Shown here: positions 1-64,000 of the stretch, piece after piece
How the letters are laid out: each line of letters opens with the position of its first letter
How positions within the stretch are numbered: the stretch's first letter is position 1
Origin: Botrimarina mediterranea
GTDB lineage: Bacteria > Planctomycetota > Planctomycetia > Pirellulales > Lacipirellulaceae
Assembly (NCBI RefSeq): GCF_007753265.1
Contig: NZ_CP036349.1
Span: 248,001-312,000, forward strand
Length of the DNA: 64,000 nucleotides
Direction of reading: 5' to 3'
Program-made: the position numbers and the translations under genes
Notes under the pieces: generated by a model
Database searches by the model: none
Seen by the model: only the letters and a program-made list of their open reading frames with translations
What the model was told of the DNA's origin: nothing

Positions 1-1461
1 TTCGAGCAGGCCGCCGATCGCCATCTTGCCGCCCACCACGCCGATCGAACCGGTGACGGTTGTCGGCTCGGCGAAGACATGGTCGCAGCCCATCGAGATG
101 TAGTAGCCGCCGCTCGCCGCGACGTTCCCCATGCTGGCGACGACTGGCTTCTCGATCGTCTGGATCTCGTTCCAGATCAGATCGCTGGCGACCGCCGACC
201 CGCCGGGGCTATCGACGCGGAGCACGATCGCTTTGACTTGGTCGTCTTCTTCGGCGTCACGCAGCGCCTTGACGATGGTCGTCGAGCCGACCGAACTGGA
301 CGCGCCGAAGGGGCTTGTCTCGCTCTCGCCCGTCATGATCGGGCCGACGGCATAGACGATGGCGATCTTGTCGCCGCGGCCGGACGATTCCTTGCCGCCC
401 GACGCGATCATGCCCAGCAGCTTGAACATGCCGCCGGGGCCGCTGAAATCGGTGTCGACCTTCTTCTTGCCGTAGTTCTCGACGAAGACGACGTTGTCCG
501 AGTCGTGCCGCTTCTCGAGCTCGTCACGCAGCGACGACTCGTAAGCCAGTCGGTCCACGAGGCCCGCCTCGAGAGCTTGCGACGCGGTCAGCAGGCCGCG
601 GTCCACCGCTTCGATGACGGCGCCTCGCTTCATCGGGCGGTCCATCGCGATCGTGTCGATCATCTGCTCGTACATGTCGTCGATGAGCGACGTCATGTTT
701 TCTTTGACCGCCTTGCTCCACTCGCGGCGTGTGTAGGGCTCAGCGGCGCCCTTCGCGTCGCCGACGTGAATGAAGTCCGCCTTTACGCCGACTTTCGCCA
801 AGAGGCCCTTGTAGAACATCGGCTGCGCGCGGACGCCCGGCAGCACGAGGTAGCCCGACTCGGGCATCACCACCTCGTCGCACGCGCACGCCACGAGGTA
901 GCTCGCGGCCTCGGCCGCTTCGAGCACCGCGACGGCATGCTTGCCCTTCGCGCGGAAGCGGGCGATCGCCTCGCGCAGCTCGTGCCGCTGTCCGGCGCCG
1001 TAGCTGGGGCTATCAAACAAGAGCACGAGTCCCTGGATCTTGTCGTCCTTCGCCGCCGCGTCGATTCGCGCGATCTGCTTCCGCAGGTCGATCGACAGAT
1101 CGCCGAACGGCCCCGACCCGCCGGGCGACTCGGGCAGCTCGTCGTCGAGCACGAACCAGGCGTAGCGGACCTTCTTCGACTCGGCTTCGGTCTTCTCTTC
1201 CTGACGCTTCTTGGCACGTTCACGGGCGCGCTTCTGGGCAGGGCTCAGTTCTTTCTCATCTTCCTCTGCTTCTTCCGCTGGCTTCTCCTCCGCTTCCGCC
1301 TCGTCGTTGTCTTCGGACTTCACTTCGGAAGCTACTGGTTTTGCTTCCGCCGTTGCGGGCTCGTCGGCGATGACGAGCGTGCCGGTAAAGGAGAGCGCGA
1401 GCGCCGCGGCGAGGCAGGCGGGCAGGAAGAGGCAATGTTTCATGGCGACTTGGCGTTTCAT
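1..1461 (-). CDS. sppA: Signal peptide peptidase SppA, S49 family (3' end outside window)
   Basis: Membrane-associated serine protease of family S49, expected to degrade cleaved signal peptides and other membrane peptides at the envelope. The 487 codons inside the window begin with a signal peptide or anchor (basic start, hydrophobic residues 10-31) and then an acidic, charged linker to about residue 95. Two S49 domains follow. The first carries the lysine of the Ser-Lys dyad at about K237 (DAKGAAEPY). The second has VDSPGGSAVAS and the nucleophile at about S450 in NVAASGGYY, so this is the long double-domain (67K-like) form. The frame is still open at base 1, so the C-terminus is missing. 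The ATG at 1461 is used; a second ATG at 1443 is also possible. Identification is secure from both catalytic motifs. Confidence 0.93.
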   Translation of the reverse strand, partial: MKRQVAMKHCLFLPACLAAALALSFTGTLVIADEPATAEAKPVASEVKSEDNDEAEAEEKPAEEAEEDEKELSPAQKRARERAKKRQEEKTEAESKKVRYAWFVLDDELPESPGGSGPFGDLSIDLRKQIARIDAAAKDDKIQGLVLLFDSPSYGAGQRHELREAIARFRAKGKHAVAVLEAAEAASYLVACACDEVVMPESGYLVLPGVRAQPMFYKGLLAKVGVKADFIHVGDAKGAAEPYTRREWSKAVKENMTSLIDDMYEQMIDTIAMDRPMKRGAVIEAVDRGLLTASQALEAGLVDRLAYESSLRDELEKRHDSDNVVFVENYGKKKVDTDFSGPGGMFKLLGMIASGGKESSGRGDKIAIVYAVGPIMTGESETSPFGASSSVGSTTIVKALRDAEEDDQVKAIVLRVDSPGGSAVASDLIWNEIQTIEKPVVASMGNVAASGGYYISMGCDHVFAEPTTVTGSIGVVGGKMAIGGLLE

Positions 1462-1790
1462 TTAGCCCACGGTCAACGACCGGGGGCTGCGGAACTTGAA
1501 TTGACAAACAGCTTTCGCCGGGCCGGCGGCGATCTTGCCGCCCCCTCGCCCGGTCCCGCTATCTTACCCCACCAGCCGGCGCCGGGGCCTAATCGATTTT
1601 CTGCGACCCGGGCGGCGTCAGCCCCCGGAGGACCCCTAGTACCTGGCAACTCCGGGAGCTGACGCTTCCCGGCTCGCACGGAGTCCACCGGTTGGCATCC
1701 GACTTTTTCTCTCTGGTTCGGCTCAAGTCCGGCTGCTACGGTCCGCGACGCTGTAATTTCCTGCTGCCCTTTCGCGGAACGGAGTCCGCC

Positions 1791-3035
1791 ATGGCCCTCG
1801 CCCGAATCACGCTTGCTATCGCCGCTGTCGCTATCGCCTCGCCGGCCAGCGCGCAGTTCTGGAACCTCTTCGGATCGAAGAAGGAGGAGCCCGCCAAGCA
1901 GGCCGCGCCCGCCGCTCCGGCGCACGCCGCCGGCTCGTTCCAGCTGACGCAGCAGTCGGGCCCGTGGCTGATCCTCGCAACGACCTTCTCCGGTGAAGGC
2001 GCCGAGGGGCAGGCCCGTGACCTGTGCGCCGAGATTCAGCGGACCCACCGCCTGCCCGCTTACGTCCACGAGATGACGTTCGATCTCACCGACAACCAGC
2101 CCGTCGGCCGCGGCGTCGATCGCTACGGCGCCCCGGTGAAGATGCGTTACCGCACCGGCTCGAAGCGCCAGGAATGGGCCGTGCTGGTGGGCAACTACCC
2201 GTCGGTCGATGACACAATCGCCGCCCGCGATCTGCAAGCGATCAAGGCCGCCAAGCCGCAGGCGCTGGAGATCGACGAGAGCGGTCACACGAACCAGAAC
2301 CTCGCCAATACGCGCGTCATGCTCGCCTCATGGACCGAGAAGAACGAGCAAGGCGGACCGATGCGAGCGGCGTTCATGACGCGCAACCCGCTGCTGCCCG
2401 ACTCGTACTTCGCGCCAAAGGGCGTCGATAAGTTCGTTGAGAAGATGAACAAGGACTTCGCTCACTCCGCGCTGAAGATCCCCGGCAAGCAGACGATCCG
2501 CGTCGCCACGTTCCGCGGCCGCGGCACCCTCGTCGGCGCGAGCCAGTCGCGCAGCAGCAAGTCGCGTCGCAAGAACGCCGAGACCGATCCGCTAATGGAG
2601 GCAGCCGAGAACGCGCACCTGCTCTGCGAAGAGATGCGGCGTAAGGGCTGGGAGGCCTACGAATTCCACGACCGCACCGAGAGCTGGGTCAGCGTCGGCT
2701 CGTTCGACAACGTTATCGACGCTAACGGTCAGCCGCACCCCGACGCGGTTGAGATCGTCCGCACGTTTGGCGCCGCTCACAACACGTCGCCGACGCCGCT
2801 CGACAAGCAACGCAATGCGCCCGCCGAGTCGGCCCGCGCCGCGGAGGTCAAGCAGCAATTCAACTCGCTCTTCAGCAGCGAGGTTGGCCAGATCGCCAGC
2901 GGCATGAACCCGAAGTACGCCCAGGTGGCGTTCGAGAAGGGCCAGCCCCCGCGTCCGATCCCTTTCGACGTCTACCCCGAGGCGATCGACGCCCCAAAGA
3001 AAAGCGTCAGTAGCGGCTTCGCTTGGCGCCCGTAG
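1791..3035 (+). CDS. Secreted protein with two SPOR-like repeats
   Basis: Protein of 414 residues whose function I do not recognise. It starts with a clear signal peptide (MALARITLAIAAVAIASPASAQ) at the ATG at 1791; the open frame extends further upstream but without a better start. A first repeat at about residues 55-140 has the pattern WLILATTFSGEGAE, a stretch with an RLPAYVHEM-type strand, then EWAVLVGNYPSVDDT. A second at about residues 240-310 has TIRVATFRGRG, a helix CEEMRRKGWEAYEFHD, then SWVSVGSFDNVID. This alternation of strand, helix and 'vGsf' strand resembles SPOR domains, which bind denuded peptidoglycan. The SPOR assignment is inference from pattern only. It stands alone between sppA (divergent) and rdgB. 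Confidence 0.75.
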   Translation: MALARITLAIAAVAIASPASAQFWNLFGSKKEEPAKQAAPAAPAHAAGSFQLTQQSGPWLILATTFSGEGAEGQARDLCAEIQRTHRLPAYVHEMTFDLTDNQPVGRGVDRYGAPVKMRYRTGSKRQEWAVLVGNYPSVDDTIAARDLQAIKAAKPQALEIDESGHTNQNLANTRVMLASWTEKNEQGGPMRAAFMTRNPLLPDSYFAPKGVDKFVEKMNKDFAHSALKIPGKQTIRVATFRGRGTLVGASQSRSSKSRRKNAETDPLMEAAENAHLLCEEMRRKGWEAYEFHDRTESWVSVGSFDNVIDANGQPHPDAVEIVRTFGAAHNTSPTPLDKQRNAPAESARAAEVKQQFNSLFSSEVGQIASGMNPKYAQVAFEKGQPPRPIPFDVYPEAIDAPKKSVSSGFAWRP

Positions 3036-3062
3036 GGGAATTGGTTCTGGGTAAGAAGGTAG

Positions 3063-3292
3063 TGGGCATGTTAGTGAGAGGGGGATCGCAAGCGAGCGGC
3101 AATGCCGAACGCGATCTCGGCTCAAAACACTGGGCAGCCTTTTCTCTTGTGCCATTGGAGATAAAAAATGCAGCCGCTCCGCGGACGCCTGTTATCTCCA
3201 AATGGCCCTATGACAATCTCACTACGTCGCTAAGAGCAGAAGGTCGTTACCCCTCTGCCCGGTCGCTTGCGACCCCCCCTATCACCAACATC
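3063..3292. repeat. Nested inverted repeat between two genes
   Basis: An outer pair of arms (about 3076-3100 and 3258-3282) shares the core TCGCAAGCGA. An inner perfect pair lies at about 3154-3164 (TGGAGATAA) and 3192-3199 (TTATCTCCA). It fills most of the 320-bp gap upstream of rdgB. It could act as a terminator or be a dispersed palindromic element. Confidence 0.6.
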
Positions 3293-3357
3293 CCCCTATC
3301 TCCTTCTCCGAGATCGTCCACTAGAAGCGACGCATCGGCTGCCCTAAAACGGGCCGC

Positions 3358-3972
3358 ATGAAGGCCCCCACGCTCGTTATCGGTTCGCGCAACGCCAAGA
3401 AGCGGGATGAGCTGGTTGGCTTGCTAGCGCCGCGGGGGATCGAGGTGAAGACGCTCGCCGACTTCCCGGACCTCACGCACGAGGTGGATGAGGACGGCGA
3501 TTCCTTCGAGCACAACGCCCGCAAGAAGGCGACCGAGTACGCCAAGGCCCTCGGCCACTGGGTGCTCGCCGACGACAGCGGCGTCTGTATCGACGCCCTC
3601 GGCGGGGCGCCGGGCGTTTACTCGGCCCACTACGCCGGCAAGCACGGCGATGACGCCGCGAACAACGCTCTGGTGCTCGAGAAGCTCGCCGGCCTGCCGC
3701 CCGAGAAACGCGGCGCGCACTACGTGGCGATGCTCGTGCTCGCCGACCCCGAAGGCTCCGTCCGCGCCGAGACCCGCGGCGAATGCCACGGCCGCATCCT
3801 CACCGAGCCGCACGGCGCCGGCGGGTTCGGCTACGACCCGCTGTTCGAGGTCCGGGAGTATCATCGAACGTTCGGCCAGATGGGCCCCGCCGTCAAGCGA
3901 GCCATCAGCCACCGCAGCCGCGCGATGCGAGCGATGTTGCCGCACGTGGTAAGGTTGGTGAAGCCAACTTGA
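3358..3972 (+). CDS. rdgB: XTP/dITP pyrophosphatase, RdgB/HAM1 family
   Basis: Cytosolic house-cleaning enzyme that hydrolyses non-canonical purine triphosphates (XTP, dITP, ITP) to monophosphates and pyrophosphate, so they are not built into DNA or RNA. The 204 residues match the usual length. The N-terminal substrate-binding motif reads VIGSRNAKKRDEL. The metal/base region reads FEHNARKKATEYA then ADDSGVCIDALGGAPGVYSAHYAG. The C-terminal signature is GFGYDPLFE and SHRSRAMRAM. The ATG at 3358 is the first in frame. Function is assigned by family with high confidence. Confidence 0.95.
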   Translation: MKAPTLVIGSRNAKKRDELVGLLAPRGIEVKTLADFPDLTHEVDEDGDSFEHNARKKATEYAKALGHWVLADDSGVCIDALGGAPGVYSAHYAGKHGDDAANNALVLEKLAGLPPEKRGAHYVAMLVLADPEGSVRAETRGECHGRILTEPHGAGGFGYDPLFEVREYHRTFGQMGPAVKRAISHRSRAMRAMLPHVVRLVKPT

Positions 3973-4005
3973 GCCGAAGGCGCTAGCCTCGGGCGGCGCC
4001 ACGAT
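3970..4005. repeat. Degenerate half-copy of the RAYT-linked REP palindrome
   Basis: TTGAGCCGAAGGCGCTAGCC followed by TCGGGCGGCGCCACG closely resembles the left arm of the palindromes at 15343 and 15903 (TTGAGCCGAACGCGCTAGCG then TCGGGCGCCACCG). The second arm is absent. It overlaps the rdgB stop codon region. Confidence 0.55.
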
Positions 4006-4017
4006 CAACGAACCATC

Positions 4018-5130
4018 ATGACAACCCCCGCCCCGCTCCTCGTCCAATCCAGCCTCGCCCCCGCGTCGGTCGTCTTCGTCCGCGAACTCCCCGGCCGCAA
4101 CGAGCGCTTCATCGAGCAACTCGCTGCGTGTTGCCGCGAAGTCGGCGCCGAGATGCACGTCGTCCCTGCCGGCGATCCGTATCCCGAGAACCAAGTCTGG
4201 CTGCAAGACGCCGTCGAGTTCCTTGAACGCGCGGACGGTTCCGGGACGGTCGCGCTGCTTGGCGTCCGCAACCAATCCGTCGATGACTTCGCGAAGGATC
4301 GGCTCACGGGAATCGAGACGCTCCGTATCGGCGCGTACCGGGAGGCGTTCGCCAGCGGCGCGAGCACCACGAGCACCCCTGGTGACGCCTGGATCGATTG
4401 GTTCGGCAACCTCGAAGCGTCGCCGCCTACCGCCGCGTGGCCCAACGGCCGCGTGCTGTACGGCGTGAATCCCGAGACGGGCGGGCAACTACACCCCGAG
4501 GTCGTCGCCTTCTTCACTGAGCAAGGCGCGCAGGCGCCGCTTGCGCTTGATGTCGGTTGGCTCACCGTGCGGCACGTCGATGAGATGTCGTCGTTCCTGC
4601 CCGCGAAGGACGACGGCTTCTTTGTCGCCGTCCCGGATCCAACGGCGGCGATCAAACTGCTAGAAAGCGCCGCGGCGCAGGGGCACGGCGGCGCGACGAT
4701 GCTCGCTCCTTATGAGAACGGGACGACGGTTCAATCCATCCTCGACGACACGGAGTTCGTCGCGTTCAACCACCGGTTGTGGACCGAACGCATCGAGCCG
4801 ATGTCGCGCGTACTGCTCGAAGGGATCGGCGTCGAGGCCGATCGACTGCGACGGTTGCCGGTGCTCTTCCAACCGAGCGGCGAGGCGCGGACGCCGAACG
4901 TCGTCAACTGTCTCGTGCTCCCGGGCACGGCTGGTGAGCCGGGCGTCGTCGCGATGTCCGAACCCTGCGGCCCCGTGATCGACGGCGTCGACCTCTTCAA
5001 GGCCGACATCGAGCAGCGGCTTACGGGGCTCGCCGCCCGCATCGCCTTCCTCGACGACCAGCCCTACCACCGGTGGTCGGGGAACGTGCACTGCGCGACG
5101 AATGCGATTCGCCCGCTGCGCCGGGAGTAG
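4018..5130 (+). CDS. Protein-arginine deiminase (PAD)-like enzyme, catalytic domain only
   Basis: Member of the guanidino-modifying superfamily resembling the catalytic C-terminal domain of animal protein-arginine deiminases, which convert peptidyl-arginine to citrulline. The four expected catalytic residues are all in place: D64 in VWLQDAVEF (animal WIQDEMEFGY), H186 and D188 in LTVRHVDEM, and C359 in GNVHCATNAIRP (animal GEVHCGTN). At 370 residues it lacks the N-terminal calcium-binding domains of vertebrate PADs and has no signal peptide. Agmatine deiminase is the main alternative, but the VGWLTV-HVDE and VHCATN blocks fit PAD better. Its substrate is unknown. It lies directly downstream of rdgB, with no partner gene. 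Confidence 0.75.
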   Translation: MTTPAPLLVQSSLAPASVVFVRELPGRNERFIEQLAACCREVGAEMHVVPAGDPYPENQVWLQDAVEFLERADGSGTVALLGVRNQSVDDFAKDRLTGIETLRIGAYREAFASGASTTSTPGDAWIDWFGNLEASPPTAAWPNGRVLYGVNPETGGQLHPEVVAFFTEQGAQAPLALDVGWLTVRHVDEMSSFLPAKDDGFFVAVPDPTAAIKLLESAAAQGHGGATMLAPYENGTTVQSILDDTEFVAFNHRLWTERIEPMSRVLLEGIGVEADRLRRLPVLFQPSGEARTPNVVNCLVLPGTAGEPGVVAMSEPCGPVIDGVDLFKADIEQRLTGLAARIAFLDDQPYHRWSGNVHCATNAIRPLRRE

Positions 5131-5158
5131 CGTCGGAGCCCGCTCCAAAGTACCGAAC

Positions 5159-5239
5159 AATGGCGAGCCCACGATGTTAATCGTGGGTGGAACCCTGAGA
5201 GCAATATCCCCCCACGATTAACATCGTGGGCTCGCCATT
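5159..5239. repeat. Perfect 29-bp inverted repeat with nested hairpins
   Basis: The arms at 5159-5187 and 5211-5239 are perfect inverse complements (29 of 29). Each arm also contains its own hairpin (CCCACGATGTTAATCGTGGG). It lies 28 bp after the deiminase gene and may serve as a terminator or be a mobile palindrome. Confidence 0.85.
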
Positions 5240-5344
5240 TGCCGCGGCGCCGGCCCGCCAATTGTGGCGTCACGCGCCGGAGTTGGTATGCTGCTAACCG
5301 GTCCTTTTCGTCTCGGCTGATCCCCCAACCGCCCCCGCACCGCC

Positions 5345-6277
5345 GTGGCCCGAATCCGCCTTCCGTTTCCGTCGCCCCGTCAGTCGTCGCGTGGCGGGTA
5401 CGGCCAGCAGCGCGCCCTCTTCGGCAACTCTTCGAGAGGCGGCAGCGGCCTCAAGATGCGGCTCCTGATCGCCGCGGGCTTCATCCTCTTCGCGCTGGTG
5501 AGCTACTACGGCAACCCGGGCGACGTGAACCAGATCACCGGTCAGCGCGAGCGTGTCGCCATCGCTGACGAGGAACAAGAGATGGCGCTCGGCCAGCAGG
5601 CGGCGCCCGAGATGGTGCAGATGCACGGCGGTGCTTCGCGTAGCGCGGACGGGCAAGCGCTTGTCAACAAAGTCGGCGCGGAACTGCTCACCGGTCTCGA
5701 TCGATGGATGGCGGAGAAAGAAGCGGAGACGGGCGTCGAACTTCATAACCCCTACAAGTTCAAGTTCACGCTGCTTGCCGACCCCCAGACCGTCAACGCC
5801 TTTGCCTTGCCGGGCGGGCAGGTGTTTATCACCGAAGCCCTTTTCAGCCGGCTCGAAACAGTGGGGCAACTCGCCGGCGTTTTGGGACACGAGATCGGCC
5901 ACGTCGTCGAGCGTCACGGTAACGAGCGGATGGCGAAGAACACACTCTTCAGCACCATCGCGATGGGCGCCGGCCAGATCGGCGGCGACGCGCAGAGCGT
6001 GCAGATGGCCCAGGCTGTCGCCAATGTCATCCAGATGAAGTATGGCCGCGACGACGAGCTCGAGAGCGACAAGTGGGGCGTGCTGCTCACCGAGAAGGCC
6101 GGCTACGACCCGCGCGCTATGATCGGCGTGATGAAAGTGCTCGACGAGGCGTCCCCCGGGGGCGGCCCGCCCGAGATGATGAGCACCCACCCCAAACCCG
6201 CCAACCGCGTCGCCTACATTCAGCAGGTGATCGAAGAGGTGTTCCCCGAGGGGGTCCGTCCGGGGTTGGAGCCGTAG
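5345..6277 (+). CDS. M48 family zinc metalloprotease, membrane-anchored
   Basis: Zinc endopeptidase of family M48 (HtpX/Oma1/BepA-like), likely acting on misfolded envelope proteins. The N-terminus is basic and glycine-rich, then one hydrophobic segment (about residues 40-54, LLIAAGFILFALVSYYG) anchors it. The zinc motif is HEIGH in GVLGHEIGHVVERHGNERMAK, and the third ligand is probably the first Glu of DDELESDKWGV. The C-terminal STHPKPANRVAYI motif is typical of the bacterial M48 periplasmic group. The GTG at 5345 gives 310 residues; an ATG at 5456 just before the hydrophobic segment is an alternative start. Confidence 0.88.
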   Translation: MARIRLPFPSPRQSSRGGYGQQRALFGNSSRGGSGLKMRLLIAAGFILFALVSYYGNPGDVNQITGQRERVAIADEEQEMALGQQAAPEMVQMHGGASRSADGQALVNKVGAELLTGLDRWMAEKEAETGVELHNPYKFKFTLLADPQTVNAFALPGGQVFITEALFSRLETVGQLAGVLGHEIGHVVERHGNERMAKNTLFSTIAMGAGQIGGDAQSVQMAQAVANVIQMKYGRDDELESDKWGVLLTEKAGYDPRAMIGVMKVLDEASPGGGPPEMMSTHPKPANRVAYIQQVIEEVFPEGVRPGLEP

Positions 6278-6318
6278 CCCGCAACCTCTCCCACAAGAGT
6301 GCGATTGCTCGATTGAAC

Positions 6319-6741
6319 TTAAGCCGCGCGACGGGGGCTTAGGTAGCGGGCCAGTTCGTCCGACATCGACGTCCGCGCCAAGCGGTGGTCGCCACGCAGC
6401 GCGTCGGCGACGACTTCGAGCCGGCGGCGGGGCGAGCTCTCGACATCAAGGACGATCCTCAGCTTGCCGCGCTCCCAACGGGCGCCACCGGCGACGGCGC
6501 CGCCGAGCAGCCGACGCCGCACTTCGCAGCCCAGCCGACGAGCAACGTCGGTCGCTTCCTCGAGAAGCTCGGTGTAAGCGTCGCCAATTACCTCAGCGGC
6601 TTGCCGCTTTGCAGAGGCTTCGGCAAACGACAGCGTCGCCGGCCCGCGGCTGTCGAAGCGCAGCGCGCGAGCGGTACTACGAGCGGGGAGCGTGGCGGCG
6701 GCCGAGAACGGCAGCGTCGCCACAACCGTGGACTGGGGCAT
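6319..6741 (-). CDS. Hypothetical basic protein
   Basis: Protein of 140 residues with no recognised domain. I chose the ATG at 6741 because a purine-rich GGCGAGGCAAGG lies just upstream, although the frame stays open to 6894. It has an alanine/arginine-rich N-terminus (VVATLPFSAAATLPARSTARALRFD), a helical middle (about residues 45-75, KRQAAEVIGDAYTELLEEATDVARRLG) and a C-terminal strand-helix part ending LARYLSPRRAA. No membrane segment. It runs divergently from the histidine kinase at 6950 and convergently with the M48 gene. The long open frame on the other strand over the same bases looks like a G+C-driven shadow. Confidence 0.5.
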   Translation of the reverse strand: MPQSTVVATLPFSAAATLPARSTARALRFDSRGPATLSFAEASAKRQAAEVIGDAYTELLEEATDVARRLGCEVRRRLLGGAVAGGARWERGKLRIVLDVESSPRRRLEVVADALRGDHRLARTSMSDELARYLSPRRAA

Positions 6742-6949
6742 CCTTGCCTCGCCGGGTTGAGCGTTAGAGTTTCGTGCCCCGGAGTCCTTCCGCGGGCGTC
6801 GCGGCTGGATTCTACGCGCTGCGGCTCCAGCGGGCGAGTCCTTATCGTCGATGGTTCCTAAGGAAGGGCCAAGTAATCGCTCGGCGTCGCGCAAGCATTG
6901 CCTCGAGCGCTGGCTCTCTCCCTCTTGTGTAGCAATCTTGTGACGACAT

Positions 6950-7795
6950 GTGCTAGCAATGACATCAACCGAGACTCCCGGCGCCGAGATTCACGACCTC
7001 CAAAAGGAGATCGCGCAGCTGCGTTGCGACCTGCAAGCGGCGCAGCAGATGACAGCGCTCGGCGAGCTCGTCAGCACGACCACGCACGAGTTCAACAACG
7101 TCCTCACGACGATCCTCAACTACGCGAAGCTCGGCCTGCGTCACACCGACGACGCGACTCGCACCCGATCGCTTGAGAAGATCCTCGCCGCCGCTCAGCG
7201 GGCGGAGAAGCTGACGTCGAGCGTCTTGGGCCTGGCGCGCAATCGCTCGGCCGACCCGGCGCCAACCGACCTCGGCGCGCTGTGCGACGAGACGCTGGTG
7301 CTGCTCGAGCGCGAGTTGCAGAAATACCGGGTCGGCGTCGAACGCCAGTACGAGGCCCGCGGCAAGGCGATGGTCGTCGGCAACCAGGTGCAACAGGTGC
7401 TGATGAACCTGCTCACCAACGCCCGTCAGGCGATGCCCTCGGGCGGGCAGGTCATCATCCGCACGGCCGACAACGCCCAGACGGGGACGGTCGATCTCTC
7501 GGTCCGCGACACGGGCGCCGGCATCGCGATGGACCTTCTGCCGCGCATCTTCGATCGCGGCTACAGCACCAAGTCGGGCCCCGATGAGACGGGCAAAGGG
7601 GGCGCCGGCTTAGGGCTCTCGGCTTGCCGTGAAATGATCGAGGCCCAGGGGGGCAAGATCCGCGTCGAGAGCGCCGTCGGCCGCGGCACGCAATTCACGC
7701 TCCGACTCCCCACCGCCAGCGCCGCCGCCCTCGCCGGCCCCACCGGCCAACCCATCGCCCAACTCGGCGTCAGCGCGACGGCGTCAGCGATCTGA
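6950..7795 (+). CDS. Soluble sensor histidine kinase core (HisKA-HATPase)
   Basis: Histidine kinase of 281 residues with almost no sensor region. It has a short coiled helix (about 13-34), then the phosphoacceptor H-box ELVSTTTHEFNNVLTT with H46 as the likely autophosphorylated residue. The ATP-binding domain has an N-box (NLLTNARQAM), G1 (VRDTGAGIAMDLL), F-box (IFDRGYSTK) and G2 (GKGGAGLGLSACREMIE). With no membrane segment or input domain, it probably takes its signal from a partner protein. No response regulator is adjacent, so this is an orphan kinase. It can start at the GTG (6950) or ATG (6959); neither has a convincing ribosome-binding site. Confidence 0.88.
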   Translation: MLAMTSTETPGAEIHDLQKEIAQLRCDLQAAQQMTALGELVSTTTHEFNNVLTTILNYAKLGLRHTDDATRTRSLEKILAAAQRAEKLTSSVLGLARNRSADPAPTDLGALCDETLVLLERELQKYRVGVERQYEARGKAMVVGNQVQQVLMNLLTNARQAMPSGGQVIIRTADNAQTGTVDLSVRDTGAGIAMDLLPRIFDRGYSTKSGPDETGKGGAGLGLSACREMIEAQGGKIRVESAVGRGTQFTLRLPTASAAALAGPTGQPIAQLGVSATASAI

Positions 7796-7814
7796 ACTCT
7801 CGACTACAACAAGC

Positions 7815-7960
7815 GAACCACAAAGGAACAAAGGAACGAAGTGAGCGATTCGTCCGTTAGACCGGTAGTCCGATAGGAAGAGGTATGTCAACCAACCCTA
7901 ACGGTCTACCGGACTACCCACCCAACGCCCTTCTTTGTTCCTTCGTTCCTTTGTGGTTCA
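7815..7960. repeat. Inverted repeat, AACCACAAAGGAAC family (copy 1), with nested second palindrome
   Basis: The left arm at 7815-7841 (GAACCACAAAGGAACAAAGG...) pairs with 7934-7959 (...CCTTTGTGGTTC). Between them lies another inverted pair around 7856-7876 and 7899-7919 (GACCGGTAGTCCG / CGGTCTACCGGACTAC). A second copy of the outer family is at 38784-38868. It sits between convergent genes, so terminator function is plausible. Confidence 0.8.
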
Positions 7961-7973
7961 AAGATTTTAGAGT

Positions 7974-8540
<567 letters not shown>

Positions 8541-8555
8541 TCACGCCGCCCGGCT

Positions 8556-8610
8556 GCTGCTCCGCCATCTGCTGCTCCGCCATCTGCTAGTTTGCCATCT
8601 GCTAGTTTGT
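8556..8610. repeat. Short tandem repeat, 15-bp unit
   Basis: Unit GCTGCTCCGCCATCT occurs at 8556-8570 and 8571-8585, then diverged GCTAGTTTGCCATCT at 8586-8600 and a partial unit to 8610. It lies in the divergent gap between tadA and the VanZ-like gene, shortly before the start codon of the latter. Confidence 0.8.
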
Positions 8611-8629
8611 AAGTCCCCGGGTTCACTGC

Positions 8630-9100
8630 ATGCTCCCTTCCGTCGCCCGGCCCCTCACCTTCGACCCCGCCGCGATGTCTTCCCCCAGCACCGCCGACGC
8701 GACGGACGCCCCCGTTGTCCCGCCGCGACGCTGCTGGCGCCGCACCGCGGTCTTTTGGCTAGCGGCACTGGCGGTCTATTGGCTCGTGCTTTTCATCGGC
8801 ACCCACCTGCCAACGGAGAACGTGGCGGGCGTCGCAACGGATAACGACAAGCTCGTCCACACGGCGGCCTACGCGGTGCTAACGACGCTGCTGTGTATCG
8901 CCTGGCGTCGTGTCGGCGGCTCGCCAGGGCTCATGGGTCGTCTTGTGATCGCCGCCGCGGTGCTCACTTACGGCGCGATCGACGAGCTCAGCCAGCCTTA
9001 CTTCGGCCGCTCGTGCGACCTGCGGGACTGGATCGCCGACAGCGTCGGCGTGTCGTTGGCTTTATTATTGGATGCGTGGCGGCACCGTCGCGGTCCTTGA
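8630..9100 (+). CDS. VanZ-like membrane protein
   Basis: Small integral membrane protein of the VanZ-like family (156 residues). About four hydrophobic segments are visible: 43-60 (VFWLAALAVYWLVLFIG), 75-92, 105-117 and 135-150. Family hallmarks are DKLVHTAAYAVL, IDELSQPYFGRSCDLRDWIADSVG and the polar FGR/D-D residues between helices. VanZ raises teicoplanin resistance in enterococci, but most bacterial homologues have no proven role, so I assign only the family. The start may instead be the ATG at 8675 (MSSPSTADA). Confidence 0.8.
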   Translation: MLPSVARPLTFDPAAMSSPSTADATDAPVVPPRRCWRRTAVFWLAALAVYWLVLFIGTHLPTENVAGVATDNDKLVHTAAYAVLTTLLCIAWRRVGGSPGLMGRLVIAAAVLTYGAIDELSQPYFGRSCDLRDWIADSVGVSLALLLDAWRHRRGP

Positions 9101-9280
9101 AACCGACGACGGACGCCTGCTGTCGATGGCGTGATCCGCAAGCGTTGCCGGTTGTGGGGGCTGGTGGGGTTTTTCGCGATCTAGGTTGCGGAAGACCACT
9201 CCGACTGACCGGTGCGAAGAAGCAAGACTTCCCTGCGCGGCGAGTATCGCTGCGCATGGTGAATTCTTTGCTTCCCGACC

Positions 9281-9907
9281 ATGACTTCTCACGGCAGGTC
9301 CCCCGATCCTCTATCCAGTCGGCGCGCAACGCCCGCGACGTTGTGGCGTGTTGCGCTGCTCTGGGGGCTCGTGGTGCTGGCGTCGTTTGCCGCGATCGCC
9401 GTCTACGCCAAGACGCCGGGTCGGCAGCAACCGCCATCGGCAGAGAACCAATCACTTCCGCCCGAAGGGCGGTGGCGGATCGCGATGGCGATTCACCCGC
9501 GCTGCCCCTGCAGCAAGGCGTCGATCGCTCATTTGCAGCGCTTGTTGCATCGTTATGAGCAACGGCTTTCGGTCGATGTCTACGTTTATCGCCCTGGGGC
9601 GACGGCGCCGCAGTGGGCGAACAGCTCGTTAGTCGAGCAAGTGAAGCGGCTCCCGTCGCTCGAAGTCCACGACGATGTCGATGGCGCCGCGGCACTCGGT
9701 TTTGGGATCGAGACTTCGGGCGGGCTCGTTCTCTACTCGCCCGAAGGCCCGGCGGTCTTCTACGGCGGCATCACACCGTCGCGCGGTCACGAGGGCGCCA
9801 ATGATGGCCTCACCGCCGTCATCGACGCGATCAACGGACGTCCCACGGCTCGCCGCCGTCACCCCGTGTACGGGTGCCCGATCTTCCGCAGCGGAGACGG
9901 ATCGTGA
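9281..9907 (+). CDS. Membrane-anchored thioredoxin-fold protein with CPC motif
   Basis: Protein of 208 residues with one N-terminal membrane segment (about 21-42, LWRVALLWGLVVLASFAAIAV) followed by an extracytoplasmic domain. The domain begins with a strand (RWRIAMAIHP) and RCPCSK, giving C75-P-C77 at the place of a thioredoxin CxxC but one residue shorter. It ends with SGGLVLYSPEGPAVFYGGIT and HEGANDGL. The thioredoxin-fold call rests on this pattern and is inference. Its stop overlaps the GTG start of the downstream histidine kinase (GTGA at 9904-9907), so the two are translationally coupled. This suggests a role in redox or metal sensing with that kinase. Confidence 0.7.
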   Translation: MTSHGRSPDPLSSRRATPATLWRVALLWGLVVLASFAAIAVYAKTPGRQQPPSAENQSLPPEGRWRIAMAIHPRCPCSKASIAHLQRLLHRYEQRLSVDVYVYRPGATAPQWANSSLVEQVKRLPSLEVHDDVDGAAALGFGIETSGGLVLYSPEGPAVFYGGITPSRGHEGANDGLTAVIDAINGRPTARRRHPVYGCPIFRSGDGS

Positions 9908-12219
9908 CGCCCTCCCCCGCCATGCGGCTTCAGCAAGTCGAAGGACTTTTCACGCAATCGCTCCGCGAACTGCAAGCGCTGACCGATCGTGTGTTCTCGT
10001 TCCTCCTCGTGGCCCAGTGGGCCGCGGCGATCGTCTGCGCGTTGACGCTCTCGCCTCGGGCCTGGGTCGGGTCGCAGAGCTCGCCCCACATCCACCTTGT
10101 GGCGGCCTTGCTCGTCGGCGGGCTGCTGACGGTCTTTCCTGTCTGGCTCGCGCGGAATCGCAGCGGTGAGTATCTGACCCGTTTGGTGATCACCGCGGCG
10201 CAGATGATGTTCTCGGCGCTCTTGATCCACCTGATGGGGGGACGCATCGAGGCCCACTTCCACATCTTTGGCTCGCTCGCGCTACTATCGTTCTACCGCG
10301 ACTTTCGCGTGTTTGTCCCGGCGGTCGTGCTCATCCTCAGCGACCACCTCTTCCGCGGCGTCTATTGGCCCCAATCGGTCTTTGGAGTCAGCGAGCCGGC
10401 GCTCTTTGAAGCCTTGGAGCACGGCGGGTGGGTGCTGTTCGAGACGGCGTTTCTGGTGTGGGGCATCGCCCAAAGCCGCGACCACCTGTGGCGGATGGCG
10501 GAGCTCCAGGCCTCGCTGGAAGAAGAACGCGACACGCTCGAGGCCCGGGTCGAGCGCCGAACCGAGCAGCTCGCCGAAGCCCGTGACTACCTGGCGAACG
10601 TCATCGACTCGCTCGACGCCCGGATCTGTATCCTCGACGAACGCGGCGTGATCCTCTCGACCAACGCGGCGTGGCGCCGATTCGGCGAAGGCATCGAATC
10701 AGAGGCCATTCGGATCGGTGAAGGCGACAACTACATCCACTACTGCGACACGCTGGGGGCGACGGACGGATTCCATGCGGCGGAGCTCGCCGCGGGGCTA
10801 CGCGGCATCGTCGCCGGCGACCCCGATTGTTTCGTGATGGAGTACCGGCACCACGTCGCCGGCGGCGAAGCCTGGTTCCAAGTGCGGGCCTGCCCCTTCG
10901 CGGGCGCCAGCGGAGCCGCGGTTGTCGTCGCCCATGTCGATGTCACCGAACGGGTCAACGCCGCCGCCAGCTCACGCAGGGAAGCCGACCGCGCCGCGGC
11001 GCTCTCGCAGATCCTCAGCGACCTCCCGAACGAGGTCTACATCCTCCGCCGCGATGACCTGCGGTTCCTCCTTGTCAGTGAAGGGGCTGTGCGCGCGACG
11101 GGCTACGACCGCCCGACGCTGCTCGGGATGTCGCCGGCCGACCTCGTTCCCAATGCGACTGTCGAAAAGTGCCTCGTGGCGGTCGAACCGCTGATCGAGG
11201 GGCGCGCGTCGATGGTCGATTTTCAGACGTTGCACCGCCGCCACGACGGCCACGCCTACCCGGTCCAGGTCTCGGTCCACGCCGCCAACTTTAATGGCCA
11301 GCCGGTCTTCGTGGCGTTCATCACCGACCTTACCGAGGTCCGGCGTCTCGAGAGTCGGCTCGCTCAGTCGCAGAAGCTCGAGTCGATCGGCCAACTCGCC
11401 GCGGGCATCGCCCACGAGATCAACACGCCCATGCAGTGCGTGTCGAACAACGTCGAGTTTCTGCAAGAGTGCCATCAGCGCTTGTTCGATCTCGTGGATC
11501 GACTCGTCAAGACGCTCGACTCGCCGGCACGGTCTTGGGACGATCGCAAGCTGTCGGTTCGTAGCCTAATCGACGAACACTACTACAACCGTGTGGCGGC
11601 GATGGCGCCGTCGGCGATCAACGAAGCGGCCGAGGCCTCGCGGCGCGTCATCGAGATTGTCCGCGCGATGAAGGTCATGTCCCATCCGGGGACCCATGAC
11701 TTCGTCGATTCCGACCTCAACGACGGGATCCGTAACGCGGCGACAATTGCGCGCAACCGCTGGAAGTACGTCGCGGAGGTGGAGTTCGACCTCGACGAGG
11801 CGTTGCCGCATGTCCCAGTTCTGCCGGCGGAACTGAACCAAGTCTTCCTCAACCTGATCGTCAACGCCGCCGACGCCATCGCCGAGAAGAACGGCGAAAA
11901 CGGCCCTCTCGGCGTGATCACGCTCCGCACCCGCTGCGAGAGTGAATCGGTCCGCATCGAGATCGCCGACAACGGTCCGGGTGTGCCCGAAGCGATCCGC
12001 GAGCGCATCTTCGATCCCTTCTTTACCACCAAAGACGTCGGCAAAGGGACCGGTCAGGGCCTCGCGATCAGCTACGACGTGGTGGTCAACAAACACCACG
12101 GCACGATCGACGTGCTATCGACCGAAGGCGAGGGCGCGACGTTCGTGGTGTGCTTGCCGATGAGAGTGGAAGCGGCGGAAGGAATTACCGAGGCTTCTAC
12201 TTCTGTGGTTGAGGCATGA
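9904..12219 (+). CDS. Membrane PAS-domain sensor histidine kinase
   Basis: Hybrid-free sensor kinase of 771 residues. The N-terminal third holds about six membrane segments (roughly residues 22-185), including the characteristic IHLMGGRIEAHFHIFGSL run with histidines inside a helix. A coiled linker follows (about 195-235), then two PAS-like domains (about 240-350 and 360-480). The H-box AAGIAHEINTPMQ puts the phosphoacceptor at H504. The ATPase domain has LNLIVNAADAI, IADNGPGVPEAI, FFTTKDVGKGTGQGLA. The GTG at 9904 overlaps the upstream stop codon; an ATG lies at 9922. The likely input is the thioredoxin-like partner or a ligand of the histidine-rich membrane part. No response regulator is next to it. 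Confidence 0.9.
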   Translation: MTPSPAMRLQQVEGLFTQSLRELQALTDRVFSFLLVAQWAAAIVCALTLSPRAWVGSQSSPHIHLVAALLVGGLLTVFPVWLARNRSGEYLTRLVITAAQMMFSALLIHLMGGRIEAHFHIFGSLALLSFYRDFRVFVPAVVLILSDHLFRGVYWPQSVFGVSEPALFEALEHGGWVLFETAFLVWGIAQSRDHLWRMAELQASLEEERDTLEARVERRTEQLAEARDYLANVIDSLDARICILDERGVILSTNAAWRRFGEGIESEAIRIGEGDNYIHYCDTLGATDGFHAAELAAGLRGIVAGDPDCFVMEYRHHVAGGEAWFQVRACPFAGASGAAVVVAHVDVTERVNAAASSRREADRAAALSQILSDLPNEVYILRRDDLRFLLVSEGAVRATGYDRPTLLGMSPADLVPNATVEKCLVAVEPLIEGRASMVDFQTLHRRHDGHAYPVQVSVHAANFNGQPVFVAFITDLTEVRRLESRLAQSQKLESIGQLAAGIAHEINTPMQCVSNNVEFLQECHQRLFDLVDRLVKTLDSPARSWDDRKLSVRSLIDEHYYNRVAAMAPSAINEAAEASRRVIEIVRAMKVMSHPGTHDFVDSDLNDGIRNAATIARNRWKYVAEVEFDLDEALPHVPVLPAELNQVFLNLIVNAADAIAEKNGENGPLGVITLRTRCESESVRIEIADNGPGVPEAIRERIFDPFFTTKDVGKGTGQGLAISYDVVVNKHHGTIDVLSTEGEGATFVVCLPMRVEAAEGITEASTSVVEA

Positions 12220-12222
12220 GTT

Positions 12223-12331
12223 CGTAGGGTGCGATGAAATCGCACCTCCCCGGTTTCCCTCGGCGGGCAGAACGCCCTCCGATTGACGCGGTGATGGTGC
12301 GATGCCGCTGGCGCTTTATCGCACCCTACGA
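12223..12331. repeat. 109-bp palindromic repeat, CGTAGGGTGCGAT family (copy 1)
   Basis: Imperfect palindrome whose ends are CGTAGGGTGCGAT and ATCGCACCCTACG, with GAACGCCCTCCGAT in the middle. A second copy of identical length in direct orientation lies at 12971-13079, with about eight differences by eye. The pair brackets the SUFU-domain gene. Confidence 0.9.
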
Positions 12332-12396
12332 GCTACCTGCTATACGCTTTGATGGTAAGTTCCTTTATGCGGCTGAAGCATTTTCGGATTTGATTG

Positions 12397-12954
12397 ATGA
12401 ACTACTGCGATCACTTGAGAGTTCATTACGAACAGCAATGGTTGAACGACGCCATCGTCCGCTCTTGGGAATATGGTCCGAAAGAGCAGCTTGGCTCCGA
12501 GTTCTGCGTTCTGGAGTTTCAGCCAAATCAGTCACGTGACATGTGGACGTATGCGACATGCTGTATGTCTCAATCAACCGACGTTGCTCCCGTTGAGATA
12601 CATCTATTCTCTGGCATACAAACGAGCGATCATATTGAATTGCTTACAGCGATCGCACATTACCATAGAACCGGCAAGTGTCTTGAGCTGGGGCACGTCG
12701 TAAATTTCGGGCGTCCTTGGATTCCCGGGTCGGAATGCAATCATGGGGTGCTTTCGTTGCCCTACCTAGACGGCCCCAGCCTCGAAGAGTCTGCAACGCC
12801 ATTTAGTATCAATCCGGTGCGTTTTCTTTGGTTGATACCCATCACGGCTGCTGAAGCGACCTATGCGAGCCAGCAAGGCCTTCGAGCCCTTGAGGACCGA
12901 CTTGAAGACAACCAATTCAACTATCTTGACCCTCAGCGGCAGAGCGTCGTCTAG
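12397..12954 (+). CDS. SUFU-domain protein (immunity-protein-like)
   Basis: Protein of 185 residues matching the Suppressor-of-fused domain family. The pattern includes CVLEFQP, VEIHLFSGIQTSDHIELLTAIAHYH, GHVVNFGRPWIPGS, GVLSLPYLDGPSLEE and FLWLIPITAAEATYA followed by a LRALEDRLED helix. In bacteria, SUFU domains are common as immunity proteins in polymorphic toxin and contact-dependent inhibition loci. No toxin gene is adjacent, so it would be an orphan immunity gene. G+C is about half, clearly lower than the flanks, and it sits exactly between two 109-bp repeats, pointing to acquisition. ATG at 12397, preceded by an in-frame TTG. Confidence 0.8.
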   Translation: MNYCDHLRVHYEQQWLNDAIVRSWEYGPKEQLGSEFCVLEFQPNQSRDMWTYATCCMSQSTDVAPVEIHLFSGIQTSDHIELLTAIAHYHRTGKCLELGHVVNFGRPWIPGSECNHGVLSLPYLDGPSLEESATPFSINPVRFLWLIPITAAEATYASQQGLRALEDRLEDNQFNYLDPQRQSVV

Positions 12955-12970
12955 GTAAAACGTCGAAGCG

Positions 12971-13079
12971 CGTAGGGTGCGATGAAATCGCACCTCTCCG
13001 GTTTCCCTTGGCGGGCAGAACGCCCTCCGATCGACGCCGTGAAGGCGCCATGCCGCTGGCGCTTTATCACACCCTACGA
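12971..13079. repeat. 109-bp palindromic repeat, CGTAGGGTGCGAT family (copy 2)
   Basis: Same length and orientation as the copy at 12223-12331. It begins 17 bp after the SUFU gene stop. The terminal inverted ends are slightly worn here (ATCACACCCTACG). Confidence 0.9.
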
Positions 13080-13318
13080 ACTAGCCGTCGGCGAGGGCGA
13101 ACGCTCGTCGGATGCCGCCGTCGCGGACGCCCCACCGGGGGCCCTCAGGGGGCCCGTTTGCGGCGTTCCAAGCCCCGGTCGACTAGATTGTCGTTGGCGG
13201 GTGCGAAACTTGTTGTACGACCCCGCTATGGCCGCCTAAACACCCGTTCACGGGGTGCGGTTGGCGGGGAGGGCGCCTCGACGTTCAAGCCCCCACAAGA
13301 TTCCCCGCTGCAGAGGGG
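13080..13318. other. Gene-free gap downstream of lepA
   Basis: About 240 bp between the repeat and the lepA stop codon. It contains a GGGGGCCCTCAGGGGGCCC stem-loop sequence near 13138-13160. I see no convincing gene. Confidence 0.5.
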
Positions 13319-15202
<1,884 letters not shown>

Positions 15203-15342
15203 TGCGGCTCGGGAGGGCGTCGGAGGGAGAGAGCGTCGTACCACGGCCGGCGCGCACCCCGACCCCGGGGCGGCAAAGGGCCGAAACCTTCTATTTGACC
15301 CCGGCGGGGGCTCGGACGGAAGAGCGACGAAGTCGCGATTTT

Positions 15343-15418
15343 GAGCCGAACGCGCTAGCGTCGGGCGCCACCGAGTGGGAAATCGCCCCTGACGCCGCCC
15401 GACGCTAGCGCGTACGGC
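15343..15418. repeat. REP-like palindrome flanking the RAYT gene (left copy)
   Basis: 76-bp imperfect palindrome beginning GAGCCGAACGCGCTAGCGTC and ending GACGCTAGCGCGTACGGC, with a variable centre. It ends 24 bp before the RAYT start codon. The matching copy is at 15903-15978. Confidence 0.9.
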
Positions 15419-15442
15419 GAAAGCCGCAACTACGATGCCGGT

Positions 15443-15898
15443 ATGCCTGATTACGCCGGCTTCTTGATCACCTGGACCACCTACGGAACCTGGCTGCCCG
15501 GCGACGCCCGTGGCTGGCGAGAGCGTAGCCGCGGCGTCAAACAGGCACGGCCGCTGCTCGAAACGTGGTGTCGCAACAAGCAAGTCCACGACGCTGTTCT
15601 GCTGCGCGAATGCGATCGGCAGACCGTCGAAGCGGCATGTCGTGAGCATTGCCACTACCGAGGGTGGGAGCTAATCGCGGTAAACGCCCGGACGAATCAC
15701 GTCCATGTCGTGGTGCTCGCCGGCGCCTCACCCCAAGCGGTGCGCGGTCAATTGAAGGCGAATTGCACTCGGCGTCTCCGCCGACAAGCCGATCCGCTGA
15801 AGGCGGAAAGAACTTGGAGCCGCGGCGGCGACTGTCAGATATTGCCCCATGAAAAGGCGTTAGAGGACGCCGTGATGTATGTCCTAGAAGGCCAGTAG
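15443..15898 (+). CDS. REP-associated tyrosine transposase (RAYT, Y1/HUH family)
   Basis: Single-strand HUH endonuclease of the IS200/IS605 TnpA superfamily, in the RAYT branch thought to mobilise REP palindromes. It has 151 residues with the RAYT start FLITWTTYGTWLPGDARGW, the HUH motif as HVHVVVL in TNHVHVVVL (about residues 94-100), and a C-terminal helix EDAVMYVLEGQ containing a candidate nucleophilic tyrosine. Two matching 76-bp palindromes flank it closely, the classic REPtron layout. The gene appears intact. RAYTs are usually single-copy chromosomal genes, so it may be resident rather than freshly acquired. Confidence 0.9.
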   Translation: MPDYAGFLITWTTYGTWLPGDARGWRERSRGVKQARPLLETWCRNKQVHDAVLLRECDRQTVEAACREHCHYRGWELIAVNARTNHVHVVVLAGASPQAVRGQLKANCTRRLRRQADPLKAERTWSRGGDCQILPHEKALEDAVMYVLEGQ

Positions 15899-15900
15899 CC

Positions 15901-15982
15901 CTGAGCCGAACGCGCTAGCGTCGGGCGCCACCGGATGGCGGCATATCCCTAACGCCGCCCGACGCTAGCGCGTACGGCTCAA
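15901..15982. repeat. REP-like palindrome flanking the RAYT gene (right copy)
   Basis: It has the same arms as the left copy (GAGCCGAACGCGCTAGCGTC and GACGCTAGCGCGTACGGC), in the same orientation, with a different centre. It begins 3 bp after the RAYT stop codon and ends 4 bp before the duplicated dnaE end. Confidence 0.9.
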
Positions 15983-15986
15983 ATCT

Positions 15987-16196
15987 CTACGCCCGTGCCG
16001 GTTCACGCTTCCCCCACTTCTTCGCCGCAGGCGCCTTCGGCGGCGGGGCTCCGCCAGTGAGGCGGAAGGCGCCGGGACCTAGGAGGTCATCGACTCTCGT
16101 GCATAGCTCTTGCGTCAGGTCCACGCCCTTCGGGCAGTCGAGTTGAACTCGGCCGCCGTCGCTGAGGGCTAGGGTGAGCTTGAGCGACTTGGCGCC
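15987..16196 (-). pseudogene. Detached duplicate of the dnaE 3' end (70 codons including stop)
   Basis: This 210-bp stretch aligns without gaps to the true dnaE end at 16632-16841. I count 23 differences, about 89% identity. Read on the minus strand, it is still an open frame, with the TAG stop at the same place and the same ending (GKREPARA). Similarity stops abruptly at GGCGCC (16191-16196). It has no start and cannot be a gene by itself. It lies exactly 645 bp from the intact copy. Confidence 0.9.
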
Positions 16197-16277
16197 GCGA
16201 CGCCGTTAAGAAGTCACGTGCGACACGTATCGAAATGGCAAACCTGAACTGCGCACTAATTTATGCGATCAGCACAT

Positions 16278-16613
16278 TCATTCGCTGATGAACAGCATTG
16301 CCAAGGGTGAGGCAGCGGTTAGTCCAAGTGCAAGCACGACAGCCGCCGATCGCCAGCGCTTAAGTATCAGCAGGCTGACGGTAAGAAATAGATTGAATAG
16401 GGAATGGCCGATGGTAGTTTGAAGTAAGATGGCAAAGGCAAATAGTTCGTCGCCTGCCAAGAAGCTATTTGAGTGTGTAATTAGCCGAATAGCACAGATT
16501 CCAATTACGACTACCGCAATCACGAATGCCACCACGGCATACGTGAATAGCCAACTTGCTGGTTCGCGGTTACGGCTTTGCGGTGTGAGTTGGTCGGGAA
16601 GGATTGGCTTCAT
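16278..16613 (-). CDS. Hypothetical small membrane protein in a low-G+C insert
   Basis: Protein of 111 residues, not recognised. Three hydrophobic segments are visible: about 22-42 (WLFTYAVVAFVIAVVVIGICA), 55-78 and 88-108. G+C is in the low to mid 40s percent by eye against mid 60s around it. It lies between the intact dnaE end and a diverged duplicate of that end, so it appears to be cargo of an insertion or recombination event. It is oriented like dnaE and could be read through from it. No clear ribosome-binding site. Confidence 0.6.
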   Translation of the reverse strand: MKPILPDQLTPQSRNREPASWLFTYAVVAFVIAVVVIGICAIRLITHSNSFLAGDELFAFAILLQTTIGHSLFNLFLTVSLLILKRWRSAAVVLALGLTAASPLAMLFISE

Positions 16614-16631
16614 ATTGTGCAGTTTTAGAGA

Positions 16632-19600
16632 CTAGGCTCGCGCGGGTTCGCGCTTGCCCCATTTCTTCGGCGTAGGCGCCTTCGGCGGCGGGGCGCCGCC
16701 GGTGAGGCGGAAGGCGCCGGGGCCTAGCAGGTCGTCGACTCTCGTCCGTAGCTCTTGCGTTAGGTCCACGCCCTTCGGGCAGTCGAGTTGAACGCGGCCG
16801 CCGTCTTCGAGCGCTAGGGCGAGCTTGAGCGACTTGGCGCCGGGGTAACCGCGGAGGATTTCTCGTAGCGATTCGAGGCGTTCGACGCCGTCCGCTTCGC
16901 GAAGGCTGATCACCACGCCGCTGGTGTACCGCTCCGAGAGTTCTTCGATCGGCATCAGCTCGTTGACGATCAGGTTCACCTCCTCAGCGCCGGGGCGGCG
17001 GTCGACGGCGCCGCGGATGCCGACGATCGCGTCGCCCGTCACCAAGTGCCCGAACTGGGCGAACTGCTCGGGCCACATGATGCAGCGCATGATGCCGTCC
17101 ATGTCCTCCAGGTCCCACATGGCGTACTTGCTCGGCGCGCCGGGCTTGGGGTTCTTGGTGTGCGACATCTTGATCGCGGCGAGCATGCCGCCCATCACGA
17201 CCTCGGTGCGGTGCTCGAGGCCTCCGCACTGCGTGCTGGAGTGGCTGCAGAAGGTGCGTAGCGTCTGCTCGTACTCGGCCAGCGGGTGGCTGGAGAGGTA
17301 GTAGCCGAGGACCTCCTTTTCCATCGTGAGCCGCTCTTTCTCGTCCAGCTCGGGCACGTCTGGCAGCGGCGCGGGGGCGGCGGCGGCTTCGATCTCTTCG
17401 CCGAACAGGCCTTTCTGGCCGCTCTTGCGGTCGGCCAGCACCGACGCGCCCGACTGCATCGCCTTGTCGATGCCCGCCATCAGCGACGCGCGGTTCGCGC
17501 CGAAGACGTCCATCGCGCCGGCCTTGATAAGCGTTTCGATTGTCGAGCGGTTGCACGACGAAGGATCGACGCGCTCGCAGAAGTCGTAGAGGTCCTTGAA
17601 GGGGCCGCCCTTCTTGCGGGCCGCGACGATCGCTTCGGCCGCGCCGCCGCCGCACGCCTTGATCGCCGAGAGGCCGAAGATGATTTTGAAGTCGTGCTTG
17701 TAGCCCTCCTCCTTGTGGGGGACGACGGCGAAGTCGACGCTGCTCGTATTCACTGTCGGCGCGTCGACGGCGATGCCCATTCGCTCGCAGTCCTCGATGT
17801 GCTCGACGAGCGCGTCCTTGCTCTTGAAGTTGCGGCCAGGGATGTCGCCCGAGAGGAGCGCCGCCATGAACTGCACGGGGTAGTGCGCCTTAAGGTAGGC
17901 CGTCATGTAGGCGATCAGGGCGTACGCCGTCGAGTGGCTCTTGTTGAAGCCATAACCGGCGAACTTCTTGATCATCTCGAAGAGGTCCTCGGCCTTCTTC
18001 TTGTCGAGGCCCTGCTCTTGCGCGCCCTTGAGGAACTCCTCGTAGAACTTGGCGATCATCGGCAGCTTCTTCTTGCTGATCGCCTTGATGCAGCTGTACG
18101 CCTCGGAGAGCGGGATCTTGCCGAGGCGGTTGAGGATCCGCATCACCTGCTCTTGATAGACCATGACGCCGTGCGTCTCGGCGAGCACCTCTTCCATCAC
18201 GGGGTGGGGGTACTCGGCGGGGCGGCGGCCGTGCTTGACCTCGATGTACTGATCGACCATGCCGCCCTCGAGCGGCCCCGGCCGATAGAGCGCGGCGGTG
18301 GCGATGATGTCGAGGAAGTTGTCGGGCTTCATCCGCTGCAAGAGGTCGCGGATGCCGCCCGACTCGAGCTGGAAGATGCCCTTCGTCTCGCCGCGGCAGA
18401 GCAGCGCGTACGACTCCTTGTCGTCGATCGGGAACTCGTAGGGATCGACCTTCTCGCCGGTCGATTGCTCGATCAGCTCGACGCTCTTGGCGAGGATCGT
18501 CAGGTTGCGGAGGCCGAGGAAGTCCATCTTCAGCAGGCCGGCCGCTTCGACGTCGCCCATCGCCCACTGGGTGATGACTTCCGTCTTGCCTTTGACGCGT
18601 TGCAGCGGCACGTACTCGTCGACCGGTTTCTCGCTGATCACGACCGCCGCGGCGTGCGTGCCGACGTTGCGAGCCAAGCCCTCGACCTTCTTGGCGAGGT
18701 CGAGCAGCTCGCGGATCTCGGGATCGCCCTCGTACGCCTTCTTCAGCTCTTCGCTGGTCTCCAAAGCCTTCTCGAGCGTGATGCCCAGTTGCTCGGGGAC
18801 CATCGCCGTGATCTGGTCGACGCGGAAGATCGGCATCGACATCGTGCGGCCGACATCCTTGATGGCGGCACGCGCCGCCAGGGTTCCGAACGTGCCGATC
18901 TGGGCGACGTTCGCCTCGCCGTACTTGTCTTTAACGTACTGGATGACCTCGCCGCGACGCTCTTTGCAGAAGTCGATATCGATATCGGGCGCTTCCAGCC
19001 GGCTCTCGTCGAGGAACCGTTCGAACAGCAGGTCGTACTGCAGCGGGCAGACGTGGCTCATCCGCAACGCGTAGCAAACGATCGAGCCCACGCCCGATCC
19101 ACGCGCCGTGGAGGGGATGTTGTTCTCGACCGCGAAGCGGACGAAGTCCCAGACGATCAGGAAGTAATCGGGGAAGCCGAGCTTGTTGATGACGCCCAGC
19201 TCGCGATCGACGCGGGCGAGCACTTCGTCGGACAACTCCCCGGTAGAGGCGTCGCCATTCTGCCAACGTTCGGGCGTCTTGGCGTAACGTTCCTTGAGCC
19301 CGCTCAGCACCAGTTCGCGCAGGTACGCCTCGGACGCCTTGATGTCGGGCTTGTCGTTGTTCGGCGCGGTGAACGTCGGGAAGTAGCGCTTGCCGAGTTC
19401 GAGGTCGAGATCGACCGAGTCGGCGATCTCTTGGCTGCGGGCGACGGCGTCGGCCACGTCGGGCATCGCCGCGTACATGTCCTCGGGCGCGCGGAGGTAG
19501 AACTGATCTCCCTCCATCTTCATGCGGTTGGTGTCGGTGCGGAAACGCCCCGTGTTGATGCAGAGCAGAACGTCCTGCGCCTCGGCGTCCTCCTGGTTGA

Positions 19601-20258
19601 CGTAATGCGCGTCGCTCGTGGCCACGAGCGGCAGGCCCTGCCGGTTGGCGAGCTCGACCGTCAGCTCCTTCGCCGCGCGTTGGATCTCGACGCCGTTGTC
19701 CTGGATTTCGAGGAAGTAACGGTCGCCGAACACTTTACTGAACCAGCCGGAGATCTCGGCGCCGCGGGCCATCGCTTCGTCGGCCGACGCGCCGGAGAGC
19801 AGGCTGCGTGAGAGCTCGCCCGACACGCAGCCCGACAGGCAGATGATCCCCTCGTTGTGGTCGGCGAGCAGTTCCTTGTCGATCCGCGGCTTGTGATAGA
19901 AGCCTTCGAGGTACGCCCGACTCGCCATCTTGACGAGATTGCGGAAGCCGGCGCGGTCCTTCGCCAACAGCGTGAGGTGGTAGGCGGCCTCCTTGCTGCG
20001 CGTGGCGCCCTCTTTCTCGAACCGGCTCCCCGGCGCGATGTAGGCCTCGTAGCCGACGATCGGATTGATCCCCTCCGCCTTGCACGCCTTGTAGAACTCC
20101 AGCGCGCCGTAGAGGTTGCCGTGGTCGGTGAGCGCCAGCGCGTTCATGTTCAGCTCTTTCGCGCGAGCGACGAGCTTCTTCACCGGGCTCGCCCCGTCCA
20201 GCAGCGAGTAGTGGCTGTGGCAATGGAGGTGAACGAACGGGCGGGTGATGACTTCCAT
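16632..20258 (-). CDS. dnaE: DNA polymerase III alpha subunit
   Basis: Catalytic subunit of the replicative DNA polymerase (family C, DnaE1 type), 1208 residues starting at the ATG at 20258. The N-terminal PHP domain opens FVHLHCHSHYSLLDGASP. The palm domain has ARGSGVGSIVCYALR and the catalytic acidic motif APDIDIDFCKERRGEV. The fingers include GYGFNKSHSTAYALIAYMTAYLK. The C-terminal OB domain (TEVVMGGMLAAIKMSHTKN) and tail follow. The frame is uninterrupted, with no intein. The upstream gap holds a GTGGGCAG-rich repeat. Its last 69 codons plus the stop are duplicated downstream at 15987-16196. Confidence 0.97.
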   Translation of the reverse strand: MEVITRPFVHLHCHSHYSLLDGASPVKKLVARAKELNMNALALTDHGNLYGALEFYKACKAEGINPIVGYEAYIAPGSRFEKEGATRSKEAAYHLTLLAKDRAGFRNLVKMASRAYLEGFYHKPRIDKELLADHNEGIICLSGCVSGELSRSLLSGASADEAMARGAEISGWFSKVFGDRYFLEIQDNGVEIQRAAKELTVELANRQGLPLVATSDAHYVNQEDAEAQDVLLCINTGRFRTDTNRMKMEGDQFYLRAPEDMYAAMPDVADAVARSQEIADSVDLDLELGKRYFPTFTAPNNDKPDIKASEAYLRELVLSGLKERYAKTPERWQNGDASTGELSDEVLARVDRELGVINKLGFPDYFLIVWDFVRFAVENNIPSTARGSGVGSIVCYALRMSHVCPLQYDLLFERFLDESRLEAPDIDIDFCKERRGEVIQYVKDKYGEANVAQIGTFGTLAARAAIKDVGRTMSMPIFRVDQITAMVPEQLGITLEKALETSEELKKAYEGDPEIRELLDLAKKVEGLARNVGTHAAAVVISEKPVDEYVPLQRVKGKTEVITQWAMGDVEAAGLLKMDFLGLRNLTILAKSVELIEQSTGEKVDPYEFPIDDKESYALLCRGETKGIFQLESGGIRDLLQRMKPDNFLDIIATAALYRPGPLEGGMVDQYIEVKHGRRPAEYPHPVMEEVLAETHGVMVYQEQVMRILNRLGKIPLSEAYSCIKAISKKKLPMIAKFYEEFLKGAQEQGLDKKKAEDLFEMIKKFAGYGFNKSHSTAYALIAYMTAYLKAHYPVQFMAALLSGDIPGRNFKSKDALVEHIEDCERMGIAVDAPTVNTSSVDFAVVPHKEEGYKHDFKIIFGLSAIKACGGGAAEAIVAARKKGGPFKDLYDFCERVDPSSCNRSTIETLIKAGAMDVFGANRASLMAGIDKAMQSGASVLADRKSGQKGLFGEEIEAAAAPAPLPDVPELDEKERLTMEKEVLGYYLSSHPLAEYEQTLRTFCSHSSTQCGGLEHRTEVVMGGMLAAIKMSHTKNPKPGAPSKYAMWDLEDMDGIMRCIMWPEQFAQFGHLVTGDAIVGIRGAVDRRPGAEEVNLIVNELMPIEELSERYTSGVVISLREADGVERLESLREILRGYPGAKSLKLALALEDGGRVQLDCPKGVDLTQELRTRVDDLLGPGAFRLTGGAPPPKAPTPKKWGKREPARA

Positions 20259-20267
20259 GACAGGCAG

Positions 20268-20301
20268 AGTGGGCAGTGGGCGGTCGGCAGTGGGCAGCAG
20301 C
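20268..20301. repeat. GTGGGCAGT-type repeat upstream of dnaE
   Basis: Contains GTGGGCAGTGGGCGGTCGGC then AGTGGGCAGCAG. A related palindrome is at 46679-46768. It lies a few bases upstream of the dnaE start codon, in its 5' leader. Confidence 0.55.
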
Positions 20302-20389
20302 GAAGCGAGCAAGATTTTGTGAGCCGGGCCGTCCCCGGTCCCGGCCGCCCCATGATACGGCATTCCCCCGCCCGTGCTAAACTGCCGCG

Positions 20390-21418
20390 ATGCGCCACTT
20401 CACCCGCCTCGCCCTCGCCGCCGCCCTCTTAACAGTCGCCCCCCGCGCAACCGCGCAGGATGCTGAAGTCACGTGGACCGCTTCGCCCTGGTTCGCCGAA
20501 CGGGTGGCGAATCTTGCGGAAGACCCAGACATCCGGGTCCACGTCAACGAACCGACCAATAATGATGGGCAGGGTGGCGCCGACGGGCGCCCAACGCGGT
20601 TGCTCGTCTTCGCCCTGCCCAACGGCAACACGCTCGAAGAAACCCTCGGCTGCGCCCCCGCCGAGGGCCGGCACTGGCGGCATGGCATCCAGCACATCGC
20701 CGCGCAGACGCGGATGCTGCGGTCGATGTTACCCGAAGAGCGGATCGTGCTGATCGCCGTGGAGGCGAAGGGCCTGACGTGGCCGAACTGGCGGGCGACC
20801 CACGAGGGCGCCAATGCGATCATCGCCGAGAAGCTCGCCGCGTGGCGTGAGCGTTTTGGCGGACGCCCCTCGAAGTCGGCGCTGTCGAAGGTGACGCTCG
20901 CTTGCCACTCCGGCGGCGGCAGTTTCTTGTGGGGCGTGATCGAGGGGAACGACGCGCTGCCCGATTGGCTCGATCGCATCGTCTATCTCGACGCCAACTA
21001 CTCCTTCGACGCCAAGCTGCACGACGAGAAGCTACGGGCGTGGCTCGACGCGCCAGGCGATGAACATCGCCTCGTTGTCATCGCTTACGACGACCGTGAG
21101 ATCACGATCGACGGCAAGAAAATTGTCGGCGACGACGGTGGCACCTTCCGCGCCACCGAGCGGATGCACCGGGCGTTCTCCGCCGCCAAGCCGCTCGTCA
21201 CCGCGGTCGAAGAGCCTTGGACGCGCACTGTTGGCTGGGCCGGCCGCTTCCGCAGCGAGGTCCACGCCAACCCCGAGAACAAGATCCTCCATACCCGCCT
21301 GGTGGGCGAAATGAACGGCCTCGTCCACGCCCAACTCATCGGCCAAACGCCCGAAGACTGGCCCGGCCTAACGCCGCCGGCGCTTTATGAGGAGTGGATT
21401 CAGCCGGAACCGTATTGA
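20390..21418 (+). CDS. Secreted alpha/beta-hydrolase-like protein
   Basis: Exported protein of 342 residues with a signal peptide (MRHFTRLALAAALLTVAPRATAQ). The core has alternating strands (TRLLVFALPNGN, RIVLIAVEAKG) and a serine-hydrolase-like nucleophile elbow in VTLACHSGGGSF (G/C-H-S-G-G), then a DRIVYLDANYSFDAK strand that could supply the acid. A late histidine (HTRLVGEMNGLVHAQL) could complete a triad. This points to an alpha/beta hydrolase of unknown substrate; the family call is inference from the elbow motif. It is divergent from dnaE with about 130 bp between. Confidence 0.7.
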   Translation: MRHFTRLALAAALLTVAPRATAQDAEVTWTASPWFAERVANLAEDPDIRVHVNEPTNNDGQGGADGRPTRLLVFALPNGNTLEETLGCAPAEGRHWRHGIQHIAAQTRMLRSMLPEERIVLIAVEAKGLTWPNWRATHEGANAIIAEKLAAWRERFGGRPSKSALSKVTLACHSGGGSFLWGVIEGNDALPDWLDRIVYLDANYSFDAKLHDEKLRAWLDAPGDEHRLVVIAYDDREITIDGKKIVGDDGGTFRATERMHRAFSAAKPLVTAVEEPWTRTVGWAGRFRSEVHANPENKILHTRLVGEMNGLVHAQLIGQTPEDWPGLTPPALYEEWIQPEPY

Positions 21419-21443
21419 GCGAGCAGAAAGGACAGGGGGCTTC

Positions 21444-21528
21444 TGTAGGAGGCGTCTCCGACGCCGATTACGGTGTCCATCTCGAAACGGCGTGGTGCGC
21501 GTAATCGGCGTCGGAGACGCCTCCTACA
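21444..21528. repeat. Perfect 28-bp inverted repeat
   Basis: The arms at 21444-21471 and 21501-21528 are exact inverse complements over 28 bp (core GGAGGCGTCTCCGACGCCGA), with a 29-bp spacer. It lies 26 bp after the hydrolase-like gene and just after the end of the broken antitoxin gene on the other strand. Confidence 0.9.
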
Positions 21529-21544
21529 AAATGGTATCGGAAGC

Positions 21545-21731
21545 CTAATCGAACGTATCCAATTGAAGGCTTTCCTCGTAGGCAGAAGGTGGGGCTTTAC
21601 CCGGTGGCCAGAAGATAGCCACTACTTGCCCGTCTTCAATCATGTGAACTTCTTCACCCGTCGTGTTCACCCGTCGTGACAACCGCCAGCACTTCGGGCA
21701 ACGCGGCGTCTTTAACAGAGAACTGCTTCAT
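21545..21731 (-). pseudogene. Broken Phd/YefM-like antitoxin gene (13-bp tandem duplication)
   Basis: From ATG at 21731 the frame reads MKQFSVKDAALPEVLAVVTT GE, then hits a stop after 25 codons. The cause is a perfect 13-bp tandem duplication, TTCACCCGTCGTG at 21653-21665 and again at 21666-21678. Removing one unit restores a 57-residue protein continuing GEEVHMIEDGQVVAIFWPPG and ending TFD with a TAG stop. The pattern GEEV-x(2)-IEDGQVVAIF resembles the GEEVxITxxGxPVAxL core of Phd/prevent-host-death antitoxins. No toxin gene follows downstream, where the palindrome begins. The family call is from pattern only; the duplication is directly seen. Confidence 0.7.
21653..21678. repeat. 13-bp tandem duplication causing a frameshift
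   Basis: Two adjacent identical units of TTCACCCGTCGTG. The length is not a multiple of three, so it breaks the antitoxin-like frame. Confidence 0.95.
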
Positions 21732-21764
21732 ACCACCAGTAAAGCCGGCGTCCGCAGGGTAGTG

Positions 21765-22460
21765 CTAAGTCGCTTCGCCGATCCGCCGCAGGTACTGGGC
21801 GATCTGCGCTTGCAGGTCGATCAGCTCGTGCCAGCGCTGGCGCTCGATCGCGATCGGGCCGTCGCCGTCGGGGGCGATCGCGCCGTGTAGCAGGGCGCGG
21901 GTGCGGAGGTGGAAATACTCCAGCATCTCGACGACCTGCGCCGCTTGCGCGGGGGTGAGCCCCTCGGGCAGGTCGGGCGGGCCGGGCAGGTGGAGCGTGC
22001 CGGGGAAGCCGATCGAGTCGGAACCCCAGTGCAGATCGATGCCGCCGACCGATTCGTCGACACGCTGGGCGCGGCTTTCCATTGGGCCGGTCGCCTTCTC
22101 GACCATCGAGTCGCTCGGCGCCCGCGCCCCCAGAGCGCGCAACACCTCAACCCGGTCGGCGATCTCTTCGCGTGCGCCGAAGAGCAGCGTCGAGCGACCG
22201 ACCGCGATCAGGTCGCCGACTTGCAGGATGCGGAGCTGAGTGTCGAGCCCGTTGACGCGCGTGCCGTTGGTGCTCTCCAGGTCGGTGAGCACGACCTTTC
22301 CCTGATCCTCTTGGATCTTCACGTGGAAGCGGCTGATCCGCTCGTCGTTGAGCTGGATCGTGTTCCCTTCTTCACGACCGATCGTGAGCGGCGTGACGAC
22401 ATCGGTAAACACGGCCCCTCGATCGGCGCCGTCGAGCACTTGCAGCGTGACGCGGGCCAT
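21765..22460 (-). CDS. FHA-domain protein
   Basis: Protein of 231 residues with an N-terminal forkhead-associated domain (about 1-98) that would bind phosphothreonine peptides. The hallmark residues are present: GREEGNTIQL (GR), ERISRFHVKI (SxxH) and LESTNGTRVNG (NG). After a linker, the C-terminal half (about 140-231) is predominantly helical (TPAQAAQVVEMLEYFHLRTRALLHG, RWHELIDLQAQIAQYLRRIGEA) and not recognised. It probably works in Ser/Thr kinase signalling, which is abundant in planctomycetes, but no kinase gene lies nearby. ATG at 22460. Confidence 0.88.
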   Translation of the reverse strand: MARVTLQVLDGADRGAVFTDVVTPLTIGREEGNTIQLNDERISRFHVKIQEDQGKVVLTDLESTNGTRVNGLDTQLRILQVGDLIAVGRSTLLFGAREEIADRVEVLRALGARAPSDSMVEKATGPMESRAQRVDESVGGIDLHWGSDSIGFPGTLHLPGPPDLPEGLTPAQAAQVVEMLEYFHLRTRALLHGAIAPDGDGPIAIERQRWHELIDLQAQIAQYLRRIGEAT

Positions 22461-22637
22461 GGCGGAGCAGCGGGCGGGCGGCGGGAATAGGGCGGGCGCC
22501 GGCCTAGGGAGAGAACCACCCAGGCCAGCGAATCGGGAAGGCGGGCTTCACGTTCCCTTTATATCATGCGCAATTCTCTACTAACAAGCGAGCAAATGCG
22601 CCGCCGCGGCGAGGTATCCGCAAAGTCGCTGCGTTCG

Positions 22638-24245
22638 CTAGTGTCGGAAGTGCCGCTTCCCCGTGAAGAGCATCGGCATGCCAAACTGGTTGCAGGCATG
22701 GATGACTTCTTGGTCTCGCTTGGACCCGCCGGGTTGGATCACCGCGGCGACGCCCGCCTCGTGGGCGGTCTGGATCGAGTCCTCGAACGGGAAGAACGCG
22801 TCCGAGGCGAGTGCGGCTCCCCGCACGCGGTCGCCGGCCTTGCGGATCGCGATCTCGACCGAATCGACCCGGCTCATCTGACCCGCGCCAACGCCCACCA
22901 GCATGCCGCCACGAGCCAGGACGATGGCGTTACTCTTCACGTGCCGGCACGCCGCCCAGGCGAATTTCAAGTCCTTGAGCTGTTCGTCGGTGGGCTTGGC
23001 GTCCGTCACGCACTGCCACTTGTCGAACTCGTCCGGCCCTTCGTCGGCGGTCTGCGCGAGGTAGCCGCCGTCGATCGCCCGCAGCATCAGGCGCCTACCT
23101 GACGCGCCGGCGCCGCCGATCTTCACCAGCCGCACGTTGGCCCGCCACTTCGGCTTGGTGGTGAGGATCTCGATCGCCTCGGGCGTGAAGTCGGGCGCGG
23201 CGATCGCTTCGACGAACTTGCCGGGCTCGGCCAAGCACTCGGCCGAAGCCGCGTCGACTGGGGCGTTGTAACCGAGGATCGAACCGAACGCGCTGAGCGG
23301 GTCGCCGTCCCACGCCAAGCGAGTCGCTTCGCCGACGGTCGCCGCTGTCGCCGCGCCGCAGGGGTTGTTGTGTTTCAGCACGGCGACGCCTGGCTTTGGC
23401 AACGTCTGCGCAGCGGCCCAAGCGGCGTCGAGGTCGAGCAGGTTGTTGTACGACAGCTCCTTGCCGTTGAGCTGTTCGCCATAGACGAGCGACGTCGGCG
23501 CCGCGTCCGCTAGCGCATAGAGCGCCGCGGGTTGGTGCGGGTTCTCGCCGTAACGCAGCGAAGCCTTACGCACGAGCGAGACGTCCAACCGCTCGGGGAA
23601 GTGCTCGTCACCCCCAGCCGCTGGCGGCTTAGCGTCCGTCTGTCGCGCCCCTGTCTGCCGCGAGAAGTAACCAGCAATCGCCGCGTCGTACTTCGCCGTG
23701 TGTGCGAACGCCGCGGCGGCGAGCTTCTGGCGTTCTTCGAGCGACGTGCCGCCGCGCGACTCGATCGCCTCGGCGATGGCGTCGTACTGCGACGGGTCCG
23801 TGGCGACCGCGACGAAGGCGTGGTTCTTCGCGGCCGAGCGGACCATCGACGGGCCGCCGATGTCGATCTGTTCGATCGCCTTCTCGATCGGCGGGTCGCC
23901 CGCGGCGATCGTCTGTTCGAACGGGTAGAGGTTCACCACCACCAGGTCGATCATCTCGATCCCGTGTTCGGCGGCGGAGGCCGTGTCGCCCGAGTTGTCG
24001 CGCCGACAGAGCAGACCGCCGTGGATGCGCGGGTGCAGCGTCTTGACGCGGCCATCCATCATCTCGGGATAGCCCGTGTACTCGGCGACGTCACGCACCG
24101 GGAGGCCGGCGTCCTCGATCGCCTTGCGGGTGCCGCCTGTGCTGAGCAGCCGCACCCCCGCCGCCGAGAGCCGCCGGGCGAACTCGACGAGCCCCGTTTT
24201 GTCGCTGACGCTGAGGAGGGCCTGTTGGACGGGAGTCGTGGGCAT
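22638..24245 (-). CDS. purH: Bifunctional AICAR transformylase / IMP cyclohydrolase
   Basis: Catalyses the last two steps of de novo IMP synthesis: formylation of AICAR by 10-formyl-THF and ring closure of FAICAR. The protein has 535 residues from the ATG at 24245. The N-terminal MGS-like cyclohydrolase domain (about 1-200) has ALLSVSDKTGLVEFA, LLSTGGTRKAIEDAG, RVKTLHPRIHGGLL and the RSAAKNHAFVAV loop. The transformylase domain has LRYGENPHQPAALY, AVLKHNNPCGAA and the C-terminal DAFFPFEDSIQTAHEAGVAAVIQPGGS. The length matches the family. It is a single gene with no other pur genes nearby. Confidence 0.97.
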   Translation of the reverse strand: MPTTPVQQALLSVSDKTGLVEFARRLSAAGVRLLSTGGTRKAIEDAGLPVRDVAEYTGYPEMMDGRVKTLHPRIHGGLLCRRDNSGDTASAAEHGIEMIDLVVVNLYPFEQTIAAGDPPIEKAIEQIDIGGPSMVRSAAKNHAFVAVATDPSQYDAIAEAIESRGGTSLEERQKLAAAAFAHTAKYDAAIAGYFSRQTGARQTDAKPPAAGGDEHFPERLDVSLVRKASLRYGENPHQPAALYALADAAPTSLVYGEQLNGKELSYNNLLDLDAAWAAAQTLPKPGVAVLKHNNPCGAATAATVGEATRLAWDGDPLSAFGSILGYNAPVDAASAECLAEPGKFVEAIAAPDFTPEAIEILTTKPKWRANVRLVKIGGAGASGRRLMLRAIDGGYLAQTADEGPDEFDKWQCVTDAKPTDEQLKDLKFAWAACRHVKSNAIVLARGGMLVGVGAGQMSRVDSVEIAIRKAGDRVRGAALASDAFFPFEDSIQTAHEAGVAAVIQPGGSKRDQEVIHACNQFGMPMLFTGKRHFRH

Positions 24246-24272
24246 AGAGAGCAGCAAGAGTTAAGTAGTGAA

Positions 24273-24348
24273 GGAACCGGGGGCTAAGGCCCCGCGGCTG
24301 ATAAATCGCTACCAGCAAAATCAGCCGGCACGCCTTAGCGTCCGGTTC
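24273..24348. repeat. Palindrome, GGCTGAT...ATCAGCC family (copy 1)
   Basis: The arms are around 24273-24302 (GGAACCGGGGGCTAAGGCCC...) and 24320-24348 (...GCACGCCTTAGCGTCCGGTTC). A shorter second copy is at 61301-61352. It lies in the 5' leader region of purH. Confidence 0.8.
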
Positions 24349-25051
24349 TAGCTGACAGGCGATAGCCGACAGCCCTTCAGCAGCGATAGCATCGCCTAAG
24401 TTTCCCGATCCCGGCGCCGGCGTGAACCCCGCCCGGGCGGCCGGCGTAGATACGCCAGAACGGCCGGGGCGAGGGCGCCCCGGCGACTGACGGCACGAAG
24501 CCAACGCGACCACTCCCTCTCAACCACCGCGGCGCTGGTGAAGCGCCGCCCCTGGCGAGGGCAGGTTTCTCACGGTCAACGCGTCGCTGCGACGCTCTGT
24601 CGCCACAACCCGCACATTGCGTGCGACCCCGCCCGCGGCTGGTCAGTCGCTCCGCCTTTGCGGATCGCCCGTCCAAACAGGGGGATGAGCTTCAGAAACT
24701 CGGCGACCCGTTTTTTGACCGCCCCGAAACTGCGATCTATATTCCGGAAGCCACGAACCCGGGCATGACTGCCGGGGAGATGTCGGAAGAGTGTGCAAGA
24801 GGCGGCGAGACCGCTCCTCGGGCACACGAGCTGGGACGCGCTCCGACAACGCGGCTGATTCGATCGCGACTGCCCTCCCCACCGCGACAGCGTCCCACTT
24901 CTTCTGCCCGGCTGCTCTTGAGCCGGCTCAAGCGGTGCGACCCGTCTCGGCGTCGGTTGCGAGCGAGCCGCCCCGCGAAGGTCTGATTGCGAGAGGTCTC
25001 GCATCGACGCTCCGCAGGGCGCCCTGTCCCAGCGAGACGGAACGAGCCCTT
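24349..25051. other. Gene-free gap between purH and the processing protease
   Basis: About 700 bp with several overlapping open frames but none with a credible start, signal or recognisable motif. It holds the sigma-70-type promoter at 24715-24743 and, after it, a leader of about 300 nt before the protease start codon, which includes a GCCGGGCATGACTGCCGG-like hairpin near 24760-24780. Confidence 0.55.
24715..24743 (+). promoter_or_regulatory. Sigma-70-type promoter for the processing protease
   Basis: -35 TTGACC at 24715-24720, a 17-bp spacer and -10 TATATT at 24738-24743, each five of six matches to consensus. It predicts transcription from about 24750 and a 5' leader of about 300 nt. Confidence 0.6.
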
Positions 25052-26821
25052 ATGTCCCTTAAGTTTGCCGCGTCGCTCAGTCGCCGCGTCCTGCTGCTAG
25101 TCACCCTGTCGTCGGCGCCGCTTGCGGCGTTCGGTCAGGCGGTTGGTACGCCGCCTGCCCCGTCGGCGACCGAGTCGGTCGCCATCCCGGCGGCCGCTCT
25201 TCCCCCGACTTCCGACGTCGCCGTCGAGAAAGGCCTCGAGCTCGAATCGCTCGGCCGCTGGGCCGACGCGGTCGCTCACTACGAGCAAGCTCTCCGCGAC
25301 AACCCGGGCGATCGCCGCCTCGAGTGGCGGTTCGATGTCGCCCGTTTGCATAGCTGCCTCGAGCGTCGCTACGCCGACGCCAGCTTCGTCGAGACGCTGC
25401 GGACGATCGACGCCCGCTCGTCGCTCGACCTGCACGCCGAGCTGCTGTCGAAGATCGAGTCGCACTACGTCGTCGATCCGCCGTGGACGAAGCTCTCGCG
25501 CCGCGGCGCGCATGCGATGCTGGTCGCGGCCCGCGATCCGCTGTTCCAAAGGCAGCACGGCGTCCGCCCCACCGACGCGCAGATCGAAGCGCTCCGCCAA
25601 GAGCTTAACGACCGCCTGCTGTCGATCGGCGAGGTGCGGAACGCCCGTGAGGCCCTGCGGATCGCGGCCGACTTGTCGTCGCTCGGCGAGACCCGCATCG
25701 GCGCCCCCGCATCGGCTTGGACGATGGAGTTCGTCTCGGCGGCCGCCGGCGGTCTGGACACCTACTCGGCGTTCCTGACGCCCGGCCAGCTGCGTGACGT
25801 TTACTCACAGATCGAAGGCAACTTCGTCGGCCTCGGCGTCGAGCTCAAGGCCGACAACGGCGCCCTGCTGATCGTCCGCGTCATCCCCGGCAGCCCGGCC
25901 GAACGCGCGGGCATGAAGGCCGGCGACCGCATCACCGCCGTCGATGGCCAGCAGACCGCGTCGCTGAGCACCGACGAGGCCGCTTCGCTGCTCACCGGTG
26001 AAGAGGGGAGTTTTGCGTTCGTCACCGTCGTAACAAAGGACGCCACGGCGGGTGAGACCGACGACCTGGCTTATCTGGCCGCTAAGCCGCAAGCGGCTGC
26101 TGGCGGGCAAGCCAGGACGCTCCGGGTTCGTCGTGAACACGTCGAGGTGCCGAGCATCGAGGACGCGCGGATCTGTGACGCGGACTACGGCGTCGCCTAC
26201 ATGCGGATCCCGGTCTTCCAGAAGTCCACCAGCCGCGACGTGGAGACGGCCCTCTGGGACCTCCACCGTCAGAACATGCGGTCGCTGGTGATCGACCTCC
26301 GTGGCAACCCCGGCGGCCTGCTCACTTCGGCGGTCGAGCTGGTTGATAAGTTCGTCACTCAGGGCAACATCGTCTCGACCCGTGGTCGAAGCGACGGCGA
26401 GGATTTCGACTACCGCGCCCATCAAGCCGGCACCTGGCGGGTTCCGCTGGTGGTGCTGATCGACGGCGACTCGGCGTCGGCGAGCGAGATCTTCGCCGCC
26501 GCGATCCGCGACAGCCGTCGCGGGTCGATCGTCGGCGCCCGCTCGTTCGGCAAGGGTTCGGTCCAGGGCATTTTCCCGATGGCCCACTCGGGGGCCGGCA
26601 TCCGCCTGACGACCGCCAAGTTCTACTCGCCGCTGGGCAAGGCGATCAGCGACGTGGGCGTAAGCCCCGACGTGCCGGTCCGGACGCTCGCCCAAGGCGC
26701 CGAGGCGGCGAAGCACGTGGCAGGATTCCGCGGCGCCCCCGAAGCCAAGGCGTCGGAGAACGACGCGGCCCTAGCGCGTGCCGTCGAGGTCGCCCGGCAG
26801 CAAATGGCGATGCGGCAGTAG
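25052..26821 (+). CDS. C-terminal processing protease, S41 family, with TPR-like N-terminus
   Basis: Exported serine protease of the CtpA/Tsp family (589 residues). A signal peptide (MSLKFAASLSRRVLLLVTLSSAPLAAFGQ) is followed by a TPR-like pair of helices (about 50-85, VEKGLELESLGRWADAVAHY). A PDZ domain follows (GNFVGLGVELKADNGALLIV, SPAERAGMKAGDRITAVDG). The catalytic domain contains VIDLRGNPGGLL, the nucleophile S476 in GDSASASEIFAAA and the general base K501 in GARSFGKGSVQG, exactly 25 residues apart as in Tsp. The TPR-like front is an addition to the usual plan. Substrates would be envelope proteins or damaged polypeptides. ATG at 25052. Confidence 0.93.
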   Translation: MSLKFAASLSRRVLLLVTLSSAPLAAFGQAVGTPPAPSATESVAIPAAALPPTSDVAVEKGLELESLGRWADAVAHYEQALRDNPGDRRLEWRFDVARLHSCLERRYADASFVETLRTIDARSSLDLHAELLSKIESHYVVDPPWTKLSRRGAHAMLVAARDPLFQRQHGVRPTDAQIEALRQELNDRLLSIGEVRNAREALRIAADLSSLGETRIGAPASAWTMEFVSAAAGGLDTYSAFLTPGQLRDVYSQIEGNFVGLGVELKADNGALLIVRVIPGSPAERAGMKAGDRITAVDGQQTASLSTDEAASLLTGEEGSFAFVTVVTKDATAGETDDLAYLAAKPQAAAGGQARTLRVRREHVEVPSIEDARICDADYGVAYMRIPVFQKSTSRDVETALWDLHRQNMRSLVIDLRGNPGGLLTSAVELVDKFVTQGNIVSTRGRSDGEDFDYRAHQAGTWRVPLVVLIDGDSASASEIFAAAIRDSRRGSIVGARSFGKGSVQGIFPMAHSGAGIRLTTAKFYSPLGKAISDVGVSPDVPVRTLAQGAEAAKHVAGFRGAPEAKASENDAALARAVEVARQQMAMRQ

Positions 26822-27442
26822 CCACAACGCCGTGATCGAGATTGGGGAGTCGCACCCCCCCATTTGGGTGTTCCCCGGCGTTCTTCGGTGAGGCCCCAGG
26901 AGCCCGTTTAAGCCATCGGGCGCAGGGGGCCTTGGTAAACCCTTAGAAGACCCCACGGACGCGTCTACGGGCCCTCTATGCGGATCTGATCGCATGTTCA
27001 CGGCAGAGGCTGGTGGTTGATGTTCGGAGCACCGCCCCAAAACCCCTCCAAGGGGTGGTTTTGCGACCGCCTGGAAGGGGGCTGAAAGGGGGGGCTGGGT
27101 CGTCCACCGGCCTCCGTGGGGCGTCAAACAAATCCCCCAGGATTGACAGCGTGGGAGGGCGACCGGGATACTAGGCATTGCAGTGCGGCGTCGTCCGCAT
27201 GGCCCAGGTCCGCCACCCACGGGTGGGGGCAGCCGGGCTAGCTCCACGCCGGCGAGCGTCTCCCGCCGGCGGTTTGTCTCCCGATCCACGCCAGGCTCGG
27301 ATTCCTTACGGTGGGCTGCCCACCGTGAGAGTCGGCGCCCGGTTCCGAAGCGGTGATCGCGGGGGAGATTCCAAAAAAGGCTCTCCCCCCTGCCGACTTC
27401 CAGCAGCCGCTTTCAGCAGTTCCACTCACGGGCTATCTAGCC
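26822..27442. other. Gene-free 620-bp region with hairpins and a promoter-like site
   Basis: No credible coding frame. It contains a CCCC-TCCAA-GGGG stem-loop flanked by AAAA and TTTT near 27040-27065 (possible terminator for the protease), then the promoter-like site at 27143-27172 and several G+C-rich hairpins (for example ACGGTGGGCTGCCCACCGT near 27309-27327). The part from 27180 to 27442 is either a long leader of the lysine-rich protein or a structured RNA. Confidence 0.45.
27143..27172 (+). promoter_or_regulatory. Sigma-70-type promoter upstream of the lysine-rich protein
   Basis: -35 TTGACA (perfect) at 27143-27148, an 18-bp spacer and -10 GATACT (4 of 6) at 27167-27172. It predicts a leader of about 260 nt before the start codon at 27443. 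Confidence 0.5.
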
Positions 27443-28204
27443 ATGCCGATGCCGCGCGAAGAAGACGACGACCTGTTCCACCGCGAAGCGGACGTCGATT
27501 TCGACGACGATTCCGAGACGGAAAAGCCCAAAAAGAAGACGGCCAAGAAGAAGGTCGCCAAGAAGAAGACCGCTGCGCCCAAGAAGACGACCACGAAGAA
27601 GAAGGCGACAAAGAAGAAGGTCAAGCGGGCCCGCGTCGAAGAAGAGGTCGCCGAAGAAGACGACGAAGACGTAGAAGTCGAAGCGCCGGCCCCGCGTAAG
27701 AAGGCCAAGAAGAAGCCGGCGAAGCTGGTCATCGACAAGCCCGTTCCGGTCAAGAAGAAGTCTCCCGCTAAGCCCTCCGGTCCCGCGAAAACGGCGAGGT
27801 TCGGCGCCGGGCTGTTCGATGACGCCGAGGACGAGGACGTATCCCAGGCCGCCCCCGCGCCGGAGGAGATCGCCGCCGAGCCCAAAAAAGCCGAGCCCAA
27901 GAAGGCCAATCCCGCCAAGGCCGAGCCCAAGAAAGCCGAGCCCGCTCACGAAGAGCCGGCCGTCGCCGAGAAGGCCGAGGAGACTCCCGAAGAGAAGACC
28001 GACGAGTACGGCCGTCCCGAGCCGCAGGCGAACTACGTCGTTCATGTCTACGAGCTGGGCCGCTTCAAGCGGACCATCGACCGCGAGTTTACTCCCGAGT
28101 CCGCCGAGGCGTTCGCGACGGAGTACAACCGCACCGCCAAGCAATACAGCCGCAAGGCGCTGGCGGGGAAGAAGGACACCCAGCCGGCGAAAGAGATCGC
28201 GTAA
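27443..28204 (+). CDS. Lysine-rich, histone-H1-like repetitive protein with a conserved C-terminal domain
   Basis: Protein of 253 residues. After an acidic start (EEDDDLFHREADVDFDDDSE), a region of about 110 residues is built of KKxTAKKKVAKKK-type repeats typical of histone H1-like nucleoid proteins. A second low-complexity part is made of PKKAEPKKANPAKAEPKKAE repeats. The last 65 residues look globular (QANYVVHVYELGRFKRTIDREFTPESAEAFATEYNRTAKQYSR). It probably binds DNA through the basic tail and uses the C-terminal domain for a partner, but this is inference. The ATG at 27443 is chosen over an upstream in-frame codon because the conserved composition begins here. Confidence 0.8.
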   Translation: MPMPREEDDDLFHREADVDFDDDSETEKPKKKTAKKKVAKKKTAAPKKTTTKKKATKKKVKRARVEEEVAEEDDEDVEVEAPAPRKKAKKKPAKLVIDKPVPVKKKSPAKPSGPAKTARFGAGLFDDAEDEDVSQAAPAPEEIAAEPKKAEPKKANPAKAEPKKAEPAHEEPAVAEKAEETPEEKTDEYGRPEPQANYVVHVYELGRFKRTIDREFTPESAEAFATEYNRTAKQYSRKALAGKKDTQPAKEIA

Positions 28205-28448
28205 CGGGGTTCCTCCCACGGCTCAGGCGTTTCCCGCGGCGCGCGGCAATTGTTGCGACCGTCGTTGGCGGAGCAATCCGCGCCACCGCGCTTGGAAATC
28301 GCCGCTGCCTGGGAACCGTTCCGGCGCCAGACGCGTTCAACGGTTGTAGACTCGGGAGTCCGAACCAGGCCTGCATCCCCATCGAGCGGGGGGCCTGGTT
28401 TGGAGCATCACCGACTCCTGCGAATCTCCTGCCAAGGCGCGTCGCGAC

Positions 28449-30050
28449 ATGAAAACCTTCGCCCGTTCTTTCGCCGCAGCCCTACTGGCGTGTGGTCTCT
28501 CGGCTGTCCCGGCTCTCGCCCAGGATGACGCCGACTTGGTCGACCCGATCGCGTCGGGCGAGCTCACTCCGGAAGAGCAGGTCAAGGCCGTGCTTGAGCA
28601 AGGCCAGAAGCAGTTTCAGGAAGGGGATTTCGACGCGGCTGTCGGTTCCTTCACGACCATCGTCAACGCCTACGAGCGCGCCGGGGCATTCGCTCCGGGT
28701 CCGCTGGTGTTGCGGGCCAAGGCTTACGCCCAGCTAGAGGAGTACGAAGCGGCGCTGGAGGACCTCAAGAAGGCGACCCAGTACTCGCAATCCCAGCCAC
28801 AGATCCTCCCCGAGATCCAGAGCACTCGTGGCGAGGTCTACATGAAGGTTGACGCGTACGACGCGGCGCTGCCCGATCTGCAAGCCGCCGTTCAAGCCAA
28901 CCGTATGAACCCGCAGTACCAGTTCGACTACGGCAAGGCGATGGTGAAGCTCGGCGGCGCCGAGCAGGGTGAAAAAGCCCTGACGAAGTACCTGGATATC
29001 TTGGCTTCGATGGAAGAAGTCCCCGAAGGTGAGGACGCGCAGAAGGCCGAGGCCCTGCGTCTCCGCGGCCAGGCTTATGGGGCGATGCGGAAGTTCGAGG
29101 AGGCCGAGGCCGATCTCGCCGCTTCGCTGGAGATCGAGCCGGACAACTACGAGCCCTACTTCACCCGCGCGCAGATCGCGCTGGTCAATGAGAATTATGC
29201 GGACGCCACCGCCAATCTCGAGCAGGCGATCGCCAAGTATGTGCCGAAGGACGAAGAAGACACGCTGCCGTTCGTGCAGGGTTACCTGACGCTGGCGTCG
29301 GCCTACGAAGAGCAGGGCAAGGCGCTGGGCCGCGAAGGGGACGACGAAGCGGCCGCCCAGCAGTACGCCCTGAGCGCCGCGACTTGTGAAAAGCTTCTCG
29401 ACCTGCTGCCCGAGAAGGACCAACGGGTTGGCGGCGTTAAGGTCGCCGCGCTCTATCGCCTCGGCGTGGCCGAGCGTCTGCAAGGCGAGCTGGCGAAGGC
29501 CGTGAAGTCGTTCAGCAAACTCCTGCAACTCGATCCCAATCAAGGCGAAGCCTACTTCCGCCGGGGAATCTGCTTCCACTTCCTGGGCGAAGAGCGTCTG
29601 GCGATCCGCGATTTCGAGCAGGCGGCGTCGATCAACTTCGACAGCCCGCGTTCGAATCTCTGGAAAGGCATGTCGTGGGCCAAGCTCGGCGACATGAACG
29701 AGGCGATCCGGGCCTACGGCGAGTCGATCGCCGTCAGCGACCGCTACGTCCCCGCTTTTGTCAATCGCGGCCTAGCCCACTTGGCGCAGGGCGACTACCG
29801 CAAGGCGATTGACGACCTGAACGAGGCGATCCGACTGCAGCCGACGGAGTCGCTGCACTACTACCGACGCGGCAGGGCCCAGGCGGCTGCCGGAGATCGG
29901 GAGAAAGCGATCCAGTCGTACATGAACGCCATCGAGTTCAACGAGAAGCTGGCGCCCGCCTACGAGCAACTGACCACGGAGCTCGAAGCCAGCGGCGAAA
30001 CCGTCTTGGCGAACCAGTACCGCTCGAAAGCGGCCGAGCTTGGGCTTTGA
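28449..30050 (+). CDS. Secreted tetratricopeptide repeat protein
   Basis: Exported protein of 533 residues with a signal peptide (MKTFARSFAAALLACGLSAVPALAQ). About ten TPR units span the rest, for example LEQGQKQFQEGDFDAAVGSF, AKAYAQLEEYEAALEDLKKA, RGQAYGAMRKFEEAEADLAA, RGICFHFLGEERLAIRDFEQ and RGLAHLAQGDYRKAIDDLNEAI. No enzymatic domain is visible, so it is a periplasmic scaffold or adaptor of unknown partner. A strong terminator follows 50 bp after the stop. It is a single-gene unit upstream of sdhC. Confidence 0.88.
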   Translation: MKTFARSFAAALLACGLSAVPALAQDDADLVDPIASGELTPEEQVKAVLEQGQKQFQEGDFDAAVGSFTTIVNAYERAGAFAPGPLVLRAKAYAQLEEYEAALEDLKKATQYSQSQPQILPEIQSTRGEVYMKVDAYDAALPDLQAAVQANRMNPQYQFDYGKAMVKLGGAEQGEKALTKYLDILASMEEVPEGEDAQKAEALRLRGQAYGAMRKFEEAEADLAASLEIEPDNYEPYFTRAQIALVNENYADATANLEQAIAKYVPKDEEDTLPFVQGYLTLASAYEEQGKALGREGDDEAAAQQYALSAATCEKLLDLLPEKDQRVGGVKVAALYRLGVAERLQGELAKAVKSFSKLLQLDPNQGEAYFRRGICFHFLGEERLAIRDFEQAASINFDSPRSNLWKGMSWAKLGDMNEAIRAYGESIAVSDRYVPAFVNRGLAHLAQGDYRKAIDDLNEAIRLQPTESLHYYRRGRAQAAAGDREKAIQSYMNAIEFNEKLAPAYEQLTTELEASGETVLANQYRSKAAELGL

Positions 30051-30101
30051 AGACGCAATTGGCCCCCGGTTAATGACCGGGAGCTAAATCCTGGAGCACA
30101 C

Positions 30102-30134
30102 GGGGGGCGTCCTTTGGACGCCCCCCGTTTCTTT
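30102..30134 (+). terminator. Intrinsic terminator after the TPR gene
   Basis: An 11-bp perfect stem GGGGGGCGTCC / GGACGCCCCCC with a TTT loop, followed by GTTTCTTT. It separates the TPR gene from sdhC. Confidence 0.9.
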
Positions 30135-30247
30135 GCGCCGGGGGAGAGCCGTATACTCGGGGCCGGTTAAGCCCCGGCCCGGCGATTCGGTTGACGAGCT
30201 AGCGGGCGGTTTCTCCCCGCGATGCCAGTTGAACCCGAGGGTCGTCG

Positions 30248-31093
30248 GTGTCTGTCGCTTCGTCAGTTGATTCGTCCGGGGCTTCCGGCCTGTCGTTCTT
30301 TGAACGGCACGAGTTCTTGATCCGACGCCTGCACTCGTTGTCGGGGCTGATCCCCGTCGGCGCGTTCATGGTCGTCCACCTGACGGTGAACGCCAGCGTC
30401 CTCAACGGCCCGGAGACGTTCCAAGAGAACGTCTACAGCATCCACGCCCTGGGCAAGATCTTGCCGCTGGTCGAGTGGGTCTTCATCTTCCTGCCGTTGT
30501 TGTTCCACGCGGCGGTGGGCGTGTGGATCATCACAACGGGCAAGCCGAATACGTCGCACTACGCCTACGGCGCCAACATCCGCTACACGCTTCAGCGGGC
30601 GACGGGGATGATCGCCTTGGTGTTCATCCTCTACCACGTTTACCACCAGCACGGTTGGCTCCACATGCAGTGGTGGCTTGACCTGATCGAGCAATTCGGC
30701 GGCCATCAGTTCCGTCCCTACAATGCGCCGTCGACGGCGGGAGCCTCGCTGCAAAACCCGATCATCATCGCGTTCTACGCCCTGGGCGTCACCGCTAGTG
30801 TGTTCCACCTCGCCAACGGCATCTGGACGATGGGCATCACCTGGGGCGCCTGGACCAGCCCCAAGGCCCAGCGGAACGCCCTCTACGTCTGCGGCGTGTT
30901 TGGCGCGGCGTTGTTGGTGGTCGGCCTCTCGGCCCTCGGCGGCATGGTCGCGGTCGGCTCGGGCGAGGGCTTTGAGAACGCCCGCCAGGTCGAGGACAAG
31001 ATGTTCGAGTCGAAGGTCGAACAAGGCCTCGTCGATCCCAACTCGCACAAGAAGGCTCACGAGGAGCCCCCCGGCGAAGGCGAAGCCGAATAG
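30248..31093 (+). CDS. sdhC: Succinate dehydrogenase cytochrome b558 subunit
   Basis: Membrane anchor of complex II (type B, Bacillus/epsilonproteobacteria-like), a single di-haem cytochrome b polypeptide. The 281 residues show five membrane segments (about 38-58, 78-100, 125-145, 180-200 and 220-245). Histidines placed for haem ligation lie in RLHSLSGLIPVGAFMVVH, FHAAVGVWI, FILYHVYHQHGWLHMQWW and FHLANGIWT. It starts at the GTG at 30248. The C-terminal 40 residues are a charged cytosolic tail. It is followed 79 bp later by sdhA. Confidence 0.93.
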   Translation: MSVASSVDSSGASGLSFFERHEFLIRRLHSLSGLIPVGAFMVVHLTVNASVLNGPETFQENVYSIHALGKILPLVEWVFIFLPLLFHAAVGVWIITTGKPNTSHYAYGANIRYTLQRATGMIALVFILYHVYHQHGWLHMQWWLDLIEQFGGHQFRPYNAPSTAGASLQNPIIIAFYALGVTASVFHLANGIWTMGITWGAWTSPKAQRNALYVCGVFGAALLVVGLSALGGMVAVGSGEGFENARQVEDKMFESKVEQGLVDPNSHKKAHEEPPGEGEAE

Positions 31094-31172
31094 CCCCCCG
31101 TCCTCGCCGTGCTGCTGATTTGGCAGCCGCCCCCGCAGCCCGTTTCACCGTTAGAGAGCAGCTCAATCCGTC

Positions 31173-33158
31173 ATGGCTAAGCAACGCGTCCTGGTTGTCG
31201 GCGGCGGCCTCGCCGGTCTGGCTTGCACGATGAAGCTCGCCGAGCTCGGCGTCGGCGTCGACCTGATGAGCCTCGTGCCGGTCAAACGCTCGCACAGCGC
31301 CTGCGCGCAAGGCGGCATCAACAGCGTCAACGACCTCACCCGCCAGCAGGGCGACAACGAATGGCTGCACCTCGACGACACCGTCTACGGCGGCGACTTT
31401 CTGCAGCACCAGCCGCCCGTCAAGGAGATGGCCTACTGGGCGCCGAAGATCATCGACCTGATGGACCGTCTCGGCGTGCCCTTCAACCGCACGCAGGAAG
31501 GCTTTCGCGACCAGCGGCGCTTCGGCGGCACACTGTTCAAGCGCACCAGCTTCGCCGGCGCCACGACGGGTCAGCAGCTGCTGTATGCCCTCGACGAGCA
31601 GGTCCGCCGCCACAAGACCAGCGGCCTGGTCGCGATGTACGAAGGCTGGGACTTCCTCGGCCCGATCGTCGATGACGAGGGCCGCTGCCGCGGAGCGATC
31701 GCGCAGAACCTCGTGACGATGCAGATCCGCGCGTTCAAAGCCGACGCCGTCGTCGTCGCCTCGGGCGGCAGCGGGCTCATCTACGGCCGCAGCACCATGT
31801 CGATGGCGTGCAACGGTTCGGCCGCCAGCCGCTGTGTGCAGGCCGGCGCGCGTTACGCGAACCCCGAGTTCATCCAGGTCCACCCGACCGCGATCCCCGG
31901 CGCCGACAAGCTGCGTCTGATGAGCGAATCGGCCCGCGGCGAGGGCGGCCGCGTCTGGGTGCCACGCAAGCCCCAAGACCCGCGTTCGCCGCGCGACATC
32001 CCCGAGGGCGAGCGTTACTACTTCCTCGAAGAGCGTTATCCCGAGTACGGCAACCTCGTCCCACGCGACATCGCGACGCGCGAAATCTTCGATGTCTGCG
32101 TCAACGGCGGGCTGTCGGTCGAAGGGGACAAGCAGTGCGTCTACCTCGACCTCACGCACATCCCGCGCGAAGAGCTCGACCGCAAGCTCGGCGGCATCCT
32201 CAACATCTACGAGAAGTTCCAGGGGGACAACCCGCGCGACGTCCCGATGAAGATCTTCCCGGCCGTCCACTACATCATGGGCGGCCTGTGGGCCGACTAC
32301 GTCCGCGGCTCCGACGGCGGCCTCGAGCCCGAGAACCCCCGCAATCAGCAGACCGACATCCCCGGCCTGTATGCGATGGGCGAGTGCGACTACCACTACC
32401 ACGGCGCCAACCGCCTGGGGGCCAACTCGCTGCTCTCATGTATCTTCACCGGCCTCTTCGCAGCGCCGGGCATCGAGAAGTTGCTCAGCTCGCTCAAGGC
32501 GAGCGCGAGCGACGCGAAGTTCGACTCACTCCACACCGGCGCTGTCGCCGCCAAGCAAGCCGAGCACGACGCCCTGCTCAAGCAGTCGGGCGATGGCGAC
32601 GAGAATCCTTACGAGATCCACCACCAACTCGGTGAGGAGATGACCAAGGCCGCAACGGTGGTGCGTCGCAACGATCAGATCGAAGCCGCGATCACCAAGG
32701 TCAACGAGTTGTGCGAACGCGCGCAGCGCTGCAGCCTCTCCGACACCGGCGCCTGGACGAACCAGAATGTCGTCTTCACCAAGGCGTTGCGTGACATGTT
32801 CCCGCTCGCCAAGGCGATCCTGAAGGGCGCGCTACAGCGGGACGAGTCCCGCGGCGCCCACTTCAAGCCCGACTTCACAATGCCGGGCCTCACCTCGGAC
32901 GACCCGGCCGAACGCCGCCAGCAGGCTGAAAAGTGGTGCGACGCGTTCGAAGAGAAGAACAACAAGTGGCTGAAGACTACGATCGCCACGTTCGAGAACG
33001 GCGAGCCGACTATCAGCTACGAAGAGGTCGACACGTCGCTGATCCCGCCCCGCCCGAGACTCTACGGCCTGGTGGGCGCCGAGATCATCGAAGAGGTCTG
33101 GAAAGAGCGCCAGGCGGCGAAAGACGCCGCTGCGCAGCGGCAGCCGGCGGCGGTGTGA
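31173..33158 (+). CDS. sdhA: Succinate dehydrogenase flavoprotein subunit
   Basis: Catalytic subunit of complex II, oxidising succinate to fumarate with covalently bound FAD; it links the TCA cycle to the quinone pool. The 661 residues begin with the dinucleotide-binding motif VVGGGLAGLACTMKLAELG. The FAD-attachment region is SHSACAQGGINS. Active-site motifs are RTSFAGATTGQQLLY, FIQVHPTAIPG, HYIMGGLWADY and ANRLGANSLLSC. The length and extra C-terminal region match the type B flavoprotein. It is transcribed with sdhC, but sdhB is not next, being 1.7 kb further on. Confidence 0.96.
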   Translation: MAKQRVLVVGGGLAGLACTMKLAELGVGVDLMSLVPVKRSHSACAQGGINSVNDLTRQQGDNEWLHLDDTVYGGDFLQHQPPVKEMAYWAPKIIDLMDRLGVPFNRTQEGFRDQRRFGGTLFKRTSFAGATTGQQLLYALDEQVRRHKTSGLVAMYEGWDFLGPIVDDEGRCRGAIAQNLVTMQIRAFKADAVVVASGGSGLIYGRSTMSMACNGSAASRCVQAGARYANPEFIQVHPTAIPGADKLRLMSESARGEGGRVWVPRKPQDPRSPRDIPEGERYYFLEERYPEYGNLVPRDIATREIFDVCVNGGLSVEGDKQCVYLDLTHIPREELDRKLGGILNIYEKFQGDNPRDVPMKIFPAVHYIMGGLWADYVRGSDGGLEPENPRNQQTDIPGLYAMGECDYHYHGANRLGANSLLSCIFTGLFAAPGIEKLLSSLKASASDAKFDSLHTGAVAAKQAEHDALLKQSGDGDENPYEIHHQLGEEMTKAATVVRRNDQIEAAITKVNELCERAQRCSLSDTGAWTNQNVVFTKALRDMFPLAKAILKGALQRDESRGAHFKPDFTMPGLTSDDPAERRQQAEKWCDAFEEKNNKWLKTTIATFENGEPTISYEEVDTSLIPPRPRLYGLVGAEIIEEVWKERQAAKDAAAQRQPAAV

Positions 33159-33181
33159 CCCGGCGGCGGTGTGGTTGAGCG

Positions 33182-33293
33182 CCATGCTGGGTGCAATGCC
33201 CAAACGCGCAGCGGATGGGCATGCGGCAGTAGGGTTGATGCCCTTCCCGTATTCGCATGCTCATCCCCTCCGGGTGTGAGCATGCCACCCGCC
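33182..33293. repeat. GCATGCCCATCCGCTGCGCG-type repeat (copy 1, inverted)
   Basis: It contains GCTGGGTGCAATGCCC, CGCGCAGCGGATGGGCATGC and GCATGCTCATCCCC...GAGCATGCCACCC. Its reverse complement aligns with 33855-33960. The two copies bracket the small gene at 33467. Confidence 0.75.
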
Positions 33294-33466
33294 TCGCGTC
33301 AACGCGGGATCGATCTGTCATCGCGGGTCTCCTTTCAGAGACTCCTGCGACTAACCAATCAACTCGATTCGGCTAGCAAATCGATGTTCTGAAACTGGTT
33401 TTAGCGAGACAGATGTTGCTGTCGAAAGTGTGTGATTCCATGTGTCACAACGGCACTTGATCGCCA

Positions 33467-33715
33467 TCACTTCGAATCAAACGACACTTTAATTGCAACA
33501 CCGTAAGCAGATATCCCAAGAAACGACAGCCAAGCTATCGCCATCAAAGGAAGATTACCAATAGCTTGCCAAGCAAGCATTGGATCCGGCCGACTCCATG
33601 CCGCGATCAATTCAAGCACGATGATCGGCACAATCGACAAAGCGCCGGATATCACTAGCGGTACGTAATAGCGACGCGTGAAACCTACCTTCTTGAAGAA
33701 CAACTGATCCTCCAT
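33467..33715 (-). CDS. Hypothetical small membrane protein
   Basis: Protein of 82 residues, not recognised. Two hydrophobic segments lie at about 19-40 (PLVISGALSIVPIIVLELIAAW) and 52-74 (IGNLPLMAIAWLSFLGISAYGVA), with a basic N-terminus (FFKKVGFTRRYY). G+C is visibly below the surroundings. It runs opposite to sdhA and sdhB, inside the sdh gap, between two inverted copies of a repeat. It may be acquired cargo. Coding status is supported only by composition and hydropathy. Confidence 0.5.
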   Translation of the reverse strand: MEDQLFFKKVGFTRRYYVPLVISGALSIVPIIVLELIAAWSRPDPMLAWQAIGNLPLMAIAWLSFLGISAYGVAIKVSFDSK

Positions 33716-33854
33716 GCATTCTGTTGACTCACAAGGGACGGCAATAAGTTATCCGCGGGTGACCCCGACCAGTAACGTCCGGGATTCCTCGTTGGTGTCG
33801 CTTAAGTCTGAGTCGTGAGGTTGTTGTCGTGGTAGGACCCTGTTAGAGGCGAGC

Positions 33855-33960
33855 CGGGCGCCATGCTCACAACCGATAGGGGATGAGCATGCGATTTGGA
33901 GTAGACTGTCGATCTTGGTTCACGTGCCCATCCGCTGCGCGTGTGGGCAAGGCACCCGGC
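33855..33960. repeat. GCATGCCCATCCGCTGCGCG-type repeat (copy 2)
   Basis: GGCGCCATGCTCACAACCGA...GGGGATGAGCATGCGA and GTGCCCATCCGCTGCGCGTG...GGCACCCGGC match the reverse complement of 33182-33293. A partial third copy is near 41555-41588. Confidence 0.75.
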
Positions 33961-34210
33961 TGAGGACCAGCATCGCCGGGAGCATCCAAATCGGAATGTA
34001 GGGCAATCTCTGCGTTCGATAGTCCTTGTCAGAGACATCGACATCGGTGCGCACACATCTCGGTGGCAAGGCGCTTCGCCCTGTAACAACCAGGCATTCA
34101 CTTTCCATGCCAACTACCAATTGCCTCGTGTTACTCCGCAACGAGTGACAATCGCTTGAGTCGTGAGTCAATCGATAGGTTGCACCTTCCGCGGCGACCA
34201 TCGTGGCCAC
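33923..34210 (-). pseudogene. Possible remnant of a small membrane-protein gene
   Basis: The open frame of 96 codons ends with YIPIWMLPAMLVLSRVP, which looks like the single C-terminal membrane segment of short planctomycete proteins. The last codons (PCPHAQRMGT) are encoded by the repeat copy at 33855-33960, as if the repeat had overwritten the original end. Evidence is weak; it could be non-coding. Confidence 0.25.
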
Positions 34211-34306
34211 GAACTTCGTGTCCGTCGTGGTTCTTCTTACTCACCCTTCGCGCCTTGGCGGCTTGGCGTGAATCTTCCCCGCGTCGAAACCTGGCAGCGG
34301 CGACCG

Positions 34307-34645
34307 CTACTTCAGCGTCACCTTCACCGTCTTACCGATGGCGGTGAAGTCGAGCTTGCCTTCGCGGGCGAGCCAGCCGATCGCCATCAGTGTCAGGTCG
34401 CTCGGCGCGCCGGACGCCTTCTTAACCGCGGCGAGGGTTTGCCAGCCCTTGCCGTGCAGCGCGCCCCACACGTCGCCGGCGGCGTAACCGATGGCCTCAC
34501 TGGTGACGCTTGGCGTGGCGGGCGGGTTGGCTTTAGGAGCAACCTTGGGGGCCGAGTTGGTCTTGGCGGGTTTGGCGGCTTCCGAAGCGGCGGACTTGGC
34601 GGGGGCGGGCTTGGGCGTGGCCTTCTTTGCGGTCTTCTTCGCCAT
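34307..34645 (-). CDS. Winged-helix protein with Lys/Ala/Pro-rich N-terminal tail
   Basis: Protein of 112 residues. Residues 1-48 are a basic low-complexity tail (KKTAKKATPKPAPAKSAASE...). Residues 49-112 form a compact domain (EAIGYAAGDVWGALHGKG, LAAVKKASGAPSDLTLMAIGWLAREGKL, KTVKVTLK), matching the small winged-helix family known as DUF2582. The combination suggests a chromatin-type DNA-binding protein. It is on the minus strand within the gap between sdhA and sdhB, so sdhB needs its own promoter. ATG at 34645. Confidence 0.75.
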   Translation of the reverse strand: MAKKTAKKATPKPAPAKSAASEAAKPAKTNSAPKVAPKANPPATPSVTSEAIGYAAGDVWGALHGKGWQTLAAVKKASGAPSDLTLMAIGWLAREGKLDFTAIGKTVKVTLK

Positions 34646-34892
34646 GAGGTGGGCTCCAGGTGGGCGGCGCGGCGGGCGGAGGGCGAAGCAGCGCTTCGCC
34701 GGGCGGATCGTACCCTCTCACGGCGTCGAAGGCCACGTTTTCTATGGCGTTAAATCATTCGCCCAAGAGCGGTTAGTCCTCTTGGGGTCGTCTGGCGGAT
34801 AGCCCGGCGAGCCTCTAAATTGCAGGAAAGACGGCGTCGCCAACATCGCCGCCGCTCTCTGCTAGTACTGACCGCGAACGCACCGGCCCAGC

Positions 34893-35744
34893 ATGATCGC
34901 CCCGAACAAAGACTTCGCCAAACCGTCCACGTTCGACGTCCGTGTGCTCCGCCAGGACGCGCCGGGCAAGGGGACGCGCTGGGAGCGATTCCGCATCCCC
35001 TACGAGCCGAACCTCAACGTCATCAGCGTCTTGCAAAAGATCGCCCGGATGGCGAAGACGGCCGCCGGCGAAAAGACGAGCCCCGTCGCCTGGGACTGCA
35101 ACTGCCTGGAAGAGGTCTGCGGCGCCTGCACCATGGTCATTAACGGCCGCGTCCGGCAGAGCTGCTCGGCGCTGGTGGACAAGCTCCTCCAAGAGCAGCC
35201 GGGCGAGATCGAGCTGCGGCCGATGGCCAAGTTCCCGGTGCTGCGTGACCTCGTGGTCGATCGCCAGCGGATGTTCCGGGCCCTGGAGCGGGTCGAGGCG
35301 TGGGTGCCAGTGGACGATTACCTCGACCGCGGCGCCGGCCCGAAGGAGTCGCAGGACGCCCAAGAGGTCCGCTACCCGCTGTCGGAGTGCATGACGTGCG
35401 GCTGCTGCCTTGAGGCGTGCCCGCAGTACACCAAGGTCGAACTGACCCGCAAGCCGGGTGAGTCGGACGACGCCTTCGAGGCCCGCAAGCAGGCCGCCCA
35501 CGACACGGCCTTCCTCGGCGCCCAGGCGATCAGCCAAGCGGTCCTGTTCAACGACCACGGCACGGGCAAGATGATCGCCGACGAGCGTCTGGAGGCCCTG
35601 ATGGGCCCCGGCGGCGTGGCGGCGTGCGGCAACGCCCAGAACTGCGTCGCTGTTTGCCCGAAGGAGATCCCGCTCACCCGCTCGATCGCCCGTGCCGGGC
35701 GTCAGGTGACGGTCTACTCGATCAAAAAGCTGTTCGATCGGTAG
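34893..35744 (+). CDS. sdhB: Succinate dehydrogenase iron-sulfur subunit
   Basis: Electron-transfer subunit of complex II (283 residues). The 2Fe-2S plant-ferredoxin-type domain has CNCLEEVCGACTM and a later cysteine in RQSCSALV. The C-terminal domain has CMTCGCCLEACP and CGNAQNCVAVCPKEIP for the 4Fe-4S and 3Fe-4S clusters. The YEPNLNVISVLQKI start of the ferredoxin fold is clear. In most related genomes I know of, sdhCAB are contiguous; here sdhB is detached and must be transcribed separately. Confidence 0.95.
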   Translation: MIAPNKDFAKPSTFDVRVLRQDAPGKGTRWERFRIPYEPNLNVISVLQKIARMAKTAAGEKTSPVAWDCNCLEEVCGACTMVINGRVRQSCSALVDKLLQEQPGEIELRPMAKFPVLRDLVVDRQRMFRALERVEAWVPVDDYLDRGAGPKESQDAQEVRYPLSECMTCGCCLEACPQYTKVELTRKPGESDDAFEARKQAAHDTAFLGAQAISQAVLFNDHGTGKMIADERLEALMGPGGVAACGNAQNCVAVCPKEIPLTRSIARAGRQVTVYSIKKLFDR

Positions 35745-35751
35745 ATGAGGT

Positions 35752-35818
35752 GGGTAGGCCGGTAGGCGGGTAGGCCGATAGGGCTGGCGCTGTCGCCAAA
35801 GCCCTATCGTCCATACGC
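35752..35818. repeat. GGTAGGCCGGTAGGC repeat downstream of sdhB
   Basis: Short tandem-like GTAGGCCGGTAGGCGGGTAG, then a hairpin between CGATAGGGCT and AGCCCTATCG. It may terminate sdhB and the convergent glycine-rich gene. Confidence 0.5.
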
Positions 35819-35824
35819 TCTTCG

Positions 35825-36139
35825 TCAAAACCCGAAGCCGATCGAGACGCCACGGCCGCCGTAGAAGCCGCCGCCGTAGCCGACTCCGTAGCCATAGGCG
35901 GGGGCGACGACCACGGGACGCGGAGCGTAGCCGTATCCGCCCCAGCCGCCGTGCCCGCGATAGTAGCTGGCGTGGCGGCCGTGACCGTGGCCATAACCGT
36001 ACCCGGGGCCGTATCCGCCATACCCACAGCCGTGGCGAGCTTGGGCTTCGGCCGCCCCACCCAAGGTGAGAACGCCAACGGCCATGACAGCGGCTGCGAG
36101 CAGAGAACGCTTGAGCCAACGCGAAGGGGAATGCAACAT
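35825..36139 (-). CDS. Small secreted glycine/tyrosine-rich protein
   Basis: Protein of 104 residues. The start ATG at 36139 is set by an AGGAG seven bases upstream. A signal peptide (MLHSPSRWLKRSLLAAAVMAVGVLTLGGAAEAQA) precedes a mature part dominated by Gly, Tyr and His (YGGYGPGYGYGHGHGRHASYY, GYGVGYGGGFYGGRG). No fold can be assigned. Such sequences occur in envelope or surface proteins, and the His/Tyr content could bind metal; both statements are inference. Its 5' side faces the sigma-54-type promoter at 36391. Confidence 0.7.
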   Translation of the reverse strand: MLHSPSRWLKRSLLAAAVMAVGVLTLGGAAEAQARHGCGYGGYGPGYGYGHGHGRHASYYRGHGGWGGYGYAPRPVVVAPAYGYGVGYGGGFYGGRGVSIGFGF

Positions 36140-36390
36140 CGAAGTTCTCCTGGAAAGCGCCACGGGGCGCGGGTCGTGGTTTCACCCCCGGAACGGCCGG
36201 TTCGTGAGTCGGTAAGGCTGTAAGCAGGCCTCGTGCCGGAGCGCTCCGGGAGCCGTAAACGATTGCCTACACGAAACTTACGGTGTCTCTTGTCTCGCTG
36301 GCAGTCTCCAGAATGCCCCGCCAAGCTGTTATTTCGACTTCAACGGGATGTCACAAAAACATCTCCGTTCCCTCCACACCTCCGAACATT

Positions 36391-36406
36391 TGGCACGTGA
36401 CGTGCA
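36391..36406 (+). promoter_or_regulatory. Sigma-54-type -24/-12 promoter
   Basis: TGGCACGTGACGTGCA fits the consensus TGGCAC-N5-TTGCW with one mismatch (GTGCA for TTGCA); the GG and GC pairs have the required 10-bp gap. A nearly identical site is at 60997-61012. It predicts a transcript starting near 36418. Confidence 0.6.
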
Positions 36407-36417
36407 TATAAGGTGTT

Positions 36418-36657
36418 GTCAGCAGGCAACCCACCGGACCCCTACCGTTAGTCATGGGCCGGAATGAGAAGAGGCGCTCAGGGGGCCGGCGGACGAAGAG
36501 GCTTAACGCAACGGTTAACGGAATCCCTTGACGGAGAAGAGGTTACGACACGAAAGCGGGCCGCCGTACCCTGCGATTGTTGTCGATTGATTCTGTTCAA
36601 CCCGGGCGGGCTTGGGGTCGTTGGAACAGGCGACCCCAGCCCGCCTGTTGCGTTTTG
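36418..36657 (+). ncRNA. Candidate small RNA between sigma-54 promoter and terminator
   Basis: About 240 nt between a -24/-12 promoter and a strong hairpin. No credible protein is encoded; an open frame at 36464 runs into the terminator. The sequence carries three GAAGAGG motifs near 36469, 36497 and 36536 that could present unpaired purine-rich segments. It is not a family I recognise. It might instead be a leader for the small frame at 36749 or the DUF1549 gene. Confidence 0.35.
36605..36656 (+). terminator. Intrinsic terminator-like hairpin
   Basis: Stem GGCGGGCTTGGGGTCG (36605-36620) with CGACCCCAGCCCGCC (36631-36645), one bulged base, then TGTTGCGTTTT. The stem is strong but the T tract is imperfect. 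Confidence 0.7.
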
Positions 36658-36748
36658 ATACGCATCATTTCGCTACATTCGTCAAATCTGTTTCATTTTC
36701 GAACACCCCCCCTCCCGTCAGTCAGCTCCATGAAAAGGAGATAACGGG

Positions 36749-36862
36749 ATGACTTTGAAGTATGGGGACCAAGCAAAGGGGCGATTGGCGCTTCGCAGGG
36801 AATCGATCCTTGGGCTGACAGCGAAGAATTATTTGCTGATTGCCAGCTGTACGGTCGAGTAG
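36749..36862 (+). CDS. Candidate 37-residue small protein with strong ribosome-binding site
   Basis: An AAAAGGAG box lies nine bases before ATG at 36749. The frame encodes 37 residues (MTLKYGDQAKGRLALRRESI... ending SCTVE) with no recognisable feature. It lies between the candidate small RNA and the DUF1549 gene. Only the ribosome-binding site supports it. Confidence 0.3.
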   Translation: MTLKYGDQAKGRLALRRESILGLTAKNYLLIASCTVE

Positions 36863-36979
36863 GTCCTCGATTGTTGGCAATGGCTTAGGAATGAGTGAGT
36901 TGCTGCAGTTAGAATTGGGGGTGTGGCCTTCGCGCCGCCCTGTTCGAACGAGATCTCTGCACTCAAGGGACCACTGTCG

Positions 36980-38776
36980 ATGAATGACGCGTCCAAGTCT
37001 TTCGGGTCACAGTGGCGGACGCTCATTCTCTGTTTCGTGCTACTCGGCTTTTCGATCGCCGGCACGTCGTCGGCCGCTACGGTCGATGACGGCCAGGTTG
37101 TCGCGTCGATCAACGAGGCTCTCCGCGCGAGCTGGCGCGACGCCGGGGTCATCCCCTCGAAGCCTGCGCCGGACGGCCCTTGGGCCCGCCGCGTCTATCT
37201 CGATCTGCTCGGGCGTATTCCCAAGATCGACGAGCTCGAAGCGTTCGCCAAGCAACCGGCCTCATCACGCCGTGAGTGGCTGGTCGATCGACTGCTAGGC
37301 GACGAGTACCGCGACGAGCGTTCGCGCTGGCGGGCTACCGAGTGGGCCATTCTGCTCATCGGACGCACCGGCGGCAGGAACAACAACTCGCTCGCCGTGC
37401 GCGAGCCGTTCGTGCAGTACCTGCGCGAGGCGTTCGCTGAGAACAAGCCGCTCGATGAGTTGATGCGCGAGCTCGTGACCGCCACGGGGAGCGTCCGTCC
37501 CAACGACGACGACTTCAACCCGGCCGCCAACTACCTCGCCGACAAGATGGACGAGAACGGCGTCCAGGCCACGGCGCGGACGGCCCAGGTGTTTCTCGGC
37601 GTGTCGGTGCAATGCACGCAGTGCCACAACCACCCGTTCAACGAGGGGCGGCAGAACCAGTTCTGGGAGCTCGCCGCCTTCTTCCGCCAAACCCGCGCCG
37701 AACGCGTCCGCGATGACGAGGACGACCCGGCGAAGGCGCGAATCGTCGATCGCAACTTCTACGGCGAGGGCCGCAGCCGCGAGCAAGCGCTCGCGATCCC
37801 GCCGGGTGTTCCCGAGGCGGCAGAGACTTACTACGAGCTTCGCAACGGCAAGCTGCAAGTCGCCTACCCCGTGTTCATCGACGGCACTTCGCTGCACGAC
37901 GTGTTCCTCCAGCGGGGGCACGACTACGGCGATAGCGGACGCGTCGAGCTCGTGAAACGCCGTGAGGAGCTGGCGGACTTGATCGCCGCGTCGCCCGACT
38001 TCGCTCTCTCGGCGGTGAACCGTGAGTGGGGCCGCTTCTTCGGTTACGGCTTCACTCGGCCGGTCGAGGACATGGGCGCGCACAACCCGCCGTCGCACCC
38101 GCAGCTGATGGAAGAGCTCGCCGCGGCGTTCCGCGATTCGGGCTACGACCTGCAGCGGCTCGACCGCTGGATCGTGCTCAGCGACGCCTACGGCCTCGAC
38201 AGCCTCGCCCGCGGCTCGAACGAGGACGACGAGCCCTCGCTCGGCAGGCCGCCGTTGTTCACGAGGTTCTACCTGCGGCAACTCACCGCGGAACAGATCT
38301 ATGAGTCGCTGATCGCCGCGACGCGGGCCGACGAATCTTTGTCGGTCGAGCAGCGCGACGAGGCCCGCCGGCGTTGGACCCGGCAGTTCTCGACGGCGTT
38401 CGGCAACGACGAGAACGGTGAGGCGACGTCGTTCAACGGCTCGATCCCGCAATCGCTGGCGATGATGAACAGCGAGTTGGTGCGCCGGGCGACCGAGCTC
38501 AGTTGGATTGAAACAAAGAAGAAGTCCGCTGCTCCGGGCGACTACGCTGACAAGCGGCCGGCGGGTTTCCTCTCGTCGGTGGCGGCGGACCCGTCGCTGT
38601 CGAACGAGGAGCGCGTCAACCGGCTGTACCTCGCTGCCCTCGCACGCCGCCCCGACCGCAACGAACTCGCAGTCTGCAACCAGCTACTCGCCGCCCGCAA
38701 GGGCGACGCCGCCGAAGCCCTCCGGGACATCTGGTGGGCCCTGCTCAACAGCAACGAGTTCATCCTCCAGCACTAA
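36980..38776 (+). CDS. Planctomycete DUF1549/DUF1553 secreted protein
   Basis: Protein of 598 residues with a signal peptide (about 13-36, WRTLILCFVLLGFSIAGTSSAA). The DUF1549 region holds WARRVYLDLLGRIPKIDELEAF, and the conserved VQCTQCHNHPFNE, a CxxCH sequence typical of the family and capable in principle of haem binding. The DUF1553 region follows (VNREWGRFFGYGFTRPVEDM, YDLQRLDRWIVLSDAY, FYLRQLTAEQIYESL), ending LNSNEFILQH. These proteins almost always pair with a DUF1501 protein, as here. Their role is unproven; links to polysaccharide breakdown have been proposed. ATG at 36980; the frame is open further upstream. Confidence 0.9.
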   Translation: MNDASKSFGSQWRTLILCFVLLGFSIAGTSSAATVDDGQVVASINEALRASWRDAGVIPSKPAPDGPWARRVYLDLLGRIPKIDELEAFAKQPASSRREWLVDRLLGDEYRDERSRWRATEWAILLIGRTGGRNNNSLAVREPFVQYLREAFAENKPLDELMRELVTATGSVRPNDDDFNPAANYLADKMDENGVQATARTAQVFLGVSVQCTQCHNHPFNEGRQNQFWELAAFFRQTRAERVRDDEDDPAKARIVDRNFYGEGRSREQALAIPPGVPEAAETYYELRNGKLQVAYPVFIDGTSLHDVFLQRGHDYGDSGRVELVKRREELADLIAASPDFALSAVNREWGRFFGYGFTRPVEDMGAHNPPSHPQLMEELAAAFRDSGYDLQRLDRWIVLSDAYGLDSLARGSNEDDEPSLGRPPLFTRFYLRQLTAEQIYESLIAATRADESLSVEQRDEARRRWTRQFSTAFGNDENGEATSFNGSIPQSLAMMNSELVRRATELSWIETKKKSAAPGDYADKRPAGFLSSVAADPSLSNEERVNRLYLAALARRPDRNELAVCNQLLAARKGDAAEALRDIWWALLNSNEFILQH

Positions 38777-38783
38777 ATAAATT

Positions 38784-38868
38784 ATGTGAACCACAAAGGA
38801 ACGAAGGAACGAAGGAAGCGGTTAGTTTAGAAACGTCCTTTGTTCCTTCGTTCCTTTGTGGTTCACAT
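38784..38868. repeat. Inverted repeat, AACCACAAAGGAAC family (copy 2)
   Basis: The arms ATGTGAACCACAAAGGAACG (from 38784) and ...TTCCTTTGTGGTTCACAT (to 38868) are near-perfect over more than 30 bp. The same family is at 7815-7960. It lies between the DUF1549 and DUF1501 genes, so it does not block all readthrough, or the two are separately expressed. Confidence 0.9.
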
Positions 38869-38904
38869 AGTCAGCGTAGGTAATCAAGAGACGAGGAACC
38901 AAGC

Positions 38905-40152
38905 ATGTCCATGACCCGGCGGCATTTTCTGGATCACCTGGCCGGCGCTGCGGCGTTTGGGGCGGCTTCGTTTGCGCTCGGGCGCACCGTCGAGGCGGCG
39001 GCTTCGAAGCTCGCGCGCGAGCACAAGTCGTGCATCCTGTTGTGGATGAGCGGCGGGCCGCCGACGATCGACATCTGGGACCTCAAGCCGGGCGCCGCGA
39101 CGGGCGGGCCCTCGCAGCCGATCAGCACCACCGGCGACGTGCAGATCAGCTCGCTGATGCCCCGGGTCGCCGAGCAGATGAAGCACCTATCCGTCGTGCG
39201 CTCGATGAGCACGCGCGAAGCGGACCACACGCGCGGCGCCTACTACCTGCGGACCGGCTTCGTACCCAATCCCAACGTCATCCACCCGAGCTACGGCTCG
39301 GTGGTCGCGCACGAGATGGCGCCGAAGCTGGCGGGGCTCGAGCTCCCGTCCTTCGTGTCGATCGGCGGGCCGAGCGAGGGCCCTGGCTTCCTAGGCATGG
39401 CCTACGCGCCTTTGCAAGTCGATCCGAGCGGCCGCGTGCGCGACGTGCAGCCGCTGGTCGAGAAGGAGCGGATGAACGAACGGCTCGCGCTGCTCGCCGA
39501 GATCGAGAACCGCTTCGCGAAGCAGCGTCGCGGCCCCGCCGCCGGCGAGCACGCCAAGGTGCTCGAGCGCACGGTGTCGCTGATGCGGAGCGATCAGATG
39601 AAGGCCTTCGATGTCGGCAGCGAGCCGACAAAGTCGCGCGAGCGTTACGGCGACTCGGGCTTCGGACGCAGCTGCCTCTTAGCACGGCGGCTTGTCGAGG
39701 CAGGCGTGCCGTTTGTCGAGGTCGATTTCGGCGGCTGGGACCTGCACGACGACTGCTTCACGCGGCTCGACGAGAAGCTGCCGCAACTCGACCAGGGGAT
39801 GAGCGCCCTCGTGTCGGACCTCGAAGAGCGTGGCCTCTTGGACCAGACGGTGATCCTCTGGATGGGCGAGTTCGGCCGCACACCGCGGATCAACGGCGAC
39901 GCGGGCCGCGACCACTACGCCCGGGCCTGGAGCGCCGTGGTGGGCGGCGGCGGCCTCAAGGGCGGCCTCGCGATCGGCGAGACCTCCAGTGACGGCACGA
40001 TGGTCGAGTCGAAGCCGCACTCGGCCGAGGACCTGATGGCGACGGTGTGCCAGGCGCTGGGGCTGTCGCTGCAGACGAACTTCACGAGCACGAACGGGCG
40101 GCCGATGAAGATCGCGGGGGGTGGGGCGCCGATCAGTGAGTTGGTTGGGTGA
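38905..40152 (+). CDS. DUF1501 protein, Tat-exported
   Basis: Protein of 415 residues of the alkaline-phosphatase-like DUF1501 family, the usual partner of DUF1549/DUF1553 proteins. It has a twin-arginine signal (MTRRHFLDHLAGAAAFGAASFALG). Metal-site-like motifs follow: CILLWMSGGPPTIDIWDLKPG, STREADHTRGAYYLRTGF, WDLHDDCFTRLDEKLP and ILWMGEFGRTPRIN-x4-GRDHYARAWS. The Tat signal implies folding with a cofactor before export. A GAGGAAC ribosome-binding site lies shortly before the ATG. Substrate unknown; a sulfatase-like fold is generally assumed for the family. Confidence 0.92.
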   Translation: MSMTRRHFLDHLAGAAAFGAASFALGRTVEAAASKLAREHKSCILLWMSGGPPTIDIWDLKPGAATGGPSQPISTTGDVQISSLMPRVAEQMKHLSVVRSMSTREADHTRGAYYLRTGFVPNPNVIHPSYGSVVAHEMAPKLAGLELPSFVSIGGPSEGPGFLGMAYAPLQVDPSGRVRDVQPLVEKERMNERLALLAEIENRFAKQRRGPAAGEHAKVLERTVSLMRSDQMKAFDVGSEPTKSRERYGDSGFGRSCLLARRLVEAGVPFVEVDFGGWDLHDDCFTRLDEKLPQLDQGMSALVSDLEERGLLDQTVILWMGEFGRTPRINGDAGRDHYARAWSAVVGGGGLKGGLAIGETSSDGTMVESKPHSAEDLMATVCQALGLSLQTNFTSTNGRPMKIAGGGAPISELVG

Positions 40153-40323
40153 GGGATTAGGGGCTATAGGGGCTGAGGGAAGGAAGAACGGTGGATTTAC
40201 TTCTTGTCTCGGATGAAGCGGGAGCCGGATCGTTTAGCCGTTTGATCCGCCTGCGAGCCGGGAGACGTTAGTCCCCGGAGGAATCACTAAACCACTCCAG
40301 CTTTGGTATTCGAGACCCCGCGT

Positions 40324-40692
40324 ATGAGCGATCCCCACAAGACGGTGAAGCTAACGGAAACGCTCACCGAGGCCGACGCGATCCTCATCTGCGACGCGCT
40401 CGCGGAGCAAGGCGTGCGGGCTGTCTACAACGGGGATATGGTCGCGGGCTTTCGCGCCGAGGCGCCGGGGATGGTCCGCGTGCTGGTGCGGGCCGACGAG
40501 TTCGATCTCGCCAAGCGATTGCTCGCTGAGCAGGGTCTCGAGAACGCCAAAGTCGACTGGTCACAAGTCGATGTCGGCGACGTCGAAGAAGGGCAAGACG
40601 AGTCCGATATGCGGGGCGCGACGCCTTTCTCGTGGATGCGTCCTACAGCGGTGGTCGTGGCGCTGTGGCTGCTGGTGTTGCTGATCCTGTAA
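40324..40692 (+). CDS. DUF2007-like protein with C-terminal membrane segment
   Basis: Protein of 122 residues. Residues 5-75 follow the DUF2007 pattern (VKLTETLTEADAILICDALAEQGVRAVYNGD, GMVRVLVRADEFDLAKRLLAEQG). A linker DWSQVDVGD precedes a membrane segment (about 103-122, PTAVVVALWLLVLLIL). The function of DUF2007 is unknown; a signal-transducing role is often annotated without proof. The next gene at 40797 is a shorter paralogue with the same DWSQVDVGD ending. The start ATG at 40324 is preferred over the upstream in-frame codon at 40303. Confidence 0.75.
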   Translation: MSDPHKTVKLTETLTEADAILICDALAEQGVRAVYNGDMVAGFRAEAPGMVRVLVRADEFDLAKRLLAEQGLENAKVDWSQVDVGDVEEGQDESDMRGATPFSWMRPTAVVVALWLLVLLIL

Positions 40693-40710
40693 TTACGGGT
40701 CAGGAACGTT

Positions 40711-40750
40711 GTATCCCCCTCTCTTTTAGGGAGGGGCTAGGGGAGGGTTG
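40711..40750. repeat. Partial copy of the CCCCCTCC...GGGGCTAGGGGAGGG palindrome
   Basis: CCCCCTCTCTTTTAGGGAGG then GGCTAGGGGAGGGTTGAA matches the left arm of the palindromes at 43367-43504 and 56329-56466. It lies between the two DUF2007 paralogues. Confidence 0.7.
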
Positions 40751-40796
40751 AACGCATCCCGCTTCAACCCGCATCGAGTACCGAAGGATTATCCGA

Positions 40797-41072
40797 ATGA
40801 CCGACCCTACCGACATCGTCGTGCTCACGACCTGCGGCCACCTGGCCGACGCGCACCTCGTGCAGGGCTATCTTGCCGACAACGGCGTCCGCGCGGAGGT
40901 CGATGGCGACGCGGTTTCCGACTTCCAGATCGCGATCAACGCCGGCGCGCGGGTGCTGGTGGCGCAGGCCGACCTCGAGACCGCCAAGGCGCTGCTCGCC
41001 GATCACGACCTTGAATTGGCGGGTGAGATCGATTGGTCACAGGTGGACGTTGGGGACGCGACGGAGGAATAG
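40797..41072 (+). CDS. DUF2007-like protein, soluble paralogue
   Basis: Protein of 91 residues paralogous to the upstream gene: VVLTTCGHLADAHLVQGYLADNGVRAEVDGD aligns with its ADAILICDALAEQGVRAVYNGD, VLVAQADLETAKALLADHD with VLVRADEFDLAKRLLAEQG, and both finish with DWSQVDVGD. It has no membrane segment and stops soon after that motif. It looks like a tandem duplication in which one copy lost or never gained the anchor. Only a short repeat separates the two genes. Confidence 0.75.
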   Translation: MTDPTDIVVLTTCGHLADAHLVQGYLADNGVRAEVDGDAVSDFQIAINAGARVLVAQADLETAKALLADHDLELAGEIDWSQVDVGDATEE

Positions 41073-41181
41073 GCGTCCGCGGTTCCGGCAATCAAGTCTC
41101 GCGCGGAGACGCAGAGAGGGACGGTTAGGTGACGGGATCGCCCCTGCCATCCGTCGTGCGTGTAAAGCAATACACGATGAT

Positions 41182-41502
41182 ATGAATGTGCTAGATCAGC
41201 TTTACATCCGGCTGCTTCACCATGGCTTGCAGATTCTGAGAGACGCTGCGGCATGTCGTGATACCGCGTGGTCGCATGCAGAAGCCGAGCTACTTCACAA
41301 TGTCCCGTCCTTGATAGGTGAGTCCAATCTCCGCCGCCACGCTTACTTTTGGGATCAAGAGCGGCGGGCGTATCTAGCGTGGCTGGAGCAGTCCGAGAAT
41401 CCACGAGCCGTCTCGAAGGCAAAGACTTTCTACGATCCCATCTGGCGAGAGATGGAAGTAGAACTCCACTCGAAGATAGAGCACCTTACACCGATGGATT
41501 AG
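41182..41502 (+). CDS. Hypothetical protein
   Basis: Protein of 106 residues, mostly helical and charged (MNVLDQLYIRLLHHGLQILRDAAACRD, LLHNVPSLIGESNLRRHAYFWDQERRAYLAWLEQ, YDPIWREMEVELHSKIEHL). No membrane segment, no motif I can name. G+C is lower than in its neighbours. The start ATG at 41182 is the first in frame after the stop-free run. It may be conserved in planctomycetes but I cannot confirm that. Confidence 0.55.
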   Translation: MNVLDQLYIRLLHHGLQILRDAAACRDTAWSHAEAELLHNVPSLIGESNLRRHAYFWDQERRAYLAWLEQSENPRAVSKAKTFYDPIWREMEVELHSKIEHLTPMD

Positions 41503-41554
41503 CTGTTGTAGACCATGGGGCATGTGCGTTAGGGCAGAGTTTCTTGGCAATTCA

Positions 41555-41588
41555 CATGCCCATGCTCCGCAAGGGCATGTCACCCGAC
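41555..41588. repeat. Partial GCATGCCCAT-type repeat (copy 3)
   Basis: CATGCCCATGCTCCGCAAGG then GCATGTCACCC resembles the right half of the repeats at 33182-33293 and 33855-33960. It lies just upstream of the membrane/KOW-like gene. Confidence 0.5.
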
Positions 41589-41598
41589 ATGTGCTTAG

Positions 41599-42036
41599 AT
41601 GATGAATCAGCCAGCCTTTTACCGCTACTTTCTGGCGCACAGCTGGTTGCTTTCAGGGTGCGCTGGTGCTGCACTAGCTACAGTCATTCTCTTCTGGGGA
41701 ATGCACAAAGAGGGCATCGTGCTTGCTGGGGCGCCAGTCTTTTTGTGGGTGATACTGGCTGCGGCGCCGGCATCACTGGCGGGCTTTGTTGCTGGAGCGT
41801 TTTTCCTTTGGATGCCGATCGGCAACCTCGCTGCATGGCTGCAAGGCTGGCCATTCAACGATGGTGAAGAAGTCGTCGTTCTGTCTGGCAAGTACAAAGG
41901 GACCGTCGCACAGGTCTATGAATCGGACGTGTGGAAGGAACGGGGCCAGGTCCGGCTTGCTCTGGGTGAAGAGGCGAAGAAGTCCTTTACCGACATTTTC
42001 TGCGCGGTGCAGGTAACTCGAACATCCAGCAAGTAG
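41599..42036 (+). CDS. Membrane protein with C-terminal KOW-like domain
   Basis: Protein of 145 residues. Two hydrophobic segments (about 14-34 and 43-75) are followed by a soluble end: PFNDGEEVVVLSGKYKGTVAQVYESD resembles the KOW/SH3-like start seen in ribosomal and transcription factors (GdxVxVlsGkykGkxgxV). Its function is unknown. It begins ATGATG at 41599. G+C is lower than average, and a partial repeat lies directly upstream. Confidence 0.6.
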   Translation: MMNQPAFYRYFLAHSWLLSGCAGAALATVILFWGMHKEGIVLAGAPVFLWVILAAAPASLAGFVAGAFFLWMPIGNLAAWLQGWPFNDGEEVVVLSGKYKGTVAQVYESDVWKERGQVRLALGEEAKKSFTDIFCAVQVTRTSSK

Positions 42037-42124
42037 AGTTGCCGTAATTGCGCTGCGATTGTTACAGCCTACACTCTACAGCATCCTTGGCGGCGCCTGG
42101 CGCTCTTGGCGTCTTGGCGGTTCC

Positions 42125-43174
42125 CTACTTCCGCAACCCCATCTTTAGGATGTCGGCGGCGGTGAGCTTGGTGTGATCGAGCTTCTTTGGCAGCGCGTCG
42201 ACTTGCGTTTCGGTCGACTCGGGGCGGACCTTCTTCTCGCGCGGCGTTGTCGCCACCACGGGCTCGCGGCGGATCGAGAGCTTGCCCAGCCCGATGTCGC
42301 GGATGTCGGCCGCGGTGAGATGGCGGCGCGGCTCGGGCCCCTTCGCCGTTTCGTCGAGCGAGTCGATCGCCGAGGGCTTGGCTTTTTCGTGGGCGGGCTG
42401 CTTCGCGCCGCGGGCGGCGGCGAGGATCTCTTCGGTCGTCATACCGCTCGGACGGGGCGCTTTGGGTTGGGATGCGGGAGGAGTGGGAGCCGCTGCGGAC
42501 GGGTCGCTGGGGGAGGAGTCGGCCGTCGGCGCCGGCTTCTTGCCACGCGCGGCGGCGAGCACGTCGGCGGTGGATAGACCGACCGAGGGGCTCGTGCGCT
42601 TGCCTTCTGCTTGAGTCCCTTCCACTTTAGCTACTTCGGTAGCCGGGGGGTCGGGCGTTTTCTTACCCCGCGCCGCGGCGAGGATGTCGGCCGTGCTCTG
42701 GCCGACCGCGGGGCTGGTTTTCTTGTCGGGGGCCTTCTTGTCGCCCTTCGGGGTGGCGTCCGACTTCTTGGACGCCTCGGCCTTCGCTACCGGGGCGGCG
42801 GGCGCGGGCGTGCGGCCGGCGGCGTCCGGCTTGGGGGCCGCCTTGCCGCCGCCACGGACCGCGGCGAGCACGTCGGCGGCCGAGGCGCCGGCGGCCTTCG
42901 CGGGGACCTTCGAGGCGGGGCGGGGCGCCTTCTTCGCCAGCGTGTCGGGCGGCGGCGGGGCGTCGACGACCCGCAGGCACTCCGGCTCGATGTCGAACCA
43001 CGCCGGGTTGTTCAGATAGCCCGTGAACTCCACGAGGGCCCGGCCGCTGAAATTGACGGTCTTCACCTGGCCCACAACGCCAGCGAAGCGGGCCAGATCG
43101 GGCCGGCCGCCGGTGACGATCACGTACTTGTCGGTCAGCTCGCGCTTGAGCCGTTCGATGGCAAGGTCGGGCAT
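42125..43174 (-). CDS. Protein with six spaced copies of a (S/T)xxDxLAAxRG-type motif
   Basis: Protein of 349 residues. Residues 1-72 look folded (LAIERLKRELTDKYVIVTGGRPDLARFAGVVGQVKTV, a KOW/SH3-like strand pattern). The rest is disordered Ala/Pro/Lys-rich sequence in which a short motif recurs: SAADVLAAVRGGG, STADILAAARGKK, STADVLAAARGKK, TTEEILAAARGAK, and two diverged copies, TAADIRDIGLGKL and TAADILKMGLRK at the very end. Evenly spaced identical linear motifs in a disordered chain suggest multivalent binding to one partner. I do not know the function. ATG at 43174. Confidence 0.75.
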   Translation of the reverse strand: MPDLAIERLKRELTDKYVIVTGGRPDLARFAGVVGQVKTVNFSGRALVEFTGYLNNPAWFDIEPECLRVVDAPPPPDTLAKKAPRPASKVPAKAAGASAADVLAAVRGGGKAAPKPDAAGRTPAPAAPVAKAEASKKSDATPKGDKKAPDKKTSPAVGQSTADILAAARGKKTPDPPATEVAKVEGTQAEGKRTSPSVGLSTADVLAAARGKKPAPTADSSPSDPSAAAPTPPASQPKAPRPSGMTTEEILAAARGAKQPAHEKAKPSAIDSLDETAKGPEPRRHLTAADIRDIGLGKLSIRREPVVATTPREKKVRPESTETQVDALPKKLDHTKLTAADILKMGLRK

Positions 43175-43744
43175 CCTCGAAGTATCTCCCGAAGGAGGCT
43201 CTAGGAGAAGGAGTTGGGGGGATGGCTGGTTGGAACACGGGGTGACGGGGCAGTTCGAGCCGCGGTTTTGTGACGGTGTTTTCTCCGAGGAGATAATGGG
43301 GATGGGGCCTTCATGGGGCGGTGCCAGATGGGGTGGTTGGGGCCCTAGGACGCGTTGATATTCTTTGGCGACGCAGTCGCGCTTATCCCCCTCCTTCTTC
43401 AGAGGGAGGGGCTAGGGGAGGGTGTTGAAGCGGGTACCCACTTCGCCCCCTCCCCTAACCCCTCCCCCTAAAGGGGGCGGGGGATAAAAAGCGACTGCGT
43501 CGCCGAGGAATGTCACACGCCATAGCGGCTTCAGACTTCTATTTTGCAACCAGTGGCTCCCCGCCCCCACCATCTCGCCATCCCCAATATCTCCTCATAG
43601 CCGGCTTGCTGCCGGACGCGGTAAGGCAGCTCACCGCTCGTCCGTTTTCGAAAAGGCCATCCCCCCATCACCTTTGCTTAGCACCGCCTCAGTAGCCATA
43701 ATCTGCCCGTCTTTCCAAGCTTCCCCTGTTGATCGAAGAAACGC
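43175..43744. other. Gene-free gap dominated by a large palindrome
   Basis: 570 bp between divergent genes at 43174 and 43745. It contains the 43367-43504 palindrome. The remaining sequence has no credible gene. Confidence 0.6.
43367..43504. repeat. 138-bp palindrome, CCCCCTCC...GGGGGAT family (copy 1)
   Basis: The outer arms GGCGACGCAGTCGC (43367-43380) and GCGACTGCGTCGCC (43491-43504) enclose CCCCCTCCTTCTTCAGAGGG...AGGGTG and its inverse CCCCTCCCCCTAAAGGGGGC. A second copy of the same length is at 56329-56466. Confidence 0.9.
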
Positions 43745-44551
43745 ATGACTCGTCTCGTCGCATTGCTGGCTCTGGTCGGCCCGTTGGTTTCCGTGGGCTC
43801 CGCACAGGTGGAGTTTCTGCCCGGCATGGAGTGGCAGGAGCCGCCGGTTGTGACGCCTGGGGACGAGCCCGGGGCGCCGCCGTCGGACGCAGTGGTGCTG
43901 TTTGGGGGCGAGGACCTGTCGGCATGGGAGAACGGCGAGAACTGGCCCGTGAAGGACGGCATCGCCTTCGCGGGGAAGGGCTACATCACCACCAAGGAGA
44001 AGTTCGGCGACTGCCAGCTGCACGTCGAGTGGTCGGCGCCCGAGAACGTGAAGGGCGACGGGCAGGGACGCGGCAACAGCGGCATCTTCTTGATGGGGCG
44101 TTACGAGCTGCAGGTGCTCGACTCGTTCGAGAACCCGACTTATTTCGAGGGCCAGGCCGCGTCGGTCTACAAGCAGACGCCGCCGCTAGCGAACGCGATG
44201 CGCAAGCCGGGCGAGTGGAACACGTACGACATCTTCTGGACGTGCCCGCGGTTCAACTCGTCGAACCAGCTCGTCGAGCCGGCCTACATCACGGTGGTCC
44301 ACAACGGCGTGTTGGTGCAAAACCACTTCCCACTCCGCGGCGACACGCCGTGGGCGCGCCCGCCGCGTTATGTGAACATCGGACCGAAGGGCCCGATCGC
44401 GATCCAAGACCACGGCAACCCGGTGCGATTCCGCAACATCTGGGTCCGTGAGATCAAGCCCGCGGTGGGCGAGCAGCGCGAGCCGATGGTGATCGATCAC
44501 GGGACGGGGGAGACGAAGACGTTCGCGGAGCTGGATGCGGAAGAGAACTGA
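43745..44551 (+). CDS. DUF1080 protein (3-keto-disaccharide hydrolase-like), secreted
   Basis: Protein of 268 residues with a signal peptide (MTRLVALLALVGPLVSVGSAQ). The DUF1080 concanavalin-like jelly-roll is evident: AVVLFGGEDLSAWENGENWPVKDG, FGDCQLHVEWSAP, GRGNSGIFLMGRYELQVLDSF, PPLANAMRKPGEWNTYDIFW, GPIAIQDHGNPVRFRNIWVREI. Characterised members hydrolyse 3-keto-disaccharides or related glycans. The family is strongly expanded in planctomycetes. It probably acts in the periplasm on carbohydrate; exact substrate unknown. A huge inverted repeat lies 40 bp after the stop. Confidence 0.93.
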   Translation: MTRLVALLALVGPLVSVGSAQVEFLPGMEWQEPPVVTPGDEPGAPPSDAVVLFGGEDLSAWENGENWPVKDGIAFAGKGYITTKEKFGDCQLHVEWSAPENVKGDGQGRGNSGIFLMGRYELQVLDSFENPTYFEGQAASVYKQTPPLANAMRKPGEWNTYDIFWTCPRFNSSNQLVEPAYITVVHNGVLVQNHFPLRGDTPWARPPRYVNIGPKGPIAIQDHGNPVRFRNIWVREIKPAVGEQREPMVIDHGTGETKTFAELDAEEN

Positions 44552-44591
44552 TTCACCGCGGAGACGCGGAGGAGAAGCAAAGTGATGGGGA

Positions 44592-44789
44592 AAGCCCCGG
44601 AGCGGCGATAGCGCGTAGCCAGGGGCGCGAGCCCCTGGATTGCGGCATGACATAAGTTCAGAGCCCCGGAGGGGCGACGGCAACTCGGTCACTTGAGTTG
44701 CTGCCGCCCCTCTGGGGCTCGTCGTTTCTTATGCGATTCTCTCCAGGGGCTGGCGCCCCTGGCTACGCGCTGCCGTCCCTCCGGGACTT
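44592..44789. repeat. About 200-bp long inverted repeat
   Basis: The arm AAGCCCCGGAGCGGCGATAG, followed by CGCGTAGCCAGGGGCGCGAG, pairs with ...CCTGGCTACGCGCTGCCGTC ending CGGGACTT. The centre near 44670-44715 has a second stem (GCCCCGGAGGGGCGACGGCA with TGCTGCCGCCCCTCTGGGGC). It could form one extended imperfect hairpin. Confidence 0.85.
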
Positions 44790-44829
44790 TTCAAGGCGCG
44801 GAGGCAAGCGCCGCGGTAGACAGCAAGCA

Positions 44830-45441
44830 TTAAACTCGTCGTGTCATCTGAAGTTCATAAGCGAATCGAGTTGCTTGCGAGTCCGTCACATGAGGTGCAA
44901 GTGTGGGCCGGATCAAGATGTCCCTTTCCCACTGAGATACAGTAGCTGTAGGGACCAGTCCGCTAGCCACGCTGGTCTCAATCACGCCGCCGATGATTTG
45001 AATAAGCGCGTCGGCGATGACGGAACACGTCGCCCTTTCATTGGCGAACGTCAATTCACCCATCGACCCAGCTTCGTAGAGAGCACACAGATCGGAGTGA
45101 GGCTGCGGCCCACGGCAAGCGAGTTCGAATCGAAGGAGGGAAAATTTGTGGTCGGTCTCTCCTGTAACGGTGGCCGACCAGTAACGATCACCCGCTTTAC
45201 CGACGAGCATCAAGATATCCCGCCCCTCGCGGTCCTGTTGGGCTACGATCTCTTGAAAAGCCGGAAACCGAGACTGGGTCTGGTCGGTTGCAGACTCAAT
45301 CGTTCGAAGTAACGCGACTCGTTGATCCCCCGCAATCCCAAAGATAACGTGCTCGAAGCGGTCACCGGTGAGTTCAAATTCGATCTCGAGGCCGTAACCG
45401 CAAGAGTCTACATACTTTGCGGTGCTTGTCTTTGACGGCAT
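44830..45441 (-). CDS. Hypothetical protein, lower G+C
   Basis: Protein of 203 residues. The ATG at 45441 is set by AGGAG eight bases upstream. The sequence alternates strands and short helices (YGLEIEFELTGDRFEHVIFGI, ILMLVGKAGDRYWSATVTG, ATCSVIADALIQIIGGVIE) and contains no motif I recognise. G+C is about half by eye, lower than prfB upstream and the DUF1080 gene downstream. The 200-bp inverted repeat lies right after its stop. It may be an accessory gene. Confidence 0.6.
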   Translation of the reverse strand: MPSKTSTAKYVDSCGYGLEIEFELTGDRFEHVIFGIAGDQRVALLRTIESATDQTQSRFPAFQEIVAQQDREGRDILMLVGKAGDRYWSATVTGETDHKFSLLRFELACRGPQPHSDLCALYEAGSMGELTFANERATCSVIADALIQIIGGVIETSVASGLVPTATVSQWERDILIRPTLAPHVTDSQATRFAYELQMTRRV

Positions 45442-45485
45442 CTCCCAATTCTCCTCGCGTCCTCCGCGCACTCCGCGGTTAATCC

Positions 45486-46608
45486 TCAATCGTCGTCGCC
45501 GTCGTCTTCGATCGGCTGCCCCGCGCGCCAGCGGAGAACCGCTTCGAGGAACCCCTGGATGTCGCCGTCCAGCGCTGCGTGGAAGTTGCCTTGCTGGTAC
45601 TTCGTGCGGGTGTCTTTGACGCGTTGGTCGGGGTGCAGGAAGTAGTTGCGGATCTGGCTGCCGAAGCCCGTCTTCGCTTGCTGGCCGCGGGCGGCGGCTT
45701 CTTGGGCGTCGCGCTTGTCTTCTTCGAGCTGCGCCATCTTGGCCCGCAGCATCTTCCAGGCGCTGGCCTTGTTCTTGTGCTGCGAACGCTCGTTCTGGCA
45801 CTGCACGACGACGCCCGTCGGCATATGTGTCAGCCGCACGGCCGAGTCGGTCTTGTTGACGTGCTGGCCGCCGGCGCCGCTCGCCCGATACGTGTCGATG
45901 CGGACGTCGGCCTCGTCGATCTCGATCGCGACCGAATCGTTGATCTCCGGCGTCACGTCCACGGCGGCGAAGCTCGTCTGGCGTTTGCCTTCGGAGTTGA
46001 ACGGGCTGATCCGTACGAGGCGGTGCATGCCGGTCTCGCCGCGGAGATAGCCGTAGGCCATGGGGCCGCGGATGACGATCGTGGCGTCGTTGATGCCGGC
46101 CTGCTCGTTGTCGGAGCGGTCGAGCAGCTCGGCCGAGTAGTCGTTCTTACCGGCCCATTGCAGGTACATCCGCATCAGCATCTCGGCCCAATCGTTGGCG
46201 TCGGTGCCGCCGTCGCGGGCGTGGATCGTGATGATCGCGCCTGCCGCGTCGTTGGGGCCGCTGAGCAGGGCCGAGAGTTTGAGCTTCTCGAGATTGGCCT
46301 CGAGGCGGGCAATCTCGGCCTGGGCCTCCTCGGCGAAGGCCTCGTCCTCCTCGGCCATTTCGAGAACGGCGTCGAGGTCCCCGGCCGCTTTCATGGCGGC
46401 GTCGAGGGGGCTAACGACCGAGTTGAGGCCCTTGAGCTCGGCGATCGATGCCTGGGCCTTCTCCTGGTCGTTCCAGAAGTCAGGAGCGGCCTGCTGGGCC
46501 TCTACCGCGGCGATTTGTTCTTTTTTGCCGGCGTAGTCAAAGAGAGTCCCTGAGCTGCAGCAGGGCCTCCCGGATCGCCTCGGCGCGATCGTACCATTCT
46601 TTGTCCAT
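45486..46608 (-). CDS. prfB: Peptide chain release factor 2, with programmed +1 frameshift
   Basis: Release factor recognising UGA and UAA. The first 22 codons (MDKEWYDRAEAIREALLQLRDSL...) end at an in-frame TGA; a +1 shift at CTT TGA C continues DYAGKKEQIAAVEAQQAAPDFW and the whole RF2. The peptide-release motif GAGGQHVNKTDSAVRL and the HARDGGTDANDWAEML region are present. Total product about 373 residues. The in-frame TGA is the classical autoregulatory site: low RF2 lets ribosomes shift. An ATG at 46614 two codons upstream is also possible. Confidence 0.96.
46536..46554 (-). promoter_or_regulatory. prfB programmed +1 frameshift site
   Basis: Read on the minus strand: CTC AGG GAC TCT CTT TGA C. 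An AGG Shine-Dalgarno-like triplet stands just upstream of the CTT-TGA-C slippery sequence, close to the AGG GGG TAT CTT TGA C of E. coli. Confidence 0.95.
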
Positions 46609-46678
46609 CGTCATCACCGTTGAAGGTGGCTGCGGTTTTCGTGGCCCCGAGTTATATCGACTAGCAGAGTGCGTAGGA

Positions 46679-46768
46679 TAGTGGGCAGTGATCAGTGGGC
46701 AGTCTCGCTGCGGCTGCCCGTCCCTACTTGCTTCCTGCCCACCGCCGACTGCCCACCGCCCACTACTG
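46679..46768. repeat. GTGGGCAGT inverted repeat
   Basis: TAGTGGGCAGTGATCAGTGG then GCAGTC pairs with ACTGCCCACCGCCGACTGCC then CACCGCCCACTA. It ends 2 bp before the mnmA start codon, so it lies in its leader. A related sequence is at 20268-20301. Confidence 0.75.
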
Positions 46769-46769
46769 C

Positions 46770-47924
46770 ATGTCCCGCGTTGTCCTAGCCATGTCCGGCG
46801 GCGTCGATTCGAGCGTCGCGGCGCACCTGTTGCTCCAGGCGGGGCACGAGGTGGTGGGCGTTTTTATGCGCCATGGGGAGCAGAGCCCCGCGGTGTGTGC
46901 GACGAGCGACGCGGCTCACACGAAGTCGAGCACGCTTCCTCAACTCTCCGTTGTCTCCCGTCTCGACCACAAGCAGGGTTGCTGCACCGCCGCCGACGCC
47001 GAGGATGCGCGGCGCGTGTCGGATCGATTGGGGATCCCGTTCTACGCGCTCGACCTCAACGACGAGTTCGGGCGGATCATGGACTACTTCGTCGCGGAGT
47101 ACGCCCGCGGCCGGACGCCCAACCCGTGCGTGCAGTGCAACAACTGGATCAAGTTCGGCAAGCTCTTTGATTACGCCGACTCGATCGACGCCGAGTACGT
47201 GGCGACGGGGCACTACGCGCGGCTTGAAGAGCGCGATGACGGCCCCGCCCTTCTGCGCGGCGTCGACGCGTCGAAAGACCAGTCGTATGTGCTTGCGGGA
47301 ATCCAGCGCGGTCTCTTGAAGCGGATGCTGCTCCCCGTCGGCGGCTACGAGAAGTCGCGCATCCGCGAGCTGGCGGCGGGCATCGGTCTGAACGTCGCGG
47401 AGAAGAAGGACAGCCAAGAGATCTGCTTCGTCACGCAAGGCCGTTATGACGAATTCGTCAAGCGTCGCTTGCGTGAGAGCCGTGACGTCTCGTCCACGGC
47501 CGATCGCAGCGGCGAGATCGTCACCACCACCGGCGAAGTCGTCGGCCACCACGAAGGCGTCGACGGCTTCACCGTGGGCCAGCGCAAAGGCCTCGGCGTC
47601 GCGCTCGGCAAACCGGTGTTCGTCGTCTCGATCGACCCCGACACCCGCCGCGTGGTGCTCGGCGAGCGCAGCGAACTCGACCGCAGCGAACTAACCGCCA
47701 GCGAATCGAACTGGCTCATCGAACCGCCGACAGAGCCCATGCGCTGCGAAGCCCAGATCCGCTACAACTCCGCCGCCGCACCGGCGACGCTGGAGCCACA
47801 GGGTGAGGGGCGGTTTCAGTTGCGATTCGACTCGCCACAGCAAGGCGTCACGCCAGGCCAAGCCGTCGTCTGTTACGCCGCGGATGATGCAGCCCGTGTT
47901 CTTGGCGGTGGCTGGATTGAATAA
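46770..47924 (+). CDS. mnmA: tRNA-specific 2-thiouridylase MnmA
   Basis: Transfers sulfur to C2 of the wobble uridine (s2U34) of tRNA-Lys, -Glu and -Gln. The 384 residues start with the PP-loop VVLAMSGGVDSSVAAHLL. The catalytic cysteine pair is in NPCVQCNNWIKFG and SQEICFV. ATGHYARL, DQSYVLAGI and the C-terminal FTVGQRKGLGVALGKP domain match MnmA. Compared with E. coli there is a longer insert after GVFMRHGEQ (a Ser/Thr-rich loop before HKQGCCTAADAEDARRV). The 46679-46768 repeat abuts the start codon, leaving little room for a ribosome-binding site. Confidence 0.95.
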   Translation: MSRVVLAMSGGVDSSVAAHLLLQAGHEVVGVFMRHGEQSPAVCATSDAAHTKSSTLPQLSVVSRLDHKQGCCTAADAEDARRVSDRLGIPFYALDLNDEFGRIMDYFVAEYARGRTPNPCVQCNNWIKFGKLFDYADSIDAEYVATGHYARLEERDDGPALLRGVDASKDQSYVLAGIQRGLLKRMLLPVGGYEKSRIRELAAGIGLNVAEKKDSQEICFVTQGRYDEFVKRRLRESRDVSSTADRSGEIVTTTGEVVGHHEGVDGFTVGQRKGLGVALGKPVFVVSIDPDTRRVVLGERSELDRSELTASESNWLIEPPTEPMRCEAQIRYNSAAAPATLEPQGEGRFQLRFDSPQQGVTPGQAVVCYAADDAARVLGGGWIE

Positions 47925-47958
47925 GGAACCACAGATGAACACGGATGGACGCTGATGG
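47925..47958. repeat. ACCACAGATGAACACGGAT arm (left, bracketing a small gene)
   Basis: GGAACCACAGATGAACACGG begins at the base after the mnmA stop codon. Its inverse partner is at 48397-48430. The same family recurs at 49721-49866 and 51976-52059. Confidence 0.85.
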
Positions 47959-48022
47959 CGGAGCCGGAGGCGGCTTGAAGAGACTTCCAGCTGATAACAC
48001 TCATCTACGGGAGTGAAGAGAG

Positions 48023-48397
48023 ATGATCCCTGTGATCGCCTCATACGGCGGGGTCATTGAATGCTCTGTTCTGACATTCCTAGTCGCCGTCGGCTGCTAT
48101 TTGGCAGCTCGGAACGCGAAGTTGGCAGTGTGGGTCAGGATATGGGCGGCGATGGGCGTTGTGTTGTGGAGTCTTGCTTCCCTGTGGATCGTCTGCATGG
48201 TCCGGTACGAGATCCAATGGTACCGCCCAATTCCCGAATGGCTTTGGCGGATCGCACGAGCCTACACTGTAAGTGGCGTGATTCGGATACTTATGATAGC
48301 GATTCCAATTTGGGCGATCGCTGGGATACCTTTCTCGCTGGCTGCGCGAAAACGCCACCAAAGCAACCATCAAGTCACAGGCGAACACGGTGACTAG
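48023..48397 (+). CDS. Hypothetical small membrane protein inside a long inverted repeat
   Basis: Protein of 124 residues with three hydrophobic segments (about 7-29, 35-60, 83-107) and a basic, polar C-terminal tail (AARKRHQSNHQVTGEHGD). A purine-rich AAGAGAG precedes the ATG. It is not recognised. It lies between inverted ACCACAGATGAACACGGAT arms, and its stop codon touches the right arm. G+C is lower than the neighbours. Coding status rests on the ribosome-binding site and hydropathy. Confidence 0.5.
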   Translation: MIPVIASYGGVIECSVLTFLVAVGCYLAARNAKLAVWVRIWAAMGVVLWSLASLWIVCMVRYEIQWYRPIPEWLWRIARAYTVSGVIRILMIAIPIWAIAGIPFSLAARKRHQSNHQVTGEHGD

Positions 48398-48430
48398 CAT
48401 CCGTGTTTATCCGTGTCCATCTGTGGTTCC
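48397..48430. repeat. ACCACAGATGAACACGGAT arm (right)
   Basis: Reverse complement of the arm at 47925-47958, with a few differences: GCATCCGTGTTTATCCGTGT then CCATCTGTGGTTCC. Confidence 0.85.
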
Positions 48431-48438
48431 AAAATGAA

Positions 48439-49302
48439 TCAAGAGTGAGCCGCGATCCACTCGCGCATGTCGTGCGGGGTGTCGTCTTCTCGGTTGAGCG
48501 TCGGCACCATTTCGTCGATCAGTTCGTCGTGGTCGCAGAGGTCGGCGATCGAATCGACGACGATGTCGGGCTGGTAGGCGAACTTGGAGAGGTCGTCGGG
48601 GCTCGTCGTGCCGGTAAGCACTAGCACCGTGCGGTAGCCCATCTGCACGCCGCCGAGGATGTCGGTGTCCATCGTGTCGCCGATCATGATCGTCTCGGAG
48701 GTCGCCATGCCGAGTTCCTTGCGAGCGGCGCGCATCATCACGGGGCTGGGCTTGCCGAGGCTGAAGGCTTTGAGGCCGGTGGCCGCTTCGATCAGCGAGA
48801 CGATCGCCCCGCAGCCGGGGCGCGTGCCGTGCTGGGTGGGGCAGTTGGGGTCGAGGTTCGTGGCGATCAGCTTCGCGCCGTCGAGCACCATCTGCACGGC
48901 CGCCTCGAGCATCTCGAAGCTCAGCGTGCGGCCTTCGCCCACCACCACGTAGTCGGGCTGTTTGTCGACGATCGCGTAACCGTTCTCGTGCAGCGCGTTG
49001 AGCAGGCCCCCTTCGCCGATGACGTAGGCGGTGCCGTGGGGCTTCTGGCGGGCCAGGTACCGCGCGGTCGCCATCGCGCAGGTGAAGATGTGGCTCTCGT
49101 TGACGGGCATCCCCATCCGGTTGAGCTTCATCGCCACGTCGCGGCGGGTGCGTTGGCTGTTGTTGGTGAGGAATAGGAAGGGAATGCGCATCCGCTGCAG
49201 CATCTTCACAAAGTCCACCGCGCCGGGGATCAGCTGGCTGCTGCGGTAGATGACGCCGTCCATGTCGATCAGAAATCCACGCTTCATCGCAGGGTGACTC
49301 AT
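48439..49302 (-). CDS. HAD-IIA family phosphatase (NagD-like)
   Basis: Haloacid-dehalogenase-superfamily sugar- or nucleotide-phosphatase of 287 residues. The four HAD motifs are in order: FLIDMDGVIYR (nucleophile Asp), FLTNNSQRTR (Thr/Ser), AFSLGKPSPVMM (Lys) and IMIGDTMDTDILGG (acidic pair). The C2-type cap between motifs II and III (ATARYLARQKPHGTAYVIGE) places it in subfamily IIA with NagD, AraL and PGP. The physiological substrate cannot be read from sequence. The ATG at 49302 is used; an ATG at 49287 is also possible. Confidence 0.9.
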   Translation of the reverse strand: MSHPAMKRGFLIDMDGVIYRSSQLIPGAVDFVKMLQRMRIPFLFLTNNSQRTRRDVAMKLNRMGMPVNESHIFTCAMATARYLARQKPHGTAYVIGEGGLLNALHENGYAIVDKQPDYVVVGEGRTLSFEMLEAAVQMVLDGAKLIATNLDPNCPTQHGTRPGCGAIVSLIEAATGLKAFSLGKPSPVMMRAARKELGMATSETIMIGDTMDTDILGGVQMGYRTVLVLTGTTSPDDLSKFAYQPDIVVDSIADLCDHDELIDEMVPTLNREDDTPHDMREWIAAHS

Positions 49303-49900
49303 GAAAGGGGGCGGACGCGCACGAACCCTCGGACGCACGGAGCGCGTTGGTCGGTCACGTCGGCAAAAGGCGGGACGACGGACACGGCGCCCGTCGCGGG
49401 AGTTGGGGGGCTCACTCAAGCAAGGGTGAGGCCCAAGCGAGGGTGAGGGCGCAGGTGGCGGTCACCACTGAGCCAACGCTACGGTACGCAAGCCGTGCGC
49501 CGAATGCGGTGTGCTGGCGCCCCTCGTTGCAGCGAGAGGCCGCTAAAACGCAGAGCTTTCAGGGATCGAAGGGATATCCGCAGCCGACGGACAGTCTCCC
49601 AGCCGACGCCATCGCGATGGGAAGTTGAGCGGAGGGCGCCAACTTTGCGGGCAGCGATGTCGCTTGGGGTCGGTACGCGAACCCCGCCTCGTCCGCTACA
49701 ACAGACGTTTGAAAAACTTAGCCACAGATGGACACAGATCAACACAGATGACAGAACGATCCCCGTTGAAATTCGGAATCAATGGGACGAATACGGCCTG
49801 CTAGCAGAATGGCTTCGAGCTTTCAGCAGGAATATCCGCGTTCATCTGTGTCCATCTGTGGTTAACGTCATTGCGGCTACAAAACGGATCACGGAAGAAG
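49303..49900. other. Gene-free gap between divergent genes
   Basis: About 600 bp. It contains the ACCACAGATG palindrome at 49721-49866. The bases before it have no credible gene. Confidence 0.55.
49721..49866. repeat. ACCACAGATGGACACAGAT inverted repeat with about 85-bp A+T-richer core
   Basis: The left arm GCCACAGATGGACACAGATC then AACACAGATG pairs with ...GCGTTCATCTGTGTCCATCT then GTGGTTAAC at the right. The core (about 49752-49836) is open in one frame ([20 protein letters not shown]), which could be a remnant of a gene, but has no start. Confidence 0.75.
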
Positions 49901-51976
49901 ATGCCCAACGCGCTCGCCAACGAGACCTCGCCTTACCTGCTCCAGCACAAGGACAACCCCGTTGACTGGCGGCCGTGGGGGGCGGAGGCGCTGCGGCTGG
50001 CGAAGGACGAGGACAAGCCGATCTTCCTGTCGATCGGGTACTCGGCGTGTCACTGGTGCCACGTCATGGAGCACGAGAGCTTTGAGAACGCGGCGATCGC
50101 CGCGGTGCTCAACGATCACTTCGTACCGATCAAGGTCGATCGCGAAGAGCGGCCCGACCTCGACCAGGTCTACATGAACGCCGTGCAGGCGATGACGGGC
50201 CGCGGCGGGTGGCCGATGAGCGTCTTCCTGACGCCGGAACTCAAGCCCTTCTATGGCGGCACCTATTGGCCCGCGTCCGCGCAGCGCGGCATGCCGGGGT
50301 TCGACCAAGTGCTCGAAGCGGTGATCGATGCGTGGCGCGACCGTCGCGAGTCGGCTTACCAAATGGCCGATCAACTCACCGAGCGACTGGCGGACCTCGC
50401 CACGGTCGATGGGGCCGCCGACGTCGCGCTCGATCGCTCGCTGATCGAGAACGCGGGCCGGCAACTCGAACGCACGTTCGATCCGACGCACGGCGGGTTC
50501 GGCGGCGCGCCGAAGTTTCCGCACACGATGGACCTCGTCGTCCTCTTGCGTTTGTGGCGCGAGTCGGGCCGCGGGGCGTGGCTCGACATGGTCCGCACGA
50601 CGCTCGACCGCATGGCGGCCGGCGGCATCTACGACCACCTCGGCGGCGGCTTCGCACGCTACTCGGTCGACGAGCGTTGGCTCGTGCCGCACTTCGAGAA
50701 GATGCTCTACGACAACGCGCTGTTGGCGGGCGTCTATGCCGAAGCGTTCGCGGCGACGGGCGACGCGGCGCTGAAGCGGGTCGCCTGCGAGACGCTCGAC
50801 TACGTGCTCCGCGACATGACCGCGCCCGAAGGGGGCTTCTACTCGACAGAAGACGCCGACAGCGCGCCGGCCAACGACCCCGAGGGCCACGCCGAAGAAG
50901 GGCTCTACTACACCTGGAAGCCCGAGGAGATCCGGAAAGTGATCGGCGAGGAAGAGGCCGACCTCTTCTGCCGCGTCTACGACGTGACGCCGATCGGCAA
51001 CTTTGAGGGCCGCAACATCCTGTCGCTGCCGAAGTCGATCGCGACGCAAGCGACGCTGCTCGGCCTCGACCCGGCGAAGCTCGAACGCGACCTCGCTGCC
51101 TGGCGGAAGAAGCTGCTCGCTACGCGCGAGAAGCGGCCCCGACCGGGGCTCGACGACAAGGTGCTCGCCAGCTGGAACGGCTTGGCGATCGACGCGCTGG
51201 CGCGGGCCGGGGCCGTGTTTGGCGAGCAGAAGTACATCGGCGCCGCGGGCCGGGCGGCGGATTTTGTTTTGTCGGCGATGCGCGACGAATCGGGGCGCCT
51301 GTTGCACACGTGGCGCGCGGGGCAAGCCAAGGCGACCGGCTTCCTTGATGATTACGCAGCGATGGCGAACGGTCTGGTGACGCTTTACGAGGCGACATTC
51401 GACGAACGCTGGCTGGTTGAAGCCGCGGCATTACTCGACGTTGTGCTCGAACACTTCGCCGATGCGGAGAAGGGCGGGTTCTTCTACACGGCCGACGACG
51501 CCGAGCAGCTGATCGTCCGCAACAAGGACCTCACCGACAACGCCACGCCGGGCGGCAATTCGCTGGCGGCGACGGCGCTGGTGCGGCTCGGCAAGCTGAC
51601 GAGCGTCACGAAGTACCACGACGCCGCGCACCACACGCTCGTTGCCGCCGGGCCGCTGATGGAGCGCGCGCCGACGGCGATGGGGCAGATGCTCACGGCG
51701 CTCGACCTCTGGGTCGGCCCCACGCAGGAACTGGTGCTGCTGGGCATCGGCCCCGACGCGACGGAGGTCACCAGTCAACTACGCCGCCGCCCCGTGCCGC
51801 GCGCGGTGCTCGCCGGCCGTATCGGGCCCTGCCAGCCAACGCCGCTGATGGAACCCGCCTTCGCCGGCAAGTCGTCGATCAACGGCGAAGCCACGCTCTA
51901 CGTCTGCCAAGACCATGCCTGTGGCGAACCCCTCGTCGGCGCGATGGCGATCCGTAATCAGCAGCAAATGAAGTAG
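49901..51976 (+). CDS. YyaL/DUF255-type thioredoxin-domain protein
   Basis: Protein of 691 residues homologous to the YyaL / spermatogenesis-associated protein 20 family. The N-terminal DUF255 thioredoxin-like domain (about 1-165) has [18 protein letters not shown] and the CxxC-type [13 protein letters not shown]. The remainder resembles an (alpha/alpha)6 glycosidase-like barrel ([60 protein letters not shown]). Its biochemical role is not established; redox or N-acyl-glucosamine epimerase-like activity has been suggested for relatives. ATG at 49901, directly after GGAAGAAG. Confidence 0.92.
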
Positions 51977-52059
51977 CCACAGATGAACACCGATAAGCAC
52001 GGATGGAGATCTGAAAGAGATGCCCTTCATCTGCGTTCATCCGTGTTCATCTGTGGTTA
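51976..52059. repeat. ACCACAGATGAACACGGAT inverted repeat (third locus)
   Basis: GCCACAGATGAACACCGATA then AGCACGGATGG pairs with ...TTCATCCGTGTTCATCTGTG then GTTA. Here the arms are close together with no cargo. It overlaps the last base of the YyaL stop codon. Confidence 0.85.
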
Positions 52060-52082
52060 TTTGAAAGAAGGAGGGAGAGACG

Positions 52083-53039
52083 GTGCCTCGCGCTTTTTAT
52101 ACGGACTGGCCTTGGCCGGATATTGAGATCGAGCGGGTGATCCTTGCCGAGGCGGGGTGTTCGATCGACGTGTCGCCCGACAACAAGGAAGCGACGCTTG
52201 CCGAGCACGTGGGCGACGCCGATGTAATCCTTACCTGCTGGGCCCCGGTGACGGCGCGGGTGATCGACGCGGCGACCAACTGTCGGCACATCTGCCGGAC
52301 GGGGATCGGCCTGGACAATATCGACGTGGGTCACGCGACGAAGAAGGGCGTCCTGGTCACCAACGTCCCCGACTACTGCATCGAAGAGGTCGCCGAGCAC
52401 GCGCTGGCGCTGATCTTCGCGTTGGGACGGAAGATTGCTGACGGACACCTCGCCACCAAGCGCGGCGAGTACAGCCTCGTCGGGTCGCTGCCGATCGAGC
52501 GGATCGGCGGCAAGACGCTGGGCGTTGTCGGACTCGGGCGCACCGGGACGCTGCTCGCCAAGAAGGCCCGCGCGATCGGCATGCGGGTGATCGGCACGAA
52601 CCGCTCGCGGCAGGCGCCCGAGGGCGTTAAATGGGTCACGCTGGATGAACTGCTCGCGCAGAGCGATTACGTCTCGCTCAACTGCCCGCTCACCGACGCG
52701 ACGCGTCATCTCATGAACGCGAAGAGCCTTCGCCAGATGAAACCGTCGGCGTTCCTCGTGAACACGTCGCGTGGCGGTCTGGTGGACCATCCGGCGCTTG
52801 CCGAAGCGCTCGAAGCCGGCGCGCTCGCCGGGGCGGCGCTCGACGTGCAAGACCGCGAACCGCCCGACCTCTCGCAACCGCCCTACAACGACCGGCGGGT
52901 GATCGTCACGCCGCACACGGCGTTTGTTTCGACCGAAGCGACCACCGAGCTAAGAACCCGCGTCGCTCACCAGGCCGTCGATTTCTTACAAGGCCGCACG
53001 CCGGAGCAGATCGTCAATCCCTCGGTCCTCTCTGGCTAG
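52083..53039 (+). CDS. D-2-hydroxyacid dehydrogenase (phosphoglycerate dehydrogenase/CtBP-like)
   Basis: NAD-dependent oxidoreductase of 318 residues. The nucleotide-binding domain has TLGVVGLGRTGTLLAKKARA and the acidic/neutral switch region VIGTNRS. Catalytic residues are as expected: Arg in CRTGIGLDNIDV, Glu in DVQDREPPDL and His in VTPHTAFVS; NTSRGGLVD is also conserved. Sequence features resemble the C-terminal-binding-protein-like group rather than SerA with ACT domain, as there is no C-terminal regulatory domain. Substrate unknown. It starts at the GTG at 52083, behind a GGAGGGAGAGAC ribosome-binding site. Confidence 0.9.
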   Translation: MPRAFYTDWPWPDIEIERVILAEAGCSIDVSPDNKEATLAEHVGDADVILTCWAPVTARVIDAATNCRHICRTGIGLDNIDVGHATKKGVLVTNVPDYCIEEVAEHALALIFALGRKIADGHLATKRGEYSLVGSLPIERIGGKTLGVVGLGRTGTLLAKKARAIGMRVIGTNRSRQAPEGVKWVTLDELLAQSDYVSLNCPLTDATRHLMNAKSLRQMKPSAFLVNTSRGGLVDHPALAEALEAGALAGAALDVQDREPPDLSQPPYNDRRVIVTPHTAFVSTEATTELRTRVAHQAVDFLQGRTPEQIVNPSVLSG

Positions 53040-53058
53040 CTTTGTTGTCTGTTGTCGG

Positions 53059-53199
53059 TAGCCACGAGAGGGCACAAAAGACACAAAGAGGATTGGTGGA
53101 TAGCTGGATAGGCGTTCTGAGACCCGGTCCTGTCGGCGTGCCCATCAGCAGTTCTTTATCACTTCTTGTCTTTGTGCTTCTTGTGCCCTTTCGTGGCTC
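53059..53199. repeat. AGCCACGAGAGGGCACAAAA inverted repeat
   Basis: TAGCCACGAGAGGGCACAAA then AGACACAAAGA pairs with TTCTTGTCTTTGTGCTTCTT then GTGCCCTTTCGTGGCT, enclosing about 70 bp. It lies downstream of the dehydrogenase. Confidence 0.85.
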
Positions 53200-53398
53200 C
53201 CTCCCCAAGGCCGCGAGCGACTAGCCATGCAACTGCGGCAAACCGCCTGAAGAAGGCGCCGCGTCTTTGGCGTAATCGGATTCTTCGGAACCTGTTCGGA
53301 TAGCGCATCGCCGCGCCGCTGGGGGCGACCTATATACCCCTGGACCGCCACCGGTCCGCGCTCACCGACTGATTGCCACGCCGAACGACCCCACTGCG

Positions 53399-54913
53399 AT
53401 GGACCCCAGAGGCCCCGCCGCCGACGAACTCCGCCAGACGGCGGATTCTGCGCGCGAAGCTCTCGGGCAGCTGCGCGAGGGTCTGCTGACTTCCGCGGCG
53501 ACGCGCTGCGGTGAAGTGAGCGACCTCGGCGCCCGGGCGACGCAACTCGTCGAAGAGCTGGCGGCGAAGATCGCCGACGAACTCGCCTCCGACATCGCTC
53601 GGCAGCACGAGCTCGCCACCGACGCCCTGCGGGTCGAGATCGACCGAGAGCGTGACGCACTGGTTGCCGAAGGCGCGACCCTTGCCGCTGAACGCGAACA
53701 ACTCGCCGCCGATCGCGAACAGCTGGCCGCAGAAAGCGACAAGCTCGCTACGGAACGCCAGGCGTGGGAGACCGAACGCACCGAGTGGGAATCGGTCCGC
53801 AAGGAGATCGAGGCCGAGCTCTCCGCCATGGAGCATCGCCTCGTGCAGCAGGCCCAGAGCCTGCAGCGCGAACGCGAAGCGGGCCCTTCCAACGGCGAGC
53901 TCTTGACGCAGCTCCAAGAGGCGAACGACGCCCGACTTGCCGCGGAGGAGAGCCTCGCCGCCGCCGAGAAGGGGTTCGCCGCCACCAAGCAAGAACTCGT
54001 CGACGCGCAGACGCAGATCGCTCAGCTCAGCGAGACGCTCGAAGAATCGACCAACGCCCTGAGCGCCACGGCGGAGCTGGGCGACGAGCTCGAGGCGCTG
54101 CGCGGCAAGTTCGAGATGGCGCTGGCGGACCTCCAGTCGCACCGCGCGCGCGTGGCGGAGCTGGAGCAGGAGATCGCTAACCGGCCCGCGTTGGAACTCG
54201 ACGACAGCGAAGAGATCCAGCGGCTGCGGCATGAGCGTGACGACCTCGCCCGCCGGCTCGATGAGGCCAACGAGTTCGCCGACCCATCGCAGGAGATGGA
54301 AGACCTCCGCGCGCGGTTCCAGATGGCGGTCGAGGACTTGCGGGCGCTGAAGACCGAGAACGCCGACCTCCGCGATCAACTCGCCAGCGGCGGCGGAGGC
54401 GGCGCCATGACGGGTGGCGGCGACGGCAACGACTGGGAGTCTCAGAAGCGGCGGTTGCTCGCGGCGCTCGAAAGTGAGGGCGAGGGGCAGATCGACGCGC
54501 CGCGGCGTGAAGAGCGGGCCGCGATCGCCGGCACCATCCAGATCACCGACGCGGTCGTCGCCGAGAAGGACGCCGAGATCCAGCGGCTCAAGCAGCAGCT
54601 CGAAAGTATCGAGGACGTCGAGCCGACCGCCGCCGCGATCGACGCCGCGGTGCTCGACAACGACGAGGTCATCCGCGCCGAGCGCGAGCGGATCGCCAAG
54701 CTCGAACAGGAGTGGGAAGAGAAGCTGCGTTCGGCCGAGCTCGAGCTCTCCGTCGAACGGGCGAAGATCGCCCGAGCTCAGTCCGAACTGGCCGAGCAGC
54801 AGATGGAGCTCGAAACGCTGCGGGCCGCGTCCGGCAACGGCCTGGCGCCGGGCGAAGCGCGGCGCAACTGGTTCAACAAGCTCGGGCTCGGCAACGACGG
54901 CAAGCCGTCGTAA
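53399..54913 (+). CDS. Long coiled-coil protein
   Basis: Protein of 504 residues, almost entirely heptad-rich helix from about 5 to 480. It contains a near-repeating block EREQLAADREQLAAESDKLA and runs like SLAAAEKGFAATKQELVDAQ and LKQQLESIEDVEPT. A glycine-rich break (GGGGGAMTGGGDG, about 334-346) separates two coiled parts. The C-terminus RRNWFNKLGLGNDGKPS is short and may be a docking peptide. No signal peptide or membrane segment. Function is unknown; a cytoskeleton-like scaffold is possible but unproven. Confidence 0.8.
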   Translation: MDPRGPAADELRQTADSAREALGQLREGLLTSAATRCGEVSDLGARATQLVEELAAKIADELASDIARQHELATDALRVEIDRERDALVAEGATLAAEREQLAADREQLAAESDKLATERQAWETERTEWESVRKEIEAELSAMEHRLVQQAQSLQREREAGPSNGELLTQLQEANDARLAAEESLAAAEKGFAATKQELVDAQTQIAQLSETLEESTNALSATAELGDELEALRGKFEMALADLQSHRARVAELEQEIANRPALELDDSEEIQRLRHERDDLARRLDEANEFADPSQEMEDLRARFQMAVEDLRALKTENADLRDQLASGGGGGAMTGGGDGNDWESQKRRLLAALESEGEGQIDAPRREERAAIAGTIQITDAVVAEKDAEIQRLKQQLESIEDVEPTAAAIDAAVLDNDEVIRAERERIAKLEQEWEEKLRSAELELSVERAKIARAQSELAEQQMELETLRAASGNGLAPGEARRNWFNKLGLGNDGKPS

Positions 54914-54945
54914 CTCCCCTCCCCACGAGTGGAAGGGGAATACGT

Positions 54946-55560
54946 CTACTTCACCGCTTCGCCGTCGAGGCGGTAGATCGCCAGCGGTTTGTCGTCGGGG
55001 CCGTAGAACTCTTCGACCTTGAACTTGCCCTCGACCGCGACGGGGCGCACCGAGAACTCGGCCGACTTGTCGCCCTGCATCGTCACGAGGATGCAGTCGT
55101 ACAACGCGGCGCCGGGGCCGAAGCAGCACTCCTGGTTGTCGCGCACCAGGACGAAGTTCTTGATGCCGCTCGCTTGCGACGTCGGCAGGATATAGCCGCG
55201 GATGCGGATGCGCTCGCCGTCGAGCTGGCGGACCTCTTCGGTGAGCATCGAACGATCGAATGGAGCGTCGGGCTCGATGTCGAACTTGATGTCGTCGAAG
55301 GTGCGGTCTTCGATGCGCGCTGGCGCGGGCTCTTGCGGCGAGGATTCCTTAGCGATTGGCGGCGTTGCTACGGGTGGCGGAGCCGTTTCACACCCGGCGA
55401 GAAGGGCGAGCGTAGCGAGGGGCAGAAGTGGGAAGTGGGAAGGGGGAAGTGGGAGATAGGCTGGCCAACGCATTCCCACTTCCCACTTCCTACTTCCCAC
55501 TTTGAATCTCACAACGCATCCCATTCCGAAGCGCCTCCAGCGAACCGCGCCGCCGTTCAC
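54946..55560 (-). CDS. DUF3299-like lipoprotein with a repeat-derived signal peptide
   Basis: Protein of 204 residues if it starts at the GTG at 55560, which overlaps the upstream stop codon by GTGA. A lipobox LALLAGC precedes a Pro/Ala-rich tether. The mature domain has IRIRGYILPTSQASGIKNFVLVRDNQECCFGPGAALYD and FSVRPVAVEGKFKVEEF, matching DUF3299; DNQxCCFG is shared with the upstream gene. A palindrome (55425-55501) encodes about 26 residues of the signal-peptide region in frame. An ATG at 55473, inside the palindrome, gives a shorter form (175 residues) that also has the lipobox (C28). Confidence 0.75.
   Translation of the reverse strand: MNGGAVRWRRFGMGCVVRFKVGSRKWEVGMRWPAYLPLPPSHFPLLPLATLALLAGCETAPPPVATPPIAKESSPQEPAPARIEDRTFDDIKFDIEPDAPFDRSMLTEEVRQLDGERIRIRGYILPTSQASGIKNFVLVRDNQECCFGPGAALYDCILVTMQGDKSAEFSVRPVAVEGKFKVEEFYGPDDKPLAIYRLDGEAVK
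55425..55501. repeat. AGTGGGAAGTGGGAAG palindrome inside the lipoprotein gene
   Basis: The left arm 55425-55455 (AGAAGTGGGAAGTGGGAAGG...) pairs with 55471-55501 (CATTCCCACTTCCCACTTCC...). It is within the coding frame of the DUF3299-like lipoprotein. Confidence 0.85.
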
Positions 55561-56282
55561 GGCTTAACGTAGTCGGCGACGAGTTCGTACGTGAGTGGCG
55601 TGCCGACGCGCGGATCGCCTGGCGCCACCTTCAGCTTGCCGCCGAGGCGGAAGAGGCCGCTGTGGTAGTCGGTGGTGAGGCCCGTGCCGAGCTTGACTTG
55701 GACCTGGTCGAAATACATCACCTTTGACAAGTCGCCGAAGCAGCACTGCTGATTGTCACGCACCAGCAGGAAGTTATTGAGGTTCTGCTTGAACTTGATC
55801 GAGTCGGGCCGGATGTAGCCCTTGATGAAGACCGGCTCGCCGCTCTTGATGAACTCGGCCACCTCGGGGGGGATAATGTCGCCGTTGACGGTGTCGGCTT
55901 CGGACGGCTTCATCTCGAGGAACGACGTACGGGTGTACCCGTCCGGCACCTCGGTCGCGTAGACGTAGCCGGCGTAGCCGACGCCCGTGACGAGGAACAG
56001 CGCCGAAAGCGCCGCGCCCGCTTGGGCGAGGGGCTTGCCGGTGTAGAGGTCGGGCGTGGCGCGAATGCCGCGGAGGGCAATCAGCGAGACGATGATCCCG
56101 GCGATCGGGATCGGAGCGAGCACCATCGTCGACTCGAAGCTGATCCGGGCCATGAAGACGACAACGACCGACAACAGCCCCAGCAACAGGCCGAGCACGG
56201 CGAAGGTGTGGACGGACCGGTACTCCAGCGGCTCGTCCGCCTCGGCGGGGGCTTCGAATTGGGTCATCGTTGTCGCGGACAT
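55557..56282 (-). CDS. Membrane protein with DUF3299-like C-terminal domain
   Basis: Protein of 241 residues. Three hydrophobic segments lie at about 28-48 (FAVLGLLLGLLSVVVVFMA), 54-72 and 88-108. The C-terminal domain (about 130-241) has VFIKGYIRPDSIKFKQNLNNFLLVRDNQQCCFGDLSKVMYFDQVQV, paralogous to the downstream lipoprotein (shared GYI-P and DNQ-x-CCFG). The two genes overlap by 4 bases, so they are co-translated. They follow a minus-strand ABC transporter locus. DUF3299 proteins accompany ABC transporters in several bacteria. ATG at 56282 or 56267. Confidence 0.8.
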   Translation of the reverse strand: MSATTMTQFEAPAEADEPLEYRSVHTFAVLGLLLGLLSVVVVFMARISFESTMVLAPIPIAGIIVSLIALRGIRATPDLYTGKPLAQAGAALSALFLVTGVGYAGYVYATEVPDGYTRTSFLEMKPSEADTVNGDIIPPEVAEFIKSGEPVFIKGYIRPDSIKFKQNLNNFLLVRDNQQCCFGDLSKVMYFDQVQVKLGTGLTTDYHSGLFRLGGKLKVAPGDPRVGTPLTYELVADYVKP

Positions 56283-56328
56283 GGCAGCATGGAGTTCGCG
56301 GTGGGGCCTTTGGCGTGTGACGTTGCTA

Positions 56329-56466
56329 GGCGACGCAGTCGCTTAGATCCCCCTCCTTCTTCAGAGGGAGGGGCTAGGGGAGGGTGCTGAAGCGGGTACC
56401 CGGCGCCCCCCATTCCCCTAGCCCCTCCCCTAAAGGGGGCGGGGGATCTCACGCGACATCGTCGCC
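56329..56466. repeat. 138-bp palindrome, CCCCCTCC...GGGGGAT family (copy 2)
   Basis: Same outer arm GGCGACGCAGTCGC and inner CCCCCTCCTTCTTCAGAGGG, then AGGGGCTAGGGGAGGGTG, as at 43367-43504; the right outer arm has changed to GCGACATCGTCGCC. It separates the CPFC gene from the DUF3299 pair. Confidence 0.9.
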
Positions 56467-56571
56467 TATGAACGTCAGCACGCCTCCTACAGACCATCGA
56501 TGGGGTCTGAGACTTTCTATCTTACGGTAGCAGCCGGCCCGGGTTCGCCCCCAAACTTGCGGTCGGCCTCT

Positions 56572-58263
56572 CTAGGCGACGCCGCTGCGGAGGATCAGCC
56601 AGAAGAGGCCGACCATCAGGGCCGCCGCGGCGAGCGGGGCGCCGACCAGCAGGACGCGGCTGGGGGGCTCGGCGGGGGCGACTTCGGTGTCTGCCACAGC
56701 AGGCCTCTCTGGGGCCATAGGAGGGCCTTCTGGCGGCGCCTCTTCGTCGGCGGCATTTGACTCGAACGGCGCGGAAACGGCCGTCTCCATGGCTCCTGGA
56801 GCCTCTGAGGGGCCCTTGGCAGCCTCCTCCTGCGCCGCCAGCTCTTCCGCCAGCTCGGCCGGGGGATCGACGGCGATGTCGCCCGCCGGGTCGTCCGTGG
56901 CGGCGGCCATCGGGTCGTCCACGGTGGCCGGCGCCGGCTTCGCGCGGGCGCCGGCGAGGAAGCCGAACGACTGCAGGCTGCGGGCCCGCTGGACCGCCTT
57001 GGGGTCGAGCGGCTCGATCGTCGCCAGCGCCTTCTCGGCCCGCTCGGCAACGTCGCCCGTCTCCTGCGTCTTCGCCACGTCGAGGTAGCTGATCACCGGC
57101 TCGCGGACGTACTTCACCGGCGCGTCCGGGTTGTCCTCGTCGAACGTCGCCTTGTACATGTCGGCGAGCCGTTCAAGGACGCTCCAGTCCCCCCACCGTG
57201 ATAGGTCGGGGATTACCTGGTCGGCGAACTCGGGGTTGTCCAGCAGCAGCCGGGCCGAAGCGAGCACCCGGTCGAGCGGCACTAGGTCGCGCTGCTCTTC
57301 GGCGAGGAACCGCAGCGCTTGCAGCGCGGCGTAGACGTGCGAGTAATCGACGTCTCGGTCTTCGAGGTAACGCTCGTCGATCAGGTCGAGCGCCTCGACG
57401 GGGTCGCCGTGCTTGCCGGCGAGGGTCATGTAGCAAGCGATCAGGGCGTCGAGGCCGAGCTTGCGTTGGCGTTCGGCGAAGCGGACCATCTCGCCCGACA
57501 TGCCGAAGACGGGCGACCCGCCGGCAAGGATCGCCGCGGTGGCGCCGGCGTCGACGGCGGGGCCGAGCACACGGGCGTCGGACGTCAGCAGCTGCTCGAT
57601 CCGCTCGAGGTCCTGGGGTTCGCCGCAGACGCCGAGCATCGTCAGGAAGAGCCGACGCCGGCTGGGGCTGACGCGGACGTCCTCGATCCACTCGCGCAGC
57701 TGCTGGCGATTCATCCGCGGGCCGAGATCGACCACGTCCTTGTAAGGAGCGCGGGCGAACTCGTCGTAGGCGTCTTGCGCTAAAAGCTGGTCGGGGTGTT
57801 CGAGGTAGTCCTGGAAGAACGCCATCCGGTCGACGCCCGACTCCGGGAGCGTGAGCAGCTTGGGCACGTACTCTGCGGCGACCGGCGAGAGCGGCAGCGG
57901 GATCGCCCAGTCGGGCGGCTCGGCGACGCCGCGGATGAAGAACAACTCCTGCGCGTCGGCGGCGCCGAAGTAGATCGCCTGGACCTCCTCGACGCCCTCC
58001 ACCAGCGGCTGGCCCTTGAGGACACGCTCGACGGTGAACGTGGCGGCGCCGGTCTCGGGGTCGATGAACCCGCTGGGCACGCCCGACTCGGCGAGCTTCT
58101 GCGCCGCCTCCGAGGGCGCCTTGAGCCGACCGAGCAAGACGACGCTGGCGTCGTTCATCTCTTCGGTGAGCGTCTTCTGCTCGGCCGAACAGAACGGACA
58201 CGCCGACGCCGTCATGGCGGCGCTCAGCGTGAGCATCGCGGCGAGGATACGAAGGGCGGACAT
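56572..58263 (-). CDS. Secreted CPFC-motif protein with C-terminal membrane anchor
   Basis: Protein of 563 residues. A signal peptide (MSALRILAAMLTLSAAMTASA) is followed immediately by CPFCSAEQKTLTEEM, a thioredoxin-like CxxC at the mature N-terminus. A strand-rich part (about 40-130, VVLLGRLKAPSE, FTVERVLKGQPL) resembles an OB-type domain, then a helical-repeat region (about 200-430) of HEAT-like character. An acidic Pro/Ala-rich linker and a final membrane segment (LLVGAPLAAAALMVGLFWLIL) close it. Function unknown. It lies between the ABC permease and the DUF3299 pair, suggesting one functional locus. Confidence 0.75.
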   Translation of the reverse strand: MSALRILAAMLTLSAAMTASACPFCSAEQKTLTEEMNDASVVLLGRLKAPSEAAQKLAESGVPSGFIDPETGAATFTVERVLKGQPLVEGVEEVQAIYFGAADAQELFFIRGVAEPPDWAIPLPLSPVAAEYVPKLLTLPESGVDRMAFFQDYLEHPDQLLAQDAYDEFARAPYKDVVDLGPRMNRQQLREWIEDVRVSPSRRRLFLTMLGVCGEPQDLERIEQLLTSDARVLGPAVDAGATAAILAGGSPVFGMSGEMVRFAERQRKLGLDALIACYMTLAGKHGDPVEALDLIDERYLEDRDVDYSHVYAALQALRFLAEEQRDLVPLDRVLASARLLLDNPEFADQVIPDLSRWGDWSVLERLADMYKATFDEDNPDAPVKYVREPVISYLDVAKTQETGDVAERAEKALATIEPLDPKAVQRARSLQSFGFLAGARAKPAPATVDDPMAAATDDPAGDIAVDPPAELAEELAAQEEAAKGPSEAPGAMETAVSAPFESNAADEEAPPEGPPMAPERPAVADTEVAPAEPPSRVLLVGAPLAAAALMVGLFWLILRSGVA

Positions 58264-58343
58264 GATCAACTTTCTCAGCTTGGATCGGCAGGATGAACGG
58301 ATTCGATTCTACGGCTTCTAGTCGCGGCTGTCGAAATCGGTAA

Positions 58344-58455
58344 GTGGAGGGGCTGAGGAACTGAGGGGATGAGGGGCTAAGGGAACGCGCAAGCGTTCCC
58401 CCGTCTTCCCTCAGCCCCTTAACTCCTCAGCCCCTTAGCCCCTCCTTCATCCCCT
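58344..58455. repeat. GGGGCTGAGGGGATGAGGGG inverted repeat
   Basis: GGAGGGGCTGAGGAACTGAG then GGGATGAGGGGCTAAGGGAA pairs with ...CCCTTAGCCCCTCCTTCATC at the right, with a GGGAACGCGCAAGCGTTCCC hairpin in the middle (58381-58400). It lies directly after the permease stop codon. A related half-copy is at about 40151-40187. Confidence 0.8.
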
Positions 58456-58458
58456 CCT

Positions 58459-59991
58459 TCACCCTAGCGAGCGGGCGACGTCGGTGCGGTAGGCGGAGAT
58501 GGCTGGCAGGAGGCCCGCCAGGGTTGCGAGCACGACCAGGGCGGGGATGACCGCGACCTCCCAGGGGTCGAACTCCCAGAACGCCAGTTGGATGCCGGCC
58601 TGCGTTTCGATATACGGCGCCGCGGCAGCGATCAGGGCGTGGCCGAGCACGATCCCCAGCACGCCGCCGGCGAGTGATAGCAGGATCGACTCGCTGAGCA
58701 CGATCAGCATCACCGACGAACGGCTCGCCCCCAGCGCCCGCATCACGGCGATGTCGTGCGAGCGTTCGCTCATCGAGTTGTAGATGCTCACCAGGATGCT
58801 GATCGAGGCGACTACGACGATCAGGACTGTCAGCACTAGGAGAACAATTTGGACCGGCCCGATAATCTTTTCGAGGAGGTTCGAGACGGTCCGAATCGGG
58901 GCGATCGCTTGGGCGGAGACGTTCTGGTCCTTGTTGATCTGCGTGGTGAGGATCGTAGGACCCATCTGGTCGTCGCTGAGGATGAGGATCGATGACACCT
59001 CACGCTGCGGCTCGGGGAGCGGCGTAATGAGGTTGTCGTCGTTGTCGTAGAGCTGGGCGGGGATCGCCGTCGATGCTTCAGCATCCTCAACGTTCTTCTC
59101 GGGCAACTCGAAGCCGTCGAGTGGGGCATAGGCGATCTCGTCGACATTGGTGCCGGTCTCGGCGAGGGTGGCCACAACCTCGTAGTTGGCGTCGCCGACC
59201 CGCAGCGTGTCGTCTTTCTGTTTACCCACCCGCGCGGCGGCGTCGGAGCCGAGCACCAGCGGCGGGAGCTCGGTCTTGCGTGTCTTCGCCGAGAGGGCGT
59301 GCCCTTCCAGCAGGTAGAAGCCCTCGATGTTCACGAACACGGCGCGGTCGTTGGCCGTGCCGGTCGGTTCGAGGATGCCCGTGACGAGGAACGCGTCGTG
59401 CGTATCGCCGCGACCGCTGATGCCGTGCGTGGGGTGGATCGTCTCGCCAACCTTGACGCCGCTCTTCGCCGCGACAACCGAACCGAGCACCGCCTCGAAG
59501 GCGTGGTCGCTGCGGAAGTTGCGGCCGCCCTCTTGGAACTGGTACTTGCGCGGCGTGCCGTCGCGGTTGACGCCGTACTCGAGCTTGTCGAACAGGTCGG
59601 GGGTCGTCGCCACGACCCGGAAGAGCTCACCGCTGGGGCCGTCTTCCTGGGGACGCGGGTCGAAGCTGTCGCCCATGCAGTAGGGGATGGCCGCGATCGT
59701 GAGGTCGGCGTATTTGCCGTCGATGAACTCGCGGTAGAAGCTGTAGGGGAGCGTGTAGCGCGACTCGCCGAGGTGGTAGACCGTGCTGAGGACGAGGTCC
59801 AAATCGCCGCCCTTGCCGCCGACGATCAGTTGGTAACCGCCGGCGTACGCCGTGAACTGCTTGACGGTGACGGCGTGGATCACGATGACGCCGACCATCA
59901 CCGCGACGCCCAGCGCCATCGACAACACCGTCAGCGACGAGGCAAGGCCCCGCTGCTGCATATTCTTCCAGGCGATTCGCCAAAGGGACAT
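58459..59991 (-). CDS. ABC transporter permease, MacB/FtsX type
   Basis: Permease of 510 residues. A membrane segment near the N-terminus (about 16-42, GLASSLTVLSMALGVAVMVGVIVIHAV) is followed by a large extracytoplasmic domain (about 45-370) and three C-terminal membrane segments (about 378-400, 428-455, 475-500). ILVSIYNSMSERSHDIAVMRALGASRSSVMLIVLSES is the FtsX-domain signature, including the coupling helix. This type VII layout fits mechanotransmission or lipoprotein-export systems (MacB, LolCDE) rather than classical import. It pairs with the ATPase at 60108. Confidence 0.92.
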   Translation of the reverse strand: MSLWRIAWKNMQQRGLASSLTVLSMALGVAVMVGVIVIHAVTVKQFTAYAGGYQLIVGGKGGDLDLVLSTVYHLGESRYTLPYSFYREFIDGKYADLTIAAIPYCMGDSFDPRPQEDGPSGELFRVVATTPDLFDKLEYGVNRDGTPRKYQFQEGGRNFRSDHAFEAVLGSVVAAKSGVKVGETIHPTHGISGRGDTHDAFLVTGILEPTGTANDRAVFVNIEGFYLLEGHALSAKTRKTELPPLVLGSDAAARVGKQKDDTLRVGDANYEVVATLAETGTNVDEIAYAPLDGFELPEKNVEDAEASTAIPAQLYDNDDNLITPLPEPQREVSSILILSDDQMGPTILTTQINKDQNVSAQAIAPIRTVSNLLEKIIGPVQIVLLVLTVLIVVVASISILVSIYNSMSERSHDIAVMRALGASRSSVMLIVLSESILLSLAGGVLGIVLGHALIAAAAPYIETQAGIQLAFWEFDPWEVAVIPALVVLATLAGLLPAISAYRTDVARSLG

Positions 59992-60012
59992 CGATTACAT
60001 CTCGTAATGTTC

Positions 60013-60087
60013 AATGACCAAGCCCCAATGACCAATGAAGGCGATCAGGATTCTTTACTGGTCATTGGGGCTTGGTCATTGGTCATT
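60013..60087. repeat. AATGACCAAGCCCCAATGACC inverted repeat
   Basis: A perfect 21-bp arm at 60013-60033 pairs with GGTCATTGGGGCTTGGTCAT then T from 60060. It lies between the ATPase and permease genes of the transporter, so it may change their relative expression. Confidence 0.9.
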
Positions 60088-60107
60088 TCGGAGGCGATAC
60101 GACCTCG

Positions 60108-60782
60108 TCACACGGTCGCCTTCATCACTTGGTTGACTTCTTCGAGCTGCTCGACCCGATCAAACTGGCCCGACACTTCGTTCGAATGTGTCACCAGCAG
60201 CATCGCCACGTTCTCGTCGCGGCAGACGCCGCGGAGGAGGTCGATGATTTGTTGCTGGTGGGCCGGGTCGACGTTGGCGGTCGGTTCGTCGGCCAAAAGC
60301 AGCGCGGGGCGATTCGCCAGCGCGCGGGCGACGGCGGTGCGCTGTTGCTCGCCGACGCTCATGGCGGCGGGTTTGTGGTGGCCGCGGTGGCCGAGGCCGA
60401 CGCGCTCCAGCAGGTCGGCGGCCCGGGTGCGGTCGGGACGCTGGCCGGTGAAGGTCATCCCCAGGAGGACATTCTCCAACGCCGTGAAGCCCGCTAGCAG
60501 GTTGAACGTCTGAAAGACGTAACCGATGTGGCGCGCGCGGAAGCGGTCACGGGCCGCTTCGGGGAGACGCGTGAGCTCGACGCCCTTGAGCGTGATCTTG
60601 CCGGCGTCGATCGTCGTCAGGCCGGCGATCGAGTTCAGCAGCGTGGTCTTGCCACAGCCGCTGCGGCCGCGGATGACGACCTGCTCGCCGGCGGCGACCG
60701 CCAGGCGGGGGACGTCGAGGATCGGCAGCCGGTCGGCGCCGGGCTGGGCGTACGACTTGCGGACCCCTTCGAGAAGCAGCAT
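60108..60782 (-). CDS. ABC transporter ATP-binding protein, LolD/MacB type
   Basis: ATPase of 224 residues. Walker A is GRSGCGKTTLL, the signature motif is AAMSVGEQQRTAVARAL, with an unusual VGEQQ in place of the common SGGQQ, and Walker B is ALLLADEPT. The switch His is in MLLVTHSNEV. YVFQTFNLLAGFTALENVLL is the Q-loop region and matches the LolD/FtsE/MacB group. It drives the permease encoded downstream at 58459. ATG at 60782. Confidence 0.94.
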   Translation of the reverse strand: MLLLEGVRKSYAQPGADRLPILDVPRLAVAAGEQVVIRGRSGCGKTTLLNSIAGLTTIDAGKITLKGVELTRLPEAARDRFRARHIGYVFQTFNLLAGFTALENVLLGMTFTGQRPDRTRAADLLERVGLGHRGHHKPAAMSVGEQQRTAVARALANRPALLLADEPTANVDPAHQQQIIDLLRGVCRDENVAMLLVTHSNEVSGQFDRVEQLEEVNQVMKATV

Positions 60783-60996
60783 CGGGACCAGTGGCGGGGG
60801 GCAATGACGGGCGTGCTAGCGTGCGGCAAACGACGGAGCGGCATTATCAACGCATCCACCGACGCCTGCCAGCCGGCCCCGCGGGCGGAACAAACTACAA
60901 GACGGGCTTGTAAACTTTGCAAACCGTCGGGGCTTAACCCGGTTGTACGGCGGAAAAACGCCGTGGTTCGGCGTGCCGTCGCGTTGGGACACGGTT

Positions 60997-61012
60997 TGGC
61001 ACGCGACCTGCC
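60997..61012 (+). promoter_or_regulatory. Sigma-54-type -24/-12 promoter
   Basis: TGGCACGCGACCTGCC has the GG and GC pairs spaced by 10 bases and shares TTGGCACG-x-GAC-x-TGC with the site at 36391. The -12 element is CTGCC rather than TTGCW. It predicts a start near 61024. Confidence 0.5.
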
Positions 61013-61023
61013 TTAGATGGCTT

Positions 61024-61103
61024 TCGGTATAAGAGACCGGCGATGGTCGCCAACCGATTCCCTCGACCCCCTGTATTGGGGCCGTCTCGGGGAATCGATT
61101 TTT
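61024..61103 (+). ncRNA. Candidate small RNA with two hairpins
   Basis: About 80 nt between a -24/-12 site and a strong terminator. The first hairpin is GGCGATGGTCGCC (61039-61051); the second is the terminator. A second terminator at 61207-61246 would give a longer form. It matches no RNA family I recognise. Confidence 0.4.
61055..61103 (+). terminator. Intrinsic terminator
   Basis: Outer stem CGATTCCC / GGGAATCG with an inner CCCC / GGGG stem, followed by ATTTTT. Confidence 0.8.
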
Positions 61104-61206
61104 CACTGAGAACCCAACTCGAGCGACCCTCGCCACAAGACAACAGACCCGCCTGATAGTCGGCCCTTTGCCTCCCTCGCTAGGCCGACTCCCACCACCG
61201 CTTCAC

Positions 61207-61246
61207 GGGCCGTCGAGTTTCCCGCAACTCGACGGCCCCTTTTCTT
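61207..61246 (+). terminator. Second intrinsic terminator
   Basis: A perfect 13-bp stem GGGCCGTCGAGTT / AACTCGACGGCCC with a 6-base loop, followed by CTTTTCTT. Confidence 0.9.
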
Positions 61247-61300
61247 GCGCGGTTGGTGAATCACTGCCTGGCATGAACCGGGCCCAGTTCTATCGAGACG

Positions 61301-61352
61301 GAGGCCCCGCGGCTGATGGTGTTATCAGCCGGCACGCCTTAGCGTCCGGTTC
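61301..61352. repeat. Palindrome, GGCTGAT...ATCAGCC family (copy 2)
   Basis: GAGGCCCCGCGGCTGAT and ATCAGCCGGCACGCCTTAGC then GTCCGGTTC match 24273-24348. Confidence 0.85.
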
Positions 61353-61366
61353 GCCCCCGGGCGCGA

Positions 61367-61618
61367 CTAAACCCGTGGGTGGTCGTCGGCGTCGAAGAGG
61401 AAGCGATCGACGCAAGCGAGTCCGCCAAGACCTAAAGCGAATGCGACAACCGAGCCGGCCGACATTGCGGCGTCACGCAACAGGCCGTAATCGGCGTCGG
61501 CCTGCCAAGTCGCGAGGAACAGGTAGAACCAATAGATCGCCAGCCCTAATGAAACCCAGGCCGCGACAAACGCCACCCAGGCCGCTGCCTCAACGGTCCG
61601 CTCGAACAACCAGGCCAT
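61367..61618 (-). CDS. Hypothetical small membrane protein
   Basis: Protein of 83 residues. The ATG at 61618 has GGAG seven to ten bases upstream, and is preferred to the longer frame from 61645. Two hydrophobic segments at about 10-33 (AAAWVAFVAAWVSLGLAIYWFYLF) and 50-70 (AAMSAGSVVAFALGLGGLACV) leave a short acidic/basic tail. Its function is not recognised. Confidence 0.55.
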   Translation of the reverse strand: MAWLFERTVEAAAWVAFVAAWVSLGLAIYWFYLFLATWQADADYGLLRDAAMSAGSVVAFALGLGGLACVDRFLFDADDHPRV

Positions 61619-61645
61619 AGGAGACTCCACCACTGAATTGCGCAC

Positions 61646-61977
61646 GAGAATCCCGCACTTGCCTTAAGCGCGGCAGGCTGATCGTAATCACTTCCCTTAT
61701 CGTCGCCAATGCGCCGCGTAGGGCCGAGGTCGGCGATTCAGCAGCGGTTCTTGCCGTTTCATGAATGGATAGATCCTAAACTAATCGTGGGCTAATCACC
61801 TGCCATCGATTGTTCATGCACATCGTTTCCTGCCCAAAAAGTAATCGGACTTGGAGTGGTTTCTACGGCTAGGGCTGGTGTTTAGTATCAACTTTGTGTT
61901 TAGTAGTAGAAATCTACTACATGATGGCCGCGTTAAACGTGGCCAACGACTAACTTGAAACGAGCGGAGCGTAAGCA
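61646..61977. other. Gene-free upstream region of the helix-turn-helix protein gene
   Basis: About 330 bp, A+T-richer toward 61800-61920. It includes the palindromes GTAGTAGAAATCTACTAC (about 61902-61919), suitable as an operator for the downstream gene, and GGCCGCGTTAAACGTGGCC near 61926-61944. I see no coding frame. Confidence 0.45.
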
Positions 61978-62343
61978 GTGGCTAAGAAGAAGGCCTCCGG
62001 GCCCAACAAGAGTGAAGCGATCCGGGAGTATCTGAAGTCGCATCCGGACGCCGGCCCGACCGAAGTCGCCACCGAGCTGAAGAAGAAGGGCATCGACGTC
62101 GCCCTGGCGCTGGTGAGCAATGTCAAGGCCGCGATGCTCGGCCGCAAGAAGAAGAAAAAGAAGAAGAAGGGCGCGAAGCCCGGCCCGAAGACCGGTCGCG
62201 TCGGCCGTCCCGCCGGTCGTCCCGCCGGCCCCACCGACAAGGTGAGCCTGTCGCACCTGATCGAGGCCCAAGATTTCGCCGCGAAGGTCGGCGGCGTCGA
62301 GCAGGCCCAAGCGCTGCTCAAGGCGCTCGGCAAGCTCAGCTGA
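61978..62343 (+). CDS. Small basic helix-turn-helix protein with poly-lysine and GRP motifs
   Basis: Protein of 121 residues. Residues 8-50 (GPNKSEAIREYLKSHPDAGPTEVATELKKKGIDVALALVSNVKA) form a helix-turn-helix-like unit. A run of eight lysines (about 57-64) and a GRVGRPAGRPAG stretch resembling AT-hooks follow, then a C-terminal helix (HLIEAQDFAAKVGGVEQAQALLKAL). This points to a nucleoid or regulatory DNA-binding protein. It starts at GTG 61978. A strong terminator follows 55 bp after the stop. Confidence 0.8.
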   Translation: MAKKKASGPNKSEAIREYLKSHPDAGPTEVATELKKKGIDVALALVSNVKAAMLGRKKKKKKKKGAKPGPKTGRVGRPAGRPAGPTDKVSLSHLIEAQDFAAKVGGVEQAQALLKALGKLS

Positions 62344-62398
62344 GGCGGAAGCTGTTAGCGGTTAGTCGTTAGCAGTTAGCGAATGAGACAAACGAAAG

Positions 62399-62432
62399 AG
62401 AGGCCGCGACCCTTGGGTCGCGGCCTCTTTTT
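62399..62432. terminator. Bidirectional intrinsic terminator
   Basis: A 14-bp perfect stem AGAGGCCGCGACCC / GGGTCGCGGCCTCT with TTTTT on the right and A-rich sequence on the left. It separates the convergent genes at 61978 and 62463. Confidence 0.92.
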
Positions 62433-62462
62433 GTTGGACGCCGCGGCGTTTCTCGGAGGGAG

Positions 62463-62879
62463 TCAGAAGAACGCGATCGAGGTCGGGTACTTCCAGAGCT
62501 GGCCGTTGCTTGCCTTCACCGCGCCGATGATCGGAAAGATCACGCTGATCGCGCCGAGGAAAATGACCAGGGGGATGCCGATAAACACCAAGCAGAGCGC
62601 GAGGGCGATCGCCCACCAGATAACCGAGGTGATGATCCAGTTCACCACAACGCGGCCGTGGGCGTCGATCTCGGGGGACTCGTCCTTCATCGTCAGCCAG
62701 ATCACCAGCGGAGCGATGAAACCGGCGAGCGGAACGACGTAGCCGGCGAAGAGCGACAGATGCAGCAAGATCGGCCACGTCATGTCCGCGGCGGGGCCCA
62801 CCGGCTGCGAGTGATGGGGGGAGGCGGGAGGCTCGGCCGGTTCGGCGCCGAAATTAGCGTAGGGGTTCTTTTGTTCCAC
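62463..62879 (-). CDS. DUF4870 membrane protein
   Basis: Protein of 138 residues. The N-terminus is polar and Pro-rich (about 1-32), followed by three to four membrane segments (about 36-60, 75-95, 95-118). The family pattern is LHLSLFAGYVVPLAGFIAPLVIWLTMKDESPEIDAHGRVVVNWIITSVIWW, characteristic of DUF4870 proteins of unknown function. I take the GTG at 62879 as the start because GGAGG lies about ten bases upstream; the open frame continues further. Confidence 0.85.
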   Translation of the reverse strand: MEQKNPYANFGAEPAEPPASPHHSQPVGPAADMTWPILLHLSLFAGYVVPLAGFIAPLVIWLTMKDESPEIDAHGRVVVNWIITSVIWWAIALALCLVFIGIPLVIFLGAISVIFPIIGAVKASNGQLWKYPTSIAFF

Positions 62880-62947
62880 AGCGCAGCGACCTCCGAGGTT
62901 GGAAAAGGCGGTCAGCAGGGAGCTTTCAGCGGTCAACTGTTAGCTAG

Positions 62948-62998
62948 ATATAAGGCAAGAGCCGCCGCCGTACCACGGCAGCGGCTCTCGTCCCTTAT
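62948..62998. repeat. Palindrome near the gltD 3' end
   Basis: ATAAGG...GAGCCGCCGCC with ...GCAGCGGCTC...CCTTAT forms an imperfect hairpin. Related GTTAGCGGTTAG- and GCTGATCGCTGA-type words flank it at 62352-62378 and 63000-63028. Confidence 0.6.
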
Positions 62999-63033
62999 TA
63001 GCTGATCGCTGAAAGCCGATCGCTGACCGCTAC

Positions 63034-64000
63034 TTACACCACTTGCTGCGGCAGATTCACACCCGGCGCGGGCAGCGACGTGTAGCCCATCAGGTACTCG
63101 TCGATCGCGCGGGCGGCGCCGCGGCCCTCGTTGATCGCCCACACCACCAGCGACTGACCGCGGCGGCAGTCGCCCGCGGCGAAGACGCCGGGGACGCTAG
63201 TGGCGAACTTGCCGTGCTCGGCCTTGATGGTCTTCCAGCCGCCGCGCGGGGCCTGGGTCTCGAGGTTGAGGCCCTCGGCCAGCGACAGCTCGGGGCCGAC
63301 GAAGCCCGTCGCCAGCAGCACCAGCTCGCACGGCCAGACCTTCTCGCTCCCCTCGACCTCGCTGAACGGCGCGCCGCCGACGATCGGCTTCGACCAATCG
63401 ACCGTCACCGTCCGTACGCCGGTGAGCTTGCCGTCCTTGCCGACGTACTCCTTGGTGAGCACCGAGTACTTGCGCGGGTCCTCGCCTTCTTTGGCGATCA
63501 TCTCGGCGTGCGAGTAGTCGATCCGGTAGACCATCGGCCACTGCGGCCAGGGGTTGTTGGCGCGACGCTCCTCGGGCGGCTTGGGGACGACCTCGAAGTT
63601 GGCGATGCTCTTTGCGCCGTGGCGGAGCGAGGTGCCGATGCAGTCCGCGCCCGTGTCGCCGCCGCCGATGACGATGACGTTGAGCCCTTCGGCCGACAGG
63701 TAGGCTTTGTCGCCGAGTTTCGAGTCGAGCAGGCTCTTGGTGTTGCGCGTCAGGAAGTCCATCGCGAAGTGGATGCCTTCCAGGTCGCGACCCGGGCAAT
63801 TGCCGGTGGGGTCGAACGGCTTGGCGGCGCCGGTCGATAGGAGCACCGCGTCGAACTCGTCGACCAGATGCTGCGGATCGACGAACTTCACCGGCACCTT
63901 GCGCTCCTGCATGATGGCCGTCATGTGGCCGGGAGCGAACTCTTCCTCCTTGCCGACGTGGACGCCGGTGACGAACTTGACGCCCTCTTCCCGCAGCTGG
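63034..64000 (-). CDS. gltD: Glutamate synthase small subunit (5' end outside window)
   Basis: NADPH-binding subunit of glutamate synthase, passing electrons to the large subunit in ammonium assimilation. The 321 codons in the window lack the N-terminal cysteine-rich Fe-S domain and the FAD-binding start. Visible are the second dinucleotide motif VIVIGGGDTGADCIGTSLRHGAK, PWPQWPMVYRIDYSHAE, ELVLLATGFVGPE and the FAD motif VFAAGDCRRGQSLVVWAINEGRGAARAIDEYLMG. The frame stays open to the window edge (first full codon at 63999). gltB would be expected nearby, outside the window. Confidence 0.95.
   Translation of the reverse strand, partial: QLREEGVKFVTGVHVGKEEEFAPGHMTAIMQERKVPVKFVDPQHLVDEFDAVLLSTGAAKPFDPTGNCPGRDLEGIHFAMDFLTRNTKSLLDSKLGDKAYLSAEGLNVIVIGGGDTGADCIGTSLRHGAKSIANFEVVPKPPEERRANNPWPQWPMVYRIDYSHAEMIAKEGEDPRKYSVLTKEYVGKDGKLTGVRTVTVDWSKPIVGGAPFSEVEGSEKVWPCELVLLATGFVGPELSLAEGLNLETQAPRGGWKTIKAEHGKFATSVPGVFAAGDCRRGQSLVVWAINEGRGAARAIDEYLMGYTSLPAPGVNLPQQVV

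Follow-up and report, generated by a model that had tools for sequence, protein, structure and literature searches.

This study asks how the end of an essential replication gene came to be present twice. In the 64-kb stretch of the Botrimarina mediterranea genome analysed here (the window, to which coordinates refer unless they carry a genome label), the 3' end of dnaE, the gene for the alpha subunit of DNA polymerase III, is found on both sides of a small A+T-rich gene. We conclude that the duplication is most likely a recombination scar, of a rare kind that has already been described. We put the probability at roughly 55% that it was left by one-sided homologous recombination with DNA from a sister lineage, a process called homology-facilitated illegitimate recombination (HFIR).

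Structure of the duplicated dnaE 3' end

The dnaE gene is on the minus strand (16632..20363) and is an open reading frame of 1243 amino acids, assigned with Pfam and NCBIfam. It appears to be intact: five Pfam domains are present (PHP, DNA_pol3_alpha, finger, HHH_6 and OB-fold), and its score against the NCBIfam model PRK05673.1 is 1269 bits, above the cut-off of 1002. Among the matches listed for dnaE, from at least 80 loci, the best are to planctomycete metagenome-assembled genomes, the top one at 71%. The same genome also holds a second, distant dnaE-like gene (G000:C1:818737-821829), which shares 32% identity with dnaE along most of its extent.

The initial annotation had reported that the 3' end of dnaE is duplicated at about 89% identity, with 23 differences, no gaps and the same stop, and this was confirmed both by a repeat finder and by alignment. 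The repeat finder gives a direct repeat of 211 nt (15987-16197 and 16632-16842) that is 89% identical, with 645 nt from start to start. The alignment shows 23 differences over 210 nt, and the two copies are ungapped and have their reading frame and stop position in common. The duplicated unit consists of the last 70 codons of dnaE, in direct orientation. No longer direct repeat was reported for the window (minimum length 50), and a match of this extent is far beyond what would be expected by chance. Copy 1 (16632..16842, minus strand, direct repeat D1) is the 3' end that dnaE uses. Copy 2 (15987..16197, minus strand) is an outer, untranslated relic of the 3' end, and lies in the native 3' context.

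The two edges of the repeat are of different kinds. At 16197/16198, on the copy 2 side, there is an abrupt non-homologous joint, where 22 of 22 nt are identical just inside the repeat and 3 of 18 nt agree just upstream. The other edge is continuous, in that the body of dnaE runs into copy 1 with no visible crossover point or donor tract. Copy 2 has neither a gap nor an internal stop. It can be ruled out as a working gene, because an in-frame TAA stands upstream of it, three codons before the first whole repeated codon, and the single open reading frame of at least 20 amino acids in its frame has just 45, starting from an internal GTG. A mis-assembly is unlikely because the copies are 11% divergent; moreover, the genome is a single contig of 5.87 Mb, in which the 856-bp region is present once.

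The insert and its open reading frame

Between the two copies is an insert of low G+C content (16198..16631). Its length is 434 bp, one base fewer than the 435 bp first reported, and its A+T-rich character is upheld, the G+C content being 0.49 against 0.65 in both the window and dnaE. No match to it is found at dnaE in the three genus relatives G001, G002 and G003. The insert holds the small gene that had been described, an orphan open reading frame of 111 amino acids from the list of open reading frames (16278..16613, minus strand), with its ATG 18 nt past the dnaE stop. By eye, the hydrophobic product has three stretches that are putative membrane helices. GC3 is 0.51 in this reading frame and 0.90 in dnaE, and the insert is thus compositionally foreign.

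The protein has no significant match in Pfam (two hits below threshold were not relied on) and none in NCBIfam or PADLOC. One weak match, of residues 6-51 to a PHROG membrane-protein family (E 3.7e-4), was likewise not relied on. No other genome containing it was found among 43 genomes of the family or 392 of the phylum. Among 296 genomes of the order there is no clear homologue: besides the protein itself there are two weak partial hits at 39%, which were taken as chance. These three genome sets overlap. There was also no match among viral contigs or in the plasmid collection. An integrase or recombinase is absent from the insert, whose sole open reading frame of note, the hydrophobic one, was assigned to no recombinase family. 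The predicted fold at the junction of the dnaE stop and the insert includes a short G+C-rich stem, formed where the dnaE coding sequence ends, which is ordinary in comparison with shuffled sequences (z -1.28). Since there is no unusual hairpin at this point, and the orphan reading frame starts so close to the dnaE stop, it is probably transcribed together with dnaE.

Comparison with relatives

The dnaE protein is 90% identical to that of G001, 88% to that of G003 and 86% to that of G002. Each of these genomes gives one tail match: all three have a single tail and no insert, and the 645-bp unit that the initial annotation had thought worth seeking in sister strains is absent from dnaE in all of them. 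In the 296 genomes of the order, which are an even draw from a larger group, the dnaE tail was detectable in 167, and two tails were found in one only, namely B. mediterranea; outside the genus this search is weak, because the tail is poorly conserved there. Among the genomes searched, the duplicated tail with its insert is found in B. mediterranea alone.

The relatives also indicate which copy is native. A pair of REP palindromes follows the dnaE stop after 4 nt in G001 and after about 16 nt in G003, while none is found there in G002. In B. mediterranea, paired REP palindromes (REPIN-like; 15902..15983, inverted repeat I5) lie about 4 nt past the stop of copy 2, with a predicted RNA fold of -64.3 kcal/mol (z -7.95), and the alignments with G001 and G003 continue from copy 2 across the stop into the REP. 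The stop of copy 1 is followed by the insert, and not by the REP that follows dnaE in G001 and G003. Alignment with relatives, as had been recommended, therefore identifies the outer copy as the one with the native 3' flank of G001 and G003, and places copy 2 in the ancestral 3' context. This in turn points to the copy now joined to dnaE as the one that arrived, or was re-formed, with the insert.

Divergence between the two copies

The 23 differences fall 5, 1 and 17 at the first, second and third codon positions, and change five residues, or six if the partly repeated codon at the edge is included. They correspond to a dS of 0.339 and a dN of 0.051, giving a dN/dS of 0.149; the dnaE body compared with G001 gives 0.163. 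The codon changes are thus mostly synonymous, as the initial annotation had suggested checking. The excess at third positions over all 23 differences has P 8e-5, a figure that mixes both branches. When the differences are polarised using G001 and G003 as outgroups, seven are unique to copy 1 (six of them at third positions) and ten to copy 2 (again six), with six assigned to neither. For the changes unique to copy 2 alone, 6/10 at third positions gives P = 0.077, and the four at positions 1 or 2 include R to C and A to T. When neutral decay of copy 2 is simulated, the first two codon positions collect a mean of 15 to 17 changes, against six in the whole pair (P 0.02 to 0.05 depending on mutation bias), and about half of the simulated copies acquire a stop. 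This suggests that the copies diverged as two working genes, a signal that is weak for copy 2 alone. Whichever history holds, a recent relaxation of copy 2 is likely.

The copies differ from each other at 23 positions, from G001 at 42 and 47, and from G003 at 39 and 41. At ten sites both copies have the same base, differing from the base common to G001 and G003. GC3 is 0.82 and 0.78 in the two copies and 0.905 in the dnaE body. Because of these ten joint sites, and because both GC3 values are below that of the dnaE body, it is concluded that the two copies share much recent ancestry. There is no clear step in the third-position distances along dnaE that would mark a mosaic break. The distance to G001 is 0.41 in the last stretch of 70 codons and 0.17 to 0.34 in every earlier one. 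If a faster-changing tail is allowed for, the donor would belong to a sister lineage that is closer than G001.

The initial annotation had proposed that one 3' end came from a related lineage. Moderate support for this comes from the 17/23 third-position differences, the dN/dS of 0.149 and the relatives, which have neither second tail nor insert; on the other side, the changes unique to copy 2 (6/10, P = 0.077) are less decisive.

Origin of the duplication

In the HFIR reading, a linear fragment from a sister lineage would have carried at least its dnaE end, followed by the small A+T-rich gene. The fragment would pair with the resident dnaE and cross over inside it, and its non-homologous end would be attached by illegitimate recombination at a point some 210 bp short of the stop of the resident dnaE. 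The outcome would be, in order, dnaE with a donor 3' end, the foreign gene, the cut-off resident tail, and the resident REP and downstream DNA, so that the whole anatomy would be produced in one event. Copy 1 would then be derived from the donor, at least in part. We infer the direction of transfer, the donor, the crossover point and the end-joining step, as we do the co-transcription. No donor genome was found among the genomes searched, and the direction and the crossover are therefore unproven.

Several features support this model. One continuous and one abrupt edge are what it predicts; the insert is foreign in composition and is absent from dnaE in 3/3 genus relatives; the native REP flank follows copy 2, which is free of gaps and internal stops; two tails were found in just one of the 167 order genomes with a detectable tail; and the tail differences are mostly synonymous. 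A simple donor story is harder to reconcile with the two copies being more alike than either is to the relatives, with their ten joint sites and lower GC3, and with the lack of a clear mosaic step in dnaE. Against HFIR itself, the changes unique to copy 2 are weakly coding-like (P = 0.077), the neutral simulations give P 0.02 to 0.05, and no further case was found in the 14.5% of the genome that was compared. A ComEC domain is encoded in the genome, which is compatible with DNA uptake; it is also found in 10/14 control genomes, and is thus widespread and no proof of competence. No Ku homologue (for non-homologous end joining) was detected in the genome. Neither the presence of ComEC nor the absence of Ku decides the mechanism.

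HFIR is known from laboratory crosses in three naturally competent species, and has been inferred in genomes. It is also described, as a rare event, in E. coli conjugation (PMC3240628), and one report suggests it as the origin of variable segments in bacterial genomes (PMC2884548). The dnaE locus resembles such cases in having an abrupt non-homologous edge opposite a putatively homologous one, with foreign DNA gained beside a conserved anchor gene. It differs from them in that a replication gene provides the anchor with its 3' end, and that the donor is a putative one. In Vibrio T6SS clusters, as described in PMC5361080, the old 3' end of a gene has been shifted behind a newly acquired module, and HFIR was tentatively proposed there. 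These displaced T6SS/Rhs 3' ends and orphan immunity genes are similar to the present case, in that an incoming module supplies a gene with its 3' end and the previous end is left behind that module; there, however, the gene encodes a toxin with variable ends, whereas here it is dnaE, both ends encode approximately the same peptide, and no toxin-immunity role has been shown.

An older and purely local history is possible but unlikely. The 3' end of dnaE would have been duplicated in place, the small gene placed between the copies either at that time or afterwards, and copy 2 left to drift as a dead sequence. The initial annotation had considered a simple old tandem duplication to be sufficient if the two copies were closer to each other than to all relatives and the insert was conserved in them. 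The copies are indeed mutually nearer (23 differences, against 42 and 47 to G001 and 39 and 41 to G003), and the ten joint sites and the copy 2-unique changes at codon positions 1 or 2 (4/10, including R to C and A to T) also favour such a history; the insert, however, is not conserved in the three relatives, and being foreign it would still need an explanation of its own. In addition, a neutral copy would be expected to gain about 15 to 17 changes at the first two positions rather than the six of the whole pair (simulated P 0.02 to 0.05), and copy 2 is ungapped and free of internal stops, where about half of the simulated copies gain one. The overall dN/dS of 0.149 also argues against a neutrally evolving copy 2, although the changes unique to copy 2 alone give P = 0.077. 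An old duplication fits the codon pattern less well than HFIR.

The initial annotation had also raised an integrating element that restores the gene end it interrupts. Such a remnant, of a site-specific element that targets the dnaE 3' end with a replacement tail and has been reduced to about 435 bp, seems to us improbable. Its model is e14, whose integration in icd leaves a duplicated 163-bp icd end (PMC6379469). The layout is the same, with a gene bearing an element-borne tail, then the insert and then the displaced original tail, and according to that source the tails differ little; here, in contrast, they are 11% divergent over 210 bp, and there is no integrase in the insert and no element. 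The identical run of 22 nt is found right at the 5' edge of the repeat, the position expected for a core, but such a run is unexceptional beside one of 32 nt inside the copies, and no att core can be defined. A second tail was found in 0/166 other genomes of the order with a detectable tail, a test that is weak outside the genus, and 0.4 kb would be very small for a remnant. Of the two routes originally put forward, the better fit is recombination that replaces the end of a gene, in which one joint would be homologous and the other illegitimate. Single-crossover (Campbell-type) integration of a small circle, carrying the sister dnaE tail and the orphan gene, would result in the same direct-repeat layout, and linear DNA in E. 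coli can, according to PMC3240628, be ligated into a circle and then integrate by a single crossing-over. We consider this less probable again: it requires a circle with just the dnaE end and the insert, under it each copy should be a hybrid containing a crossover point, and neither the plasmid collection nor the viral contigs yielded a match to the insert protein.

Neighbouring repeats and rearrangements

A Y1/HUH transposase reading frame (15443..15898, plus strand) lies between two REP pairs, namely the one that follows copy 2 and a second at 15340..15420, which was located with the repeat finder and by motif positions. It matches PF01797 (Y1_Tnp) with 30 bits (cut-off 23), falls below the cut-off for the NCBIfam IS200 transposase, and is presumably RAYT-like. 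In G001 a 72%-identical Y1-transposase region follows dnaE at the corresponding place, but its orientation with respect to dnaE is reversed, an inversion of a kind that inverted REP pairs can allow. Members of the REP family are scattered through the B. mediterranea genome and those of its relatives. Synteny around lepA, as seen in G001 and G003, extends as far as 15329, right next to a REP pair. The genes dnaE and lepA are neighbours here, and are far apart or on separate contigs in the three relatives, so that a rearrangement break must lie at or near a REP (15330-15340).

A gene with a SUFU domain (12394-12954; PF05076, E 1.1e-16; G+C 0.51) is flanked by two copies of a dispersed, palindromic repeat of 113 bp (12223-12335 and 12971-13083). 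Identity is 92% between the flanking copies and 69-76% between them and the other matches in the genome. The SUFU gene has a 71%-identical relative at G000:C1:105795-106365. In G001 the gap before lepA that corresponds to this region contains other small reading frames, one with a G+C content of 0.53. It is a highly speculative idea that conserved genes of this planctomycete group offer their 3' ends as docking sites for tiny integrase-free cassettes, each of which would be addressed by a gene end that matches and would make the gene whole again as it enters, and that the SUFU gene between its repeats is a related product. The repeats around the SUFU gene resemble the dnaE case in part, but they are not a gene end and may reflect a different process. 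Elsewhere in the window, a repeat of 160 bp (43356-43515 and 56318-56477; 81% identical and 13 kb apart) is rich in C- and G-runs, has no long open frame in common, and is probably a dispersed intergenic element.

Recurrence in the genome

In about 850 kb (14.5% of the genome), comprising the window and 40 other stretches, there was no further case of a duplicated gene end enclosing a low-G+C insert. This self-comparison covered 862,001 bases, including 12 kb of overlap, and was made for repeats of at least 60 nt lying 100 to 6,000 apart, so that shorter or more diverged pairs would be missed. Several other repeat pairs that touched gene ends were considered and rejected. The pair at L148/L170 (90%) consists of two adjacent long open frames of 472 and 468 amino acids; those at L130 (74%), L154 (70%) and L164 (70%) resemble tandem paralogues; and at L160 two genes have a short C-terminal stretch in common. 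The pair at L165 (83%) is REP-like: palindromes unlike those of the window in sequence (L165:3875-4552, corresponding to G000:C1:4653875-4654552) bracket a reading frame at 3939-4457 (minus strand) that by eye resembles the Y1 transposase of the window, and the G+C content between them is 0.58.

Implications

The dnaE locus provides a natural example of how a bacterium may gain a small foreign gene beside an essential gene without a mobile element, while the essential protein is kept whole. The gene end that is left behind serves as a record of the event. Displaced 3' ends that can still be aligned, lying behind genes of low G+C content, could be counted across genomes, and would give a rate of gene gain by one-sided recombination.
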